Source: Synechococcus sp. RS9916
GTDB lineage: Bacteria; Cyanobacteriota; Cyanobacteriia; PCC-6307; Cyanobiaceae
NCBI RefSeq assembly: GCF_000153825.1
Contig: NZ_DS022299.1
Span: 1,576,869-1,640,868 of the forward strand
Reading direction: 5' to 3'
Length of the DNA stretch: 64,000 nucleotides
In this document: one piece after another, positions 1 through 64,000 of the stretch
Position numbering within the stretch: position 1 is the first letter of the stretch
How the letters are laid out: every line of letters begins with the position of its first letter
The notes under the pieces: generated by a model
What the model saw: the letters and a program-made list of their open reading frames with translations, nothing else
Database searches by the model: none
Told to the model about the DNA's origin: nothing
Position numbers and translations under genes: made by a program

Positions 1-2
1 TC

Positions 3-110
3 GTGGTCAGTCACCGCCGCCCAATGATCGGCGCATCCCAGCGCACCATTGGCGTCACCCAGGCCCGAGGAGCCCACACACAGGTGGTCGGACTCCCCGA
101 TGCCGCCTAA
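3..110 (+). CDS. smc: 3' end of chromosome segregation ATPase SMC (partial)
   Basis: Only the last 35 codons are present; the gene enters from the left edge in frame 3 and stops at a TAA. The reading frame starts [18 protein letters not shown] and ends [10 protein letters not shown]. The S-H-R-R-P-M-I stretch matches the switch (H-loop) region just after the Walker B strand of SMC ATPase heads, and the following G-V-T segment matches the usual final strand of cyanobacterial SMC. SMC is the condensin-like ATPase that organises and segregates the chromosome. The identity rests on this short tail alone, so a related ABC-type ATPase head is not fully excluded. Confidence 0.78.
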
Positions 111-217
111 ACAGCACCCCTTACACCATCTAGGGCCATGAACAGAGGGGTCGTTGAACAGTCATCGCGAGGTCTTTACGCCAAAATGGTCCGAATCGCC
201 ACGGCTGAGGCCTGACG

Positions 218-1306
218 TTGACGTCGACCCCGAACTCAAACGACCCCCTGGCAACGGTGCCCAGCGACAGGCTGTGGCTCCGCTCCGAGCTGATGGGCAC
301 CCAGGTGATCACGCGCGACACGGGGCGCCGCCTCGGCGTGGTGGGTGAAGTGATTGTTGATATCGATGGGCGCGAAGTGGTGGCCCTCGGCCTCCGCGAC
401 AACCCCCTCACCCGCTTCCTACCGGGCTTGCCCCGCTGGATGCCGCTCGACCGCATCCGTCAGGTGGGTGACGTGATCCTGGTGGATTCGATCGATTCCC
501 TCAGCGAGACCTTTTCCCCGGAGCGTTACAGCCGGGTGATCAACTGCCAGGTGATCACCGAATCAGGCAGCGTTCTCGGCCGGGTGCTGGGCTTCTCCTT
601 CGACATCGAAACCGGCGAACTGACCACCCTGGTGATGGGTGCCGTTGGGGTTCCCCTGCTCGGTGAGGGTGTGCTCAGCACCTGGGAAATCCCTGTCGAC
701 GAAATCGTCAGCAGCGGTGCCGACCGGATCATTGTTTACGAAGGCGCCGAAGACAAGCTCAAGCAGCTCAACAGTGGCGTGCTGGAGAAACTCGGTGTGG
801 GTGGCCCCAGCTGGGAAGAGCAGGAGCGCGAGCGCTACAGAGTCAACGTGGTGCCCGTGGAGAACCAGCTCAGTTCAGGGCAACCGGCCGAAGAGCAGCA
901 AAAACAGCTGCAAGCCTCTTCAGCCGAGGCCTTCGCACCGGAAGAAGAGCTGGAATACGTGGAAGTGGAGGAGCGTCGCAGCGAACAGCAAACCCGCCGC
1001 CGCTACATGGATGATCTGCCGGAGCGGGACTATCGCGACTTCGACGATCGCCGCGACCCCTACGCCGATCAGCGCCCTCCGGCCTACGGCGAGCAGGAGC
1101 GCTACGACCGCCCTCGCTACGACGAGGACCGCTACGCGCCCGAACCTGAGGCCGAGCCCCTACCTGAACGGTTCGAGGCCCGCCCCAGGCCAGCGGCCCG
1201 TCGGCCAGTTGAGCCCCCTGGAGATCCCCTTGACGTGGAACCCCTGGGATCCGAACAACCGTCAGTCGGTCGCTCCACGGGGAGCGACCTCGATGATCCC
1301 TGGTGA
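218..1306 (+). CDS. PRC-barrel domain protein with charged disordered tail
   Basis: A 362-residue protein with two consecutive PRC-barrel-like units, about residues 22-95 and 105-180. Both contain the short beta-strand pattern with G-x-V-x-G and D-I-D/D-I-E turns seen in this fold. PRC barrels occur in photosynthetic reaction-centre H subunits and in the ribosome factor RimM and act as protein-binding modules. After about residue 200 the chain becomes rich in Glu, Arg, Gln, Tyr and Pro and looks disordered. No membrane segment is seen. It lies downstream of smc on the same strand with about a 107-base gap. The function is unknown. Confidence 0.85.
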   Translation: MTSTPNSNDPLATVPSDRLWLRSELMGTQVITRDTGRRLGVVGEVIVDIDGREVVALGLRDNPLTRFLPGLPRWMPLDRIRQVGDVILVDSIDSLSETFSPERYSRVINCQVITESGSVLGRVLGFSFDIETGELTTLVMGAVGVPLLGEGVLSTWEIPVDEIVSSGADRIIVYEGAEDKLKQLNSGVLEKLGVGGPSWEEQERERYRVNVVPVENQLSSGQPAEEQQKQLQASSAEAFAPEEELEYVEVEERRSEQQTRRRYMDDLPERDYRDFDDRRDPYADQRPPAYGEQERYDRPRYDEDRYAPEPEAEPLPERFEARPRPAARRPVEPPGDPLDVEPLGSEQPSVGRSTGSDLDDPW

Positions 1307-1329
1307 TTCAGCCGTAAGCAGGCTGCCGA

Positions 1330-1758
1330 TCAGCCGTTCTGCTTGAAGTTCAACGATGCGCTGTTGACGCAGTAGCGCTGACCGGTGGGGGCTGGGCCAT
1401 CACTGAACACGTGGCCAAGATGGGCGTCGCAGCGGGCGCAATTGATCTCGGTGCGCACCATGCCGTGGCTCACATCCGTCTTGGTGGTGATCGCATCAGC
1501 GCTGGCCCCATCCCAGAAACTGGGCCAACCGGTGCCGGAATCGAATTTGGTCGCCGAACTGAAGAGCGGTGCACCACAACAGACGCAGTGGTACATGCCG
1601 GTGGCCTTGTTATCCCAGTAAGCACCGGTGAAGGCGCGCTCGGTTCCCCCTTGGCGCGCCACCTGGAATTGTTCAGGCGTCAGCTGCGCCTTCCACTCAT
1701 CGTCGCTGCGCTCAACCCGTGCAGTGGCATCAGAGGAAGATCCGGAAGGGGCGGTCAT
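1330..1758 (-). CDS. msrB: Peptide-methionine (R)-S-oxide reductase MsrB
   Basis: A 142-residue enzyme that reduces methionine-R-sulfoxide in oxidised proteins. It carries two zinc-binding CxxC pairs (Cys58/Cys61 and Cys107/Cys110), the substrate loop GTGWPSF near residue 75, and the catalytic Cys130 in the RYCVNSASL motif. The ATG at 1758 gives the usual family length; an upstream in-frame start would add a non-conserved tail. It follows the LpxB-like gene on the same strand with a 25-base gap, so cotranscription is likely. Protein repair of this kind fits a phototroph under oxidative load. Confidence 0.95.
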   Translation of the reverse strand: MTAPSGSSSDATARVERSDDEWKAQLTPEQFQVARQGGTERAFTGAYWDNKATGMYHCVCCGAPLFSSATKFDSGTGWPSFWDGASADAITTKTDVSHGMVRTEINCARCDAHLGHVFSDGPAPTGQRYCVNSASLNFKQNG

Positions 1759-1783
1759 AGCAGCGCGAAAAACGGCGCTCAAA

Positions 1784-3088
1784 TTAGTCGGCGAGTGCCT
1801 TCGGCAGTAGGGACCGCACCTCATTGGCTAGGGCCGCGACGGCGCCAGGCTGCCCGCGAAGACTGCGCAAATCATCCCGTTGCCCCTGCAGCCGGCTTGG
1901 GGAGGCCAACCAATCGTCTGCTTCGGCGGCGATGGCCTCAGGCTGGATCGCCCCCACACGCTCGGGCACCACGGCCCGGCCCGCGGAAATATTGGGCCAA
2001 GCCAAGAAACCATGGTTACGCAGCCGCCAGGCGCTGAGCAGGGCACCGATGCACCAGCGCAAACCTGGCAGCCTGGCCAGCAATCCCAGCCAACCGTCCC
2101 AGGCCTGCATCACCCCCAGGTGCTGGGTGGGCACGATCACGATCATCGGCACCCCGAGAGCACCAAGTTCCGCGGTGTTGGCACCCACGGTGGTAAGCGC
2201 CAACGCGCACTGACTCAAAGGACCATGGGCGGGCGGATCCTCCTGAAGGTGAATCTCCGTGCCTGCAGTGGTGATCAATCGCCTCCACGGACATCGCTCC
2301 GTTGGCGGTTCCAGGCGGGCAATGCCAGAGGTGTAAGCAGCAGCAATGGGATTCGTCGAGCCCGCAAAACGCTCGAGCGCGGCCGCCGAGGTGGTGGGCG
2401 CGACGGGCAGCAGGAATCGGCAGCCGGGGCGACGGGCCGCCAGACGATCAGCCGTGTCCAGCAAAAACGGCACGCCAACCGCCAACTTGGCAGCCTTCGA
2501 ACCAGGCAACAACGCCACCCACTCGCCATCAGGCAAAGGCGCCTGGGCACGGGCATGGCTGGAGAGATCGGCCATCAGATCCCCGACCACCGTGCAGCGG
2601 GAGCGGAAGCGTTGTGGCAACTGCTCCAGCACCGCAGGGCCCATGGCCGCGAGGCGATCATTCCAGCGAGGCCAGCGCGCAACCCATTCCGCATAGGTGA
2701 TGTGGCGATAACCGAGCCGTGCCGACAACAGCACGCTCCAGAACTGATCCCCCCCGAGGAACACCACCACGCCCTGGGGAGCCCAAGGACCTTCCAGCCG
2801 AGGATTCAGCAGCATGCGCCAGAACCGCCGAGCAGGCGTAATCCGATCAAATTGACCCCAGCGCGACGCGGCATCCGCCTCCTGCCCTGTGGCATTTGGG
2901 CAGGGCACCAGCACGAGGCGAAGACTGATCAGCGACTGCTGGGCCCTGGGACGGAGCTGCAAGGAGCGATGCAGCTGTTCAGCCAGCGGACGCACCCAGG
3001 TGGCCAACTCCCCCGGGCCATTGGAAACGAAAACGATCGACAGGCGAGCCGGTGCCCTGGAGGGTCCTGGTCCACGCGGCTCAGACAT
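1784..3088 (-). CDS. LpxB-like (lipid-A-disaccharide synthase family) glycosyltransferase
   Basis: A 434-residue protein resembling the GT-B fold LpxB family. The N-terminal half opens with a nucleotide-fold strand and glycine turn (SIVFVSNGPGE). The C-terminal half has the LLPGSKAAK donor-binding region and a TTVGANTAELGALGVPM segment that parallels the LpxB sugar-nucleotide pocket. Classical LpxB joins UDP-diacylglucosamine to lipid X. This cyanobacterial form is divergent, so its true acceptor is uncertain. The ATG at 3088 is chosen because the longer frame would read through the upstream tRNA-Leu gene. msrB follows downstream on the same strand. Confidence 0.7.
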   Translation of the reverse strand: MSEPRGPGPSRAPARLSIVFVSNGPGELATWVRPLAEQLHRSLQLRPRAQQSLISLRLVLVPCPNATGQEADAASRWGQFDRITPARRFWRMLLNPRLEGPWAPQGVVVFLGGDQFWSVLLSARLGYRHITYAEWVARWPRWNDRLAAMGPAVLEQLPQRFRSRCTVVGDLMADLSSHARAQAPLPDGEWVALLPGSKAAKLAVGVPFLLDTADRLAARRPGCRFLLPVAPTTSAAALERFAGSTNPIAAAYTSGIARLEPPTERCPWRRLITTAGTEIHLQEDPPAHGPLSQCALALTTVGANTAELGALGVPMIVIVPTQHLGVMQAWDGWLGLLARLPGLRWCIGALLSAWRLRNHGFLAWPNISAGRAVVPERVGAIQPEAIAAEADDWLASPSRLQGQRDDLRSLRGQPGAVAALANEVRSLLPKALAD

Positions 3089-3164
3089 TGGCCTGATCGG
3101 AGAGACACCTCGTGGAGGCCATTCCGTCACTCGCGATGGCCAGCATTCGGTTGAGAAGAAAAAG

Positions 3165-3246
3165 TGCGGATGGCGAGACTTGAACTCGCAAGGCCGAAGC
3201 CACACGCCCCTCAAACGTGCGTGTCTACCAATTCCACCACATCCGC
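3165..3246 (-). tRNA. tRNA-Leu (anticodon GAG)
   Basis: The minus strand folds as an 82-nt class II tRNA. The acceptor strands GCGGATG and CATCCGC pair over seven bases, followed by discriminator A. The D-loop region reads GGTGGAATTGGTAGACACG, typical of tRNA-Leu. The anticodon loop TTTGAGG gives anticodon GAG. A long variable arm (GTGTGGCTTCGGCC) and a T arm with GTTCAAGTC follow. No CCA is encoded. The gene sits just upstream of the LpxB-like gene on the same strand. Confidence 0.96.
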
Positions 3247-3416
3247 GTGGCTGACTTGACCGCTCGGGTCTCGTCGAGGATGGATCATACCGGGCCGTGG
3301 TCCACCCCTCGGCAATCAGTGATCAGGGCCACGCCAGGCGCACGCCCTCAACGCAACGTTTTGGCTTTTCAAAGCAGAGGCGCTGATACGATCCGCCCTT
3401 GCATGGATACTGCGGG

Positions 3417-4760
3417 ATGACCATCGGCAAGGTGCTGATCGCCAACCGCGGCGAAATTGCTCTCCGGATCATTCGGAGCTGCAGAGAGCTTGGGATCGCC
3501 ACGGTGGCGGTGTACAGCACGGTTGATCGCAACGCTCTGCACGTGCAATTGGCAGACGAAGCGGTTTGTGTCGGCGAAGCCGCCAGCAGCAAGAGCTATC
3601 TCAATATCCCCAACATCCTTGCGGCCGCCACATCCCGTGGGGCTGATGCCATCCACCCGGGTTATGGCTTCCTGGCAGAGAACGATCGTTTCGCGGAAAT
3701 GTGCCGCGACCATGGCATCACCTTTGTGGGCCCCTCCCCCCACGCGATCCGTTCGATGGGAGACAAAGCCACCGCCAAAAGCACGATGCAACGGGTGGGC
3801 GTGCCCACCGTTCCCGGCAGCGAGGGCCTGCTCTCCACCCCCGACGATGCAGCTGCCCTGGCCGAAGAGATGGGCTATCCGGTGATGATCAAAGCCACCG
3901 CCGGTGGCGGTGGCCGTGGCATGCGCCTGGTGCCCGGTCCCGATCAGCTGCACACCCTGTTCAAAGCAGCCCAGGGGGAAGCTGAAGCGGCCTTTGGCAA
4001 CCCTGGGCTCTATATGGAGAAATTCATCGACCGGCCCCGGCACGTGGAGGTGCAGGTGCTGGCCGATCGCCACGGCAACGTGGTGCACCTCGGTGAGCGC
4101 GATTGCTCAATCCAACGGCGTCACCAAAAACTGCTGGAGGAAGCTCCGAGCCCGGCCTTGGATCCGGAACTGCGCCGCCGCATGGGGGAAGCCGCCGTTG
4201 CCGCCGCACGCAGCATCCAATACGAGGGGGCAGGCACCGTGGAATTCCTGCTCGACCGCAGCGGGGGCTTCTATTTCATGGAAATGAACACCCGCATTCA
4301 GGTGGAGCACCCTGTCACCGAGATGGTCACAGGGATTGACCTGATCGCAGAACAGCTGCGCATCGCCGGCGGTGAGCCGATCAGCGTCAGCCAAGACCAA
4401 ATCCAGCTGCGGGGCCATGCAATCGAGTGCCGCATCAACGCGGAAGACGCCGCCCACAATTTCCGGCCGGCCCCCGGCAAGATCACCGGCTGGTTACCGC
4501 CAGGAGGCCCTGGGATCCGCGTCGACAGCCACGTGTACACCGGCTACGACATCCCGCCCTTCTACGACTCCCTGATCGGCAAGCTGATCATCTGGGCACC
4601 GGATCGCCCGAGTGCCCTGAAGCGCATGCGCCGCGCACTGAATGAGTGCGCCGTGACCGGCATTCCCACCACCGTGGAATTCCACCTGCGCCTTCTCGAC
4701 CGCCCGGAGTTCCAACAGGGCGACGTGCACACCAAATTCGTCGAACAAGACATGCTCTAA
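3417..4760 (+). CDS. accC: Acetyl-CoA carboxylase, biotin carboxylase subunit
   Basis: A 447-residue biotin carboxylase, the ATP-dependent first half-reaction of acetyl-CoA carboxylase, which feeds fatty-acid synthesis. The start [14 protein letters not shown] is diagnostic. The ATP-grasp glycine loop (TAGGGGRGM, near residue 165), the [11 protein letters not shown] segment and the [14 protein letters not shown] metal/bicarbonate region are all intact. The ATG at 3417 gives the family length. A GATACGAT -10-like element lies about 30 bases upstream. It stands alone here, converging on yggT; the other acc subunits are not in the window. Confidence 0.98.
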
Positions 4761-4780
4761 GCCAGGTCATTGTCCTGGCT
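4760..4780. terminator. Possible stem-loop between convergent accC and yggT
   Basis: AGCCAGG and CCTGGCT form a 7-bp stem around a 7-base loop immediately after the accC stop codon. No clear T-tract follows on either strand, so it may end transcription weakly, or act as an RNA 3' stabiliser. Confidence 0.4.
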
Positions 4781-4805
4781 GAATCGTCTCATCTCGAAGA
4801 AAGGG

Positions 4806-5207
4806 TCAGGCCACTGCTCCACTGGTTGCGCTGCGCATCAGCAGCTGCGAAAGCAATCCCTGCTGACCCACCAATAATTCGCGCACCAAGCTGATCACCC
4901 CAACCCAGATCACCGGCGTCACGTCGACGCCACCGATTGGGGCGATGACGCGGCGGCTCAACGCCAGAACCGGCTCGGTGGGCAGCGCCACCACGGGCCA
5001 GAGGCCGGCTTTGAGGTCGACCTGGGGGTACCAGGTCAGCACGATGCGCAGGAGGAAACAGAGAGTCCAGGCAGCCAGCAGCAAGCCGAGAACCAGGTGC
5101 ACACCGGGCAGGAGCGCAATGAGGGTTGGCGTCACAAAGCTCAAAGCATCCAAGCCCGCATCGTAGAAAGACGCCGACACTCCGTAGGATCCTCGAATCC
5201 AGGCCAT
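4806..5207 (-). CDS. YggT family membrane protein
   Basis: A predicted 133-residue inner-membrane protein with two hydrophobic spans, one around LVLGLLLAAWTLCFLLRIVL and one near the C-terminus. Between them lies the conserved tract with TWYP, LPTEPVL and a Pro-Ile-Gly-Gly turn typical of YggT/Ycf19 proteins. In cyanobacteria and plastids this family affects division or nucleoid and thylakoid organisation; the exact activity is unknown. The start is uncertain. ATG 5207 lies only 15 bases from the divergent psbX start, and in-frame GTG/TTG codons about 30-70 bases further in would give the more usual length of about 100 residues. Confidence 0.85.
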   Translation of the reverse strand: MAWIRGSYGVSASFYDAGLDALSFVTPTLIALLPGVHLVLGLLLAAWTLCFLLRIVLTWYPQVDLKAGLWPVVALPTEPVLALSRRVIAPIGGVDVTPVIWVGVISLVRELLVGQQGLLSQLLMRSATSGAVA

Positions 5208-5222
5208 CGATTCCGCGTCGAC

Positions 5223-5345
5223 ATGACCCCCTCCCTCTCCAATTTTCTGAGCAGCCTCGTGTGGGGCACCTTGATCGTGGTCATCCCTGCCAGCATCGGC
5301 CTGTTCTTCCTCAGCCAGACCGACCAGGTCGACCGCAAGCTCTGA
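5223..5345 (+). CDS. psbX: Photosystem II protein PsbX
   Basis: A 40-residue single-span membrane protein, the low-molecular-mass PSII subunit that sits near cytochrome b559 and influences quinone exchange at the QB side. The sequence begins MTPSLSNFLSSLVWG, has one transmembrane helix rich in Val/Ile, and ends with a short polar tail (SQTDQVDRKL), all typical of PsbX. It is divergent from yggT, so its promoter must lie within or very near the yggT 5' end. ycf66 follows 80 bases downstream on the same strand. Confidence 0.93.
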   Translation: MTPSLSNFLSSLVWGTLIVVIPASIGLFFLSQTDQVDRKL

Positions 5346-5380
5346 TGCCACTGGCGCACTCCGTAAACTGACGGTCAAGA

Positions 5381-5396
5381 GCTGTTCGTTAACAGC
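5381..5396. promoter_or_regulatory. Inverted repeat upstream of ycf66
   Basis: GCTGTT and AACAGC form a perfect 6-bp inverted repeat around CGTT, about 30 bases before the ycf66 start. It may be an operator, or a small hairpin at the end of the psbX message. There is no further support. Confidence 0.25.
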
Positions 5397-5425
5397 CTTC
5401 AGCCGTAGCCAGGGGGCACGCAACT

Positions 5426-6421
5426 GTGGTTAATGCCAGTCTTAATTGGGCCAGCATCGTTGGCATCGTGCTGGCCGTAGGTGGCGCGCTCCTCTACTTC
5501 ATGCGCAGCTTCAAGCCTGCGCTGGCACGGGACTACGACGTGTTCTTTGCCGCCATCGGCCTTCTGTGTGGCGGCATCTTGTTTTTTCAGGGCTGGCGCC
5601 TGGATCCGATCCTGCAGTTCGGACAGTTTCTGCTCGCCAGCACCACAGTTTTCTTTGCCTACGAAAGCGTCCGCTTGCGCGGCGTCTCCACGGAACAGGC
5701 GCGCCGCTCGGCCTATTTCGATGATGAACCGGCCCCCGTACGAGACCCGGCAGGGGGCCTGAATGGCGGCTGGGATTCGTCCTACGACCGGTTTGACAAC
5801 CCTGAGCCTCAGCCCCTTCGCCGCCGCTTCCAAGGCAGCGCCGACGAGGGTTACGGCGAACAGGATGGCAACGAACAGGACTTCTATCGCCCCCGTCGGC
5901 CTTCGCGCGCTGCCATCCCTGAGCAAGCCGCAAGCCGCCGTCGCAATCGTGATAAAGCAGGCGACAACTGGGACGAACGCAGCAGCGAACGGGAACGCAG
6001 GATGGCCCGTTTCGGCCAGCGGGATGACGCAGCAGACAAACGTCCGTCCTTCGGCGAGCGCCGGGATCAGCGGCAGGATCAACGCCGTGGCAGTCGCCCC
6101 AGTGCCACCCGCATGAGTCCCGCCGATCAAGACGCTCGCACCGAGCGTTCACCGGCTTCGGCAACCAGTCGTCCCTCCGGTATCCCCCAGGGATCACCGC
6201 TCCGTCAGGGACCCGAAGACGCAGCCTTTAGCCCCTCGGATCGCGCACGCCGTCCAGGCCCTTCTGGATCAGGCCCATCGCGTGCACCCTCGGCTCAGAC
6301 AGCCTCACGCCCAGAACAACGGCCGCAATCCAACCGCAGCGAAGCAGGGCCGACCAGTGCCAGTCGTCCAGCTCCACGCAGCTCCCGTCCGCGCGACAAC
6401 AGCTCCCGCTTCGACGACTGA
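5426..6421 (+). CDS. ycf66: Ycf66 family protein with long disordered tail
   Basis: A 331-residue protein. The first 95 residues contain three hydrophobic segments (SIVGIVLAVGGALLYF, VFFAAIGLLCGGILFF and FLLASTTVFFAYESVRL) that match the conserved Ycf66 core of cyanobacteria and some plastids. The remaining 230 residues are rich in Arg, Asp, Ser, Pro and Gln and look disordered. Translation starts at a GTG, preceded by an AGGGGG ribosome site about 10 bases upstream. The function is not established; its place after psbX fits a photosynthetic membrane role, which is inference. Confidence 0.85.
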   Translation: MVNASLNWASIVGIVLAVGGALLYFMRSFKPALARDYDVFFAAIGLLCGGILFFQGWRLDPILQFGQFLLASTTVFFAYESVRLRGVSTEQARRSAYFDDEPAPVRDPAGGLNGGWDSSYDRFDNPEPQPLRRRFQGSADEGYGEQDGNEQDFYRPRRPSRAAIPEQAASRRRNRDKAGDNWDERSSERERRMARFGQRDDAADKRPSFGERRDQRQDQRRGSRPSATRMSPADQDARTERSPASATSRPSGIPQGSPLRQGPEDAAFSPSDRARRPGPSGSGPSRAPSAQTASRPEQRPQSNRSEAGPTSASRPAPRSSRPRDNSSRFDD

Positions 6422-6442
6422 TCCGAACAGGGCTGAACAGCC

Positions 6443-6997
6443 ATGGGCGATCGGCCTGTGATCTCCAACAGCATCCGCCGACTGAGTGTGACGACCGCCC
6501 TCAGCCTGTTGCTGCTCGGCTGTGGCCCGGAGACCCGCCGCGCTCCCGGCGCTGCTGCGGACCGCCAGCAGACCGATCCTGCGATCAGCGGCAATGGCCA
6601 AGTGCTGGCTGTGATTGAAGACCGGCGCGGACGCCCCACGGTTCAACTGCGTGATCTGCGCAGCGATCAACCGCTTCCCTTGCGTCACCTCAACGGACAA
6701 CAGCCCCATAGCTCTCCATCACTGAGCTGGAACGGCCGCTATTTGGCGGTGATCACCCAGCGGGGCAATCGACGCCTGGCCGTGATCGAAGACCGACTCA
6801 CCGGTCGAGCCCACCCAGTGCGCCCCCCTGGAAACCACGACCCTGTTCGCATCCAGATCGCGCCCGACGGCCAACGACTCGCGATGCAGGTGGCGCAACG
6901 CGGACGTTGGCGCGTGGAGGTTCTTGATCTCAGCGGCATGCTCGAACCCGATCGCCCTGGCGGATTACGGGTGACAACGCCGGAGGAGACACCATGA
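6443..6997 (+). CDS. TolB-like beta-propeller lipoprotein (first of pair)
   Basis: A 184-residue exported protein. An N-terminal hydrophobic segment ends in LLLLGC, a good lipobox with Cys at about residue 29. The mature part has three repeats with the WD40/TolB-like signature of an Asp-Gly/Asn-Gly turn followed by LAVI or LAMQV. TolB-like propellers usually mediate periplasmic protein contacts. The 3' end overlaps the next gene by 4 bases (ATGA), and the two products are similar in length and repeat pattern, so they look like a tandem duplication. Confidence 0.75.
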   Translation: MGDRPVISNSIRRLSVTTALSLLLLGCGPETRRAPGAAADRQQTDPAISGNGQVLAVIEDRRGRPTVQLRDLRSDQPLPLRHLNGQQPHSSPSLSWNGRYLAVITQRGNRRLAVIEDRLTGRAHPVRPPGNHDPVRIQIAPDGQRLAMQVAQRGRWRVEVLDLSGMLEPDRPGGLRVTTPEETP

Positions 6998-7497
6998 GGT
7001 CCCTGCCCCCCGGCCCTCGCGTGGTCGCAGGCTTGATCACGGCCACAGCCTTCACCCTGGCGGGCTGCAGCAGTGATGAAATCAGGCCGATGAACGCGCT
7101 CAATGGCTCTCTGGAGCGGAGCAGTGATGCCCGCCGGGACCCTTCCATGGCGCAGGGGTGGCTCGCCACCCTGGCCAGCAAGAACGGACGGGAACGCATC
7201 GAGCTGATCGATCTGCGCAACGGCATGCCGGTTCCCACGCCAGGGCTCAACAGAGCCGATGCCCAACCCGTAAGCATCAGCTTGAGTGGTGATGGTGAGC
7301 GCCTCGCCGTGGTGCAGCAACGGGACGGGCGCACCGAACTGATGCTCTACCGGCGCAGCGTTGGCAGCCTCCAACGCCTCGAGATTGTTCCGGCAGGTGT
7401 CCCCCGCCAGGTGAGCCTGGATGGCAGCGGCCGGATGTTGGCGGTGCAGGTGAGTCGGAGCGGCCGCTGGGGCGTGGACCTCATCCGCCTGCCTTAG
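6994..7497 (+). CDS. TolB-like beta-propeller lipoprotein (second of pair)
   Basis: A 167-residue protein whose signal sequence ends in FTLAGC, a clear lipobox with Cys at about residue 24. It repeats the upstream product's architecture: blades with LSGDGERLAVV and LDGSGRMLAVQV, and the shared ending SRSGRWGVDL versus AQRGRWRVEVLDL in the first copy. It starts within the stop codon of the first gene, so translation is probably coupled. Both copies are short for a full propeller (about three blades), so they may act together or as a dimer; that is inference. Confidence 0.75.
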   Translation: MRSLPPGPRVVAGLITATAFTLAGCSSDEIRPMNALNGSLERSSDARRDPSMAQGWLATLASKNGRERIELIDLRNGMPVPTPGLNRADAQPVSISLSGDGERLAVVQQRDGRTELMLYRRSVGSLQRLEIVPAGVPRQVSLDGSGRMLAVQVSRSGRWGVDLIRLP

Positions 7498-7500
7498 CCC

Positions 7501-7716
7501 TCAGGGAACAAGGCCCGCCCAATGCAGAAAGGTGTCGTGGCACAGCGCTTCCACCAACAGCACCGCCGCAAAGCCAACCATGGCGAAACGACCATTCACC
7601 CGCTCGGCATAGCCACTCCAACCAAAGGCAGGCACATCGGACGTGGTGGCACTGGTGGCCGGAACGGAACCGGCCCCGGACTCCTGAGAGGTCGCGTCAG
7701 TGCTGCTGGTGGTCAT
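7501..7716 (-). CDS. hli: High-light-inducible chlorophyll a/b-binding-like protein (Hli)
   Basis: A 71-residue single-helix member of the CAB/ELIP/HLIP family. The helix has the pigment-binding signature E-x-x-N-G-R-x-A-M-x-G (residues about 39-49) followed by a hydrophobic stretch. The first 30 residues are Ser/Thr rich and variable. These thylakoid proteins bind chlorophyll and carotenoid and protect photosystems during excess light or assembly. The gene lies 9 bases downstream of the ABC transporter gene on the same strand, so cotranscription is likely. The converging TolB-like gene ends 3 bases away. Confidence 0.93.
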   Translation of the reverse strand: MTTSSTDATSQESGAGSVPATSATTSDVPAFGWSGYAERVNGRFAMVGFAAVLLVEALCHDTFLHWAGLVP

Positions 7717-7725
7717 GCCGCAGGT

Positions 7726-10017
7726 TCAAGAATGACCAAAGTCATAGCTGGCGGCGGGGAGCAACTGCCAGCCCCCCTGACCGTTGAGCTCGAGCACCAG
7801 ATCATGGAATGACTTGAGGGTGGGACGGTGCCCCACGCTGACCACAGCCATCTCCCGTTCCACCAGCAGCTCATAGAGGTGGCGCTCGGTGGCCACATCA
7901 AGAGCACTGGTGGCTTCATCAAGAACCACCACCTTGGGGGCGTTGAGAAGCAGGCGCGCAAAGGCCAGACGCTGCTGCTCACCAAGCGAGAGCAGGCGGG
8001 GCCAGTCCTGCTTCACATCAAACGACGGATAGCGATCCAGCAACGCTTCCAACTGCACTTCCTTCAGGACCGCCCTGAGGTGGTCGTCGCTGAAACGATC
8101 ACAGTCAAGGGGGTAACAAAGCTGCTCCCGCAACGACCCCAGGGTCATGTAAGGGCGCTGGGGAATGAACAACAATTCCCCAGAAGGAGGGGTGGAAACC
8201 TGACCGGTGGGGGAAGCCCAGAGGCCACTGATCACTCGCAGCAGCGATGTCTTGCCGCAGCCGGAGGGACCCACAACCAACATCTTCTGGCTTCCTGTAA
8301 TGCTGAAGTTGAGATCTTTGGCGAGAAGTCGCTCGGAGAAGGGGGTTTTCACCGCTGCACCCTTCAGCACAATTGAATTGGCCGGCGTGACCTCAGAGAA
8401 GAAATCCTTGTACTCCACAGGATCAATTTTAGAAATATTCGACTGAAATCCCTCCAAGCGACCCACCGACGCAGAAAAGCGAGCGAGATCTTCGATCTTA
8501 TAAACGATGAAAAACAGCGAATTTTCAACAAGGTTGTACGCAACATTGGCCTGGGAAAAACCGCCATAGTCCATCTTCCCAGAGAGGATCGGAGCGATCA
8601 GAATCAAATAAGGAATGAAATTACTGCCGTAGATACCAACCCTTTGCAGCATCTTCAACAGGGCTTCCCAGATGATCAGAAGATCAAAATTGCGAATAAC
8701 CGTTCGCAGCCTGCGACCAACCTCGCGAGACTCCTCAGGCTCACCCGAATAAAAAGCAATCGACTCCGAATTATTCCTGACATGGACGAGTCCATAGCGG
8801 AAATCCGCTTCATAGCGGAGCTGATCGGTGTTAATCGCAGCAAGCCGTCGTCCCGCGAAGACCATCACCGCCGAAATGGTTCCCGCATACAAGAAGAGGG
8901 CAAAAGCAAGCTCACCACTGATACTCCAAAGAATTGCGATGTTCAACGAGAACATCAACAGCGAATCAAAAATATCGAGGGTGAACTTCAGAGCTTCTTT
9001 CGTAAAGTCCTTCGTGTCATCCGCCATCCGCTGATCAGGGTTATCAACATCACCCCCTGATCCTTCGTTGGGATTGAGAACGTAATAAGCCCTGTCTTTG
9101 AAGTAGTCGGAGACCAAACTTTTAGTCAGCCAGTCGCGCCAGATCAAGCTGAGCTTCGCCGTAAGGTAGTACTGAAGCGTGCGAATTGGCAGCGCCGCCA
9201 TGAAGCAGATGCCATACACCCAAAGATTGCGATAGCTCAGCTCAGGATTGCGCTCAATCAGCGCATTCGTGAGATCGCGAGCAATGAAGGTAATACCAGC
9301 ATTGATACCATTGACCGACAACAGCATCAGGATGATCACACCCAGCAGAAGCCAGGGCAACCAACGGCGCTGACGCAAACGTGAGCGAAAGCCGATAAAA
9401 CAGCCGAGGCCTGATATGAACAACAGAAGGATTAATTGCCCCCAACAGAGCCAACTCAGGCCCAATTGATTCATCCACGGACTGAGTGTTCCGATCGGAA
9501 CGGTCCAGAACTGCTTCAGAGGGCCATTCACACCAGCAAACTGACTAGAGGCCAGAGCGGGAGCCAGCACACCCACCAAGGCCAACACCCCCGAGACAGC
9601 GAACTGAACGGTGAGCAACCAGCTGACAATCAGCGCTGGAAAACAAAGCCAGGCCTTGGTCTCAAAGCCACGCCGTAAGCGGTCCTGACAGATCAGGGAC
9701 ACCACCAGAGCAACGGGGTAAATCGCTAACGACAGCTGTCCCCACGACAGGATCGTGATGATCGGCAAGGACCAGATCGCTGCGATTGACCCCTGCACAC
9801 CCCCGAGATACTGAGCTGTGACTTGCGGCCAGATGGCCCCAAGGAGGGCCATCAAACCGGACAGCAGGCCAAGCACGGTGCCTGCGACACAGAAGAGGAG
9901 CGACAACAACAGCAGCGCAAACTGCCAGCCGTTGCTGTCGGTGTAAGGCAAGAAGTAGGGCTGGGAAAGGCGGCGCAGCCTCGTCAGCTGGGACCGAAAT
10001 GACTGCAGGGACGCCAT
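7726..10017 (-). CDS. ABC transporter, SbmA/BacA-type membrane domain fused to ATPase, extra N-terminal helices
   Basis: A 763-residue fused half-transporter. The C-terminal ATPase has Walker A GPSGCGKT, signature SLGEQQRLAFARLLL, Walker B VVVLDEATSALD and the H-loop SVGHR. The membrane part from about residue 220 matches the YddA/ABCD family (INAGITFIARDLTNAL, then YYLTAKLSLIWRDWLT). Before that lie roughly 200 extra residues with about four more hydrophobic spans. Relatives move peptides, cobalamin or acyl compounds; the substrate here is unknown. ATG 10017 follows a GAAGGTGAG-like ribosome site. hli follows in the same transcriptional direction. Confidence 0.85.
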   Translation of the reverse strand: MASLQSFRSQLTRLRRLSQPYFLPYTDSNGWQFALLLLSLLFCVAGTVLGLLSGLMALLGAIWPQVTAQYLGGVQGSIAAIWSLPIITILSWGQLSLAIYPVALVVSLICQDRLRRGFETKAWLCFPALIVSWLLTVQFAVSGVLALVGVLAPALASSQFAGVNGPLKQFWTVPIGTLSPWMNQLGLSWLCWGQLILLLFISGLGCFIGFRSRLRQRRWLPWLLLGVIILMLLSVNGINAGITFIARDLTNALIERNPELSYRNLWVYGICFMAALPIRTLQYYLTAKLSLIWRDWLTKSLVSDYFKDRAYYVLNPNEGSGGDVDNPDQRMADDTKDFTKEALKFTLDIFDSLLMFSLNIAILWSISGELAFALFLYAGTISAVMVFAGRRLAAINTDQLRYEADFRYGLVHVRNNSESIAFYSGEPEESREVGRRLRTVIRNFDLLIIWEALLKMLQRVGIYGSNFIPYLILIAPILSGKMDYGGFSQANVAYNLVENSLFFIVYKIEDLARFSASVGRLEGFQSNISKIDPVEYKDFFSEVTPANSIVLKGAAVKTPFSERLLAKDLNFSITGSQKMLVVGPSGCGKTSLLRVISGLWASPTGQVSTPPSGELLFIPQRPYMTLGSLREQLCYPLDCDRFSDDHLRAVLKEVQLEALLDRYPSFDVKQDWPRLLSLGEQQRLAFARLLLNAPKVVVLDEATSALDVATERHLYELLVEREMAVVSVGHRPTLKSFHDLVLELNGQGGWQLLPAASYDFGHS

Positions 10018-10069
10018 GAACTCACCTTCCTGATGACCATTGTGGCGACTGGTCGCAGCTGGCGTCTGA

Positions 10070-10411
10070 TCATCCCGGCGGCCAGTCGAGGGCCCGACCG
10101 CCAATCACATGCACATGCAGGTGAAACACGGTCTGCCCTGCCTCAGCGCCGCTGTTGATCACGGTGCGCCAAGCCTCCAAACCTTCCTGCTTCGCCACCT
10201 TCGCAGCCACCACCAACAGGTGACCCAGCAATGCTTCATCGGCTGGCTCCGCTTCCCGCAAGCTCTCGATCGGCTTGCGTGGAATCACCAACACATGCAC
10301 AGGAGCCTGGGGTGCCACATCCCGAAACGCCAGACAGTGGTCATCGCTGTAAACCTCATCACAGGGGATTTCCCCCCGCAGGATGCGACCAAAGATCGTG
10401 TCACCCGCCAT
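10070..10411 (-). CDS. hinT: HIT family purine nucleoside phosphoramidase (HinT-like)
   Basis: A 113-residue histidine-triad protein. It begins with FGRILRGEIPCDEVY and carries the active-site motif HLHVHVIGGR near residue 97, which hydrolyses AMP-lysine or AMP-amide phosphoramidates. The length and single-domain form fit the HinT branch. ATG 10411 is chosen because the upstream in-frame extension is Cys-rich, non-conserved and runs into the yifB control region. yifB diverges 81 bases away. Confidence 0.93.
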   Translation of the reverse strand: MAGDTIFGRILRGEIPCDEVYSDDHCLAFRDVAPQAPVHVLVIPRKPIESLREAEPADEALLGHLLVVAAKVAKQEGLEAWRTVINSGAEAGQTVFHLHVHVIGGRALDWPPG

Positions 10412-10492
10412 GGAGAAAGCCTGCTCGCGGCAGGGGTTGAAACAGGAGTTGAGACAGGCAGGGCATCGAGGGAATGCACCGACTGATTCGCA

Positions 10493-12064
10493 ATGCTGGC
10501 ACGTTGCCAAAGCGCCTCACTGCTCGGATTGGAGGCCTGCCCTGTCACCGTTGAAGTGGATCTCGCCCCAGGGCTACCAGGCCTGCAGCTGGTGGGATTG
10601 CCTGATGCAGCGATCCAGGAATCGCGGGAACGGGTTCGCGCAGCGTTGCGCAACAGCGGCTTTCGCGGTCCTCTGGTGCGCGTGGTGGTGAACCTTGCGC
10701 CAGCCGATCTGCGCAAGGAAGGCCCCGCCTTTGATCTCCCCATTGCCCTGGCGCTACTGGCGGCCAGTGGCCAACTCGATGCCCCACTGCTGAAAGGGCT
10801 GTGGTGCGCGGGGGAACTGGGACTCGACGGCAGCCTGCGGCCCTGCCGGGGAATCCTTGCAGTGGCCTGCCTGGCAGCGTCACACAGCGCCAAAGCGCTC
10901 GTTGTCCCCGAAGCGAACGCGGAAGAAGCCGCTCTGGTGCCGGACCTCTCCGTGCTTGCAGCGGACTCTCTGCAAGAGCTAGTGGCCAGTCTGCGTGACG
11001 CGCCGAAAGGTTTGAACCGGTGCTCCAAACGCCCACCGAAACACCCGAGGCAGACACACCAAGGCGAAGCCCCGTCCACCAACCCCGAACCAGCGACCGC
11101 CGAGATCAGCGCGATCCGCGGCCAACCCCTTGCCCAAACAGCGCTGGCCCTGGCCGCAGCGGGCGGACACCATCTGCTGATGGTCGGTCCACCCGGATGC
11201 GGCAAGACCTTGCTGGCCCGTCACCTTCCCGACCTGCTGCCGCCGCTGTCTCAGCAGGAAGCCCTCGACATCAGTCGGGTGCACTCGATTGCCGGAGTGC
11301 TGACGGCCGGCAATGGCCTGGTGCGCCAGCGCCCCTTCCGGGCACCCCATCACAGCTGTTCCATCGCAGCCTTGCTGGGGGGTGGAGCTCTCCCCCGACC
11401 GGGCGAACTGAGCCTTGCCCATGGCGGAGTGCTCTTTCTCGATGAACTGGCGGAGTTCCCCCGGCGAGTGCTGGATCAACTGCGCCAACCCCTGGAGGAA
11501 GGCGAGCTGTGGCTGAGTCGCTCCCGCCTGAAATGCAAATTCCCCTGCCGCATCACCCTGGTGGCTGCCGCCAATCCCTGCCCCTGCGGCTGGTTTGGCG
11601 ATCCCGATCACCCCTGCCGATGCTCCGCACTGCAACGCCAGCGCTACTGGTCACGCCTGTCAGGCCCTCTGCTGGATCGCCTCGATCTTCAGCTCCGCCT
11701 GGAGCGACTGAGCAGCAGCACGATGCGCTCCAGCCTCGAGACGCTGAACCACGACAGCGAAAGCACCATCACGGCAGACCAAATCGACAACGCCCGCAAG
11801 CGGATGGCCAAACGCAACCCTGACGGCTGCCTCAATGCAGCGTTAAGCGGCCCCCAACTCGGACTCCATGCCGGCTTGAACCCCCAACTCCTGGATCGAT
11901 GGGAGCAAGCTGTGAATCAGCGCAAACTGAGTGCTCGCAGCGGCATCCGCGTGCTTCGCGTGGCACGGAGCCTGGCCGACCTGGCCGACCAGCCACGCAT
12001 CGGCAACGATCATCTCGCCCAGGCCCTCTGCTTCCGCAGCTTTGACCTGGGCATCACGGATTAG
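10493..12064 (+). CDS. yifB: YifB/ComM family Mg-chelatase-like AAA+ ATPase
   Basis: A 523-residue protein of the YifB/ComM family. The N-terminal Lon-like domain (to about residue 165) precedes an AAA+ core with Walker A VGPPGCGKT, a Walker B ending LFLDEL, and a C-terminal four-cysteine cluster (NPCPCGWFGDPDHPCRCS) typical of the family. In transformable bacteria ComM is a helicase that drives branch migration during DNA uptake; many other species also keep it. The start codon ATG is followed by LARCQSASL, the usual opening. Confidence 0.93.
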   Translation: MLARCQSASLLGLEACPVTVEVDLAPGLPGLQLVGLPDAAIQESRERVRAALRNSGFRGPLVRVVVNLAPADLRKEGPAFDLPIALALLAASGQLDAPLLKGLWCAGELGLDGSLRPCRGILAVACLAASHSAKALVVPEANAEEAALVPDLSVLAADSLQELVASLRDAPKGLNRCSKRPPKHPRQTHQGEAPSTNPEPATAEISAIRGQPLAQTALALAAAGGHHLLMVGPPGCGKTLLARHLPDLLPPLSQQEALDISRVHSIAGVLTAGNGLVRQRPFRAPHHSCSIAALLGGGALPRPGELSLAHGGVLFLDELAEFPRRVLDQLRQPLEEGELWLSRSRLKCKFPCRITLVAAANPCPCGWFGDPDHPCRCSALQRQRYWSRLSGPLLDRLDLQLRLERLSSSTMRSSLETLNHDSESTITADQIDNARKRMAKRNPDGCLNAALSGPQLGLHAGLNPQLLDRWEQAVNQRKLSARSGIRVLRVARSLADLADQPRIGNDHLAQALCFRSFDLGITD

Positions 12065-12092
12065 AACGGATCAACCGCAGTCGATCACACGG

Positions 12093-12290
12093 TCAACGCG
12101 AATGACCCGGCGTGTCGTGGAACGGTTGCACGCCAATCGGTGGTGGCAGGTGCATTTTCTCTTCGCGTGGATTGCCGAAGGCATGAGACATCGTCTCTCC
12201 AAACCACTGACGGATATCCCTGAGCTTCTGACCCATAGCAAACTCCCGATGTGTCTCATCCAGTCTGGATTGAGACAGAGCGGGAGCCAA
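12093..12290 (-). CDS. Small conserved-looking protein of unknown function
   Basis: A 65-residue frame on the minus strand, starting with TTG; an ATG at 12236 preceded by GGGAG would give 47 residues. The C-terminal part (MSHAFGNP, LPPPIGVQPF) reads as ordinary coding sequence and resembles short proteins I associate with picocyanobacteria, but no family can be named. No signal peptide or membrane span is seen. It lies downstream of rpsU, separated by a hairpin, and converges on yifB. Confidence 0.55.
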   Translation of the reverse strand: MAPALSQSRLDETHREFAMGQKLRDIRQWFGETMSHAFGNPREEKMHLPPPIGVQPFHDTPGHSR

Positions 12291-12302
12291 CAGGTGGAAC
12301 TA

Positions 12303-12319
12303 CCGGTTTTTCAAACCGG
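12303..12319 (-). terminator. Hairpin just after rpsU
   Basis: CCGGTTT and AAACCGG form a perfect 7-bp stem with a 3-base loop, 13 bases beyond the rpsU stop codon on the minus strand. No T-tract follows, so it may be a weak terminator, or a stabiliser separating rpsU from the next small gene. Confidence 0.45.
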
Positions 12320-12332
12320 AATGAGCGCTTGA

Positions 12333-12503
12333 TCAGCGACGACGACGACGCTGCTGAGCCTTGCGCTTGTACTTCTCGATGGGGGTCTCGTGATGACGCA
12401 AACGCTTGAGGTCGGCAAAGATTCCTGCCTTAGACACCTGACGCTTGAAGCGACGCAGCGCTGATTCGATGCCTTCGTTTTCTCCGACCGTGACCTGAGT
12501 CAT
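12333..12503 (-). CDS. rpsU: 30S ribosomal protein S21
   Basis: A 56-residue protein read on the minus strand: it starts [20 protein letters not shown] and ends in a run of arginines after KYKRKAQQ. The spacing of the central [21 protein letters not shown] segment matches bacterial S21, a small-subunit protein near the mRNA exit/anti-SD region that aids initiation. The length is normal for cyanobacteria. Confidence 0.96.
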
Positions 12504-12550
12504 GCAACAAGCGTGGTTTCCAGCCCGTCAATGTAGCAACCAGCCTTCAC

Positions 12551-13198
12551 TCAAGGCTCTAAAGCAGCGGGGGAGGCTGCCTCGGGCTTGGTGTCATCCG
12601 CTGAAGGGTCAGTGTCGGACTGTGCTGGCTCGGCGGGCTCAGGCTCGCTGCCGGGCCACACTTCCCGGAACACATAGAGATGACCAAGAGCACGATCGCC
12701 GTAGTGGCGGCGCATCAACTTCCAACCCGGCTCCAGTTCCAGCTTGAGGAAACCAGCCCCGGCACCTCCTGCCCGCGCCACCACGTGGGTGCTGGCAGAC
12801 GTTCTGGACGGAACGGCAATCAGCTCCACGTCCTGATTGGTCTTCACCACCGCAAGGCGATAGCGCGTTCCGAAATCGTCACCCCCGATGCGGAGGGAAT
12901 AGCCATTACCGTCGATGTAGCGGTTGCAGATCCCCGTGAAGTCAAAGGTGGCCAGCAGGGGGTCCACCACCGCTGGAGCACTGCCGGAGACCGCAAAGCA
13001 AGGGCGCTTGCTCGTGCGTTGCTCATAGATATTCAGCTGCGATGACTCGCCTTGCCCGATCGGGGCAGCCACCAGGACGAAATTGGTCTCTTCAACGGGA
13101 ACAGCCGTGAACAGCGACCCTTGGGCTGACGCCGATGGCCCCACCAGCGTGGCCCCGGCCACAGCGAAGGCCAGGGTGATCGGAAGGGAGCGCACCAT
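12551..13198 (-). CDS. Exported DUF3747-like protein
   Basis: A 215-residue protein with a signal peptide (MVRSLPITLAFAVAGATL, cleavage after ASA near residue 25). The mature domain, about residues 30-175, contains FVLVAAPIGQG, RPCFAVSG, FTGICNRYIDGNGYSLR and VFREVWPG, features of the cyanobacterial DUF3747 family. Two cysteines (CFAV and GICN) could form a disulfide. The C-terminal 40 residues are Glu/Pro/Asp rich and probably disordered. The function is unknown. Confidence 0.8.
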   Translation of the reverse strand: MVRSLPITLAFAVAGATLVGPSASAQGSLFTAVPVEETNFVLVAAPIGQGESSQLNIYEQRTSKRPCFAVSGSAPAVVDPLLATFDFTGICNRYIDGNGYSLRIGGDDFGTRYRLAVVKTNQDVELIAVPSRTSASTHVVARAGGAGAGFLKLELEPGWKLMRRHYGDRALGHLYVFREVWPGSEPEPAEPAQSDTDPSADDTKPEAASPAALEP

Positions 13199-13256
13199 CG
13201 AGACGGAAGTGGGTTGGGCGGATCGTAAAAGTGACGACGCTCCCAGTCATGGGGGC

Positions 13257-13454
13257 TCAGGCCGGTTTATTGAGTCGAATCGCGACAAGAAGTGACCCAA
13301 CCGTGGCTGGAGCCGTGAGCCCCAGGATCCAGCGGGTGGGTGTCACACCCAGGTCTGGATCGCCGTAAGCCAGCTCAAACACGGAGCCTGTTGCAGCAAT
13401 ACCAAGCACGCAAGCGAGGGCCAGAAACAATCCGGCCAGGGGTTTCATCGGCAT
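13257..13454 (-). CDS. Small two-span membrane protein
   Basis: A 65-residue protein with two hydrophobic segments (GLFLALACVLGIAATGSVFEL and ILGLTAPATVGSLLVAIRL) joined by a short loop containing GDPDLGVTPTRW. Two ATG codons, at 13454 and 13448, are possible starts. It sits 20 bases upstream of the def stop region, reading away from it. No family is recognised. Composition and codon use match the surrounding core genes. Confidence 0.65.
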   Translation of the reverse strand: MPMKPLAGLFLALACVLGIAATGSVFELAYGDPDLGVTPTRWILGLTAPATVGSLLVAIRLNKPA

Positions 13455-13474
13455 GGGGAGAGGGCTCTGAAGCG

Positions 13475-14080
13475 TCAGACGAGGGAACGAACGTCAGCGG
13501 CCTGAAAGCCGTGGTCCTTGAGTTCCTTGTTCAAGCCACCGGAGTCGGTGACGCGATCAACAAACAGCACCCCTTTGAGGTGATCCATTTCGTGCTGGAT
13601 GCAGCGGGCCATCAATCCATCGGCCTTCATCGTTTTCGGACGGCCCATCTCGTCGCGGTAGCTCAGCTGAATGGCCGTGGGCCGCACCACATCGAGATAA
13701 ACCCCTGGGATGCTCAGACACCCTTCTTCGTAGGTGTCGACGGTGGCACTGGCGGTGGTGATCTCGGGATTGATCAGAACCAGCGGCGGAGAGGAGGGCG
13801 TTTCAAGATCAAGATCGATCACCAGCAGCTGCTTGTGCACACCGACCTGAGGAGCCGCCAGCCCGATGCCCTTCGCGGTGTACATGCTGCGCAACATGTC
13901 ACGGGCTAACTCCCGCACCGACTCATCCACCTTGCTGATGCGCCTCGCTTCCTGCCGCAACACCTCATCCCCCAATTTGTGGATGTCCAGAGGCGACACA
14001 TCGAGGGCCTCTTTAGCGACCGCAACGGATGAGCTGCTCCGTTCAGCGGACCGTGCCAATTGAGCGAAGCTGCGGGCCAA
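13475..14080 (-). CDS. def: Peptide deformylase
   Basis: A 201-residue deformylase that removes the formyl group from nascent chains. All three active-site motifs are present: GIGLAAPQVG (residues 71-80), EEGCLS with metal ligand Cys121, and HEMDH with His163 and His167. The start is a TTG at 14080 (then ARSFAQLARSAERSSSS), preceded by AGAAGAGG; no ATG gives the conserved N-terminus. It is divergent from the S9 peptidase gene. The length fits cyanobacterial PDF. Confidence 0.95.
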   Translation of the reverse strand: MARSFAQLARSAERSSSSVAVAKEALDVSPLDIHKLGDEVLRQEARRISKVDESVRELARDMLRSMYTAKGIGLAAPQVGVHKQLLVIDLDLETPSSPPLVLINPEITTASATVDTYEEGCLSIPGVYLDVVRPTAIQLSYRDEMGRPKTMKADGLMARCIQHEMDHLKGVLFVDRVTDSGGLNKELKDHGFQAADVRSLV

Positions 14081-14169
14081 GATCCTCTTCTCACAATGAC
14101 GTCGTGAACGCCACTCTAGGCAGAGCCTGCGGCCGCCAGGCCTGACCCTCGCCACTGTGCTGCTCCTCT

Positions 14170-16119
14170 GTGTCTGCTGCTGTGTCCAACTCCCCTGCTT
14201 CCCACTCGTCCCTGCCGCTGCCAGCCGATGTGGCCCTCGGCCGAAGTCCGGTGCTGCGGGATCCACAACTGGTGGGGCAATGGGTGCTTTGGCTGGAACA
14301 GCGCCCTCAGGAGCGGGGACGGACCACCGCACTGATCCGTCCCTGGCAGGTCACAGAGCGCAACCCCCAGGAACTCACTCCTGCGCCCTGCAACCTGCGC
14401 AGTCGCGTGCACGACTACGGCGGCGGCGTTTTGGCCTGCCATGCCGATGGAGACCAGCTGCTGCTGGTGTGGATCGACGATGGCGATGGCTGCCTATGGG
14501 CTCAGAACTGGACAGGTCTGGAGCAGTGCGGTGAGAACGCGGCGGCGCTGGAGGCGGTTGCGCCCCCTCGCCGGCTGACTATCCCAGGGGCGGTCCTGGG
14601 GGATGGCCTGATCGATCCACAGCGTCAACGCTGGCTGGGGGTGATGGAGGCGGAAGGCCGCGACTGGCTGGTGAGCGTGAACCTCCAGCAGGACGATCAA
14701 AGCCCCACGGTGCTGCATGCCCCCCGGGATTTCGGCGGTTACATGGCCCTCAGCCCCGACGGCCAACACTTGGCCTGGGTGGAATGGGAACAACCCTGGA
14801 TGCCGTGGGATGCCAGCAGCCTCTGGGTGGCCTCACTGGATGACGCGGGGATGCCTGAACGGCCAACCCTGGTGGCGGGCTGCGACCCATCCAGCCCGCA
14901 ACGGCTGTCGGTGTTCCAGCCCCAATGGCTGCCCGATGGACGCCTGATGGTCGCTGAGGACCGCAGTGGCTGGTGGAATTTGATGGTGAGCCCGATCAAA
15001 GCCACCCCCAGCGCAACCGCGTGGCAACGGCCCTGGCCCATGCAGGCGGAAACGGCCATGCCCCAATGGATTTACGGCATGAGCACCACAGCCTGGAGTG
15101 GAGAGCAGATCGTGGCCGCCATCTGCGATCAAGGCCAGTGGCAACTGAAATGCCTGACCGACGACGGCAGCGTTCATGCCGTGGAGCAACCCTTCAACGA
15201 CCTGGCCGGCCTCCGAGCTGCCGATGGACGCGCCGTTGCGATCGCCAGCAACGCCAGCACCGGGATGGGCCTGCTGGAGCTCGATCTATCAACTGGCCAC
15301 TGGACCCACTCTCCCGCCACTGAAGCCGTGCTGGCCAAGGAGCAGATCAGCCATGCGGAAGCCCTGTGGTTTGCAGGCAGCGGCGGGCAGCGCACCCACG
15401 CCTGGTACTACCCACCCCTCGGCGGAGGCCAAGGCCCCGCCCCCCTGTTGGTGAAGGGCCACAGCGGACCGACCGCGATGGCGCGCACGGGCCTGAATCT
15501 CGGGATTCAGTTCTGGACCTCGCGCGGATGGGGAGTCGTCGACGTGAACTACGGCGGCTCCACCGGGTTCGGGCGGGCCTATCGCGATCGCCTGCAGTCC
15601 GGTTGGGGCGTGGTGGATGTGGAGGATTGCGCCGCCGCGGCCAAAGCCCTGATCGCCAGTGACCGGGCCCATCCCGATCAGATCGCCATGGAGGGAGGCA
15701 GCGCCGGCGGTTTCACCACCCTGGCGTGCCTCTGCTTCACCGATGTCTTCCGGGCCGGCGCCTGCCGCTATGCCGTCAGCGACCTCACCGCCATGGCCTG
15801 CGACACCCACCGCTTCGAAGCCCGCTATCTCGATGGGTTGGTGGGCGACTGGCCCCAGGAACGCGCGACCTACGAACAGCGCTCACCGCTGCACCATGCC
15901 GACCAGATTCGCTGCCCGGTGATCTTCTTCCAGGGCCTCAAGGATCAGGTGGTGCCGCCGGAACAAACCGAGCGCATGGCCGCAGCACTACGGGAGAACG
16001 ACCTACCTGTGGAGGTGCTCAACTTCCCCGAGGAGGGCCATGGCTTCCGCGACAGCGCCGTGCAGGTTGCCGTGCTCGAAGCCACCGAAGCCTTCTTCCG
16101 CCGTCACTTGGGACTCTGA
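14170..16119 (+). CDS. S9 family prolyl-oligopeptidase-type serine peptidase
   Basis: A 649-residue soluble enzyme. The N-terminal two-thirds form a predicted beta-propeller with repeated W-x-x-D-G and LSPDGQHLAWVEW-type blades. The C-terminal alpha/beta-hydrolase domain has the nucleophile in GGSAGG (about residue 515), the acid in GLKDQVVPP and the base in EEGHGF. Relatives are dipeptidyl or acylaminoacyl peptidases. The start is a GTG at 14170; the first 20 residues are Ser rich and could begin a little later. The 3' end overlaps the convergent aldolase gene by 16 bases. Confidence 0.92.
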   Translation: MSAAVSNSPASHSSLPLPADVALGRSPVLRDPQLVGQWVLWLEQRPQERGRTTALIRPWQVTERNPQELTPAPCNLRSRVHDYGGGVLACHADGDQLLLVWIDDGDGCLWAQNWTGLEQCGENAAALEAVAPPRRLTIPGAVLGDGLIDPQRQRWLGVMEAEGRDWLVSVNLQQDDQSPTVLHAPRDFGGYMALSPDGQHLAWVEWEQPWMPWDASSLWVASLDDAGMPERPTLVAGCDPSSPQRLSVFQPQWLPDGRLMVAEDRSGWWNLMVSPIKATPSATAWQRPWPMQAETAMPQWIYGMSTTAWSGEQIVAAICDQGQWQLKCLTDDGSVHAVEQPFNDLAGLRAADGRAVAIASNASTGMGLLELDLSTGHWTHSPATEAVLAKEQISHAEALWFAGSGGQRTHAWYYPPLGGGQGPAPLLVKGHSGPTAMARTGLNLGIQFWTSRGWGVVDVNYGGSTGFGRAYRDRLQSGWGVVDVEDCAAAAKALIASDRAHPDQIAMEGGSAGGFTTLACLCFTDVFRAGACRYAVSDLTAMACDTHRFEARYLDGLVGDWPQERATYEQRSPLHHADQIRCPVIFFQGLKDQVVPPEQTERMAAALRENDLPVEVLNFPEEGHGFRDSAVQVAVLEATEAFFRRHLGL

Positions 16120-16766
16120 TCGGGCTGGCCGTAGTGGAGACCGCGGAATTGGGCATGCACCGCCTGCATCTGCCCATCGGACAGGAGCGGTGGTTCTCCC
16201 AGCTGCAAGGCCTGGAGATACATCCGAGCCAGCGTCTCCACCTCCACGGCGATCCCCAGGGCCTGATCCAGGTTGTCGCCGGCAGTCACAAGGCCATGCC
16301 GTGCCAACAGGCAGGCCTTGCGATCCACCAGTGCCTCCACCGTGAAGCGCGAGAGTTCCTCGGTGCCGAAGGTGGCATAGGGGGCACAGCGGATGTCATC
16401 GCCCCCGGCCACCGCCGTCATGTAGTGGAACGGGGGAATGCCCTTGTCGTGGCAGGCCAGGGCCGTGCCGTGGATGGGATGGCAATGCAGCACCGCCTGC
16501 AGCTCAGGGCGAGCAGCCAGCACATCAGCGTGCAGACGCCATTCCGACGAGGGGCGCCGGGCACCCTCCTGCAGGCGCCTTCCCTGCCAATCGATGGCCA
16601 CCAGGTCAGTGGGTTCCATCAGCTCATAGGCCAGCGAACTGGGGGTGATGAGCAATCCCCCGGGGATCCGTGCCGAGAGGTTGCCAGACGTGCCCTGATT
16701 GAGCCCCGACCCGTTCATACGCCGGGCCACAGCCACCAGTTGTTCGCGCAGATCCAGCTCAGTCAT
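16104..16766 (-). CDS. Class II aldolase (fuculose-1-phosphate aldolase-like; candidate Ald2)
   Basis: A 220-residue zinc aldolase of the FucA/AraD superfamily. The expected site is complete: the phosphate loop around GTSGNLSAR, catalytic Glu75 (SSEWRLH), zinc ligands His94 and His96 (HCHPIH) and His157 (ARHGLV). It overlaps mtnA by 8 bases, starting at ATG 16766. In the DHAP shunt, MtnA and such an aldolase (Ald2) split 5-deoxy- or methylthio-ribulose-1-phosphate into DHAP and an aldehyde. A fuculose-phosphate aldolase or methylthioribulose-phosphate dehydratase (MtnB) is the alternative. Confidence 0.85.
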   Translation of the reverse strand: MTELDLREQLVAVARRMNGSGLNQGTSGNLSARIPGGLLITPSSLAYELMEPTDLVAIDWQGRRLQEGARRPSSEWRLHADVLAARPELQAVLHCHPIHGTALACHDKGIPPFHYMTAVAGGDDIRCAPYATFGTEELSRFTVEALVDRKACLLARHGLVTAGDNLDQALGIAVEVETLARMYLQALQLGEPPLLSDGQMQAVHAQFRGLHYGQPDQSPK

Positions 16767-17859
16767 CGGCGTAAAGCCCCTTGAGGCCCGCTTCACTAGC
16801 CTCCGCCACACCCCGTTCTGTGATCAGGGCCGTGACTAGTCGGGCAGGGGTGACATCGAAGGCAGGGTTGAAGCCTGGGCTGCCATCGGGGGTGAGCTGC
16901 ACGCTGGTAATCATGCCGGCGGAGTCGCGGCCCTGAATCTGCGTCACTTCCTGCGCGGATCGCGCTTCGATAGGGATTTCAGCCACGCCGTCACCGAGGG
17001 TCCAGTCGATCGTGGATGCCGGCAAAGCCACATAAAACGGCACCTGGTTGTCATGGGCCGCCAGCGCCTTGAGGTAAGTGCCGATCTTGTTGCACACATC
17101 CCCACGGCGGGTGGTGCGATCGGTGCCAACGATCACCGCATCCACCTGGCCGTGCTGCATCAGATGGCCACCGGCGTTATCGACAATCACCGTGTGGGGA
17201 ACCCCCTCCCGGCCCAACTCATAGGCCGTGAGTGACGCTCCCTGATTGCGCGGACGGGTCTCATCCACCCACACATGAATGTTGAGACCGGCGCGATGCG
17301 CCTTGTAAATCGGCGCCAACGCGGTTCCCCAATCCACCGTGGCCAGCCAACCGGCATTGCAATGGGTCAACACATTGAACGGTTCATCCCGGCGGTCCAC
17401 AGGGCGGGCCGCAGCCAACTGCTGAAAAATGGCCAGGCCGTGATCACCGATGGCGGCACACATGGCCACGTCTTCATCGGCAATTCGTGCCGCCTCTCGC
17501 TTCGCCGCCTCCGGCCGCTGCTCCGGAGGCAAGGGCAGCAGACGATCACGCACCCGCTCAAGGGCCCAACGCAGATTCACCGCCGTCGGGCGGGTGGCAT
17601 TGAGCTGCTCAAAAGCAGTCTGGAGTGCCGCATCAGACGGGTCCTCCTGCAGCGCCAACATCAGGCCATAGGCCCCAGTGACGCCGATTAACGGAGCCCC
17701 GCGCACCACCATCGTGCTGATGGCCTCCGCCGCTTCGTCGCAATTGCACAGCGTGCGGGTGGTGAAACGGTGGGGAAGCAGGGTTTGATCAATCACCCCC
17801 ACCGAGCGTCCATCGCTCTCCAGCCAGATGGTGCGCCAGGCCTTGCCATCGATGTTCAT
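16759..17859 (-). CDS. mtnA: S-methyl-5-thioribose-1-phosphate isomerase
   Basis: A 366-residue isomerase converting methylthioribose-1-phosphate (or 5-deoxyribose-1-phosphate) to the ribulose form in the salvage of S-adenosylmethionine by-products. RGAPLIG (residues 53-59), catalytic Cys167 in THCNAGWL and Asp247 in VGTDR are present. ATG 17859 (MNIDGKAWRTIW) gives the family length; the longer open frame upstream is antisense to the divergent phosphoesterase gene. The stop lies inside the start of the aldolase gene, which implies translational coupling. Confidence 0.96.
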   Translation of the reverse strand: MNIDGKAWRTIWLESDGRSVGVIDQTLLPHRFTTRTLCNCDEAAEAISTMVVRGAPLIGVTGAYGLMLALQEDPSDAALQTAFEQLNATRPTAVNLRWALERVRDRLLPLPPEQRPEAAKREAARIADEDVAMCAAIGDHGLAIFQQLAAARPVDRRDEPFNVLTHCNAGWLATVDWGTALAPIYKAHRAGLNIHVWVDETRPRNQGASLTAYELGREGVPHTVIVDNAGGHLMQHGQVDAVIVGTDRTTRRGDVCNKIGTYLKALAAHDNQVPFYVALPASTIDWTLGDGVAEIPIEARSAQEVTQIQGRDSAGMITSVQLTPDGSPGFNPAFDVTPARLVTALITERGVAEASEAGLKGLYADD

Positions 17860-17940
17860 CGGCTGCGGATCAGCGGTGAATGCACCATGCTGCCCCCCAA
17901 TGGGACAGTCCTCAATGCGCGGTTGTTGTGAGGCACTGCT

Positions 17941-18969
17941 GTGGTGAAGCGTTGTGATCGCCGCCAACTGCTGGGCATGGTCGCTGGTGCCCTGGGCAGC
18001 GCCGCCCTGACGGGGCGCGCCACTGCGCGTGCAGCCAAAGCTGCTCCGCCCCTCCCGGCTCCGTCCAGCGACGGGCTGCGCCTCGGCCTGATCAGCGACC
18101 TCAACAGCAGCTACGGCTCCACCACTTACATCCCAACGGTGCATCAGGGCCTCAGCCACCTGCTGGCCCTGCACCCGGATTTGGTGGTCTGCGCCGGCGA
18201 CATGGTCGCCGGCCAGAAACGGGGGCTGAATGCCACACAACTGGACCGCATGTGGGATGGATTTGCCCGCGACGTGCTCCAGCCCGTGCGCGGCCAGGGT
18301 GTGCCGTTTCTACCGGCGATCGGGAACCATGACGGCTCCCCGGGGTTCACCGCCGACCGCCTCGCTGCAGCCCGGTTCTGGCAGGCCAGACGGCAGGGAC
18401 TAGGCCTGCAGTTTGTCGACAGCGGCGGATTTCCCTTTCACTACAGCGTTGCCCAGAACAATGTGTTCTGGCTGGTGTGGGATGCCAGCTCGAGCCGTGT
18501 TCCGGCGGACCAACTCAGATGGGCCCGGCAGCAGCTGGCCAGTCCACAAGCCCGGAACGCCCGGCTGCGTCTGGTGGTCGGCCATCTGCCCCTATTCGGA
18601 CTCAGCCAGGGGCGAGACCGCCCTGGCGAAGTGCTGCATGAGGCAGCTGCCATTCAGACCTTGCTGGAGCAGGGCCAGGCGCAGGCCTACATCAGTGGCC
18701 ACCAACACGCCTGGTTCCCGGCCCGCAGCGGCAATCTCGACCTGATTCAACTGGGTGCGCTGGGGAGTGGCCCCCGCCGTCTGCTCAACAGCTCCCGACC
18801 AGCACGCCAGAGCTTCACCACCCTCGATCTCAACTGGTCGGCGGGCACGATGCGTGAAACCAGTTATTCAGCCAAATCGGGAAGGCCTCTGGCCTGGCAG
18901 AGCTTGCCGGCGCAGCTAACGGGGCATCGGGGAGTGATCCAACGCAATCAGCCCCAGCGCAGTCTTTAA
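17941..18969 (+). CDS. Tat-exported metallophosphoesterase
   Basis: A 342-residue calcineurin-like phosphoesterase. The N-terminus has a twin-arginine start (RRQLLGMVAGALGSAAL) and an Ala-rich cleavage region near residue 35, so it is probably exported folded. Metal-site motifs run in order: SDLN, CAGDMV, GNHD, GHLP and GHQHAW. The first motif has Asn where many relatives have His. Substrates could be phosphomonoesters or diesters, for phosphate scavenging, but none is proven. Translation starts at tandem GTG codons. Confidence 0.88.
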   Translation: MVKRCDRRQLLGMVAGALGSAALTGRATARAAKAAPPLPAPSSDGLRLGLISDLNSSYGSTTYIPTVHQGLSHLLALHPDLVVCAGDMVAGQKRGLNATQLDRMWDGFARDVLQPVRGQGVPFLPAIGNHDGSPGFTADRLAAARFWQARRQGLGLQFVDSGGFPFHYSVAQNNVFWLVWDASSSRVPADQLRWARQQLASPQARNARLRLVVGHLPLFGLSQGRDRPGEVLHEAAAIQTLLEQGQAQAYISGHQHAWFPARSGNLDLIQLGALGSGPRRLLNSSRPARQSFTTLDLNWSAGTMRETSYSAKSGRPLAWQSLPAQLTGHRGVIQRNQPQRSL

Positions 18970-18978
18970 ACACTCTCT

Positions 18979-19010
18979 AGAGCGACAGCCCTGGAGAGCG
19001 ACAGCCCTGG
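18979..19010. repeat. Perfect 16-bp tandem duplication
   Basis: The 16-base unit AGAGCGACAGCCCTGG occurs twice in immediate succession, in the 42-base gap between the convergent phosphoesterase and sufS genes and 1 base from the sufS stop codon. It is not in a coding frame. Confidence 0.95.
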
Positions 19011-19011
19011 G

Positions 19012-20283
19012 TCAGCTGTGCTCCCGCAAGAAGTTGATGGTCGACGTGAGCTCGTCGACGAAGCGGTCGATCTCGTCAAACGTGGACGTGAAGCTGAGGC
19101 TGGCGCGGGCCGAACCAGGGACACCGTAAAAGCGGTGCAGAGGCTGACAGCAATGGTGGCCACTGCGGATGCAGACCCCACTGAGATCGAGCATGGCGGC
19201 GATGTCGTTGGCATGAAGGCCATCGACAAGGAAGGTGGCCAAAGCACCACGCTCCGGTTGCTGCTCCGGCGTCGGCCCCAGGATGCGCAGCCCATCAATG
19301 GCCTGCAACCGTGAAAACAGGTGGGCCGTGAGCTGCGCTTCCCAGGCCTGAATCGCCTCGAGGCCAAGCGTTTGGAGATAGGTGATCGCCGCACCCATGC
19401 CAATTGCTTCGCCAATCGCAGGCGTGCCGGCCTCAAATTTGTGCGGCAGTTCTGCCCAGGTGCTGTGGTCCAGGAAGACGTCCTGGATCATTTCGCCACC
19501 GCCCAAGAAGGGGGGCATCGACTCCAGAAGCGCCTCACGCGCCCAGAGGAACCCCATGCCGGTGGGACCACAGAGCTTGTGCGATGAACCCACAAGAAAA
19601 TCAATCCCAAGCTGGCCAACATCCAGTGATTTGTGGGCCAGGCTCTGGCATGCATCCAGCAGCACTCGAGCGCCGTGCTGGGCCGCCAAGGCCACCACGT
19701 CATCCACCGGATTGCAGCAACCGAGTGTGTTGCTGATGTGCACCAGGCCCACAAGCCGGGTACGGGCATTGAGTTTGGCGCGCAGATCCTCCAGATCGAG
19801 GGTGCCCTGCTCGGTCACACCCACGTGCCTCAACACACAGCCGGTGCGCTGGGCCAGTTGCTGCCAAGGCACCAGATTGCTGTGGTGCTCCATCACCGTG
19901 AGCAGCACCTCATCACCAGGCTTCAGTTCGGCATCTCCCCAGGTGCGAGCCACCAGATTGATGGCCTCACTGGCGTTGCGAGTGAACACGATCTCGCGGG
20001 GACTGGCCGCAGCCACGAACTGCGCCGTGATCAGCCGGGCTCCTTCAAAGGCTTCAGTGGCCCGAGCGCTGAGCTGATGGGCACCACGATGCACATTGGC
20101 GTTGTCGCAGCTGTAGTAATCACGCAATGCATCCAGCACAGCCAGGGGCTTCTGACTGGTCGCCGCGTGATCGAGGTAAATCAGCGGCTGGCCAGACGCA
20201 GACTCCTGCGCCAAAACTGGAAAATCTGCACGTGTTCGCTCCGCTAGCGTTACAGATGCGTTACGACCAAGTGCCGCCGTCAT
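19012..20283 (-). CDS. sufS: Cysteine desulfurase SufS
   Basis: A 423-residue PLP enzyme that takes sulfur from cysteine and passes it to the SUF scaffold. The Schiff-base lysine is in GSSHKLCGPTG (about residue 235), the cofactor-phosphate region is MEHHSN, and the mobile catalytic Cys is in RSGHHCCQP (about residue 380). ATG 20283 overlaps the sufD stop by 4 bases (ATGA), so this start is preferred over the upstream in-frame one. It is the last gene of the ftrC-sufBCDS run. Confidence 0.97.
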   Translation of the reverse strand: MTAALGRNASVTLAERTRADFPVLAQESASGQPLIYLDHAATSQKPLAVLDALRDYYSCDNANVHRGAHQLSARATEAFEGARLITAQFVAAASPREIVFTRNASEAINLVARTWGDAELKPGDEVLLTVMEHHSNLVPWQQLAQRTGCVLRHVGVTEQGTLDLEDLRAKLNARTRLVGLVHISNTLGCCNPVDDVVALAAQHGARVLLDACQSLAHKSLDVGQLGIDFLVGSSHKLCGPTGMGFLWAREALLESMPPFLGGGEMIQDVFLDHSTWAELPHKFEAGTPAIGEAIGMGAAITYLQTLGLEAIQAWEAQLTAHLFSRLQAIDGLRILGPTPEQQPERGALATFLVDGLHANDIAAMLDLSGVCIRSGHHCCQPLHRFYGVPGSARASLSFTSTFDEIDRFVDELTSTINFLREHS

Positions 20284-21542
20284 GAGTTGAGGCCCTCTAG
20301 AAGCTGATCCGTGATCGGCCAACGCTGGGCCAGAGGCGGAAGCAGATCAACCACGTCCTGGCAGTAGCCACGCAACAACAAGGCCGCAGCAGTGGCAGCG
20401 GAAATTCCACGACTGCGCAGATAGAAGAGCTCATCTTCCTGAAGCTGCGTCACGGTGGCGCCATGGGCACAGCGCACATCGTCTGCAACGATCTCCAGCT
20501 CTGGCTTGGCGTCGACGCGAGCGCGATCAGAGAGCAGCAGATTGCGGCTGAGCTGAGCAGCATCGGTGCGTTGGGCAGCCCGGGGCACCTGAACGGCGCC
20601 GTTGAAAATGCTGTGGGAGCGACCAGCCGCCACCGATTTTTGCAGTTGATCGAGCTGTCCGTCTTCCCCCTCAAACCGCATCGCGGTGTGAGTCGCGAAC
20701 TGCTGATCAGCGTCGGTCAACACCAACCCCTTCAGCACCGTTGAGGCGTGGCCATCCACTTGCACCACGCGGGGCTCAAGCCGGCCAAGCTGCCAACCCT
20801 TGGCGACAGAGGTGAATTCATAGGTGCTGCGTGGCTCCTGCTCCACCGCCAGATGCCCAAGCAAGGAGGCATCGCCACCGCCAAGGGCAACCAGACCGTG
20901 GCGCACACGGGCTTCCTGACCAAGATGCAGTTCCAAAACGTGGCTATGGGCGGATCCGGCTGGCCCCTGGATCACCTCCAGCACCTCCAGCTCTGCTTTC
21001 TCTTCAACCAACAGCAGCATGCGAGTTGAAGCCAGGCTTGCCGCAGACGCCGTCACCAGCACTTCCAAAGCAGGGACCGATCCACGGATCCGCAGAGCCA
21101 GCACCTGAGTCGCCAGCGCGTGGTTGAACTCCACGGGCCAGGCCTCAGCACAGCCGCAGCGCTCGAGGGTGTGGCCGAGAGCCTGCTCCAGCTCAGCACC
21201 TCTGAGCACACTGACGCCCGCGGGGAGGCTGACGGTTGCGAGCGGATCGCTGTGGCCATCGAGCACAATCCTCCAGCCATCGGCTGGGCTCTCTGGCAGA
21301 TCAGCGAAGCCTGACTCCTGGGGAGATGAAGGCTGAGAGGGCAGCGCAAGGGCGAACAACCCCTCCAGACGCGCCAGATCGGTCAGCCGCCAATCCTCCT
21401 GACGACGACTCGGCAAACCGAGACTTGCCAAGGCATTGCGGCCACGCTCTTGAACGGGTTGCAACACACCAGTGGAGGCGGGGAGACGGGTTACCCAATC
21501 AGCAACCATTTGTGCAGTCGTGGCCTTGGAGGTGGCGACCAT
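20280..21542 (-). CDS. sufD: Fe-S cluster assembly protein SufD
   Basis: A 420-residue scaffold partner of SufB and SufC. The C-terminal half has the beta-helix core common to SufB/SufD (SRNLLLSDRARVDAKPELEIVADDVRCAHGAT) and ends with the typical helical region LRSRGISAATAAALLLRGY. It starts 2 bases after the sufC stop, and its own stop overlaps the sufS start, so the operon is translationally compact. Confidence 0.96.
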   Translation of the reverse strand: MVATSKATTAQMVADWVTRLPASTGVLQPVQERGRNALASLGLPSRRQEDWRLTDLARLEGLFALALPSQPSSPQESGFADLPESPADGWRIVLDGHSDPLATVSLPAGVSVLRGAELEQALGHTLERCGCAEAWPVEFNHALATQVLALRIRGSVPALEVLVTASAASLASTRMLLLVEEKAELEVLEVIQGPAGSAHSHVLELHLGQEARVRHGLVALGGGDASLLGHLAVEQEPRSTYEFTSVAKGWQLGRLEPRVVQVDGHASTVLKGLVLTDADQQFATHTAMRFEGEDGQLDQLQKSVAAGRSHSIFNGAVQVPRAAQRTDAAQLSRNLLLSDRARVDAKPELEIVADDVRCAHGATVTQLQEDELFYLRSRGISAATAAALLLRGYCQDVVDLLPPLAQRWPITDQLLEGLNS

Positions 21543-21544
21543 GA

Positions 21545-22339
21545 TCAGGACACTCCCTGGGCGCTGGCGGCAAGCTCCTGGTCCACCCAGTCGTAACCGG
21601 TTTTTTCCAACTCCAGGGCCAACTCCCGACCACCAGTGCGGAGAATCCGACCCGCTGCCATCACGTGCACGTAGTCAGGAGTGATCTCATCCAGCAGGCG
21701 CTGGTAATGGGTGATCAGCAGAGTGGCGTTGTCAGTGCTGGCGAGCTGGTTCACCCCACCGGCCACGATCCGCAGGGCATCGATATCAAGACCGGAGTCG
21801 GTTTCATCGAGGATCGAAACGACAGGCTCCAGCAACGCCATCTGAAGGATTTCATTGCGCTTCTTCTCACCACCGGAGAACCCTTCGTTAACGCTGCGCT
21901 CAAGGAAAGCAGGATCCATCTGCACCACATTCAGGCGCTCACGCACGTGGTCTTCGAAATCAAACGTGTCGAGCTCGTCGAGGCCCTGCTGCTGACGACG
22001 CGCATTGCTCGAGACCCGCAGGAACTCAAGATTGCTGACGCCAGGGATTTCCACCGGATACTGGAATCCGAGGAACACGCCGAGGCGTGAGCGCTCTTCC
22101 GGTTCAAGCTCCAGAAGGTCAGTACCGCGATAACGCACGCTGCCGCCAGTCACGCGATAGGCCGGGTGACCCGCGAGCACTTTGGAGAGGGTGCTTTTGC
22201 CACTGCCATTGCGACCCATGACGGCGTGAATTTCGCCGGCACGCACCTCAAGATTCACCCCCTTGAGGATGGGCTGGTCTTCAACGGACGCATGCAGGTC
22301 GTTGATCTCGAGGAGCAGCTCGGCGTCAGGGCGGATCAC
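21545..22339 (-). CDS. sufC: Fe-S cluster assembly ATPase SufC
   Basis: A 264-residue ABC-type ATPase that drives conformational change in the SufBC2D complex. It has Walker [10 protein letters not shown], the family-specific signature [14 protein letters not shown], Walker [18 protein letters not shown], and a switch histidine in [10 protein letters not shown]. It lies between sufB (64-base gap) and sufD (2-base gap) on the same strand. Confidence 0.98.
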
Positions 22340-22403
22340 AGGAAGAAGTGGAGGTTTTACAGAAAGGACTGTGTTGCGGTCAGATCATCCATGGTGCGGT
22401 GGG

Positions 22404-23843
22404 CTATCCCACCGAACCCTCGAGCTTGAGCGCCAGCAACTTGTCGGCCTCAGCTGCAAATTCCATTGGCAGCTGATTGAACACATCACGACAGAAACCG
22501 CTCACCATCATCGAAACGGCCTCCTCAAATCCGATGCCGCGACTCTGGAGGTAGAAGAGCTGATCTTCCGAGATCCGGCAGGTGCTGGCTTCATGCTCGA
22601 TCGCAGCCTGAGGTTGTTGGGAGCGGATGTAGGGATAGGTGTTGGCGGCGGCCTCATCGCCAATCAGCATCGAATCGCACTGGCTGTAGTTGCGAGCGCC
22701 TTTGGCAGCCGGACCGATTTGGACCAGACCGCGGTAACTGTTGCTGGAGTGACCGGCGCTGATCCCCTTGCTCACGATGGTTGAGCGTGTGCGCGGACCC
22801 ACGTGGATCATCTTGGTGCCGGTATCGGCTTGCTGACGGTTGTTCGTGAGCGCGACGGAGTAGAACTCACCAACAGAATCTGCCCCCTGCAGCACACAAC
22901 TGGGATATTTCCAGGTGATGGCAGAACCTGTTTCGACCTGGGTCCAGCTGATGCGGCTGCGAGCACCGCGGCACTGACCCCGCTTGGTCACAAAGTTGTA
23001 AATACCGCCCACACCATTTTCATCACCGGCATACCAGTTCTGAACAGTCGAATACTTGATGGAAGCGTCATCCAAAGCGACCAGTTCCACCACAGCAGCG
23101 TGCAACTGGTTGGTGTCAAACATGGGGGCAGTACAGCCCTCCAAATAACTCACTGACGCACCTTCCTCGGCAACAATCAAAGTGCGCTCAAACTGACCTG
23201 TGTCACCGGAATTGATGCGGAAATAAGTCGAGAGCTCCATTGGGCACTCCACCCCCTTAGGGATGAAGACAAAGGAGCCGTCACTGAAGACTGCCGAATT
23301 CAGCGCTGCAAAATAATTGTCATTACTGGGAACAACACTTCCCAAATAACGCTCGATCAGCTCGGGATAATCCTTGATTGCCTCGCTGATCGAGCAGAAC
23401 ACCACGCCGTGTTCAGCGAGCTTCTCGCGGTACGTCGTGGCAATCGAGACGCTGTCAAACACCGCGTCAACAGCCACGTTGCTAAGACGCTTCTGCTCAC
23501 TCAGTGGAATACCGAGCTTGTCAAATGTCTCCAGGAGCTTGGGATCCACCTCATCGAGGCTGGCCTTCTTTTCCTGCTGTTTGGGAGCGGCGTAATAAAC
23601 GATGTCTTGGTAGTCAATCGCTGTGTAGCCCAGCTGAGCCCAGTCAGGCTCCTCGAGGGTGAGCCAATGCCGGTAGGCACGCAGACGGAAATCGAGTAAG
23701 AACTGCGGCTCCTCCTTTTTGGAGGAGATCAGCCGAACAACATCCTCACTGAGGCCCTTAGCGATCTTCTCAGTTTCAATGTCAGTGACAAAGCCGTACT
23801 TGTACGGCTGACTGACAAGATCACGTGTGGAGACACTGGTCAT
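22404..23843 (-). CDS. sufB: Fe-S cluster assembly scaffold SufB
   Basis: A 479-residue SUF scaffold component. It shows the SufB landmarks: GVEVP-like [23 protein letters not shown], the Cys-containing [17 protein letters not shown], and the C-terminal [14 protein letters not shown]. It starts 5 bases after the ftrC stop, so ftrC and sufB are almost certainly cotranscribed. Confidence 0.98.
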
Positions 23844-23848
23844 AGTGA

Positions 23849-24208
23849 TCAGCCTGCAGTGGCGTGAATCTCCTCGGTGCTGATGGTTTGAGCATCACCA
23901 CGGAAAGCGTTGTCTTCCGTCAGGAACAGCATGCAATGACATTCCTTGCGCTCGCGCATGGGCACACAGGGGCAGTTCCAGAAGGCCTGTGACACCTCAG
24001 CTTCCTTGTCTTCGTAATGGCGGCAGGGGCACAGGGCACCACCCAGTTCATCCTTGTGACGCGCCAGACCCTTGAGCACAACAGCGGTGACGCCGGGATC
24101 GCTGCAGAAATAAGTACCGGTGCGCTGGGCGTAGGTCTCCGCAAACTTACGGATCACCTCAAGGCTTTCAGCTGTGGGCTCAGCGTTTCCAGCGAGCATG
24201 TCAGTCAT
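23849..24208 (-). CDS. ftrC: Ferredoxin-thioredoxin reductase catalytic (beta) subunit
   Basis: A 119-residue [4Fe-4S] enzyme subunit that passes electrons from ferredoxin to thioredoxin and so links light to enzyme regulation. The exact signature CPC-x16-CPC-x8-CHC is present (residues about 60-93), with the additional Cys at FCSDPG. It is the first gene of the suf transcription unit. The variable subunit is not in the window. It is divergent from fba across a 229-base control region. Confidence 0.97.
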
Positions 24209-24269
24209 GAGCAGCGGTGGAGGGAGCGGTCAGCAGCGAGAAGCTACGAACGCGCAGACTTTGGGAGAT

Positions 24270-24289
24270 ACGAAACCCCAAAGTTTCGT
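24270..24289. promoter_or_regulatory. Candidate SufR operator
   Basis: ACGAAAC and GTTTCGT form a perfect 7-bp inverted repeat around a 6-base spacer. It lies between the divergent ftrC-suf and fba-sufR units. The AAC-N6-GTT core has the same arrangement as the CAAC-N6-GTTG operator reported for Synechocystis SufR. The nearby sufR gene makes this a strong candidate autoregulatory and suf-operon site. The position, 62 bases from the ftrC start, is compatible with promoter occlusion. Assignment is inference. Confidence 0.65.
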
Positions 24290-24437
24290 TTTTCGAGCCT
24301 AAGGCACCGTCTCGGCCACTGCCGATCGGCCCCAAGACCAAGGCCTTCATTGTGCGCCCCCTCGGCCTCTGGCGGAGGAGTGCTGACGAAGCAGAACAGC
24401 CTTTCTAGCTTGCGAAAAGACCGCCGAAACGCGCGCA

Positions 24438-25553
24438 ATGGTCGTCACCAATCAACCCATGGCCGGCTGGCTCGGCCCCCATGAGATCGCCAATCGCCCG
24501 ATTGCCGAGTGGCTCGGAGAGGAAGCGGAACTCCTGCTCCACACCCCGCCGCGTATCGAGCAGCAACGGCTGCAACTCCCCAGCCCAGCAGTGGTGGATC
24601 GCTTCAGTGGCTCCGATCGCAACCCCCAGGTGCTGCGAAGCCTTCAGCAGCTTTACGGCAGCGGTCGACTCGGAGGAAGCGGTTACCTCTCGATCCTTCC
24701 CGTCGACCAGGGGATCGAACACTCGGCGGCCCATTCCTTCGCGCCGAACCCTGACTATTTCGACAGCGAAGCGATCGTGGAACTTGCAGTGGAGGCAGGC
24801 TGCAGCGCCGTCGCCTCCACCCTTGGCGTGCTGGGGTCAGTGGCGCGGCGATGGGCGCACCGAATTCCATTCCTGGTGAAGCTCAACCACAACCAACTGC
24901 TCACCGCCCCCAATCAGCACGAACAGATCCTGTTCGCTTCAGTGGATCAGGCCTGGAACATGGGAGCCGTGGCGGTGGGGGCGACGATCTACTTCGGCAG
25001 TGAAGACTGCAACCGTGAGCTTCAGCAGATCGCGGCTCTCTTCGCCCATGCCCACGAGCGGGGGCTAGCCACGGTGCTGTGGTGCTATCTGCGCAATCCC
25101 ATCTTCAAGCAGTCCGAAGCCGACTACCACCTGGCCGCCGACCTTACGGGCCAGGCCAATCACCTGGGCGTCACGATTGGAGCCGACATCATCAAACAGA
25201 AACTGCCAGAGACCAACGGCGGCTACAAAGCCGTGGCGAACGCGCTGGGCGAGCCCTTCGGCATGACCGATGAACGCATCTACAGCGAGCTCTGCAGCGA
25301 CAACCCCGTGGACCTGTGTCGCTACCAGGTGCTCAATTGCTACGCGGGACGCATCGGCCTGATCAACAGCGGGGGAGCCTCGGGCAGCGACGACATGCAT
25401 CAGGCCATCCGCACTGCTGTGATCAACAAGCGTGCTGGTGGCAGCGGTCTGATCATGGGCCGCAAAGCCTTCCAAAAACAGCGCCATGAGGGCATCGCCC
25501 TCATCCAAGCGGTGCAAGACGTCTACCTAAGCCCGGAGGTGACGATCGCTTGA
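24438..25553 (+). CDS. fbaB: Class I fructose-bisphosphate aldolase (DhnA/FbaB type)
   Basis: A 371-residue Schiff-base aldolase of the archaeal/FbaB type, cleaving fructose-1,6-bisphosphate or condensing triose phosphates in glycolysis and the Calvin cycle. The family core is visible: [20 protein letters not shown], and [19 protein letters not shown], whose Lys is the likely Schiff base. [12 protein letters not shown] forms the phosphate-binding end. The last bases overlap or abut the sufR region, so the two may share a transcript. Confidence 0.95.
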
Positions 25554-25606
25554 GCACAACAGTCCCCCGGATCCCGTGGCATCGTGAAGGAACGAGCCGC
25601 GACCCG

Positions 25607-26248
25607 ATGGGCGCACACACTCAGGCCCCTACCCGAGAGACCACACTCACCCTGCTGCTTCGGCGGGGTGAGACCAGTGCGGCTGAACTCGCTTCATTGC
25701 TGGGGATCTCAGTTCAGGCGATGCGCCGTCATCTGCGCAGTCTCGAAGAGGAAGGCTTGGTGGAGTCATCGCCCATGCCAGCGGGCCCCGGGAGGCCATC
25801 CAATCGATGGCGGCTTACCGATCAAGGGCATCAGCATTTCCCTGACGGCAGCGAAGACTTTGCCCTGGGTCTGCTCCAGTCGATGACGGCCACCCTTCCG
25901 CCAGAGGCCATGACCTCTTTGCTGGCTCAACAGGCTCTTGAAAAGGCAGAGGCCTATCGCCGCCACATCGGCACCGCACCTCTTGAGCAACGGGTGTCTG
26001 TTCTGGCCGAACTGCGGCGGCGGGAGGGCTATGTGACAGACCTGCAGCCCGATCCCGATGGGAAAAGCTGGTGTCTCAGTGAATTTCACTGCTCCGTTCA
26101 ACGCATCGCGGCGGAGTATCCGGTCGTCTGCGATCAGGAGCTCGAGCTGATGCGTCAGACCTTTCCCGATTGCCAGGTGGATCGCGTGCACTGGCGCCTC
26201 AAGGAAGGCCATTCCTGTGGGTTCAGGATCACCCCCGACCATGACTGA
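25607..26248 (+). CDS. sufR: Iron-sulfur cluster biosynthesis transcriptional regulator SufR
   Basis: A 213-residue repressor of the suf operon. An N-terminal winged-helix domain (TSAAELASLLGISVQAMRRH, then LEEEGLVESS and GRPSNRW) is followed by a C-terminal sensor with four cysteines spaced C-x12-C-x13-C-x14-C (from HCSVQ to SCGF), the Fe-S ligand set expected of SufR. ATG 25607 is chosen; an upstream TTG overlapping the fba stop would add 19 unconserved residues. The protein likely binds the inverted repeat at 24270-24289. Confidence 0.95.
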   Translation: MGAHTQAPTRETTLTLLLRRGETSAAELASLLGISVQAMRRHLRSLEEEGLVESSPMPAGPGRPSNRWRLTDQGHQHFPDGSEDFALGLLQSMTATLPPEAMTSLLAQQALEKAEAYRRHIGTAPLEQRVSVLAELRRREGYVTDLQPDPDGKSWCLSEFHCSVQRIAAEYPVVCDQELELMRQTFPDCQVDRVHWRLKEGHSCGFRITPDHD

Positions 26249-26600
26249 GCCCCTCACCCGGGAGATGGTGGAGAAGATCGACGCGACCCTGCTGCCAACC
26301 CTGGATCGTCATCACCTTCGCCTGCTGGCCCACTGCTTAAGCAGCTTTCAACAAATGACGGCCCCTGGTGCATCGCGCACCATTCCTTCAAGAGACCAGC
26401 AAGAACAGTGGTGCTTGAAGCACCCCCTGCTGCGTGACGATCCCCAGTTTGGGATCCTGTTACTGAATCAATTCGAGGCCGCCGCACGACAGCTGGAGAC
26501 CCTGGCTCAGTCTTTGGATGTGGCGCCGCTCGACCTGACCCTTGATCACCTGATCGATCAAGCGGTTGCCCATGCGCGTGCACGGCTCGACGCTCCGTAA
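26241..26600 (+). CDS. Hypothetical protein between sufR and cpcS
   Basis: A 119-residue, mainly helical protein without signal peptide or membrane span. It starts at an ATG overlapping the sufR end by 8 bases (MTEPLTREMVEK). It has no motif I recognise. A central stretch around PSRDQQEQWCLKHPLL and a helix LLNQFEAAARQLETLAQSL suggest a small binding protein. It precedes cpcS by 55 bases on the same strand, so it could be cotranscribed with either neighbour. Confidence 0.75.
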   Translation: MTEPLTREMVEKIDATLLPTLDRHHLRLLAHCLSSFQQMTAPGASRTIPSRDQQEQWCLKHPLLRDDPQFGILLLNQFEAAARQLETLAQSLDVAPLDLTLDHLIDQAVAHARARLDAP

Positions 26601-26655
26601 CCCTGTTCGGCCTGCGATCATCCATTCACCCCCTGCGTTCGAACGGAAGCTGCGC

Positions 26656-27264
26656 ATGAGCCTCGTGATCCCCGATGCCCTCAGCTTTTTTCAACGCAGC
26701 TGCGGCCGCTGGCGCTCGCAGCGCAGCGTGCATCACCTCCTCCACCGCCGCGCCGAAGCGGGTGGCTCACTGATTGTTGTCGACGACATCGAACGCACCG
26801 ACCAACGCCTTCAAGAGTTAGCCACCTCCCATGGCCAATCCCCGGAGGCCGTGGTCGGTGGCAGCTTCGTGAGATGGAGCGCATCGATGGCCTGGGATCA
26901 AAGCGAGGAGGGCCATGACGGCGAAACGTTTTTCGGCCTGATCCCAGACTCCGATGACGGACGAAGCGGACTGCTACTGCGCACCATGGGCTATGCGGAA
27001 AAAGCCCCAGCCACATCGCGCTTTTCCATGGATTCCGAGGATGGCCTGATCCTGGAGACCGCCTACGAAACAATGACTGTCTGGGAACGGTTCAGCTTCC
27101 TGAGCCCAGACATTCGCGTGCGATCCAGCACGGTGCAGGGTCTCTCCAACAATGCGTCCTATTGCGTCGAATGCCGAGTCAACGAGGAACAAACCGAGGC
27201 GAATGAGGCCACGAAGCCCACAGCACAACCGTCGCAGCAATCGATCTCAGCCCTTGGTTGGTAG
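26656..27264 (+). CDS. cpcS: Phycobiliprotein chromophore lyase, CpcS/CpeS type
   Basis: A 202-residue lipocalin-like lyase that attaches a phycobilin to a conserved cysteine of phycobiliproteins (Cys84-type sites). The family order is visible: an N-terminal helix with FFQRSCGRWRSQRSVHHL, then beta-strands with FVRWSASMAWDQ, and the ending WERFSFLSPDIRVRSSTV. The C-terminal 25 residues are polar and extra. The exact paralogue (CpcS, CpcU or CpeU) cannot be fixed from sequence alone. cpcG lies 93 bases downstream. Confidence 0.88.
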   Translation: MSLVIPDALSFFQRSCGRWRSQRSVHHLLHRRAEAGGSLIVVDDIERTDQRLQELATSHGQSPEAVVGGSFVRWSASMAWDQSEEGHDGETFFGLIPDSDDGRSGLLLRTMGYAEKAPATSRFSMDSEDGLILETAYETMTVWERFSFLSPDIRVRSSTVQGLSNNASYCVECRVNEEQTEANEATKPTAQPSQQSISALGW

Positions 27265-27274
27265 CGAGTATTAC
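27261..27274 (+). promoter_or_regulatory. NtcA-like box upstream of cpcG
   Basis: The sequence GTAGCGAGTATTAC matches the nitrogen regulator NtcA consensus GTA-N8-TAC and overlaps the cpcS stop codon, 84 bases before the cpcG start. No TAN3T element lies at the classical 20-24-base distance, so it may be fortuitous. An overlapping ATTAC-N5-GTAAT repeat covers 27270-27284. Confidence 0.3.
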
Positions 27275-27357
27275 GGTCTGTAATCGCTTTTCAGAAAAGC
27301 CAGGAAGCCACTGAGAACGTCGCTTTACAGTCCGGTTCAGTGTGCGTTGAAGCTCGC

Positions 27358-28125
27358 GTGGCCATTCCTCTTCTGAAGTACGCGCCGATTACTCAGAACG
27401 CTCTGAGAGCGGGTGTTCCCAACATCCGTATCGGCTCTGACGAGGGATCCAGGGCCTACTCCATGGAAATTGCCATGGACGGCGACAACCTGAAGACGGT
27501 GATCGAAAGCGCTTACCGCCAGATTTTTTTCCACGCGTTTAAGACCGATCGAGACGTCAACCTCGAATCCCAGTTGCGCGACGGTCAGATCACCGTGCGC
27601 GATTTCATTCGAGGGCTGGTCCTCTCGGATACCTTCAAGCGCACCTTCTACGGGTTCAACAGCAACTACAAAGTTGTGCGTCACCTCTGCGAGCGCATTC
27701 TTGGCCGCAAGGTGAATGGCAAGGGTGAGGAGCTGTCCTGGTCGATCGTGATCGCCAGCAAGGGGCTCGAAGGCCTTGTGGATGTGCTCCTCGACAGCCA
27801 GGAGTACTTGGACTCATTCGGTTACGACACCGTTCCTTATCAGAGGAACCGTGTCCTCCCCGGTCGAGACCTTGGCGATACGCCTTTCAATGTCTCCACG
27901 CCTCGCTACGACGAGTACTACCGGGGCATCTTGGGCTTCCCGCAGATCGTCTTCACTGGCACTGCCAAAGCCCTTCCGGCTCGCGCCAAGATCAAACGTG
28001 GCGGCGCCCCATCCGACTACATGGCTTGGGTTGCAGGCCTTGCCAATCCCCCAGGAGCCTCCCCAACCAACTCCTCCGACATGGACTACATGGCCAAAGT
28101 GCCTTATCGCAGCGTCGGCCGCTGA
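27358..28125 (+). CDS. cpcG: Phycobilisome rod-core linker polypeptide CpcG
   Basis: A 255-residue linker joining phycocyanin-containing rods to the allophycocyanin core. It starts at a GTG giving (M)AIPLLKYAPITQN, the standard CpcG opening; the open frame extends six codons upstream without conservation. The Pfam linker domain (about residues 35-165) includes VIESAYRQIFFHAF, FIRGLVLSDTFKRTFY and VDVLLDSQEYLDSFGYDTVPYQR. The C-terminal quarter is basic and Gly/Pro rich. A strong terminator follows. Confidence 0.96.
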   Translation: MAIPLLKYAPITQNALRAGVPNIRIGSDEGSRAYSMEIAMDGDNLKTVIESAYRQIFFHAFKTDRDVNLESQLRDGQITVRDFIRGLVLSDTFKRTFYGFNSNYKVVRHLCERILGRKVNGKGEELSWSIVIASKGLEGLVDVLLDSQEYLDSFGYDTVPYQRNRVLPGRDLGDTPFNVSTPRYDEYYRGILGFPQIVFTGTAKALPARAKIKRGGAPSDYMAWVAGLANPPGASPTNSSDMDYMAKVPYRSVGR

Positions 28126-28150
28126 TCGTTTGGCCTTCGCAACTCCAGAA

Positions 28151-28173
28151 GGGGCTTTGGAGCCCCTTTTTTT
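28151..28173 (+). terminator. Intrinsic terminator of cpcG
   Basis: GGGGCT and AGCCCC form a 6-bp GC stem with a TTGG loop, followed at once by seven T residues, 25 bases after the cpcG stop. Confidence 0.92.
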
Positions 28174-28273
28174 GTGCCCCAAAAGCCGCCAGTGGTCAGG
28201 ATCTTCTGACCCTGGGGAATGCAGGTGATCTGAATCGGGATCTTTCACGCAGACTGATCCCAAAGAAACCTGG

Positions 28274-29362
28274 GTGACTCCCACCGTGACGCAAGCTCTG
28301 ACATCTCTGGCCCGCCTCACGCTTCGCCAACTGCGTCAGATGGCGAGTGATCTGGGGGTGACGCTGTATAGCCGCAAGAGCAAAGACGCCCTGGTTTCCG
28401 AGATTGCAGAGCGCCAGGAGCGCAAGAGCGGAGATCAAAAAGCGATCGAATCTGAGCTGTCGGCACCCACCCGTTCGACCTCCTCGACTCGCGTTGTCTT
28501 TCTGCCGCGCGACCCTCAGTGGGCCTACGTGTTCTGGGAAATCAGCGATCAAGACCGCAAGCGAGCACAAACCGACGGCGCTGCCCACCTCAGCCTTCGT
28601 CTGGCTGATGTGACTGGCATTCAGGACGGAAGCTCACACCCCCACACCCTTCAGGAAGTCCCTGTGGATAGCCACAGCACCGAGTGGTACCTGCCTGTTC
28701 CCCTGTGTGACCGTGACTATCGGGTTGAGCTCGGTTACCGCGCAGGGGCCAGCTGGATCTCCCTGGCCTTCTCGTCGGTCGCAAGAGTTCCGGCCCTGCA
28801 TCCGAGCGAGCAGATCATGGATCAGTTCGTGCCGTTCAGCCTGGAGGCAACGCCGGCAGCGGCTGCTCCAAGCGCACCGGTCAATGTTCCCGACAACACC
28901 GATAGCGGCCTGCATGAGCGCCTCTACCAAACGGCAACGACCCATTTCCGTAGCCGCCGCGTGGGCTCCGAAGTGCTGCACGAGCAAGAAGGAATTGGAA
29001 GCGATCAGCGCGGCCTGAGCGACTCCGGCGCTGGCCTCTGGGCGAGTGGTCGCAATGAGTCCGGCCTTGGCGGTGTCGCCCCTCGCCAACGCTCTTTCTG
29101 GCTGATCGCTGACGCCGAGCTGATTGTTTACGGCGCCACCGATCCGTCGGCTCGCCTGACCATTGGCGGTGAGGATGTTCCCCTCTCCAGCGATGGCACC
29201 TTCCGGATTCAGGTGCCTTTCCGGGATGGCAAGCAGCTCTACCCGATCGAGGCCACAGCTGCTGATGGCGAACAGAAGCGCAACATCACACTCAACTTCG
29301 AACGCGTCACCCCAGAAGACAACACCAACCCTGCGAGCGAAGCTCAGGTTGAGTGGTTCTGA
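28274..29362 (+). CDS. DUF4912 protein with N-terminal Rho/SAP-like domain
   Basis: A 362-residue protein. The first 45 residues (LARLTLRQLRQMASDLGVTL, then SKDALVSEIAE) look like a Rho N-terminal/SAP helix-extended-loop-helix module. Residues about 70-190 match DUF4912, with FLPRDPQWAYVFWEIS and the ending YRVELGYR. The rest is low complexity followed by a carbohydrate-binding-like beta domain (SARLTIGGEDVPLSSDGTFR). Translation starts at a GTG at 28274. A GGTCAG-N6-CTGACC repeat lies in its leader at 28194-28211. The function is unknown. Confidence 0.82.
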   Translation: MTPTVTQALTSLARLTLRQLRQMASDLGVTLYSRKSKDALVSEIAERQERKSGDQKAIESELSAPTRSTSSTRVVFLPRDPQWAYVFWEISDQDRKRAQTDGAAHLSLRLADVTGIQDGSSHPHTLQEVPVDSHSTEWYLPVPLCDRDYRVELGYRAGASWISLAFSSVARVPALHPSEQIMDQFVPFSLEATPAAAAPSAPVNVPDNTDSGLHERLYQTATTHFRSRRVGSEVLHEQEGIGSDQRGLSDSGAGLWASGRNESGLGGVAPRQRSFWLIADAELIVYGATDPSARLTIGGEDVPLSSDGTFRIQVPFRDGKQLYPIEATAADGEQKRNITLNFERVTPEDNTNPASEAQVEWF

Positions 29363-29366
29363 CCTG

Positions 29367-29555
29367 ATGAACGACAAGCGTTCAACCCTGCGTTGGATCG
29401 TGGCCATCACTCCGCTTGCCGGGGCGATGGCCTTCCCTGTGGTCGTTCCACTGACCATTGCCAAGGTGGGGATCGGAGCCGGTGTTGGCGTGGCGCTCGT
29501 TCTCAGCACTGCATGGTTCGTGGCGATGCTGAGCACCGCCGAAATGCCCCATTAA
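29367..29555 (+). CDS. Small two-span membrane protein
   Basis: A 62-residue protein with two hydrophobic helices (WIVAITPLAGAMAFPVVVPL and VGVALVLSTAWFVAML) separated by a Gly-rich turn. It starts at an ATG 4 bases after the DUF4912 stop, so it is likely cotranscribed. No family is recognised. Confidence 0.7.
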   Translation: MNDKRSTLRWIVAITPLAGAMAFPVVVPLTIAKVGIGAGVGVALVLSTAWFVAMLSTAEMPH

Positions 29556-29609
29556 TGCTCCCTGGAGCAAGCTCGGGGAACACTGCCATCAGCACCTGAA
29601 TCCAAAGCC

Positions 29610-31022
29610 ATGACCCTTCGCCAGGTTTGGGGCCTTGCGCTGATGGCGCTTACCCCCATCACCTGTGCCTCCTGCAGCCAAGCAGGACAAGTGCTTGGTG
29701 ATCCCGCCCCAGATCTATCGCTGCCAGCCGGCATCCAGGTGCACTTCAACCACCGCGATGGAGTTGGCTATCGCAGCCCGATCGATGGCCAGTGGCGCAA
29801 GGGAGACAACCTGGAAGCCGAGCTGATCAACGCCATCGATGGTGCTGACGAGGAGTGCCTGGTGGCCGTGCAAGAGCTGACCCTTCCAGCTGTTGCTCAG
29901 GCTTTGGTGCGCGCCCAGGCACGCGGGGTTCGCGTGCAAGTGGTGCTGGAAAACACTTACAGCACTCCCTGGAGTCAGATGCATGAAGCAGGCTTGCCAC
30001 GCCATGCACGTCATCGGATTCAGCGGCTTGCCGAGCTGGCAGATCGAAACGGTGACGGACGCCTCACCGCAACAGAACGACTGGAAGGGGATGCCCTAGC
30101 CCTGCTTGCGCAGGCTGGCGTACCGATGATTGATGACACGGAAGACGGCAGCAAAGGCAGTGGATTGATGCATCACAAATTCGTGGTGATCGACCGCCGT
30201 CTTGTGCTCACAGGCAGCGCCAATTTCACCAGCTCTGGCATCCATGGAGATGCGGGAGCGCCGCGGACTCGGGGCAATGTCAATCACCTGCTGCGCTTCA
30301 ACAGCCCTGAGCTTGCTGCCGTCTTTGCCGCAGAATTCACGCGCATGTGGGGTGATGGCCCTGGAGGCGTCGCCAAAAGTCAATTCGGTCGCGGCAAAAG
30401 TGATCCCGCTCTTGAACAGGTGCAGATCGGCAACCAAACCATCAGCGTGCTCTTTGCCCCACACAGCAGGAGCCATCCAAATCACGGACTGCGTCTGATC
30501 GCGCAGGAGCTGGGACAGGCCCAACGCAACATCGACATGGCCCTGTTTGTGTTCTCAGCGCAAGCACTGGCCAATACGTTGCAAGCGCTGGTGGAGAAAG
30601 GCATCAAGGTGCGGCTTCTGGCTGACCCAGGCTTTGCCAGCCGCCCATTTTCAGAAGTCCTCGACTTACTCGGGGTGGCCATGCCGGATCACAACTGCAT
30701 GCTGGAAGCCAGGAACCGACCATTCACGACACCGGTGAAAGGAGTCGGCACGCCTCGTCTTGCACGTGGTGACAAGCTGCATCACAAGTTCGCCGTAATC
30801 GATCACAAAACAGTGATCACGGGATCCTTCAACTGGTCACCTTCTGCCGCTCACACCAACGATGAAACCCTGCTGGTGATCCACTCACCGCAACTTGCCA
30901 AACACTTCACCCGTGAAATGAATCGGATGTGGCGCGGGGCAGAACTGGGGATCACCAAGCGGATGCGGCGAAAGCTGGAGCGACAGCATGCACTGTGCGG
31001 GAGTGGGCGGAAGAGAGACTAA
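29610..31022 (+). CDS. Exported phospholipase D-like protein with inserted EF-hand loop
   Basis: A 470-residue protein with an N-terminal export signal; Cys19 or Cys22 could be lipidated, but the lipobox is weak. It has two phospholipase D HKD motifs, each followed by the expected G-S-x-N: His188/Lys190/Asp195 and His391/Lys393/Asp398. Between the first sheet and the first HKD lies a canonical EF-hand loop, residues 145-156 (DRNGDGRLTATE), with all calcium positions filled. PLD-fold enzymes cut phosphodiesters in lipids or nucleic acids; the substrate is not known. It stands alone, upstream of the AT-richer island. Confidence 0.88.
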   Translation: MTLRQVWGLALMALTPITCASCSQAGQVLGDPAPDLSLPAGIQVHFNHRDGVGYRSPIDGQWRKGDNLEAELINAIDGADEECLVAVQELTLPAVAQALVRAQARGVRVQVVLENTYSTPWSQMHEAGLPRHARHRIQRLAELADRNGDGRLTATERLEGDALALLAQAGVPMIDDTEDGSKGSGLMHHKFVVIDRRLVLTGSANFTSSGIHGDAGAPRTRGNVNHLLRFNSPELAAVFAAEFTRMWGDGPGGVAKSQFGRGKSDPALEQVQIGNQTISVLFAPHSRSHPNHGLRLIAQELGQAQRNIDMALFVFSAQALANTLQALVEKGIKVRLLADPGFASRPFSEVLDLLGVAMPDHNCMLEARNRPFTTPVKGVGTPRLARGDKLHHKFAVIDHKTVITGSFNWSPSAAHTNDETLLVIHSPQLAKHFTREMNRMWRGAELGITKRMRRKLERQHALCGSGRKRD

Positions 31023-31248
31023 GCCTTATTTGAAACAAGAAACCACACTCGACTGCGAAACCACCTGGAAACTCAGTAAAGCAACGCTAGACTGAAATGC
31101 GAAAAGAGCAGGCTCGCAAAAGCAAATCAAAAGCAAAAAACAGCCCGAAGAGAAGAAGAAAAATGATATGCAAAGCCTCTGTTTTGTGTCTAGCGCCACA
31201 AAACATTAAAGAAGGCATGGCAAAATAGGAAAGCACCCGAGGGAATTG

Positions 31249-31725
31249 ATGCCGTCAATTCACAAATCAATTGGCAAAAAAGCACTATTCACCCTGCTTG
31301 GGACCCTTAGATTCTTTTTGGTAGCAGCGGCCATCAGCGTTATCACTGTTGAGATAGTCGAAGTCTTTCTAAAAAAGGATGTTCTTCATCTGGCACTCTT
31401 TGCCATGTTTTTCTTGATATGCAATTTTCAAATTAATTTAAGCAGACATACAACAGTCCTCAAAAGCGAGGAGCGAGTAAGCAGGCTGTTCATCCTGGCC
31501 CTCTTCAGCCTTGGGGCAGCGTTCCTTGAACTTGTTGACCTGGGCTTTGATCAAGTCAACGACAGTCTAAAAGCAAGTCCCGCACTAGCCAGTGCCTATC
31601 AAAGCATCTGCATTCTGGAAGCAGGAGTTGGCATTGCCGCCATTATGCTCATCACATTTTCGGTTGATCGAATGCTGGTAACCCTACGGTCGACTGCCCA
31701 TGACTACAGAGCGATTGACTTATAG
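31249..31725 (+). CDS. Four-span membrane protein, unknown
   Basis: A 158-residue protein with about four hydrophobic helices: LRFFLVAAAISVITVEIVEV, VLHLALFAMFFLICNF, LFILALFSLGAAFLELVDL, and GVGIAAIMLITFSV near the end. ATG 31249 follows a GAGGGA ribosome site. No family is named with confidence, although the layout recalls small YqhA/UPF0114-type membrane proteins. The gene begins the AT-richer stretch and has more AT-ending codons than its left neighbours. Confidence 0.75.
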   Translation: MPSIHKSIGKKALFTLLGTLRFFLVAAAISVITVEIVEVFLKKDVLHLALFAMFFLICNFQINLSRHTTVLKSEERVSRLFILALFSLGAAFLELVDLGFDQVNDSLKASPALASAYQSICILEAGVGIAAIMLITFSVDRMLVTLRSTAHDYRAIDL

Positions 31726-31984
31726 CCCTGAGCAGAGCAGCGCCCCTCAGAAGACCAGCAAACTTAGCCCTAAAATGATCGGCCTTCCACAACTCACCTG
31801 TACATTTAGACGGCTGAGGCGAACTCATACGACCCGGAAAATCTTGCCGGCCAAAGCCAGAGCAAAGTGCACTTAAGTACTCGCAATTACTTTCGACAAT
31901 CACTAAAATCCTTATCTCTAGGTTTAGGCGATACAGCCACCGCCCTATATTGCCAATTCACACATAAAAGCAATGCAAAAACCC

Positions 31985-32332
31985 TCACACATTAACCTTC
32001 CCGTAATAACGCTTTGTCTCAGGCTTAAGCCAAAAGATTAGAAGCGGCAACGCAGCCGGCAGACAACAAACACTGGTCATACCAAAAGCAATTTCCACCA
32101 AAATCCAGACCCAGACCCAAGGCTTTGGAGGAAGAAAAATGGGAACAAGCGAAAGAAGCGCGCATGGAAGACCGATCACGAAAAAAACTATTCCATAAGC
32201 AAAAGCCTCTTCATCCCCAGAAGCCATCATCAAGGGGGCTAAAAGCAGGAGAGCAAAATACAGAGCAGCCATCGCTCCCAAATACACCTTTGCCCAGACA
32301 ACTACTCCAGGCTTTACAGGAGTCGGGGCCAT
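31985..32332 (-). CDS. Three-span membrane protein, unknown
   Basis: A 115-residue protein starting MAPTPVKPGVVVWAKVYLG, with hydrophobic helices around MAALYFALLLLAPLMMA, YGIVFFVIGLPCALLSLVPIFL and WVWILVEIAFGMTSVCCLPAALPLLIFW. It ends in a basic tail. A second ATG five codons upstream (32347) is possible. Composition is less AT-rich than its neighbours and it reads as an ordinary gene. No function can be given. Confidence 0.72.
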   Translation of the reverse strand: MAPTPVKPGVVVWAKVYLGAMAALYFALLLLAPLMMASGDEEAFAYGIVFFVIGLPCALLSLVPIFLPPKPWVWVWILVEIAFGMTSVCCLPAALPLLIFWLKPETKRYYGKVNV

Positions 32333-32619
32333 TGAAAGAACAACCAACTGACATAAATATGATTCAGATCAAGGATTGAAACCACGGAGTCGAAACTTAT
32401 TTTCACAAGGACCACTGCAGCCCTAAAACATCCGCAAAAAATGCCCCCACGAAATCGATCACCGTTGACACAGCACGGAATGGGAGACCACCAAACCTGA
32501 AGCCCTACAAACCAGAACGTCAGCGAGCACGATAGGAAGGGTGAACAGGAGAGTTCTAAATTGAAAAAATCATGCAGAATTAAACAAACGATCCGAATCC
32601 ATCAAACCAATCACCAGAC

Positions 32620-33015
32620 ATGACACCAAAGAGAATCCACCGTACCAATTCGCGCACACATCAAACCAAAAACAGAATAAGAGTCGCCTTATCCACAGCA
32701 TCACTTCTTCTATTGACAAGCTTGACCAATACAGCCCAGGCAAAAGAAATGATGTGCAAAGTTTCCGATCCAAATGATACCTATGTCAATCTTCGCTACC
32801 CAGCAAATGGGGAACTGATGAGGTCACTAGCTAACGGTAGCTGGATCGAGATTGATAGCAATGGGACCACATATGATCAACAAGGACGACCATGGACCGC
32901 AAGCGTAAGCCAGCGCACAAGGTCTCCGATTGGCAGAGAATATGTCATGAGTCAATTTGTTTATGGCTGCAGACCCGGCAATTCGTTTTCGGAATGGTTT
33001 ATCCGTCTCAAGTAA
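32620..33015 (+). CDS. Small exported protein, SH3-like
   Basis: A 131-residue protein with a basic N-terminus and a signal peptide ending near TAQA (about residue 41). The mature part has KVSDPNDTYVNLRYPANGEL, a pattern typical of bacterial SH3 domains (the VNLRxxPs type), and two Cys (CKV and YGCRPG) that could form a disulfide. The region is AT-rich. Such proteins often bind cell-wall material; that is inference. Confidence 0.7.
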   Translation: MTPKRIHRTNSRTHQTKNRIRVALSTASLLLLTSLTNTAQAKEMMCKVSDPNDTYVNLRYPANGELMRSLANGSWIEIDSNGTTYDQQGRPWTASVSQRTRSPIGREYVMSQFVYGCRPGNSFSEWFIRLK

Positions 33016-33151
33016 GGCGGATGACCGGCAGACTATGGCGCGATGCAGGCTCCAGATGAACTAGCAGGAGCACCGCGGACGACAAGGCCACGATAAAAAG
33101 TTAGAGGGTGTCAGCATACGGAATAGACTCAGACAATTCACTGAAAAATCG

Positions 33152-33445
33152 ATGAAAATTTTGTTTTTCTCACTTGCATCAGCACTTGCAATCATCCTAC
33201 AAATGCCTGCAGAAGCCAGCAGAGGCTTACCAGCAGATCTTGAATCACTTGATCAACTCTGGCAGACATACAACGCGTCTTGCGAACAGGGAGATCAAAG
33301 AGCCTGTCAACTGAAAGAAAAGTATCGCGAAATCATCAAACAAAATTTTCCCAATGCAGTACCTGCTGCATGCCCACCTAACCTCAAAAGAGTGTGGTTT
33401 GAAAGTGGCAGGAAGGGAATGGCCTCAGGCTGCCAAATGTTTTAG
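33152..33445 (+). CDS. Small exported cysteine-containing protein
   Basis: A 97-residue protein with a signal peptide (MKILFFSLASALAIILQM, cleavage near AEA at residue 22). The mature part is 75 residues, with four Cys in ASCEQGDQRACQ, AACPP and SGCQMF, consistent with two disulfides. The first pair resembles the C-x-x-G-D/N-x-x-A-C pattern of Sel1-type repeats, but only one unit is present. The function is unknown. Confidence 0.68.
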   Translation: MKILFFSLASALAIILQMPAEASRGLPADLESLDQLWQTYNASCEQGDQRACQLKEKYREIIKQNFPNAVPAACPPNLKRVWFESGRKGMASGCQMF

Positions 33446-33611
33446 TGGCTGAGGCTAAAAACGGCCTTAACCCAAGAAACATGTTCAAGACTGACCCCGC
33501 TACACGTCCAACGCAAGCTGGATTGCCAGCAGGTTCTTTGGCGGGATCAGTCGAGGGGAACAGGAGAGAACGTGTGCGATTCAGATCAAGAGAGGATGCA
33601 GCCTCCTCGAG

Positions 33612-34034
33612 TCACCTCGAAATCACTTTGCAGCCGTCAAGCGTTACCCCCAAGGTTGTTCCTCCCACAACACCAGCCACAACAATTCTTTGCCCCTTGC
33701 TCAAAGAAGTGGCACCAGAAACTTCGTCATCCGTCAAGAAACACTGAACACTCGCAAAGTCGTATTCTCCCCTGATCGAGACATACGGATTATCCAAAAT
33801 GTCTTTGTCGATAGAGCCAACCGGACCACTGACATAAATCAATTTACCCTCATACTTAGACTCTGCAGCAATTGAATTATCATCAAACTCATCAGCCAAA
33901 GTTTTGTAGTTGACCTCATAGCTAGGCGACGAATAATCAAAAGAAGAATAATCCGTATCATCCTCGACCGAGCCCGCCCCCAACACAGCCAGGGCGCCAA
34001 GCCCGAGAGACAAAGAAATCAGCTTTTTAATCAT
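33612..34034 (-). CDS. Exported OB-fold (tRNA_anti-like) protein
   Basis: A 140-residue protein with an N-terminal hydrophobic export segment, an acidic/Ser/Tyr linker, then a domain from about residue 44 with ADEFDDNSIAAESKYEGKLI, NPYVSI, VQCFL and KGQRIVVAGVVGG. This order matches the tRNA_anti-like OB-fold family (PF12869 type), found in many exported bacterial proteins. Despite the name, no tRNA role is implied. It lies on the strand opposite to the two preceding small exported proteins. Confidence 0.75.
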   Translation of the reverse strand: MIKKLISLSLGLGALAVLGAGSVEDDTDYSSFDYSSPSYEVNYKTLADEFDDNSIAAESKYEGKLIYVSGPVGSIDKDILDNPYVSIRGEYDFASVQCFLTDDEVSGATSLSKGQRIVVAGVVGGTTLGVTLDGCKVISR

Positions 34035-34099
34035 TGGCCTAAAAAACCTTAAGGCATCCTAACACCTGCCATTTTGACGAGCACTATTTAAAGGCACCA

Positions 34100-34531
34100 T
34101 TAAGTCACGGACCACACAAAAATAGAAGCAAGAAAAGCCAACGCAATATCCAAAACGTCAAAAGTCCCTGGAAGCAAGCCCAGAAACTGGAGAAAATCAG
34201 GCACAAACGCTACAAATAAGAACAAGACAAGACGAAACCTCCAAACGGCTCCCTTCACACCCCAAAAAGACTTCAGGCCAAAACTCAACACAAAACACAG
34301 AGACACATGCCACAAGGCATTGGGCAGCGAGTAAACAACGAGACGGTACGCAAAATCATCCGCAAGAATAGATCGACAGGAATAATTTAAACCCCTTTTC
34401 AGGGAAGGCCACGAATCTCCAACAAACACATGAACAATGCGCTCATACAACAGAGTGGTCGGGCGACACAACGCGTAGAGGGATGAGCCCAACAAAATAG
34501 GGAGGAAATATCTCCCCAAAAACCGTTTCAT
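34100..34531 (-). CDS. VanZ-like membrane protein (tentative)
   Basis: A 143-residue protein with about four hydrophobic helices (YFLPILLGSSLYALC, LWHVSLCFVLSFGLKSFW, FRLVLFLFVAFVPDFLQFLG, and DIALAFLASIFVW at the end). The P-D-x-x-Q segment followed by GTFDVLDIALA resembles the VanZ-like signature Q-x7-GxxDxxD. ATG 34531 (MKRFLGRYF) overlaps the stop of a possible small upstream frame. The VanZ link is weak; otherwise this is an unknown membrane protein. Confidence 0.6.
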   Translation of the reverse strand: MKRFLGRYFLPILLGSSLYALCRPTTLLYERIVHVFVGDSWPSLKRGLNYSCRSILADDFAYRLVVYSLPNALWHVSLCFVLSFGLKSFWGVKGAVWRFRLVLFLFVAFVPDFLQFLGLLPGTFDVLDIALAFLASIFVWSVT

Positions 34532-34692
34532 CGGGAGCAAAGACAATTGATAAAACGCCCCTGGGTGCTCATAACAGCGATGAACCAACAACAACTGATC
34601 CTCTCACCAAAGTCGCGCAGGACGCTTTCCTCCCAAGCAACCTCAAGCACCCGAACTTGTTCGTCGTTCAACCCAATCCAAACCATTGTCAT
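34528..34692 (-). CDS. Possible 54-residue protein coupled to the VanZ-like gene
   Basis: A minus-strand frame starts MTMVWIGLNDEQVRVLEVAW and stops with a TGA that overlaps the ATG of the VanZ-like gene (ATGA). The first half reads like a helix with mixed charge; the second half is Cys-rich and less convincing. The stop-start overlap is the main support. It could be spurious in this AT-richer stretch. Confidence 0.3.
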   Translation of the reverse strand: MTMVWIGLNDEQVRVLEVAWEESVLRDFGERISCCWFIAVMSTQGRFINCLCSR

Positions 34693-35092
34693 TGCATCAA
34701 TCTCTCATGATCAAAGCCTCCACCATGAGCCGGTCAAACACGGGAGGAATCCCCACATTTTTGGGATCATGATCAAGTCAAAACATAAAACATACGACCG
34801 ATCAATCAAGTAGTACGTGCCTCCGCACACACTGATTTGCTTCCACTCTTGAAAGTAAGACAGGAGTTTTTGGCGTGATGCGAGAGGAGAGCGCTATCGA
34901 GTTGATATCCGCATCAGGACACCATGCAGTGCCGACGACGAGGGCGCTTCTTGCTGGTGAGTTGGCAGCCGAAAGAAAGCGCGTGGATCACCACGATGCT
35001 GATCGATGTATTGCACCCCCTGCGAACCCGGCGGATCCAGATCGGCTGAAGCGCGAATCAGCCTTCACAATGGCCGCAGGAACGGATTCAAG
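34693..35092. other. 400-base gap without a convincing gene
   Basis: The stretch is AT-richer in its left half and returns to high GC after about 34,880. A weak 80-codon plus-strand frame (34875-35117) has no ribosome site and no protein-like features. I see no tRNA, integrase remnant or clear terminator. A promoter for the exported protein at 35093 presumably lies here. Confidence 0.6.
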
Positions 35093-35474
35093 ATGCGACG
35101 TGCCCTGCAGCTTCTGATCGGCTTGAGCCTCACTGCTCCTGCAGGCCTCCAGGCCAAACCTGTGTCTATGCCGTATCCAACTCGCGAGGCGCTGCGTGAG
35201 ATCCAGCTGCAGGCTTACGCCTGCTCCAGAGAGAACACAGCCGAGTTCTGTGATCGCACCGTGAAACTTGCAGATCCGCTGATGGATCACCCCCGCCTGC
35301 CAGCAGCCTGCAAAGACACCATCTGGGAACTGCTGCAAAACGCCAAGGTGGTCAGCAGCAACAGTTTTCAGCGCCGGGACAACATTGATCGGCCAGCCCG
35401 GCGAATCACCGTGGTCTGCGCCAATCCTGTGAAGCCATCGGCACCCGTACCCACGGGTGCGCCATCTGGGGGAT

Positions 35475-35494
<20 letters not shown>
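35093..35494 (+). CDS. Small exported protein, unknown
   Basis: A 133-residue protein with a signal peptide (MRRALQLLIGLSLTAPAGLQA, cleavage near residue 21). The mature part is helical, with three to four Cys (YACSRENTAEFCDRT, PAACKDT, VVCANP) and a Pro/Gly tail. ATG 35093 is chosen because the frame upstream is unconserved and lacks a signal. The spacing C-x8-C plus two later Cys suggests two disulfides. GC content matches the core genome, so it marks the right edge of the AT-richer island. Confidence 0.72.
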
Positions 35495-37319
<1,825 letters not shown>

Positions 37320-37343
37320 TCAGACTGATCAACCAAGCGTTCG

Positions 37344-37365
37344 AGCCCCCGCGAGGGGGCTTTTT
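37344..37365 (+). terminator. Intrinsic terminator of pgm
   Basis: AGCCCCC and GGGGGCT form a 7-bp stem with a GCGA tetraloop, followed by a run of T, 24 bases after the pgm stop codon. Confidence 0.92.
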
Positions 37366-37382
37366 GATGCGCTCCAACAGGC

Positions 37383-37700
37383 TCAACCTTTGCGGGATCG
37401 ACGCCCGCGATGGGCGTTGGAATGGCGGTAGACAGGATCGGTGGCCTGCTCCTGCAACTGCCGGGTGGACTCGATGGCAAATCCAGCCAAGGCGCAAGAG
37501 GTGATCACCATCAAATAAAAAAGACGCAGACGCCGTACATCGAGCTCAGCAGGGGTGTTGTCGATCAACACCTTGAGGAAATAAGCCAGCGCAAGTCCGA
37601 CTGCAGCGCCGATGGCAATGGCCACCAACACCCTGGAACCACTGAAACGCTTGGTGATCGCATGTTCAGGGCCTGAAGATTGTGACGACGAACGCTCCAT
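37383..37700 (-). CDS. Small membrane protein downstream of the RND pump
   Basis: A 105-residue protein with two hydrophobic spans (VLVAIAIGAAVGLALAYFL and LFYLMVITSCALAGFAI) and a basic C-terminus ending RGRRSRKG. Its ATG overlaps the stop of the RND pump gene by one base (TGATG), which suggests coupled expression with the pump. No family is recognised, and a link to efflux is inference from position only. Confidence 0.7.
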   Translation of the reverse strand: MERSSSQSSGPEHAITKRFSGSRVLVAIAIGAAVGLALAYFLKVLIDNTPAELDVRRLRLFYLMVITSCALAGFAIESTRQLQEQATDPVYRHSNAHRGRRSRKG

Positions 37701-40700
37701 CAACTCACCTGGGCATCAGCGGGCGGGTTGGCATCGGCTTGCCCCAAGAGTGACTTCATCACCACATAAAAGACCGGCACCACAAGCGTGGAGAGGAAGG
37801 TGGCGACCAGCAGCCCGCCAAACACCACCAAACCCAACGACGACTGGCTCTGGGCACCGGCACCACTGGCCAGCATCAAAGGCAGGAAACCGGTGAGCGA
37901 AGAGATCGCCGTCATCAGGATGGGGCGCAAACGCGACTTTGCGGCGAAGCGAGCCGCATCCAGAGCAGAAGCACCCTCCCCCATCTTCTGGTTGGCGAGG
38001 TCAACGATCAGGATCGCGTTTCCTCCTGCCAAGCCGATCAGCATCACCAGACCAACCTGCGCATAGATGTTGAGCACCTGGCCAGCGGCCCCCAAAAACA
38101 CCAGGGCACCGAGGAGCGCCGTCGGCACCGTGAGAAGAATGATGATCGGATCGGTATAGCTCTCGTATTGAGCCGACAGCACCAAAAACACCGCCAGAAT
38201 GCCGAGGGCAAAGATCACCACGGCCAACGATCCGGCTTTGACCTCCTCACGGGAAATGCCCGTCCAGTCGAAACCCAACCCCTGGAAGGAGCCGTCATTA
38301 AAGATGGTCTTCATGGCGGTGATCGCCTGCCCCGAACTCTTGCCTTCCGCTGGATTGCCCTCGACCTTGATTGAGCGGTAGAGGTTGAAATGCGGGATCA
38401 CGCTGGGACCGGTGGTGGCCTCCACCGTGAAGAACTCCGCCAGCGGAATCGACTCCCCCTTGGCATTGTTCACATAGATCGCGGAGAGTTGTTCGGGGGT
38501 GGCACGGCTGGCGCCCTCTGCCTGGACATACACCCGGCGCACCTTGCCTTCCTGGAAGGTGTCATTCACATATGCACCACCGAAGTTGACGCTGAAGGCC
38601 TGCATCGCCGAACCGAAATCAACACCGAGCGAGGCCATCCGATCCCGATCCACGTTGACTTCCACCTGGGGAGCTGAAGGCGTGAACAAGGTGCGCACAC
38701 GGCTGAGCATCGGATTGGTGTTGCCCGTCTGAACGATCTGCTCTGCTGAACGGAAGAACTGATCGAGGGGATAGGCCCCACTGCTCTGATCCAGGAGCTG
38801 AAACTCGAAACCACCACCGGCGCCATAGCCAGGAATCGAGGGTGGTTCGACGACAAACACCCGTCCACCATCGATGGTCATGAACAGCTTCTTGTTCAGC
38901 CGCTCAACGATGGCGGCGACGCTGTTCTCACTGCCCTTGCGGTCATCCCAATGCTTGGTGCCGAAGAAAAACAGACCCTTGTTGGGAGCATTGCCGTCGA
39001 GACTGGCACCACTGAACAGGGCCGCAGCCTTGATGTCCTTTTCACTGCGGAGCACCTCGGCCACCTGACGGTTGATCGCCAACGTGGTCTCGTTGGAAAC
39101 ACCGTCCGGTGCCTGCACGACACCAATGGCATAGCCCTGATCTTCAATCGGCACAAAGCCTCCAGGGATCCGGGTGAACGCAAATCCAGTGAGCAGAATG
39201 CCGATTCCCAGAGCCGCCATCACCATCGGCCGTGCCTTCAGCACCTGCTCCAGGATCTGGGAGTAGCGCTTTTCAAAGGCCGCGTAATAACGGTTGAAAT
39301 TGACGAAGATTTCGGGCACAAACCACCCCACACCGCCACCGAGGACGGTGAACAACACGACTGGAATCAGATTGGTCACCCCAGCCAGGATCAAGCCGAC
39401 CACCGCACCACCCACTGCACCGGGCAAGCGCAGCGGACGCCCAGTCAGTTTGCCGGCAACAAAGCCGAGCAAGGCACCAACCACAAGTGGCACCAGGGCC
39501 AACGCCGCACCACCTCCGGCGCTGAGCAAGCCATACACAAAACCGAGACATCCACCGGCAGTGGCGTACTGCTGCTTGGAGAGCTCCTTCGTGTCACGGG
39601 AGAGCAACAACGCCGCCAGCATCGGCGAGAAGGTCAGGGCGTTAAAGGTGGAGATCCCGATGGAGAACAGGATCGTCGCCGCAAACTGCTTGTAGATCGT
39701 CCCTGTGGCACCAGGGAAGAACAACACCGGCAGGAACACCGCCATCTTCACCAGCGAGGTCGCGATCACGGCACTAAACAGCTCGTCCATGGTCGCCATG
39801 GCGGCCTGAACGGAGGTGAGCCCCTCGGCCTTCTTGGCCGAGGTGTCTTCCACAACGGTGATCGCGTCATCCACCACCAGGCCAGTCGCCAGCACCAGAC
39901 CAAACAGCGTGAGCTGGTTCAGGGAGAAGCCAAAGGCGAGCACAAGGGCAAAGGTGCCGATCAAAGCCACGGGAATGGCAATGGCCGGAACCAGGGTGGC
40001 TTTCCAGTTCTGCAGGAACAGAAACAGAATCAGCACCACCAAGATCACCGCGTCCCGGAGTGAGTTGGTCACCCCTTTGATCGACTGATTGATGAAGTCA
40101 GTGGTGTCGTAAATGACTTGCGATTCAAGGCCCACAGGGAGGGTGCGCTCGAACTCGGCAATCACATCCTTCACACCATCAGACACCTGGATGGCATTGC
40201 TACCCGAGAGCTGATAAACCGCTACACCCACTGAGGGGGTGCCCTGGAGATCCATGGCATCAATGCCATAGGTCTCACCACCAAGGCTGACGCGACCAAC
40301 ATCGCGAAGCCTGATCAAACCACCGTCATCGGTGGTGCGCAGCACAATGTTGGCGAATTCCTCCTCGGTGGTCAGACGACCCTGGAGCTGAACGGTGAAG
40401 GTGAATTCCTGCCCGTCAGGAGAGGGGGGTCCGCCCACCTTGCCGGCAGGCACCAAACGGTTCTGGCTTTTGAGCTGATTCACCACATCGGTGGATGTCA
40501 GCCCATTGGCGGCCAACTTGTCAGGGTCCAGCCAAAGACGGAAGGCAACCTTGCGATTGCCGAAGTAGGTGACTTCACCCACACCAGGCACACGCTTGAT
40601 GTTGTCGGTGAGGTTCTTATCGAGGTAGCCGCTGATCGTCTCAACGCTGTAAGCGGTTTTGGACGGATCGCTATTGACGAAGTTGTAAACCAGCAGGATT

Positions 40701-41110
40701 GAGTTCGAGGCCTTATTGACCGTGACGCCAGCCTTCCGAACCTCCTCAGGCAACTGGGGCTCCGCCAAGGAGACCCTGTTTTGCACATTCACCTGGTTGA
40801 TATTGCCGTCGGTGCCACTGTTGAACGACACCGAAATCGAACTCACACCATCGGCCGAACTGTTGGAGGTGATGAAATCCATCTCCTCCACACCATTGAT
40901 CTGCTGCTCGAGCACCGAGGTCACCCCTTGCTCCACCGACACGGCATCGGCACCCACATAGGTGGCCTGCACCTTGACGGTGGGAGGTGCAATATCCGGG
41001 AGGTTTTCGATCGGAAGGATCGGGATCGCAATCAAGCCAACGATCACGATCAGGAGGCTGCAGACCGTGCTCAGAACCGGCCGAGTGATGAAGTTATTGG
41101 ATGCAGACAT
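37700..41110 (-). CDS. RND efflux pump, HAE1/AcrB family, with central insertion
   Basis: A 1136-residue inner-membrane pump, about 90 residues longer than AcrB. The TM4 proton-relay pair is present (GLVVDDAITVVED, Asp414/Asp415). The TM10 lysine of AcrB (Lys940) is replaced by Gly1030 in GLAGGNAILIVD. Between TM6 and the TM7 entry, residues about 505-604, there is an extra Gly/Ala/Val-rich stretch with two or three hydrophobic segments. Porter domains and the RLRPILMT motif look normal. It follows its adaptor gene by 9 bases. The exported substrate is unknown. Confidence 0.93.
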   Translation of the reverse strand: MSASNNFITRPVLSTVCSLLIVIVGLIAIPILPIENLPDIAPPTVKVQATYVGADAVSVEQGVTSVLEQQINGVEEMDFITSNSSADGVSSISVSFNSGTDGNINQVNVQNRVSLAEPQLPEEVRKAGVTVNKASNSILLVYNFVNSDPSKTAYSVETISGYLDKNLTDNIKRVPGVGEVTYFGNRKVAFRLWLDPDKLAANGLTSTDVVNQLKSQNRLVPAGKVGGPPSPDGQEFTFTVQLQGRLTTEEEFANIVLRTTDDGGLIRLRDVGRVSLGGETYGIDAMDLQGTPSVGVAVYQLSGSNAIQVSDGVKDVIAEFERTLPVGLESQVIYDTTDFINQSIKGVTNSLRDAVILVVLILFLFLQNWKATLVPAIAIPVALIGTFALVLAFGFSLNQLTLFGLVLATGLVVDDAITVVEDTSAKKAEGLTSVQAAMATMDELFSAVIATSLVKMAVFLPVLFFPGATGTIYKQFAATILFSIGISTFNALTFSPMLAALLLSRDTKELSKQQYATAGGCLGFVYGLLSAGGGAALALVPLVVGALLGFVAGKLTGRPLRLPGAVGGAVVGLILAGVTNLIPVVLFTVLGGGVGWFVPEIFVNFNRYYAAFEKRYSQILEQVLKARPMVMAALGIGILLTGFAFTRIPGGFVPIEDQGYAIGVVQAPDGVSNETTLAINRQVAEVLRSEKDIKAAALFSGASLDGNAPNKGLFFFGTKHWDDRKGSENSVAAIVERLNKKLFMTIDGGRVFVVEPPSIPGYGAGGGFEFQLLDQSSGAYPLDQFFRSAEQIVQTGNTNPMLSRVRTLFTPSAPQVEVNVDRDRMASLGVDFGSAMQAFSVNFGGAYVNDTFQEGKVRRVYVQAEGASRATPEQLSAIYVNNAKGESIPLAEFFTVEATTGPSVIPHFNLYRSIKVEGNPAEGKSSGQAITAMKTIFNDGSFQGLGFDWTGISREEVKAGSLAVVIFALGILAVFLVLSAQYESYTDPIIILLTVPTALLGALVFLGAAGQVLNIYAQVGLVMLIGLAGGNAILIVDLANQKMGEGASALDAARFAAKSRLRPILMTAISSLTGFLPLMLASGAGAQSQSSLGLVVFGGLLVATFLSTLVVPVFYVVMKSLLGQADANPPADAQVS

Positions 41111-41119
41111 CAGGTGACC

Positions 41120-42262
41120 TCAGTTCTTGGCCTCAGAAGCACCAGAACTTCCAGCCGCTTTGAGCTGCACCGGCATGCCGTGCTTGAGGTTGAGCAGATT
41201 GGTGGTGATCACCTTTTGATTGAGGGTCAATCCCTTGGTGATCGGGTAGCGGTTGTTCTGCAGCGCTCCAACCTGCACCGGGGTTTGCAGGGCAAAGAGG
41301 GTGGTCTTCGGCAACTTGCCGTACTGAATGCCCTTGCTGATGCGCTCGATATCAGCCTTTCCTGGATTGGCCTTCAGCTCTTCGAAGCTGCCCATGCGAA
41401 AGACAAAGCTTTGACCGGACGACTGGGTCACAGCAGCGAACGGCACAGACAACCGCTCCTTTGACTGCACTTGCACCCGGGTCCGCAACCGCTGACCGCT
41501 ACGCAGACGTCCATCAGCGTTGGCAAACAAGGCCTTCACCAACAACCCCTGGGTCTGTGCATTGACCTGGGGATCGATGGAATCCACCTTGCCGGTCGCC
41601 AGCACCTTGCCGCTCCCCGGAGCGCTCAGGAGCACGGGTTGGCCAAGCGCTAATCGATCACCAAACACCGCCGGCACCTCAACACGGGCCTCCAAAGCGT
41701 TGTTCTGGACCAGGCTGGTGAAGGGTTGGTTCTGCTGAACGATGTCGCCCACCTTCACCTGCACATCAGCGACGGTCCCGGCGGTGGGGGAGCGCAGATT
41801 GCTGTAGCTCAGGGTGGCTTCCAGGGATTTCACCTGCTCAGCAGCAGCGATGTAACGCGTGCGGTAAGAGTCGCGTTGACGCAGCGATGACGCACCTTGA
41901 CGGGCCAGGAATTCCTCCCGTTGCCAGTCGAGCTTGGCGGTTTCCGCCTTCGCTTTCTGCTCAGCGAGGGCCGCCCGCTGTTGGGCCTGATCCAACACCA
42001 CCAGCAATTGACCAGGCTGCACCTGATCGCCCTGACTGATCTTGAGCTCCAGCACCCGACCTGAGGCTTGGGCCGCCAACTGCACCAGGTTGTAAGCCTC
42101 AAGCGTGCTGACCGTGTCAATGTCGTCGGTGAACCGTGCCAGCTGCACCGGCGCCTGCTGCACCGCGACCGGTGGGCGCTGAGGGCCTGAGGGACCGCAG
42201 GCGGTCACCATGACGCCCAAGCTCAGCAGGCCTGCCATCCGGGTGGATCGGTTCACGCGCAC
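41120..42262 (-). CDS. RND efflux periplasmic adaptor (membrane fusion protein)
   Basis: A 380-residue lipoprotein adaptor linking the pump to an outer-membrane channel. It has a signal with lipobox VMVTAC (Cys22), the lipoyl half-motifs around SGRVLELKISQGDQVQPGQLL and LRSPTAGTVADVQVKVGD, an intervening coiled-coil hairpin, and beta-barrel and membrane-proximal domains. Translation starts with a GTG. The outer-membrane channel gene is not in the window. It begins the adaptor-pump-small-membrane-protein run. Confidence 0.92.
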   Translation of the reverse strand: MRVNRSTRMAGLLSLGVMVTACGPSGPQRPPVAVQQAPVQLARFTDDIDTVSTLEAYNLVQLAAQASGRVLELKISQGDQVQPGQLLVVLDQAQQRAALAEQKAKAETAKLDWQREEFLARQGASSLRQRDSYRTRYIAAAEQVKSLEATLSYSNLRSPTAGTVADVQVKVGDIVQQNQPFTSLVQNNALEARVEVPAVFGDRLALGQPVLLSAPGSGKVLATGKVDSIDPQVNAQTQGLLVKALFANADGRLRSGQRLRTRVQVQSKERLSVPFAAVTQSSGQSFVFRMGSFEELKANPGKADIERISKGIQYGKLPKTTLFALQTPVQVGALQNNRYPITKGLTLNQKVITTNLLNLKHGMPVQLKAAGSSGASEAKN

Positions 42263-42298
42263 TCCCCTTCACGGGCGAATTATGGGAGAGGTTTTTCA

Positions 42299-42319
42299 AC
42301 CTGTTGGTCCCGAACAGGT
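42299..42319. promoter_or_regulatory. Inverted repeat between RND operon and rarA
   Basis: ACCTGTT and AACAGGT form a perfect 7-bp inverted repeat around a 7-base spacer, in the 83-base gap between the divergent adaptor and rarA genes, 36 bases before the adaptor start. The size and placement suit a dimeric repressor of efflux genes. A competing AGGTT-TTTC-AACCT hairpin overlaps it at 42289-42302. No regulator gene is adjacent. Confidence 0.5.
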
Positions 42320-42345
42320 CAAAATTGGTAGATGGAAACTGAGCC

Positions 42346-44556
42346 ATGACGGCCGACCTGTTCTCCCATCACGGTGATCAGCTGCGTCAACGGCAGGCTC
42401 CCCTGGCCGATCGCATGCGGCCGCGCAACCTTGAGGAGTTCGTCGGGCAAGGAGCGATCCTGGCGGAAGGTCGTCTCTTAAGACGTGCCATCGCCGCCGA
42501 TCGTGTCGGCAACCTGCTGCTCCATGGCCCGCCTGGAGTCGGCAAAACCACCCTGGCGCGGATCATCGCCAATCACACCAGAGCCCACTTCAGCAGCCTG
42601 AATGCGGTGCTGGCCGGCGTCAAAGATCTGCGCACCGAAGTGGATGCCGCACGCCAACGCTTGGATCGCCATGGCCTTCGCACCATCCTGTTCATCGACG
42701 AGGTGCACCGCTTCAACAGTGCCCAGCAGGATGCCCTGCTGCCCTGGGTGGAGAACGGCACCCTCACCCTGATCGGGGCCACCACGGAGAACCCCTACTT
42801 CGAAGTCAACAAAGCCCTGGTCAGTCGTTCCAGGTTGTTTCGGCTGCAAACCCTGGAAGCCGATGACCTGCGAGACCTCCTCAGCCGTGCCCTCTCCGAT
42901 CAAGAGCGAGGCTATGGCGACCGCCTGGTGACGATCACGAGCGAAGCGATCGACCATCTGGTCGATGTGGCCAACGGGGATGCCCGCAGCCTGCTCAATG
43001 CCCTGGAGCTAGCGGTGGAAAGTACGCCCGCAGATGCAGACAGCGGCACGATCTCCATCGACCTCACCATCGCCGAGGAATCGATCCAACAGCGTGCCGT
43101 TCTCTACGACAAACAGGGGGACGCCCATTTCGACACGATCAGTGCCTTCATCAAGTCACTGCGTGGATCTGACCCCGATGCGGCACTGTTCTGGCTCGCT
43201 CGCATGGTGGAAGCGGGAGAAAATCCCCGCTTCATTTTCAGGCGCATGTTGATCTCTGCCGGAGAAGACATTGGCCTGGCAGACCCCCAGGCGGTGGTGG
43301 TGGTGGAAGCCTGCGCCGCGGCCTTCGAGCGCATCGGACTGCCGGAAGGCCTCTATCCCCTGGCCCAGGCAGCCCTTTATCTGGCGAACACCGACAAGAG
43401 CAACAGCACGATCGGCATTTTTGAAGCGATCAAACATGTGCAAGCCAGCGCCCGTCAGGACGTGCCCAGTCACCTTCGCGACGCCCACCGTGATGGCGAT
43501 GCTTTCGGTGATGGCAAGGGCTATCGCTACCCCCATGCTTTCCGGGAACACTGGGTCGCCCAGCAGTACCTACCAACAGCACTCCAAGGCGAAGTGTTCT
43601 GGACCCCAAGCCAGCAAGGCTGGGAGGGCACGAGACGCCAACGCATGCTTGAACGTCGTGCCGCCCAGCTCGCCGCCGCTGCGGAAGCTGTGGATGAACA
43701 CCCTTTGCTGGTCAGCAGTGGGCCCGAGATTCCAGATCTGGAGCGCTGGCTGCAACGCCAACTGAGCCAAGACGGCGAACGGCTCCAACGCCTGCGCGAA
43801 CGCCTCTGGCAAGGGTTGGCCTGGCAACGCACTGACCGGGTGCTGATGCTGGGGGGAGCGTCACTGCTTTGGAGCCTGGATCCGCTGGCGGCCGTTGCCG
43901 ATGGCGGTCTCACCATCCTGTGCACCACTCAGGCGGAACACGAGCGGCTAATGGCGCAGCTGCAGCTTCTCGACCCCTTGCAGCGGCCTCAGCTGATTGT
44001 GGGCGATGACACCTTTGCCAACCTCACGCCTGACCATCATTTCGAGGTGGTCGCCGGGCGCCTCAACCGCCAAGACATGGGCCAACGCATCACGACACAG
44101 CTGCTTCAACAGCTCGATCAACGCTGTCCCGCTGGATCCCAGATACGACTTCTTCTCAGCGACGCCGACCTAGGCCCCACCGAAGCTTTGCTGCGGCTTT
44201 GCGAGCCCGGCAAACTGACACCCGAAGAGCAGGGGCTTCTCGACGGCCTACTCACACGCGAAGCCGACTGGATGCACAAACCTCAGCAACAGGAGACGTT
44301 GCTCGCTGCATTGCGCAGTCAAGGTTGGCAATTGGAGATCGAACAATGGGAGGAACCCCTCAGCCTCCCCGTTGACAGCTCCCTGCAGGAGCGCTGGCTG
44401 GGAAAAGATCGCCCCTTTCGCGCCGTGCTGGCCGATGGCCCCCAGGGGGAATCGGAAGCAGCTTTGCTGCGCCGGCTACTCAAAACGGTGCAGGGCGCTC
44501 AGCTCCCCCAACGACTTTTGCACCTGCGTATCAGTGGCCACCGCACCGCGGCTTAG
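42346..44556 (+). CDS. rarA: RarA/MgsA-type clamp-loader-like ATPase fused to degenerate methyltransferase-like domain
   Basis: A 736-residue fusion. Residues 1 to about 435 are RarA (WRNIP1/Mgs1 family), which acts at stalled replication forks: Walker [10 protein letters not shown], Walker [10 protein letters not shown], sensor 1 GATTENP, and the C-terminal tetramer region ending in RDAHRDGD and [18 protein letters not shown]. The last 300 residues have a Rossmann-like order ([43 protein letters not shown]) but lack the glycine-rich SAM loop. Similar fusions are typical of cyanobacteria. The activity of the second domain is unknown. Confidence 0.88.
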
Positions 44557-44562
44557 CCAAGC

Positions 44563-44587
44563 AAAAAGCCCCGGCATCTGCCGGGGC
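44563..44587 (-). terminator. Intrinsic terminator for the minus-strand DUF1400-like gene
   Basis: GCCCCGGC and GCCGGGGC form an 8-bp stem with a 4-base loop. On the minus strand the stem is followed by TTTTT. It lies 44 bases after the stop of the minus-strand gene and just after the rarA stop, so it may serve both directions. Confidence 0.88.
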
Positions 44588-44630
44588 GGGCTGCAAAACG
44601 AAGGCAACGTCTGATGACGTTGCGCACTGA

Positions 44631-45257
44631 TCACCAGAGGCCGCGCACTGGAGCAGGAGCAGGTGCGGGCTCAGCAGGCAGGATCTGGTTGGCCTGCACA
44701 CACTTGGGCAGGAACACGTACCAAGAGAGCAGGGAGGTGTCTTGGGGAGGCTCCAAGCCAGGCTGGCAGACGTTCTGAGCACCATCGGACTTGCCGTTGT
44801 CGGCCAGACCGAAATCAACAGGCAGGTTGTCCATGATGCCGGCCGAAGACAGCTGACCATCGATGGAGTCGGCGATGATCGCCGAACGCAGAGCCACCAC
44901 AGCGGTCTTCTTCTTCATCCAGTAAGGGAAGTAGCTGCGGGTCTGCTCATCCAGCCACGCCTCACCATCGGAGGAGTAGAGGAAGCGGGAGACGCCGATC
45001 AGATCAACGTCGTAGGTCTTGGTCATGTTCTCGCGGATTTCATCGGCGGTCCAACCGGACTCGGCGATGCCTTGAGCGAGGCCACGATCGGTGATGTCAC
45101 CGTCGTTGAAGAAGGTCTTGAACGCACTGCTGGTGGTGGTCCAGACAGCACCACCGGTCTCCCAACGCACAGGGCGCTTGGTACCGGCTTCGGCTGAAAC
45201 AGCCAGGGTTGAAAGAGTTGCGCCAGCGAGAAGGCCGGCTGCGAGACGATTGAACAC
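44631..45257 (-). CDS. Exported DUF1400-like protein
   Basis: A 208-residue protein with a signal peptide (MFNRLAAGLLAGATLSTLAVSAEA, cleavage near residue 24). The mature domain has SAFKTFFNDGDITDRGLAQ, then LIGVSRFLYSSDGEAWLDE and VVALRSAIIADSIDGQLS. This helical order matches the DUF1400 region usually placed in front of cyanobacterial alpha/beta hydrolases. Here no hydrolase domain follows; the C-terminus is Pro/Ala rich (PAPAPAP). The function is unknown. Confidence 0.75.
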   Translation of the reverse strand: MFNRLAAGLLAGATLSTLAVSAEAGTKRPVRWETGGAVWTTTSSAFKTFFNDGDITDRGLAQGIAESGWTADEIRENMTKTYDVDLIGVSRFLYSSDGEAWLDEQTRSYFPYWMKKKTAVVALRSAIIADSIDGQLSSAGIMDNLPVDFGLADNGKSDGAQNVCQPGLEPPQDTSLLSWYVFLPKCVQANQILPAEPAPAPAPVRGLW

Positions 45258-45467
45258 GGACGGCGATTGAAGACGTCAAACCTTTTTTAGACACAGAGGA
45301 AGAAAGTGCCAACAGTGTTGCTCTCAAGAGCAGCCAGGGAGTGAAACAACCGATCCGATAGGGATCATTGAGCCGCAACAATCACCGCATCGCAATGGAT
45401 CTGCCAGTCAGGCAACAGTGAAACACTGCAATTGCATCAATTATTGAAGTCGCCTATCAACCAATCA

Positions 45468-45998
45468 TCAAGACGATGGTGATCCAATCTGGGTCCATCC
45501 ATCAGGGCAGCCATCGGCAAGGCTGAGGCGCACACCCTTCTCAGGCAATGGGCCTCGGCACTGCCAGCGAAGAATCCGCGGACCGCCTTGGCGCACTGCA
45601 GCTGCATAACCTTCCTTTCCGCGCCGAGGCTGCAACCACAACTCACTTCCAGCAGGAGTCGATGTCACAGTTGCCTCCAACTGCGGCCCACTATCCAGCC
45701 CCAGATCGCGGAGCGAAGCAGCGAAATGGCCCCAGTAATGGCGAGTCATTTGGCCCCGAATGAACTGCTCAAGCAGGGCTTCGGCATCACGCCGCTGCTG
45801 CAGAGTCAACTCACGCTGTTGAAGCGCTCCATCCACCATCAGCAGATCCGGACGTCCTGAAAATGTGCGTCCTTGCGACGAGTGCAGGGGTTGGCGAAGA
45901 CCAACAATCCCTACAACGACAAGACAACCTGCAGCCACCCATGACGGTGCTGAAGCAGAACGGGACCACACCACAACCACTCCAAACGGGAGCCTCAA
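45468..45998 (-). CDS. Hypothetical membrane-anchored or exported protein
   Basis: Up to 176 residues. An N-terminal hydrophobic span (WVAAGCLVVVGIVGL, about residues 20-34) is followed by a soluble part with a helix rich in Gln/Arg/Leu (GALQQRELTLQQRRDAEALLEQF) and a beta-rich end containing WLQPRRGKEGYAAAV and WQCRGPLP. The two Cys near the end could pair. The start is uncertain: TTG at 45998 or a GTG a few codons later. It follows the phosphopantetheinyl transferase stop by 1 base, so the two are probably cotranscribed. Confidence 0.65.
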   Translation of the reverse strand: MRLPFGVVVVWSRSASAPSWVAAGCLVVVGIVGLRQPLHSSQGRTFSGRPDLLMVDGALQQRELTLQQRRDAEALLEQFIRGQMTRHYWGHFAASLRDLGLDSGPQLEATVTSTPAGSELWLQPRRGKEGYAAAVRQGGPRILRWQCRGPLPEKGVRLSLADGCPDGWTQIGSPSS

Positions 45999-45999
45999 A

Positions 46000-46707
46000 T
46001 CACGCTAGGCAAAGCATTCCGCTGTGCACAGGATTGGCACCAGCGACGACATCTCCCTGAGAGGCCACAAGGGCCAATATCCAATCCCCCTGCCGCCAAA
46101 GGTCAGAACAAAGTTGCGTTCCATCGCGTTGATCGACCACAAGGTTGCCGTCAGGCTCACAACACCAGTGCGCAAGGTCGCGGGCCAGGCTGCCTCTCTG
46201 CCATTTGATCGCCGCTTCCTTGCGCACCCAATGCTCGAGCACCGCTTGACGCTGCTGCTGATCCGATAGCGCCAGCAGCCCAGGCTGCTCCGCGTTGCAA
46301 AAGAAACGGCGCACAAGCGCGTCCGCCGGAATCCTCCGATCGGCGCGTTCCAAGTCCACCCCAATCCGCCAAGGGCTCCAGGCCACCAACAAGGCATCCG
46401 GGCAGTGGCTCAAACTGACGAACCCCCATCCATCCGTGAGCTCAGGCGGCTGACCCGGCGGGGCCTGAAGAGGCAGCTCAGCAGCGGGGATCTGCAGCAA
46501 CTCCGCGATCAAATGACGCATCCAACGGCGTGACCAGCGGTAATGGTCGCTGCGGGGAGCGGGCAAAGTCCCTGCCCAGACCTGCTCTTGGGACGACAAA
46601 TCAATGGTTGGCGCCGGATGCGACAACGGCAACAGCCAGAGGGCGGGTACGCTCCGCCTCGGCCTCTGAGCACGTTGACATGCCGCTTCAAATCGGTGAT
46701 CCCGCAC
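46000..46707 (-). CDS. 4'-phosphopantetheinyl transferase (Sfp/HetI family)
   Basis: A protein of up to 235 residues that loads the phosphopantetheine arm of CoA onto acyl-carrier proteins. The signature residues are seen: the GFVSLSHCPDALLVAWS strand, the metal site GVDLE, and WVRKEAAIKW. The frame opens with a GTG at 46707, which overlaps the start of the divergent bcp gene by 28 bases; a shorter start downstream is possible. This Sfp-type enzyme is probably the general activator in these genomes, which often lack AcpS. Confidence 0.9.
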   Translation of the reverse strand: MRDHRFEAACQRAQRPRRSVPALWLLPLSHPAPTIDLSSQEQVWAGTLPAPRSDHYRWSRRWMRHLIAELLQIPAAELPLQAPPGQPPELTDGWGFVSLSHCPDALLVAWSPWRIGVDLERADRRIPADALVRRFFCNAEQPGLLALSDQQQRQAVLEHWVRKEAAIKWQRGSLARDLAHWCCEPDGNLVVDQRDGTQLCSDLWRQGDWILALVASQGDVVAGANPVHSGMLCLA

Positions 46708-47147
46708 CTGATTTCACTCTCCCGGACCAGAACGGGGCATCGCTGCAGCTGTCCTCTCTGAGAGGAAAACGCGTGGTGATCTACTTCTATCCCAAAGACG
46801 CCACACCCGGTTGCACCAAGGAAGCCTGCAATTTTCGCGACCGCTGGGACAGCTTCAAGCAGCACGACATCACGGTTCTCGGCATCAGCAAAGACAACGC
46901 CACCTCGCACCAGCGCTTCATCACCAAGCAGGAGCTGCCGTTCACTCTGCTCACGGATGAAGAGCCCTGTGCTGTGGCCACGAGCTACGAAAGTTACGGC
47001 CTGAAGAAATTCATGGGCCGCGAATACATGGGCATGATGCGCCACACCTTCGTGATCGATGCCGACGGCAACCTCGAACTGATCTACCGGAAGGTTAAGG
47101 CCGACACCATGGCGGATCAGATCCTGACGGACCTCGGGCTCAACTGA
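46680..47147 (+). CDS. bcp: Thiol peroxidase, peroxiredoxin Q/BCP
   Basis: A 155-residue peroxiredoxin reducing H2O2 and organic hydroperoxides with thioredoxin electrons. The peroxidatic Cys45 and resolving Cys50 lie in the ATPGCTKEAC motif of the PrxQ class. ATG 46680 (MPLQIGDPAPDFTLPDQNG) is the usual family start. The 3' end overlaps the convergent coaX gene by 8 bases. Confidence 0.96.
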   Translation: MPLQIGDPAPDFTLPDQNGASLQLSSLRGKRVVIYFYPKDATPGCTKEACNFRDRWDSFKQHDITVLGISKDNATSHQRFITKQELPFTLLTDEEPCAVATSYESYGLKKFMGREYMGMMRHTFVIDADGNLELIYRKVKADTMADQILTDLGLN

Positions 47148-47817
47148 GTAGAGCCACCAGCCCCTCCATCACAAGATCAGGAGCATGGCGTACATCGGCC
47201 CCCCTCGCGCGCAGTTGGTCGTGCAGCAGGGGGGCGTCGCCACCGCACAACCACAGGGGCCAACCACACTGGTGCTGAGCCTCCAGCAGGAGACCCAGCA
47301 ACGATTGAACTGCGCCTCGCTGCATTGCCTCGACTGTGAGCTGCGGGAACAGATCACGGGGCAGAGAACCAAGCTTCTCCGGGTGGGGTAGATCCCTGGT
47401 TCCGGAAGCCATGGCCCGCAGCTGCAAGCCAAACCCCGCCGCCAACTGGCCGCCGGCAAAACTGCCATCCGCTCGCACCCGGGTGAGGCTGAGCACCGTT
47501 CCGGCATCGGCAACAAGCAACCCGTCCTGCGTCAGAGGGTTAGCAGCACGCCAAGCCGCACAGCCGGCCAGGGCACGATCGACTCCGAGCCAGGGAGGCA
47601 GTCCCTGCAAAGGCACATCAGCCAGACCAATGCGCCTGGACTGAGAAAGGCGTGGATGGTCAGGCACGGGGCCTACCGCCGCCCAGCCAATCAGATCCAC
47701 TTGGTCCAAACGACATGGCTCGGGCTGGGTGTGTTCAAAACACCAGCCGCGCGGCGCGTCAACAGCCCAATGCCAACGACTGTTGCCGATCAGAAGAGCA
47801 TGGCCGCCCTCTGGCAT
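47140..47817 (-). CDS. coaX: Type III pantothenate kinase
   Basis: A 225-residue kinase for the first step of CoA synthesis. It starts at ATG 47817 with HALLIGNSRWHW, which replaces the usual DIGNT motif in the way typical of cyanobacterial CoaX. GVDRALAGCAAW and VADAGTVLSLTRV carry the pantothenate and phosphate residues, and WLCGGDAPLL closes the site. It lies 2 bases after the cysH stop on the same strand, so it is likely cotranscribed with cysH. Confidence 0.9.
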   Translation of the reverse strand: MPEGGHALLIGNSRWHWAVDAPRGWCFEHTQPEPCRLDQVDLIGWAAVGPVPDHPRLSQSRRIGLADVPLQGLPPWLGVDRALAGCAAWRAANPLTQDGLLVADAGTVLSLTRVRADGSFAGGQLAAGFGLQLRAMASGTRDLPHPEKLGSLPRDLFPQLTVEAMQRGAVQSLLGLLLEAQHQCGWPLWLCGGDAPLLHDQLRARGADVRHAPDLVMEGLVALLS

Positions 47818-47819
47818 GC

Positions 47820-48608
47820 CTAGATGCCTTCGCCAGCCAAACCCGAGAGACCCTCGGACCCGCTCCCCGGCAGATGAATGCCGCATTCCTGCTTGAGCCC
47901 ACCGAAACGGGTGCTTCGCCCGGATTGTTCGGCACCGTCAGGAGCACTGGAGTGCCAATCGCCAACAGTGGAGTAGCCCTGATCGAACAGGGGATGCTGC
48001 GGTAGTTCGTGCTCCTGCATGTAATAGAAGACGTCTCGCGGGGTCCAGCTGAGCAAAGGCCTCAAGGAAAGACGACCTCGAATGGGTTCGAGCCACTCCA
48101 TGGAGCTGCGGTGATCCGTCTGCCCCCGACGCACACCACTGGCCCAGCACTGGACGTCGAGGGAGGCCATTGCGGCTTCCAAAGGCTCCACTTTGCGGAT
48201 CTGGTGATAGAGCTGCAGGTCTTCGACTTTGCCGGTGTCCCACAGCTGGCCGTGCAGAGCTTCCATCCGCGCAGGGGAAAGCTCGCTCTGGGCCACCCGG
48301 AGGTTGAGCTGAAAGCGATCGCACAGCTGAGCGGCGTAGCGGTAGGTCTCCTCGGGAAGATATCCAGTGTCGACCCAGATCACCGGGATTGCCTCGGCAC
48401 CATCCAAGGTGCTGAGCATGTGCAGCAAGACCGACGACTGGATCCCAAAACTGGTGGTGATCGCAAAACCATTGCCAAAGCGTTCGTGCGCCCAGGCCAA
48501 CCGTTCGACAGGAGCAAGCTGCTCCAGCAATGCCGCATCCTCGGCCGACCCGGCAGCCGCGGATGACGTTTGTCGTGCCGCGGCGGCAGTGGTGAGGCCT
48601 TCAGTCAT
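47820..48608 (-). CDS. cysH: Phosphoadenylyl-sulfate (PAPS) reductase
   Basis: A 262-residue reductase converting PAPS to sulfite with thioredoxin. The PP-loop TTSFGIQSSV, WVDTGYLPEET, KVEPL, GVRRGQT and the catalytic C-terminal ECGIH are all present. The CC/CxxC pairs that bind an Fe-S cluster in APS-type enzymes are absent, so PAPS is the expected substrate. It precedes coaX in the same transcription unit and diverges from ndh2 68 bases away. Confidence 0.95.
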   Translation of the reverse strand: MTEGLTTAAAARQTSSAAAGSAEDAALLEQLAPVERLAWAHERFGNGFAITTSFGIQSSVLLHMLSTLDGAEAIPVIWVDTGYLPEETYRYAAQLCDRFQLNLRVAQSELSPARMEALHGQLWDTGKVEDLQLYHQIRKVEPLEAAMASLDVQCWASGVRRGQTDHRSSMEWLEPIRGRLSLRPLLSWTPRDVFYYMQEHELPQHPLFDQGYSTVGDWHSSAPDGAEQSGRSTRFGGLKQECGIHLPGSGSEGLSGLAGEGI

Positions 48609-48676
48609 TCACCCATCTTCTAATGCCGCCGGTCCCAATCGAATGCCTATGGTCGTTTTCACTCTTTACTGCAGCG

Positions 48677-49879
48677 ATGACCTCCCGATCCACTGGCTTT
48701 GAGGGGGAGACAGCACGGCCCGTGGTGATCGTCGGCGGAGGCTTTGCAGGCCTCACGGTTGCCCTCAGGCTGAGCCGGCAGAGGCCAAGACCTGGAGTGG
48801 TTTTGGTGGAACCCAGGAAACAGTTCGCCTTCCTGCCGCTGCTCTACGAACTCCTCAGCGGTGAAATGCAGCCTTGGGAAGTCGTGCCCAGCTACGACAC
48901 CCTCCTCAACAGCTCCGGCATCGCTGTCATTCACGACCGCGTCAGTGCCGTGAATTGGAAAGACAAAGAGGTGCAGACCGCCTCCGGCCAACGACTCGCC
49001 TACGAGCAGCTCGTGCTTGCCACGGGCTCGCAACCCAATGATTTCGGAGTACCAGGGGTCAAGGAGCATGCCCTGCAATTCCATTCCCCTGACGATGTAA
49101 CAGCGCTGCGGCAGCGCATCAAAGACCTGCAACGCCAGGGAGGTGCTGTGGAAGGGGCAGTGCCCGCGCTGGTGATCGTCGGGGCGGGTGCCGCCGGCGT
49201 AGAGCTGGCCTGCAAGCTGGCCGACCTCACCGAAGGGCGCATCAGTGTGCACCTGATCGAACAGGGCGATCGCATCCTTCCCATGGCCAAGGCCTTCAAC
49301 CGCGAACAAGCGGAGGCCTACCTGGCGCAACAAGGCGTGCACTGCCACCTGAACACCCGCGTGGAGTCCGTCACGCCCAACGACGTCAGTCTTCGCGATG
49401 GCGATCAATCCACCGTGCTCCCCCATCAGGGATTGATCTGGACAGCGGGCAACAAACCAAGACGGCCCCAGCTGATCCCCGAGATCACAGCCAGCAACGG
49501 GCGACTGGCAGTGGATGAGGCGCTCCGCAGCCAGGATTTACCCGATTGTCTGGTGCTGGGGGATCTGGCCATGCGTGCTCAGGCGGATGGTGCGGAAAGA
49601 AGCCCATGGCCTTGCACAGCCCAGGTGGCGATGCAGCAAGGAGAAGCCGCGGCCAACACCTTGATCGCCCTTCAAAAGGGGACACAACCCGAGCCATTTG
49701 CCTACAACGACCTCGGCGAAATGCTCAGCCTGGGGATCGGCAAAGCCACCCTCACCGGCATGGGGATCACCCTCGCCGGCCCGCTGGCCTTCAAGTTGCG
49801 GCGTCTCACGTACCTCGCCCGGTTCCCAAGGCTTTCACTGGGCTTGCGATCCGCTGGAGCCTGGCTGCTGAGCCGTTGA
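48677..49879 (+). CDS. Type II NAD(P)H dehydrogenase-like flavoprotein
   Basis: A 400-residue FAD enzyme of the NDH-2 family. It has a first dinucleotide fold VVIVGGGFAGLTVA, a second VIVGAGAAGVELACKLA for NAD(P)H, LATGSQPNDFGVPG, and the FAD end VLGDLAMR. The C-terminal membrane-binding helix is amphipathic (LAGPLAFKLRRLTYLARFP). It may be an NdbB-type quinone reductase; the exact quinone is not known. ATG 48677 is chosen over one 18 codons upstream. Its stop overlaps the hflX start (TTGA). Confidence 0.9.
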   Translation: MTSRSTGFEGETARPVVIVGGGFAGLTVALRLSRQRPRPGVVLVEPRKQFAFLPLLYELLSGEMQPWEVVPSYDTLLNSSGIAVIHDRVSAVNWKDKEVQTASGQRLAYEQLVLATGSQPNDFGVPGVKEHALQFHSPDDVTALRQRIKDLQRQGGAVEGAVPALVIVGAGAAGVELACKLADLTEGRISVHLIEQGDRILPMAKAFNREQAEAYLAQQGVHCHLNTRVESVTPNDVSLRDGDQSTVLPHQGLIWTAGNKPRRPQLIPEITASNGRLAVDEALRSQDLPDCLVLGDLAMRAQADGAERSPWPCTAQVAMQQGEAAANTLIALQKGTQPEPFAYNDLGEMLSLGIGKATLTGMGITLAGPLAFKLRRLTYLARFPRLSLGLRSAGAWLLSR

Positions 49880-51603
49880 AACAAACCCACTTAGCCGGAC
49901 GCACCAAAGGCCTGCGTCCCTCGCAAGTGCGTCAGGCCGAACGCCTCGGACACCGGCGCCATCCACAAGGGGCCGGTGCTGACCTGCTGGCCCTAGAGCG
50001 TCTGGCCGAACTGGTGATTGACCTTGCCCAGCCTCTCCATCTGCTGGTGGACACCCGAGGGCTGTGCCGCCTGCTCTGGGTCGGGCCTCTGACGGAATCC
50101 GGCCAACTGCTCTCCCACTTGCCAGCCAACTCCCGCCGACGATCGGACGACCAAGGCGGTTGGCGTCTGATCAGCTGCCTGAAAGGACAGGCTGACGCAA
50201 GCCTGAGCCTGGATGCCCGGGAGTCGGTGGTCGCACTCGATCTCAATCCCGACAGCTGGCTGCGTTATCCCTGTCAGCCCAAGGCCGGCGGTCTCTGGCG
50301 GGCAGGAGCCTGGCGACCGGACCCAAGCGCCCCTCTGGGCTGGAGTGCCGTGGGCAGCGATCAGTTGCAGCCCTTGTGCAATGAAGATCTGCCTGCCGTG
50401 GATCACGTTGCGTCATCACCCGCTGCCACCCCATCGGCCGCTGCTGGACAGGGTGAGGAGCGGGTGCTGCTGCTGACCCTGTCCAGCAGCGACCCCAAAC
50501 GCAACGAACGGGATCTCGCCGAGCTGGAGGGCCTTGTGCGCAGCGCAGGTGCCAATCCGGTGATGGTTTGCCATCAGAAACAGTCAGGCGCCAACCCTCA
50601 GACGCTCTGGGGCACCGGCAAACTCCAAGAGGCCGCCCTCGAAGTGCGGCGGCACAACGCCTCATTGGTGATCACCGACCGCGAACTCTCTCCAGTCCAG
50701 GCCCGCAACCTCGAACGCTGGCTCGACTGTCCGGTAATGGACCGGAGTGAACTGATCCTCGACATCTTCGCCCAGCGCGCCGCAAGCGCAGCAGGACGCA
50801 TCCAAGTGGAACTGGCCCAGCTGCGCTATCGCTTGCCCCGCCTCCTGGGGCGGGGCCGCAGCCTCTCCCGCCAGGGAGGCGGCATCGGGACCCGAGGACC
50901 GGGGGAAACCCAGCTGGAAAAAGACCGCCGGGCGATCAGCCGACGGATTGAGGCCCTGCGCAGAGCCACCAAACAACTGGAGGAGCATCGCGCCCGACTA
51001 CGCGACCGTCGCGAGAGCCTGCCCAGGCTGGCGCTGGTGGGTTACACCAATGCCGGCAAATCGTCGCTGCTCAATGCCCTGTGCGTGAAAGGCGAGCGCA
51101 AAAAAGTGCTGGCCGAAAACAAGTTATTTGCCACCCTCGATCCCACCACCCGACGCCTGACCCTGCCCCAACCCGCCGCTGCCGCCAGGGAGCTGCTGAT
51201 CACCGACACGGTGGGCTTCATCCGGGACCTGCCCGATGCCCTGGTGGAAGCATTCCGGGCCACATTGGAGGAAGCCCTGGACGCCGATGTCCTTCTTTTG
51301 GTCGTGGATCTGGCTGATCCTGACTGGCAGGCGCAGCTCACCGCTGTGCATCGCCTTCTGACGGACCTGGGCTGCAACAAACCCCGGCTCGTGGTGGCCA
51401 ATCAGATCGACCGTTGCCAGGTGGAAGCAATTGATGCCATCACGGATCAGGAATCTGAGGTGATCTTTATTTCTGCCACCGATGGCACCGGACTGCAGGG
51501 GCTGAAGCAACGCTTGGAACGGCAGTTCTGGGAGGTCGAAACAGACACCTCTACGGTGGCCATGCCGAAGCCCGACGGGCCCGCCCCTCCATGGTCGAAC
51601 TGA
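49876..51603 (+). CDS. hflX: Ribosome-associated GTPase HflX
   Basis: A 575-residue GTPase of the Obg-HflX group, which splits or rescues stalled ribosomes. It has a cyanobacterial-type N-terminal extension of about 180 residues, then the HflX domain (WGTGKLQEAALEVRRHNASL, GRGRSLSRQGGGIGTRGPGE) and the G domain with GYTNAGKSS, DTVGFIRDLP and NQID. The start is a TTG at 49876 that overlaps the ndh2 stop; no ATG fits. The 3' end overlaps the SLC13 gene by 13 bases. Confidence 0.93.
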   Translation: MKQTHLAGRTKGLRPSQVRQAERLGHRRHPQGAGADLLALERLAELVIDLAQPLHLLVDTRGLCRLLWVGPLTESGQLLSHLPANSRRRSDDQGGWRLISCLKGQADASLSLDARESVVALDLNPDSWLRYPCQPKAGGLWRAGAWRPDPSAPLGWSAVGSDQLQPLCNEDLPAVDHVASSPAATPSAAAGQGEERVLLLTLSSSDPKRNERDLAELEGLVRSAGANPVMVCHQKQSGANPQTLWGTGKLQEAALEVRRHNASLVITDRELSPVQARNLERWLDCPVMDRSELILDIFAQRAASAAGRIQVELAQLRYRLPRLLGRGRSLSRQGGGIGTRGPGETQLEKDRRAISRRIEALRRATKQLEEHRARLRDRRESLPRLALVGYTNAGKSSLLNALCVKGERKKVLAENKLFATLDPTTRRLTLPQPAAAARELLITDTVGFIRDLPDALVEAFRATLEEALDADVLLLVVDLADPDWQAQLTAVHRLLTDLGCNKPRLVVANQIDRCQVEAIDAITDQESEVIFISATDGTGLQGLKQRLERQFWEVETDTSTVAMPKPDGPAPPWSN

Positions 51604-53432
51604 CTGCGGCGCTGCAGAACCCCCAAGCCCAGATCACGCTGGCGGTGCTGGGCCTGGCTGTCGTGCTGTTCGTCACCGGAGCACTCGCACCGGAACTGAC
51701 CGGCCTGCTCAGCGTCGCCTTGCTAATGAGCACGGGTGTGCTCACCCCGGAACAGGGTCTGGCGGGGTTCGGAAGTCCGGCCCTGATCACACTGATGGGG
51801 CTGTTTGCCGTTTCTGCTGCGCTGTTCCGCAGTGGAGCCCTCGACCGCCTGCGGGAACTGATTGCGTCTGAGCGCATTCGCAGCTCCCGGCGAATGGTGG
51901 CGCTGCTCTCGCTCGTGGTGGGGCCGATCTCCGGTGTGGTGCCCAACACTCCAGTGGTGGCAAGCCTTCTACCAGTGATCGAAACCTGGTGTCATCGGCG
52001 ACGCATCTCGCCATCCCGGGTGTTGCTGCCACTGTCGTTTGCCACCTTGCTGGGGGGAACCCTCACCCTGCTGGGGAGCTCGGTGAACTTGCTGGCCAGC
52101 GACATCAGCCGCCAGCTGGGCTTCGGAACCCTCGAGCTGTTCAGCTTCACGGCCATCGGCATTCCGGTTTGGCTCGCCGGGTCGGCCTACATGCTGGTGG
52201 CCTCTGGCCTCCTGCCCAATCGTTCAGACACCAGTGAGCGATTGCGTACCGACCAATCCCAGATCGGTTATTTCACCGAAGTCAGCATCCCCAACAACTC
52301 CACCCTTGTGGGCCAGACCCTGCGCCACAGCCGGCTGCAACGTCGCTTCGATGTCGACGTGCTGGAGTTGCAACGGGGACGCGAGCGGGTCTTGCCCCCC
52401 TTAGCCGACCGCCGTCTTGAAGCGGGCGACAGGCTGCTGCTGCGAGTCACCCGAGCCGATCTGCTGCGTCTTCAGCAGGAACACACCATTCAGCTGGCCG
52501 ATGCCAACCGGCCAGCAGCCAACCCCATGGCGCTGAGTGCTGGCGACAAGCCCCTGTTCAGCAACGAGGAAAGCGGTCAGAAAACCGTGGAAGTGCTGCT
52601 GCCGGCAGGCTCCACCCTCGCGGGGGCCAGCCTGCGGGAACTTCGGTTCCGTCAGCGGCACAACGCCACAGTGCTCGCCCTGCGCCGCGGCCAGCAAACC
52701 GTTCAGGAGCGCCTGGGGCAGGCCGTGCTGCGGGAAGGAGACGTGCTGCTGCTGCAGGCGCCCTTCGATGCCATTCGCGGACTGCAGGCCAGCAACGATC
52801 TGCTGGTCCTCGATCAGCTTGAAAACGATCTACCCACAGTGCAGCGCAAGCCCTTGGCAGTCACGATTGCCCTGCTGATGCTGCTGATCCCCACGGTCAC
52901 CCCAATTCCCTTGGTGGCGGCCGTGTTGCTGGCGGTGGTACTGCTCGTACTGGTTCGTTGCCTACGCCCTGGCGAGGTGCAACGGGCGATCCGCCTGGAC
53001 GTGATCCTGTTGCTGGGTTCCCTCTCAAGCTTCAGTGTCGCCCTGCAAACCAGTGGTCTGGCCGATGGTCTGGCTGCAGATCTGGAGCGGCTTCTTCTGC
53101 AGTGGCCCGCCTACTGGTCACTGGTGATGATCTTCCTGGTCACCACCCTGATCACCAACGTGATGAGCAATGCCGCCTCCGTCGCCCTGCTCATCCCCGT
53201 CGCCACTCAGCTCGCCCAACCGCTCGCGATTCCTGCCCAGGCCATGCTTTTGGTGGTCTTGTTTGGGGCCAGCCAGTGCTTCCTGACACCCATCGGGTAC
53301 CAGACCAACCTGATGGTGTTCGGCCCCGGTCGGTATCGCTTCCTGGATGTACCCCGCTACGGAGCTGGCCTCACGGTGCTGATGTGCCTTCTAGTTCCTG
53401 CTCTAATTCTCTGGCACTACGGCACCGTGTGA
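51591..53432 (+). CDS. SLC13/DASS-family permease with two RCK_C (TrkA-C) domains
   Basis: A 613-residue membrane carrier. About ten hydrophobic helices flank a central cytoplasmic part, residues about 215-415, holding two TrkA-C-type domains (FTEVSIPNNSTLVGQTLRHS and VEVLLPAGSTLAGASLRELR) that usually bind ligands. Helix motifs such as GVVPNTPVVASLLPV and ITNVMSNAASVALLIPVA are the paired N-T/N-A signatures of this carrier class. Substrates may be sulfate or a dicarboxylate; unknown. It is followed by ktrB after 3 bases. Confidence 0.9.
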   Translation: MVELTAALQNPQAQITLAVLGLAVVLFVTGALAPELTGLLSVALLMSTGVLTPEQGLAGFGSPALITLMGLFAVSAALFRSGALDRLRELIASERIRSSRRMVALLSLVVGPISGVVPNTPVVASLLPVIETWCHRRRISPSRVLLPLSFATLLGGTLTLLGSSVNLLASDISRQLGFGTLELFSFTAIGIPVWLAGSAYMLVASGLLPNRSDTSERLRTDQSQIGYFTEVSIPNNSTLVGQTLRHSRLQRRFDVDVLELQRGRERVLPPLADRRLEAGDRLLLRVTRADLLRLQQEHTIQLADANRPAANPMALSAGDKPLFSNEESGQKTVEVLLPAGSTLAGASLRELRFRQRHNATVLALRRGQQTVQERLGQAVLREGDVLLLQAPFDAIRGLQASNDLLVLDQLENDLPTVQRKPLAVTIALLMLLIPTVTPIPLVAAVLLAVVLLVLVRCLRPGEVQRAIRLDVILLLGSLSSFSVALQTSGLADGLAADLERLLLQWPAYWSLVMIFLVTTLITNVMSNAASVALLIPVATQLAQPLAIPAQAMLLVVLFGASQCFLTPIGYQTNLMVFGPGRYRFLDVPRYGAGLTVLMCLLVPALILWHYGTV

Positions 53433-53435
53433 TCG

Positions 53436-54839
53436 ATGCCGATTCCCACCGCCATCCACCGCACCCAGGCCTGGTATCGCCGGCTCACGGTGCCCCAATT
53501 CACCGTGGTGACAGGCCTGCTGGTGGTGGCCGTCGGAACCCTGGTGTTGGCCACGCCGCTGTGCTCGGGGCCCAGCGTGGGGCTTTGGGAAGCATTTTTC
53601 ACCGCCGCCTCAGCAGTCACAGTCACCGGGTTGAGCGTGATCGATGTGGGGCGGGATCTGACCGGCTTTGGTCAGGGGGTGCTTGCCCTGATGATCCTGG
53701 TGGGAGGCCTTGGTTTGATGGCGATCACCACCTTCCTGCAGGGATTTGTGGTGCGCGGAACAGCACTGCGCCGCCGCCTGGATCGCGGCCAAACCCTCGA
53801 CGAATTCGGCGTCGGCGGCGTTGGATCCACGTTCCGAGGAATCGCCCTGACGGCGGCCGTTCTGATTCTGCTTGGAGCGGTCGTCCTCTACTTCTACGGA
53901 TTCACAGACCTTCCCCGCGGTGGCGGACGGCTGTGGGCCGCGCTGTTCCACAGCATCTCGGCTTACAACAACGCTGGCTTTGGGTTGTGGCACGACAGCA
54001 TTGAGCATTACCGCACCAACAAAGTGGTGAATGGGGTGGTGCTGCTTCTGATCGTGCTCGGAGGCCTTGGCTGGCGCGTCACCAGCGACCTCTGGAGCAA
54101 CCGCAAGCGCCTCCAACGCCGCAACCTCAGTCTCCATACCCGTCTGGTGTTGCGGTCCTCGGTGATCCTGATCGCCGTGGGCACCCTGGGGCTACTGGTC
54201 ACCGAGAGCCTCACCCAAGGGCAGCTGCTCACGGGCATGGCCTGGCCAGAACGGCTGATGAGTGCCTTATTCGAATCCGTGAGTTCCCGCACCGCGGGAT
54301 TCACCACCGTGCAGCTCTCTCTTGCGAGCGTCTCGGACTCGGGGCTCCTGCTGCTGATGACGTTGATGTTCATCGGCGCCAGTCCAGGCGGAACAGGAGG
54401 CGGCATCAAAACCACCACGGTGGTTGCGCTCATGGCGGCCACGCGATCCACCCTGCTGGGCCGCGAGGAGGTGGTGATCCGCAACCGTGAGATCTCCGAC
54501 AAGGTGGTGCTGCGGGCGGTGAGCATCACCGTGGCGTCCCTGATGTTCGTGCTGGGAATGGCCCTGCTGCTAGCCCTCAGCACCAATCTCAAGGGCGACG
54601 AACCATTCACCTTCCTCGAGCTGCTGTTTACCTGCATCTCAGCCTTTGCCACCGTTGGCCTCGACCTGGGAGTCACCGAAAAATTGAGCCAGTTCGGCCA
54701 ATTGGTGCTGGTAGTGGGGATGTTTGTGGGCCGCCTTGGGATCCTGTTGCTGCTGAGCGCGATCTGGGAGACCCTCAAGCGCGAACGCAACAATCGTCAG
54801 AATCGAATCGGTTTTCCGCGGGATGATCTTTATGTCTGA
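53436..54839 (+). CDS. ktrB: Na+-dependent K+ uptake channel subunit KtrB
   Basis: A 467-residue TrkH/KtrB-type channel. The four filter loops are visible with their conserved glycines: TVTGLS, NNAGFG, RTAGFT and ATVGLD. Helix D1M2 carries the flexible gate region GGTGGGIKTTT. It imports potassium for osmotic balance, and salt stress in marine strains makes this important. It lies directly between the SLC13 permease and ktrA, in one transcription unit. Confidence 0.95.
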   Translation: MPIPTAIHRTQAWYRRLTVPQFTVVTGLLVVAVGTLVLATPLCSGPSVGLWEAFFTAASAVTVTGLSVIDVGRDLTGFGQGVLALMILVGGLGLMAITTFLQGFVVRGTALRRRLDRGQTLDEFGVGGVGSTFRGIALTAAVLILLGAVVLYFYGFTDLPRGGGRLWAALFHSISAYNNAGFGLWHDSIEHYRTNKVVNGVVLLLIVLGGLGWRVTSDLWSNRKRLQRRNLSLHTRLVLRSSVILIAVGTLGLLVTESLTQGQLLTGMAWPERLMSALFESVSSRTAGFTTVQLSLASVSDSGLLLLMTLMFIGASPGGTGGGIKTTTVVALMAATRSTLLGREEVVIRNREISDKVVLRAVSITVASLMFVLGMALLLALSTNLKGDEPFTFLELLFTCISAFATVGLDLGVTEKLSQFGQLVLVVGMFVGRLGILLLLSAIWETLKRERNNRQNRIGFPRDDLYV

Positions 54840-54854
54840 GCTGGAGCGACGGGC

Positions 54855-55559
54855 ATGAGGGAGTGGTGGCACTGGTCTCAAGCCCAGGGCGAGCAGCTGC
54901 AGAGCTTTGGGGTTGTGGGCGTTGGGCGCTTTGGCAGTGCTGTCTGCCAACAACTGCTGGAAAACGGCGCTGAGGTGCTGGCTGTCGATCGCGACCCTCG
55001 CGCGATCGAAGAGTTACGTCAGCAGTTGCCGTCTGTTGAAGCCCGCGTGGTCGACTGCACCGACGAGGAATCCCTGCGTGCCGCAGGAATCCTCGACATG
55101 GACACCGTGGTGGTGGCCATCAGTGAACCGATCGAGGCCAGCATCACCGCCACACTGATCGCCAAAGACAGTGCCGGAACGCGGGTCCGACGGGTGATCG
55201 CCCGGGCCACCAGCGACCTGCACGAAAAAATGCTCAAACGGGTCGGTGCCGATCGGGTGGTGTTCCCCTCGCGCATGCAGGGCGAACGGCTGGGCCTGGA
55301 ACTGGTGCGGCCGAACTTGATGGAGCGGCTTGAGCTGGATGAGCGCCACTGCATCGAAGAGATCAAAGTGCCGAGTCGCTTCGTTGGTCGATCGCTCCGC
55401 GACCTGAACCTGCGCAAGAACTATCGCGTCAACGTGCTGGCGGCAGGACCCGCCAAAGAGCTAACGGTGAACCCACCGGCCTCTCACATGCTCGTGGAGG
55501 GCAATGTGCTGGTGGTGATGGGTCTGATCGACGATCTCCAAGACCTGCCCAAGGATTGA
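54855..55559 (+). CDS. ktrA: K+ uptake regulatory subunit KtrA
   Basis: A 234-residue cytoplasmic RCK regulator of KtrB. A Rossmann fold with GVGRFGSAV and a nucleotide-binding acid in AVDRDP is followed by a TrkA-C domain (residues about 160-230; KVPSRFVGRSLRDLNLRKNY). ATP/ADP exchange on this ring gates the channel. It starts 15 bases after the ktrB stop and ends 4 bases before anmK. Confidence 0.95.
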   Translation: MREWWHWSQAQGEQLQSFGVVGVGRFGSAVCQQLLENGAEVLAVDRDPRAIEELRQQLPSVEARVVDCTDEESLRAAGILDMDTVVVAISEPIEASITATLIAKDSAGTRVRRVIARATSDLHEKMLKRVGADRVVFPSRMQGERLGLELVRPNLMERLELDERHCIEEIKVPSRFVGRSLRDLNLRKNYRVNVLAAGPAKELTVNPPASHMLVEGNVLVVMGLIDDLQDLPKD

Positions 55560-55563
55560 TCGC

Positions 55564-56724
55564 ATGCGCGTTCTGGGCCTGATGAGTGGCACCAGCGCCG
55601 ATGGCGTTGATGCGGTGCTGGCGCATTTCGAAGGTCCCCCGACACATCCGCGCTGGCACTTGCTGCGCAGCGCGTCCCTGGCCTATCCCGCTGAACTGCA
55701 TCGACGCATCGTGTCAGCAGGGCAAGGTCACCCCCACTCCGCAGCAGCCCTGCTGGATCTCGCCGAAGACATCACCGAGCACCAGGCTGCCGCCGCCCGG
55801 GCCTGCGATCCCGACGGCCAAGCGGCAGTGGTGGGATGCCATGGACAAACCCTCTGGCATCGCCCTCCCCAAGCAGGGAAAGGTGACGCTGCGAAGCGGG
55901 GAACCAGCTGGCAGATGCTGCAGGCACCGCTGTTGGCGCATCTGTTGCAACGCCCAGTGGTGCACGACTTTCGCGCCGCCGATCTCGCCCTCGGCGGCCA
56001 AGGCGCACCGCTGGTGCCGATGGCAGACGCTGCGCTCCTGGGGGCAGCATCCGGCTGGCGCGCTCTGCTCAATCTCGGGGGGATTGCCAATCTCACCCTC
56101 ATCCCCCCCGGCACGGGCCCCGACCGTCACTCCCCTGTACTCGGCTGGGATTGCGGCCCCGCCAACACCCTGATTGACCTGGCGGTGGAGCATTTCAGCG
56201 AAGGCCGGGAGCATGTGGACCGGGATGGTCGACGCGCCGCAGCCGGACACATCCAGGACTCCCTGCTCAACCGCTGGCTGCAGGAGCCCTACCTGCACCA
56301 GCCGCCACCCAAATCCACCGGCCGCGAACTGTTCGGACGCCAAGACCTTCAGCGACGCCTGATGGAACTGGAGGGCCGCCATCCCGATGACTGCATCGCG
56401 ACGCTCACTGCCTTCAGCGCCGCCGTGGTCGCCCAGGACCTCGATCAACTGACCGATCGCGGACTGCCGCGCCCCTTCGAACTGGTGGTGGCCGGAGGAG
56501 GCAGCAACAATCCTGTTCTGATGAACGAACTGCAACGCCGCTGCCGGGGCCTCCGCGTGCGCCGCAGTGATGACCTGGGCCTGCCCGCGGAGAGCAGGGA
56601 AGCACTGGTCTTCGCCCTGCTGGCCTGGTGGCATCAACGAGGCCATTGCGGCAATGCGCCGGCAGTCACCGGAGCCAGCAGGGCATCTGTGCTGGGCGTG
56701 CTGGCTCAGCCCCCTGGGGTCTGA
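55564..56724 (+). CDS. anmK: Anhydro-N-acetylmuramic acid kinase
   Basis: A 386-residue kinase that turns anhydro-MurNAc from peptidoglycan recycling into MurNAc-6-phosphate. LMSGTSADGVDAV at the N-terminus, VGCHGQTLWHRP, VHDFRAADLALGGQGAPLVP, NLGGIANLT and GWDCGPANTL show the complete hexokinase-like site. It is the last gene of the ndh2-hflX-SLC13-ktrBA-anmK run; the RHH gene converges on it 11 bases away. Confidence 0.96.
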   Translation: MRVLGLMSGTSADGVDAVLAHFEGPPTHPRWHLLRSASLAYPAELHRRIVSAGQGHPHSAAALLDLAEDITEHQAAAARACDPDGQAAVVGCHGQTLWHRPPQAGKGDAAKRGTSWQMLQAPLLAHLLQRPVVHDFRAADLALGGQGAPLVPMADAALLGAASGWRALLNLGGIANLTLIPPGTGPDRHSPVLGWDCGPANTLIDLAVEHFSEGREHVDRDGRRAAAGHIQDSLLNRWLQEPYLHQPPPKSTGRELFGRQDLQRRLMELEGRHPDDCIATLTAFSAAVVAQDLDQLTDRGLPRPFELVVAGGGSNNPVLMNELQRRCRGLRVRRSDDLGLPAESREALVFALLAWWHQRGHCGNAPAVTGASRASVLGVLAQPPGV

Positions 56725-56735
56725 ACGGACTTGAA

Positions 56736-57038
56736 TCAGCCCGGCCGAAACAAGCGCAGCCGACGGGGGGCACCCCGCAACCGACGGGCCGGCTGGGATT
56801 CCAATTCGGAGCGAATCTGAGCCGAGTCTCGTGCCCTTGGCTGAGCCACAGGCGCCTGGGGCGCACCCTGCTCAAAACGCTGCACGCCCTGCTGAATCAG
56901 CACCTTGGCCATGTTGCTAACGGTGCGCGACTCCTGCTCGGCCAGGGCCGCCAGCCGTTCGCACAATTCTTCGGGCAGCACCACCTGAATCCGAGGCGAC
57001 TTCGGCTTGCCACTGGATGAGGTTTGGCGGGTGGCCAT
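56736..57038 (-). CDS. Ribbon-helix-helix (CopG-like) DNA-binding protein
   Basis: A 100-residue protein. Residues about 14-55 form a ribbon-helix-helix: the strand PRIQVVLPEEL, helix CERLAALAEQE and SRTVSNMAKVLIQQGVQRFE. The C-terminal 45 residues are Arg/Gln/Pro rich. It may be a local repressor, but no toxin partner is adjacent. The divergent gene at 57150 shares a 111-base control region with it. Confidence 0.82.
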   Translation of the reverse strand: MATRQTSSSGKPKSPRIQVVLPEELCERLAALAEQESRTVSNMAKVLIQQGVQRFEQGAPQAPVAQPRARDSAQIRSELESQPARRLRGAPRRLRLFRPG

Positions 57039-57149
57039 GCCCCTGAGTGCGTCAGAGCTACTTCAGAGTGTAGTCAGATGCGCAAGGATAGTATCCAGCA
57101 CTATGCTGTGGTCACGCTTCAGCACCTTGCTCACCCACCCGGAGAGCCC

Positions 57150-57536
57150 ATGCCCCGATCAGCCAGCCAGGCGCCCAACGCTGGGGAAGCCACTGCAACA
57201 ACAGGCAAGACGGCCCCTGAGCTCCCGAAGACGCCCCCCAGCAGGCGCGCTCCTCGGGCTGCATCCAGGACCTCGGCACGCCGCAGGCGCAGCGCTCCAG
57301 CGCAGCGCAGCCAAGAAAACAGCGACGTGCTTGTGTCGGCTGTGATCAGCACCTATCTGCTCACCCATTTGCACCACGTGTTGCAAAGGGCTGAATTCGG
57401 TGCTGTGCAGGAAGGGCGTCAATCTCAGGCGGCCAACTACGCCCAGCTGCGCAAAGTGCTCTGCATGGATGCCCGCAGCATGGAAGACGCCTCGGCATCC
57501 GGCCTCCGCGATTCCGACCTCGAGAGTGCTGCCTGA
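57150..57536 (+). CDS. Hypothetical protein with disordered basic N-terminus
   Basis: A 128-residue protein. The first 60 residues are Ala/Pro/Thr/Arg rich (SRRAPRAASRTSARRRRSAP) and probably disordered. The second half has a helical domain with DVLVSAVISTYLLTHLHHVLQ and AANYAQLRKVLCMDARSMED. No family is recognised. ATG 57150 gives the better start; the longer upstream frame runs into the RHH gene's control region. A hairpin terminator overlaps its stop codon. Confidence 0.7.
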   Translation: MPRSASQAPNAGEATATTGKTAPELPKTPPSRRAPRAASRTSARRRRSAPAQRSQENSDVLVSAVISTYLLTHLHHVLQRAEFGAVQEGRQSQAANYAQLRKVLCMDARSMEDASASGLRDSDLESAA

Positions 57537-57560
57537 AGGTTGTTGCCCAACAACCTTTAT
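57536..57560 (+). terminator. Hairpin terminator at the stop of the 57150 gene
   Basis: AAGGTTGTT and AACAACCTT form a perfect 9-bp stem with a GCCC loop, starting on the last base of the stop codon. Only a short T-rich tail (TTAT) follows, so termination may be partial. Confidence 0.7.
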
Positions 57561-57713
57561 CGCAGAACAGCCTGTCGCAAAAAAGCCTGGCATTCACTCC
57601 AGAAGCCAAGCGAGAGACAACGTCTGCATGAGTGAACAATCCGCAGGTTCACAACAGCGGCAATCCAAAACCGGCGACTCTGAATAGCTTGAAGGAGAGT
57701 TGCCACCCTCTCC

Positions 57714-57941
57714 ATGAGCAACGCTGCTGAGCTCTACCGCAGGATCGAGAGTGATCATGAGCTCACCAATGGCCTGTTCCGCCAGGCGCTCCAGAATCCA
57801 AGCGGAGCAATCTCGGCCATTTGCGAGATCGGCCAGTCCCTTGGATTGCCCGTGACACCCGACGAGGTCAAAGCGCACATCAGCAGCCTCGATGACGACC
57901 TCACCAAACAGTGGCTGATTAAAGCCAGAGGCGGCCTCTAA
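57714..57941 (+). CDS. Nif11-like small protein ending in Gly-Gly-Leu
   Basis: A 75-residue protein. Residues about 3-55 (LYRRIESDHELTNGLFRQAL, then ICEIGQSLGLPVTPDEVKAH) resemble the Nif11 domain that serves as the leader of many cyanobacterial ribosomal peptides. The chain ends KARGGL, so the double glycine typical of leader cleavage is the last feature and there is no core peptide. It may be a standalone regulator or binding protein rather than a precursor. No modifying enzyme is adjacent. Confidence 0.7.
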   Translation: MSNAAELYRRIESDHELTNGLFRQALQNPSGAISAICEIGQSLGLPVTPDEVKAHISSLDDDLTKQWLIKARGGL

Positions 57942-57967
57942 CCTCCCGGCCCTATTTCCATTTGCCG

Positions 57968-58162
57968 TCAGCTCGGCTGGTGATCTCCGCCGCCCCCAGG
58001 CAGACATTGAGCATGGAGAGCAGGCTGAACACAGCCCAAGTCAGAGCGCTGTTTCTGACGGCTGTAGCCACCACCGCCTGCCCAGCTGAAAAAGAGCCAG
58101 TAGCTCACGATCGCCAGGCCTGCGGCAACCACAAGCGCCGTCACCTGTTCCAGTCGCCGCAT
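57968..58162 (-). CDS. Small single-span membrane protein, possibly frameshifted
   Basis: A 64-residue frame. Its N-terminal half (MRRLEQVTALVVAAGLAIVS, then YWLFFSW) is a good membrane anchor. After a GGCGGTGGTGGC run the frame turns Gly/Gln rich and less protein-like, while another frame reads AVVATAVRNSALTWAVFSLL then SMLNVCLGAAEITSRADGKW and stops at 57952. Either the true product switches frame (57952-58162) or one of the two frames is spurious. Confidence 0.45.
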   Translation of the reverse strand: MRRLEQVTALVVAAGLAIVSYWLFFSWAGGGGYSRQKQRSDLGCVQPALHAQCLPGGGGDHQPS

Positions 58163-58245
58163 GGCCTCGGAGCTCCGTTCTCGCGAAGTCCAGTCTGCAT
58201 CGCCCCCTCCGCACGGGATGATGTGGGCCGCATGCCCCCACACCT

Positions 58246-59967
58246 GTGCTGAGACTGGAGCGCGTCAGCAAGATCTATCCCACGGGAGAGGTGCTGAAAG
58301 ATGTGACATGGGAGGTCAAGCCAGGCGACCGCATTGGCCTGGTGGGCGTGAACGGCGCCGGAAAATCAACCCAGATGCGCCTCATTGCCGGGCTGGAAGA
58401 GCCATCGTCCGGCCAGGTGGTGCGTCAAGGGGAACCCCGGATCGCCTATCTGCAACAGGAATTTGATGTGGACCCGCAACGGACCGTGCGGGAAGAGCTC
58501 TTCCAGGCCTTCGGTGAAGCCGCCGAAGTACTGAACCGCCAACGGGCAGTGGAGGCTGACATGGGATCAGAGAAAGCGGCCGAGGACCCGGAGCATCTCG
58601 ACCAATTGATTCATGAGCTCGGGCGGCTGCAATCCCGCTTTGAAGCCCTGCATGGCTACGAACTGGAAGCTCGAATCGACAAACTGCTTCCCACCATTGG
58701 CTTCACACCGGAAGGCGCAGAACGCACCGTTGCGGACTACTCCGGCGGATGGCAGATGCGGATCGCCCTGGGCAAAATCCTCCTGCAGGATCCCGACCTT
58801 CTTCTTCTCGACGAACCCACGAACCACCTCGACGTCGCAACCATTCAATGGCTGGAGGGCTATCTCACCGAACAAACCGCGGCTCTCGTCGTGATCAGCC
58901 ACGACCGCACATTTCTCGACCGGGTGTGCAACCAGATCGTGAGCACTGAACGCGGAGTATCCCGTGCCTACCTCGGCAACTACACCGCCCACCTCGAACA
59001 GAAGGCCCAAGAACGGGAAGCCACCCAGGCCGCTTTTGATCGCCAGCAAAAAGAGATCGCAACCCAGCAGGCCTATATCGATCGGTTCAGAGCCAGCGCG
59101 ACCCGGAGCACCCAAGCCAAGAGCCGCGAGAAGCAGCTTGACAAGGTGGAACTGGTGGACGCTCCTGTGGAAAGCGTGAGCGGACCCAGTTTTCAATTCC
59201 CGCCGGCACCCCGCTCGGGCCGTGAGGTCGCCCGCTTTGAGAACCTCACCCACTCCTACGGCGACAAGATTCTGTTTCTTGGCGCGGAACTGGACGTGGA
59301 GCGCGGTGATCGGATCGCGTTTGTGGGCCCCAATGGCGCTGGAAAATCCACCCTGCTGCGCCTTGTGATGGGCATCGAGACCCCGGATGAAGGCAGCGCC
59401 GGGCTCGGAGAACACAACATCATTGCCAGCTACTTCGAGCAGAACCAGGCCGAAGCCTTGGATCTCACGAAAACGGTGATCGACACCCTTTTTGAAGCGG
59501 TGCCGGACTGGACCCAAACCCAGGTGCGCTCCTTACTCGGCAGCTTCTGCTTCAGCAATGAGAGCGTCTTTAAGGAAGTCGGCAAACTCAGCGGCGGCGA
59601 AAAAGCACGGCTGGCCCTGGCCCTGATGTTGCTAACCCCTTGCAATCTGCTGGTGCTGGATGAGCCCACCAACCACCTCGATATTCCCGCCAAACAAATG
59701 CTGGAGAACGCCCTCTGTGACTATGACGGCGCCGCTCTCCTTGTCTCCCACGACCGCTATTTCATTTCCCGGGTCGCCAATCGGATCGTCGAACTCCGCG
59801 ACGGAGAACTGATCCTCTACCGCGGCGACTACGACTACTACCTACAGAAAAAGCAGGAGGAAGCCGAGCAGGCGCGTCTCGCCAAGGTTGCAGCAGAAAA
59901 AGAAGCCAAACGCAAAGCGAATCAGGCGAAACAGAAGCAGAAACAGGCAAAACGCAAAAAAGGCTGA
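58246..59967 (+). CDS. ABC-F family ATPase
   Basis: A 573-residue soluble protein with two ABC domains and no membrane part. Walker A motifs are GVNGAGKST and GPNGAGKST, signatures SGGWQMRIALG and LSGGEKARLAL, and both Walker B motifs end LLDEPTNHLD / VLDEPTNHLD. The linker between them is the ABC-F hallmark (residues about 240-320). A Lys/Ala-rich C-terminal extension is present. ABC-F proteins act on the ribosome E site, easing stalls or conferring antibiotic tolerance. The start is a GTG at 58246. Confidence 0.93.
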   Translation: MLRLERVSKIYPTGEVLKDVTWEVKPGDRIGLVGVNGAGKSTQMRLIAGLEEPSSGQVVRQGEPRIAYLQQEFDVDPQRTVREELFQAFGEAAEVLNRQRAVEADMGSEKAAEDPEHLDQLIHELGRLQSRFEALHGYELEARIDKLLPTIGFTPEGAERTVADYSGGWQMRIALGKILLQDPDLLLLDEPTNHLDVATIQWLEGYLTEQTAALVVISHDRTFLDRVCNQIVSTERGVSRAYLGNYTAHLEQKAQEREATQAAFDRQQKEIATQQAYIDRFRASATRSTQAKSREKQLDKVELVDAPVESVSGPSFQFPPAPRSGREVARFENLTHSYGDKILFLGAELDVERGDRIAFVGPNGAGKSTLLRLVMGIETPDEGSAGLGEHNIIASYFEQNQAEALDLTKTVIDTLFEAVPDWTQTQVRSLLGSFCFSNESVFKEVGKLSGGEKARLALALMLLTPCNLLVLDEPTNHLDIPAKQMLENALCDYDGAALLVSHDRYFISRVANRIVELRDGELILYRGDYDYYLQKKQEEAEQARLAKVAAEKEAKRKANQAKQKQKQAKRKKG

Positions 59968-60088
59968 TACCAGATCAGGCGCAAATTGCAAGATGAAACT
60001 TCATACTTGGCTAGGCAGGAAGACTTATTTCTCTTTGCCGACCAGTTTTGTCTGCATAGGCTGACTTCACTGACTCCTCGGGCCCGCC

Positions 60089-60271
60089 ATGACAAGCCTT
60101 CACTCCAACCATGACGGCCCCAATGGCGACAACGGTCTCAACTCGGATCAACAGCACGAGCAGACCTGGGATTCGGTTGAAACCTATTTCCATTGCATCA
60201 CCACTTGCTCTCTTGATGACGGGGAGTGCGTCACCCGTTGCGTTGAACAGTTGCGCGATTCCGACTCCTGA
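60089..60271 (+). CDS. Small cysteine-containing acidic protein
   Basis: A 60-residue protein. The first 30 residues are Asn/Asp/His rich; then comes a compact helical motif with four Cys (FHCITTCSLDDGECVTRCVE) spaced C-x3-C-x6-C-x3-C, which fits a small helical-hairpin disulfide or metal site. No signal peptide is seen. It resembles short proteins common in picocyanobacteria, but no function is assigned. Confidence 0.7.
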   Translation: MTSLHSNHDGPNGDNGLNSDQQHEQTWDSVETYFHCITTCSLDDGECVTRCVEQLRDSDS

Positions 60272-60286
60272 CCTTGGTGATGCGGT

Positions 60287-61414
60287 TCAGCGCTGCAACC
60301 GACCCATTTCCGTCGGGGTCATGGTCACCGCCACCCGCCGACTGCCCCTTTGAACCTCCACCTTCAATGGGCGATTGACCCCATTGCGATCGATGGCCGT
60401 GACCACATCGCTTGGAGTTTTGACCGCTGATCCTGCAATCGCCACAATCACATCGTTGGTCTTCAAACCAGCTTGAGCGGCTGGCCCATTGGGCACCACA
60501 GAACGCACAACGGCGCCATGGGGATTGGGGGCACCGGGCCGGGGCGCAGGCACGGCCGAGAGGGTGACGCCGACCATCGGATGACTGGCACGGCCAGTGC
60601 TGGCGAGCTGCTTGGCAATGACACGAGCGCGATTAATCGGGATCGCAAAACCCAAACCGGCCCCAGGGCCTGAACGCACCAAGGTATTGATGCCCACCAC
60701 TTCACCTGCGGCATTAAGCAGCGGGCCACCGGAGTTACCCGGATTGATCGCGGCATCGGTCTGAATCAGGTCGAGTCGCTTCCCAGAGATCCCCAACTGG
60801 GAGACGTTGCGATTGAGATTGCTGATGATCCCCAACGTGACGGTATTTTCCAAACCGAAAGGATTACCCACAGCAATAGCCCAGTCCCCCACTTGCAAAG
60901 CGTCGGAATTTCCAAGAGGCGCCGTGGGCCACGGGCCACCCTGATCAAGACGGACCACAGCCAGATCCGTGAGGCTGTCCTGGCCAAGCACCCGGCCGGA
61001 GACCCGACGCCCATCGGGCAATCCCACCATCACCTGTTCCGCCTTCTCCACCACATGGGCATTGGTGAGGACCAGGCCGGAAGCTTCGAAAATCACGCCA
61101 CTGCCTTGTCCGGTTTCCACCCTTGAACGGGGAGCGAGAGGCCCCTGGAGACCGAAGAAGCGCCGGAAGACTGGGTCCATCATCAAGCCCCTGGGAAATC
61201 CAGACAGCCCGCCGGCCTGAACCGTGCGCTTGGTTTCCAGGGTCACCACTGCGGGACCGCTGCGCTTGACCGCGTCGGCCACAAACGAGCGAGGCGTGAT
61301 CAATCCTTGGGTGGCCGGTGCCGCCTGAACTGTGGCGCCCGGAGCCAATGACCACAGGGGCATCGCCAGAGCCGCAGCCGACATCAACAGGGGGATGGAT
61401 CGCCGAGCGGACAT
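60287..61414 (-). CDS. HtrA/Deg-type serine protease
   Basis: A 375-residue exported protease-chaperone. It has a signal peptide ([20 protein letters not shown]), the catalytic triad His in TNAHVV, Asp in LTDLAVVRL and Ser in GNSGGP, and a single PDZ domain near the C-terminus ([20 protein letters not shown]). Cyanobacteria usually hold three paralogues (HtrA, HhoA, HhoB); which one this is cannot be told. ATG 61414 is chosen for the signal peptide. Confidence 0.94.
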
Positions 61415-61580
61415 GGTTGTCACTTCAGGCCAACGATCGACAGACCGTAGACAGAAAAGACGCGAAGAACCGCGTGGATTGGTCGCGCAGACGTGACCGG
61501 ATGCGACCGGACCAGCGAAGATGAAGAGATGCACGAGGACCCAGAGCACAGGGTCCACCGCGACCCCCAGCTTTGACGCG

Positions 61581-61811
61581 ATGCTCAACAGCTTGTTCCC
61601 CTTGGTCTACGGCGCCGTTTTTGTGCTGCTGCTTTGGCAAGCCTTCCGGGTGATGGGGCAGGGGTTCAAAGCCGCCCACCCGTCCAAAGACCGCACCGGC
61701 AAAGTGACCGTGCATCCAGAACTGCTTGATCAGGACGGCCGCCTGACGGAGGAAGACCTCCTGACGGTTCGTTTCAGTGGAGACCAGGAGCCCTCAGAGA
61801 ACCCCGACTGA
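61581..61811 (+). CDS. DUF2973-like small membrane protein
   Basis: A 76-residue protein with one N-terminal transmembrane helix ([20 protein letters not shown]) followed by a soluble acidic tail with [27 protein letters not shown]. This order matches the DUF2973 family found across cyanobacteria. The function is unknown. ATG 61581 is used; an upstream in-frame ATG would spoil the helix start. Confidence 0.82.
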
Positions 61812-61873
61812 ATAAGGTTGGAGCCACGGCAGCCCTGAAAGCGCCGATTGGACTCGTAGGGGGGACTCCCAAG

Positions 61874-62257
61874 GTGGATCAACGAACACGGATCGTGGCA
61901 GCGGTGATCAAATCCGTGAAATTGCCTCCTCGTTTCCGGCTGCGGATGCTGAAAGACGATCCCGTGCGGCTGGAACTGAGCCTCACCCCTGCCTACGGCA
62001 AGCAACCCATCCAGGTGGGACTGGTGGAATCACTCGACCTCGTGGCACGCCGTGACCGCGAAGGACGCATCCCACGGGACCTTCAGGGCACCTGGGACTG
62101 GACCGTTCGCCATGGCCAGGTGAGCACCGGGGGTTGGAACCCTTACTTGAAGGAAGCACTGCAGACCATGTTTGAAACCGGCCTCCCCGCCATCGTTTAC
62201 GAGGAACTGACCGGCGAGGACTATCACCCCGTTGATGGGGCGCGCCACGTCCGCTGA
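61874..62257 (+). CDS. Conserved-looking hypothetical protein
   Basis: A 127-residue soluble protein starting at a GTG. It has a compact alpha/beta pattern: IVAAVIKSVKLPPRFRLRM, RLELSLTPAYGKQPIQVGLV, and a C-terminal WDWTVRHGQVSTGGWNPYLK helix region. I do not recognise the family with confidence. It follows the DUF2973 gene by 62 bases on the same strand. Confidence 0.75.
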   Translation: MDQRTRIVAAVIKSVKLPPRFRLRMLKDDPVRLELSLTPAYGKQPIQVGLVESLDLVARRDREGRIPRDLQGTWDWTVRHGQVSTGGWNPYLKEALQTMFETGLPAIVYEELTGEDYHPVDGARHVR

Positions 62258-62295
62258 CCCATCCATCCGAGGGAGTACTTCACAAGCGATATGAA

Positions 62296-62334
62296 GGCGT
62301 GCGAACCGTTACCGCACGCCCGGCCCAGTTGGGC
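62296..62334 (+). other. Two adjacent hairpins in the leader of the small ORF and hrpB
   Basis: GGCGTGCG and CGCACGCC form a perfect 8-bp stem around a 9-base loop. Immediately after it, GCCCA-GT-TGGGC makes a second short stem. No T-tract follows, so they may shape the leader of the following small gene or end the preceding message. Confidence 0.5.
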
Positions 62335-62369
62335 TAGACAGAACAAGTTCGGCCTTTAAGGTTTTCTTT

Positions 62370-62474
62370 ATGGCCACCCTCCGATCGTCCCTTGGCCCCC
62401 TGGTGCGCCTGCTGGCTGCCATGGGTGCTTTGAGCAGCCTCCTGCTTCTGGGCTTGCTCAACCTGTTCAGCTGA
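62370..62474 (+). CDS. Possible 34-residue membrane peptide
   Basis: ATG 62370, preceded by an AAGG ribosome site, opens a 34-residue frame (MATLRSSLGPLVRLLAAMG then ALSSLLLLGLLNLFS) that is one basic segment plus one transmembrane helix. The stop lies 11 bases before the hrpB start. It fits no known small photosystem or cytochrome b6f subunit that I recognise. Confidence 0.45.
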   Translation: MATLRSSLGPLVRLLAAMGALSSLLLLGLLNLFS

Positions 62475-62485
62475 TCGCAACCGCG

Positions 62486-64000
62486 TTGCCTCAACCGCCA
62501 TCGGGATCCTTCCCGATCGATCCCTTGCTGCAGCGCCTGCGCAAGAACCTTTCGCCAGGCTCTCTTGTCCTGTTGCAGGCTCCTCCCGGAGCAGGGAAAA
62601 CCACCCGAGTCCCCTTGGCATTACTCGGTCAATGGCCTGAAATCCCTCCCATGGAGGGCACAGTGCTGATGCTGGAGCCCCGACGTCTGGCGACCAAAGC
62701 CGCTGCTTCGCGTCTGGCAGATCAGCTCAATGAGCCCCTCGGGGAACGGGTGGGTTACGCGGTGCGTCATGAGAGCAAACGCAGCCGCCGCACCCGGCTG
62801 GAAGTGCTGACTGCCGGCTTGTTTCTGCGCCGCCTCCAGGCCGATCCAGACCTTGAGGGGGTCAGTTGCGTGATCTTCGATGAATTCCACGAGCGCGGAC
62901 GGGACAGTGATCTGGCCCTGGCCTTGGTGCGCGACACCCAGACCCTGTTAAGGCCTGATCTAGCCCTGCTGCTGATGTCAGCAACCCTCGACCTCAGCGA
63001 CCTCCAAGCACGGCTACCAAACGCAGACGTACTCGCCAGCGAAGGGCGGGCCTTTCCAGTCAGCACCTGCCATCTCCCACCCCGAGCGGACGAGTCCCTG
63101 AGCCGCACGGTGTTCAGAGCTGTCGAAGCCCATGGCCTTGCCCTGCTCGATCAGCCGTCCCCAGAGCTGGCATCGCCAACCCCGCCAACCGTGCTGGTGT
63201 TTCTGCCCGGCCTGCGCGAAATCGAGCGCTGCCGCGACCAGCTGGAGCAGGCGAGTTCCCTCGCGCGATGGGAGATCTGCAGCCTCCATGGCCAACAGGC
63301 ATTGGCCACGCAAGCACAAGTGCTGCACCCCTGCCGTTCCGATGTGGAGGGACGGATTGTGCTGTCAACCGCCATTGCCGAAAGCTCGCTCACCATTGAC
63401 GGCGTCCGCCTGGTGATCGACAGCGGCCTCAGTCGCCACACCCAGTATTCGCCGGGCACTGGCATGGAAGGCTTGGTGACCGTTCCTTCCAGCCAGGCCA
63501 GCGCTGACCAAAGGAGAGGCAGAGCCGGCCGACAAGGCCCTGGCCAGTGCGTGCGTTTGTGGTCACCTGCAGAGCAGCAACGGCGCCCCGCACAAGATCC
63601 ACCAGAGCTCCTCCGCTGTGACCCTCAACCCCTGGTGCTCGACCTGGCGGCCTGGGGGGCTGGGCTGGGGCAAGAGCTGACCTGGCTCGATCCCCCGCCG
63701 TTGGCATCCTTGCAAGAGGGGCAGCAAGCGCTCAAAGACCTGGGTGCGCTAACACCCACAGGAACCCCCTCGCGCATGGGGAAGCAACTCGCCCAGCTCG
63801 GTACTCACCCACGGCTGGCGCTGATCTTGGTGCAGGCGCGCGCATGGGGGTGCAGCGGTCTCGGCGCGGATCTTGCCGCGGTCCTCAGCGAACGCGATCC
63901 GCTCAACCCCCGTGACCATGGCGCCGATCTGGGTGCCCGTTTGCAACGTTTGCAGCAACGCGGAGGCGACCGTATGGGCACGATCCGGCGCCTCAGCCAA
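62486..64000 (+). CDS. hrpB: ATP-dependent RNA helicase HrpB (5' part, cut by window end)
   Basis: The first 505 codons of a DExH-box helicase, normally about 830 residues; the frame is open at the right edge. Motifs run in order: GAGKTT (motif I), DEFHER (II), SATLD (III), VFLPGLREIERC, STAIAESSLTIDGV (V) and QRRGRAGRQGPGQC (VI). A TTG at 62486 is the only plausible start. HrpB belongs to the DEAH group and may remodel RNA; its substrate is unclear. Confidence 0.95.
   Translation, partial: MPQPPSGSFPIDPLLQRLRKNLSPGSLVLLQAPPGAGKTTRVPLALLGQWPEIPPMEGTVLMLEPRRLATKAAASRLADQLNEPLGERVGYAVRHESKRSRRTRLEVLTAGLFLRRLQADPDLEGVSCVIFDEFHERGRDSDLALALVRDTQTLLRPDLALLLMSATLDLSDLQARLPNADVLASEGRAFPVSTCHLPPRADESLSRTVFRAVEAHGLALLDQPSPELASPTPPTVLVFLPGLREIERCRDQLEQASSLARWEICSLHGQQALATQAQVLHPCRSDVEGRIVLSTAIAESSLTIDGVRLVIDSGLSRHTQYSPGTGMEGLVTVPSSQASADQRRGRAGRQGPGQCVRLWSPAEQQRRPAQDPPELLRCDPQPLVLDLAAWGAGLGQELTWLDPPPLASLQEGQQALKDLGALTPTGTPSRMGKQLAQLGTHPRLALILVQARAWGCSGLGADLAAVLSERDPLNPRDHGADLGARLQRLQQRGGDRMGTIRRLSQ

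Follow-up and report, generated by a model that had tools for sequence, protein, structure and literature searches.

In Synechocystis sp. PCC 6803 the motif CAAC-N6-GTTG lies in the gap that separates sufR from sufBCDS (work of Wang 2004 and Shen 2007, cited after PMC4755962 and PMC13421787). According to the consulted sections of three papers, the oxidised SufR protein with its [4Fe-4S] cluster binds CAAC-N6-GTTG and represses suf (PMC13421787, PMC4755962, PMC6034842). The placing of ftrC under SufR has already been discussed for Synechococcus elongatus PCC 7942 in the accessible part of a review (PMC13421787). In the same strain, the same part of that review describes RpaB as a repressor of the group-2 sigma gene rpoD3/sigD, and the motif of RpaB as covering the point where transcription of its high-light targets starts (PMC13421787). 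A further described system is Rv1460, the SufR homologue of Mycobacterium tuberculosis, which is presented in the available text of PMC6034842 as an Fe-S repressor of suf whose cysteines are needed, and for which ChIP-seq sites outside suf have been reported.

The locus considered here belongs to Synechococcus sp. RS9916 and was analysed within a stretch of 64,000 nucleotides, called the window below. A short palindrome is placed in it 61 bp 5' of the ftrC start, between the ftrC-sufBCDS operon on the minus strand and the fba and sufR genes on the plus strand:

24270 to 24289, no strand assigned: SufR-type operator ACGAAAC-CCCAAA-GTTTCGT, recognised by sequence, conservation, position and co-occurrence with sufR
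23849 to 24208, minus strand: ftrC, first gene of the operon, encoding the catalytic chain of ferredoxin-thioredoxin reductase (Pfam PF02943)
22404 to 23843, minus strand: sufB, open reading frame in the same order as in relatives, named from sequence and operon order
21545 to 22339, minus strand: sufC, open reading frame in the same order as in relatives, named from sequence and operon order
20280 to 21542, minus strand: sufD, open reading frame named from sequence and operon order
19012 to 20322, minus strand: sufS, open reading frame named from sequence and operon order; the start given may be too early
24438 to 25553, plus strand: fba, class I fructose-bisphosphate aldolase (NCBIfam NF006707, over the cut-off)
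25550 to 26248, plus strand: sufR, repressor gene with a start at TTG 25550 or ATG 25607 (TIGR02702)

The original prediction had pointed to ACGAAAC-N6-GTTTCGT with the AAC-N6-GTT geometry of SufR sites, between the divergent ftrC-suf and fba-sufR and with sufR nearby, and it is borne out in these respects. The inverted repeat with the AAC-N6-GTT core is present at 24270-24289, and the SufR protein passes the TIGR02702 cut-off of NCBIfam (192.2 bits against 178.8). The operator is the sole exact match in the 2.66-Mb genome and also the sole match in the 64-kb window when up to three mismatches are allowed; as shuffled sequences contain 1.09 such loose matches on average, it is the exact match and not the loose one which should be considered remarkable.

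With FtrC as the query, two sets of ftrC loci (80 and 30, 110 together, with certain strains present in both) were assembled. In two loci, L028 and L068, the 600 bp 5' of ftrC are without the pattern GAAAC-N6-GTTTC; the other 108, some of which represent the same strain, contain it there. Conservation of the arms was assessed in 99 distinct sequences (107 rows with duplicates), leaving aside the ten positions which the pattern itself dictates. At the outer arm positions, on which the pattern places no demand, the 5' side carries A in 88 and C in 82 of the 99 sequences, and the 3' side G in 98 and T in 96. The pairs of bases flanking the operator consist of A or T in every case, while the six central bases vary. 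Taking into account the AAC-N6-GTT core, the adjacent sufR, the kept arms around a free centre, the position at the ftrC start and the co-occurrence with sufR described below, the palindrome at 24270-24289 is very probably the SufR operator of ftrC-sufBCDS in picocyanobacteria of both ocean and lake. It is one more case of an established type of SufR operator.

It could be argued that the operator is genuine and nevertheless read by another regulator, with sufR as a mere neighbour and the sigma gene described below outside the SufR regulon. The half-site AAAC in place of CAAC would speak for it, and so would the discordant genomes in a survey of 300 members of the family, in which the operator pattern was sought at no more than one mismatch and the SufR model was applied at E <=1e-15. 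Both operator and sufR were found in 206 genomes and neither in 77, sufR alone in 7 and the operator alone in 10, which gives 17 genomes with only one of the two against 283 in agreement (Fisher p 1.6e-51, a value in which independence is overstated, the genomes being related). Apart from this agreement, the site has the known SufR core and is located between sufR and suf, and residues 54-63 of SufR, in its predicted DNA-binding part, are mostly invariant across the aligned rows; control by another regulator is therefore unlikely. The same alignment, made of the window and 122 loci with sufficiently long matches (some of the same strain), has the cysteines C181, C194, C208 and C223 in 123 of 123 rows. 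Most of the ftrC loci have sufR and ftrC side by side in divergent orientation. Among the 7 genomes bearing sufR and no site at up to one mismatch, G049, G083 and G114 are at least 90% complete; among the 10 with a site and no detected sufR, the same completeness is reached by G245, G256 and G267.

The SufR operator stands next to a promoter element which came from the comparison of relatives; a scan with the sigma-70 consensus found no promoter at the locus.

24296 to 24301, minus strand: predicted -10 element (TAGGCT) of the ftrC-suf promoter; TANNNT is present near here in all 98 distinct relatives

The element starts between 22 and 7 bp 5' of the operator in every one of the 98 sequences, in comparison to 10.2 of 98 in shuffles, and in nearly all of them the start falls 16 to 12 bp from it. 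Transcription of ftrC-suf is predicted to begin near 24289-24290, on the border of the operator. The operator would thus cover the predicted start of ftrC-sufBCDS, and the cluster-bearing [4Fe-4S] form of SufR, sitting there, would block RNA polymerase. After loss or reduction of the clusters SufR would leave, and the ftrC-suf operon would be made. A separate block, CATTGTG or CATTCTG (24348-24354 here, in the sufR-strand reading), was noticed in 71 of the 98 ftrC loci, and 65 of its 71 occurrences are 49-58 bp away from the operator.

The operator is overlapped by another repeat:

24258 to 24284, no strand assigned: second inverted repeat ACTTTGGG-N11-CCCAAAGT, not conserved and judged incidental

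This repeat had also been announced in the original prediction as sharing bases with the operator, and it does so, the two spans having 24270-24284 in common. It had been proposed on this ground that the locus may possess two control layers, SufR on the operator and an RNA structure in the leader, and that a lack of conservation of either repeat in close relatives would refute the idea. The comparison of relatives divides the proposal: the operator arms are kept and the SufR-type operator is strongly supported, whereas the ACTTTGGG repeat is kept in none of the 97 other distinct loci (0-5 of its 8 pairs), without the stem conservation or covariation expected of a leader RNA switch. An attenuator or stability element formed by the ACTTTGGG repeat, acting beside SufR, draws its support from the RS9916 leader, in which the segment 24293-24209 folds exactly around the repeat (-24.1 kcal/mol, z -2.84, none of 200 shuffles equally stable). 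Against it, in addition to the missing conservation, no Rfam match was obtained for 23800-24800 at E <=1, no terminator-like site was found at the locus, and perfect repeats of like size are common nearby, for which reasons such a second layer is highly improbable and the repeat was rejected as an RNA switch.

The abundance of repeats can be expressed in numbers. The 6-kb stretch around the ACTTTGGG repeat holds 55 inverted-repeat pairs of at least 7 nt, and perfect arms of 8-11 nt occur in 10 others of the 25 longest listed nearby repeats (two of them self-overlapping palindromes). The ACTTTGGG-N11-CCCAAAGT pattern is the sole match in the window at up to three mismatches (0.25 in shuffles), a figure belonging to a pattern picked post hoc. 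Shuffling the flanks and N6 around unchanged operator arms produced an off-centre repeat of at least 8 pairs that overlaps the operator in 33 of 4000 shuffles; among the real loci an overlapping off-centre 8-pair repeat is seen in 3 of 98, RS9916 included, as compared with 1.1% in shuffles. The repeat is made of the variable centre of the operator and non-conserved downstream bases. It looks like a local accident with no conserved role, and it may have a strain-specific effect in the RS9916 leader RNA. That the two repeats were called mutually exclusive in their pairing matters little, because a protein operator is read as double-stranded DNA. In one other sub-clade (L010, L011, L097-L104) an ftrC-leader hairpin was noticed about 30-60 bases past the operator, with no overlap with it; as a candidate it is weak (8 sequences), with a two-sided change in 2 of 9 pairs and the same level reached by 50 of 500 shuffles.

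On the other side of the operator, class I fba adjoins it in the direction of sufR in 15 of the 110 loci. The gene was found in 9 of 31 genomes of the genus (E <=1e-40), by position always beside the operator, with no match elsewhere in the 31 genomes at that threshold. A class II aldolase is also encoded in the RS9916 genome. Provided that sufR starts at TTG 25550, the last four bases of fba are also the first four of sufR, due to which fba may share the expression of sufR; a metal-free backup class I aldolase beside sufR would fit iron sparing. A second AAC-N6-GTT was not found in the 600 bp 5' of ftrC (L085), where a degenerate site could escape the pattern. The class I aldolase match at G260:C1:306135-307202 contains one TGA, and that gene may be broken. 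A CpeS-like gene (PF09367) lies at 26566-27264, two genes 3' of sufR, and the order sufR-orf127-CpeS-like is common to most relatives whose loci extend that far.

The SufR-type operator is not confined to suf. A search of the genus at no more than one mismatch gave two operator sites in most of the 31 genomes, and most of the second sites directly precede a sigma gene that is orthologous between the genomes (above the TIGR02997 cut-off) and in RS9916 is one of two closely similar copies, the site at copy B being the one other promoter site of this type in the RS9916 genome:

G000:C1:951042-952004, outside the window: sigma copy B, with an operator at 952014-952033 (L002, L169, L332) that adjoins an extended -10
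G000:C1:2164602-2165549: sigma copy A, without operator

Copy B scores 436.2 bits against the TIGR02997 cut-off of 384.5, and regions 1.2, 2, 3 and 4 are all present in it. It remains under the cut-offs of the primary RpoD model (317, cut-off 500) and of SigD (416.7, cut-off 524), and it is thus likely a group 2 sigma factor. A census of the site covered those 24 genomes of the genus whose completeness reaches 90% or more. The site at the copy B promoter was read directly in 23 of them, 21 times at no more than one mismatch and twice at two (G075 and G283). In the remaining one, G295, the contig stops at the site, and the letters match the sigma promoter of sister strains, which suggests a copy B site there as well. 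The contigs of G169, G156 and G271 hold the start of the sigma gene only. Of 43 distinct sequences, 38 have an extended -10, TGNTANN(T/G)T, directly before the site (0.28 in shuffles). The operator-bearing sigma gene was found in other genera too, g6 included. The sufR-bearing G083 has a site with two mismatches at sigma copy B and another with two mismatches before ftrC in the corresponding locus L043; in G120 (74% complete) the operator precedes the sigma gene (L227), and sufR was not detected. Among 30 further sigma-gene loci, 29 contain no site at up to three mismatches (L262 with only 88 bp upstream), and the last is copy B of G283, in which the site is present.

A single site per genome at no more than one mismatch is not rare by itself, since the reversed control pattern gives 0-4 matches per genome at the same stringency, and it could be supposed that the match at the sigma gene arose by chance, or is simply inherited, and is devoid of function. 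This is extremely improbable: one and the same promoter, just before the sigma gene, carries the site in the near-complete genus genomes as well as in other genera, with kept arms and a changing centre, while of the 12 sites fetched from places other than suf and sigma 11 lie inside open reading frames, as chance matches would. In the 77 site-bearing loci chosen beyond the ftrC set from among the matches listed, 28 are at suf, 36 at sigma and 13 at neither. Besides the 11 inside open reading frames, these 13 comprise the contig end of G295 (L168) and L206, flanked by short open reading frames. No third recurrent SufR target appeared among the 77 chosen loci, and rarer ones could escape such a selection. 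The operator shared with ftrC and the co-occurrence with sufR suggest SufR as the regulator of the sigma site.

The CATTGTG/CATTCTG block seen at ftrC recurs in the opposite orientation at 53-58 bp in 10 of 43 sigma loci. At the same promoter, an HLR1-like (RpaB-type) repeat with three mismatches overlaps the copy B -10 in 8 of 43 sequences, many of the eight closely related (L145, L149, L150, L155, L164, L166, L222 and L226). The scan of sigma promoters used what we take to be the HLR1 consensus, which is encountered in 1.7% of shuffles at exactly three mismatches and in 0.2% at two. SufR and RpaB inputs may meet at the copy B promoter in some strains.

In RS9916 copies A and B are 92-93% identical in protein and 90.9% identical over the aligned coding part; blastn of the two loci finds a shared stretch only inside the gene, 829 bases at 96.5%. 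The sigma census covered 121 genomes of the family (E <=1e-100), with a match in 78 and two copies in 24. All 24 two-copy genomes possess sufR, and two copies were met in none of the 23 matched genomes in which sufR was not detected, G120 among them. Only one copy was found at this threshold in 31 of the 55 sufR-bearing matched genomes, and four single-copy genomes of g5 have sufR and a sigma gene without the site. Both copies were read in 23 of these two-copy genomes, each time with the site (up to two mismatches, within 300 bp) at exactly one of them; in the remaining genome, G059, the operator copy alone was read. Copy A also occurs in G056, which lacks SufR, and in the sufR-bearing g5 genome G061.

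Each copy has its own neighbour, mgtE beside copy A and a pseudouridine synthase gene beside copy B, in nine of nine genomes compared, belonging to seven genera. Twin identity was compared in 24 genomes (23 two-copy genomes and G283). Whenever two genomes of different genera are compared (260 of 260 pairs), the summed identity of the coding parts is higher for A with B inside the genomes than for A with A plus B with B between them; inside genera the same holds for 14 of 16 pairs. Syntenic copies are thus more alike within than between genomes, as is expected in concerted evolution, and the effect is weak in three of the 24 genomes (G023, G069 and G087), where the best orthologue of another genus is as close as the twin or closer. 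Constant neighbours and twins that are nevertheless closest within genomes imply that the duplication is old and that gene conversion has kept the copies uniform, which would be the simplest account. A tree often pairs both copies of one genome, and this would also be produced by recent duplications repeated in each lineage. However, such an origin is very unlikely in view of the neighbours constant across seven genera, as the same insertion place, with the operator beside it, would be needed every time.

Iron is frequently scarce for marine Synechococcus, and Fe-S clusters have a central part in photosystem I and in the assimilation of nitrogen. By analogy with published SufR, in Fe-S shortage sigma copy B would be released along with ftrC-suf. 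As the twin proteins are nearly identical, derepression of copy B would raise the dose of what is virtually one sigma factor and not introduce a different one. It seems rather probable that SufR controls two promoters, one for Fe-S assembly and one for a conversion-kept sigma twin, and that the Fe-S status sets the dose of the sigma factor and not its kind. For the model as a whole, i.e. a SufR operator at ftrC-suf, a further site at sigma copy B, twins kept alike by conversion and a dosage effect, a probability of about 0.82 is estimated. Its computed basis consists of sequence, conservation, position, co-occurrence, synteny and twin similarity; from these we infer SufR binding, the direction of control, the start sites, gene conversion as a process and the dosage effect. 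No report of a SufR-sigma link in picocyanobacteria was found in a literature search conducted without RegPrecise and most subscription papers. If the model is true, cluster supply and a sigma factor are joined in a two-promoter regulon, through which a small genome would respond broadly to the local shortage of a cofactor. Nearly one protein under two promoters, kept so by conversion, would moreover offer a natural test of dosage control.

The comparison with the described systems, as far as the accessible texts present them, can be summarised as follows. RS9916 resembles Synechocystis in the AAC-N6-GTT core of its operator, in the place of the operator between sufR and suf and in the neighbouring SufR gene. 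In contrast to CAAC-N6-GTTG of Synechocystis, the RS9916 site reads AAAC-N6-GTTT, with the half-site extended to ACGAAAC; the exact CAAC-N6-GTTG, which is the form of one species and not the shared core, is not what RS9916 carries. Further differences are that ftrC leads the RS9916 operon and that class I fba is inserted between the operator and sufR. For autoregulation of the Synechocystis form, with a second, weaker site for sufR, no counterpart was recognised here, a single AAC-N6-GTT being seen in the 600 bp before ftrC. With Rv1460 the predicted RS9916 SufR shares the character of an Fe-S-type suf repressor with conserved cysteines; unlike RS9916 sufR, Rv1460 is the first gene of the operon it controls, and a sigma-gene target is not mentioned in the consulted part of PMC6034842. 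The nearest parallel for the sigma gene is RpaB with rpoD3/sigD in PCC 7942, where, as predicted here, a group-2 sigma gene is under the control of a redox-linked repressor. The repressor and the signal are different, and in RS9916 it is one copy of a twin pair that would be gated.
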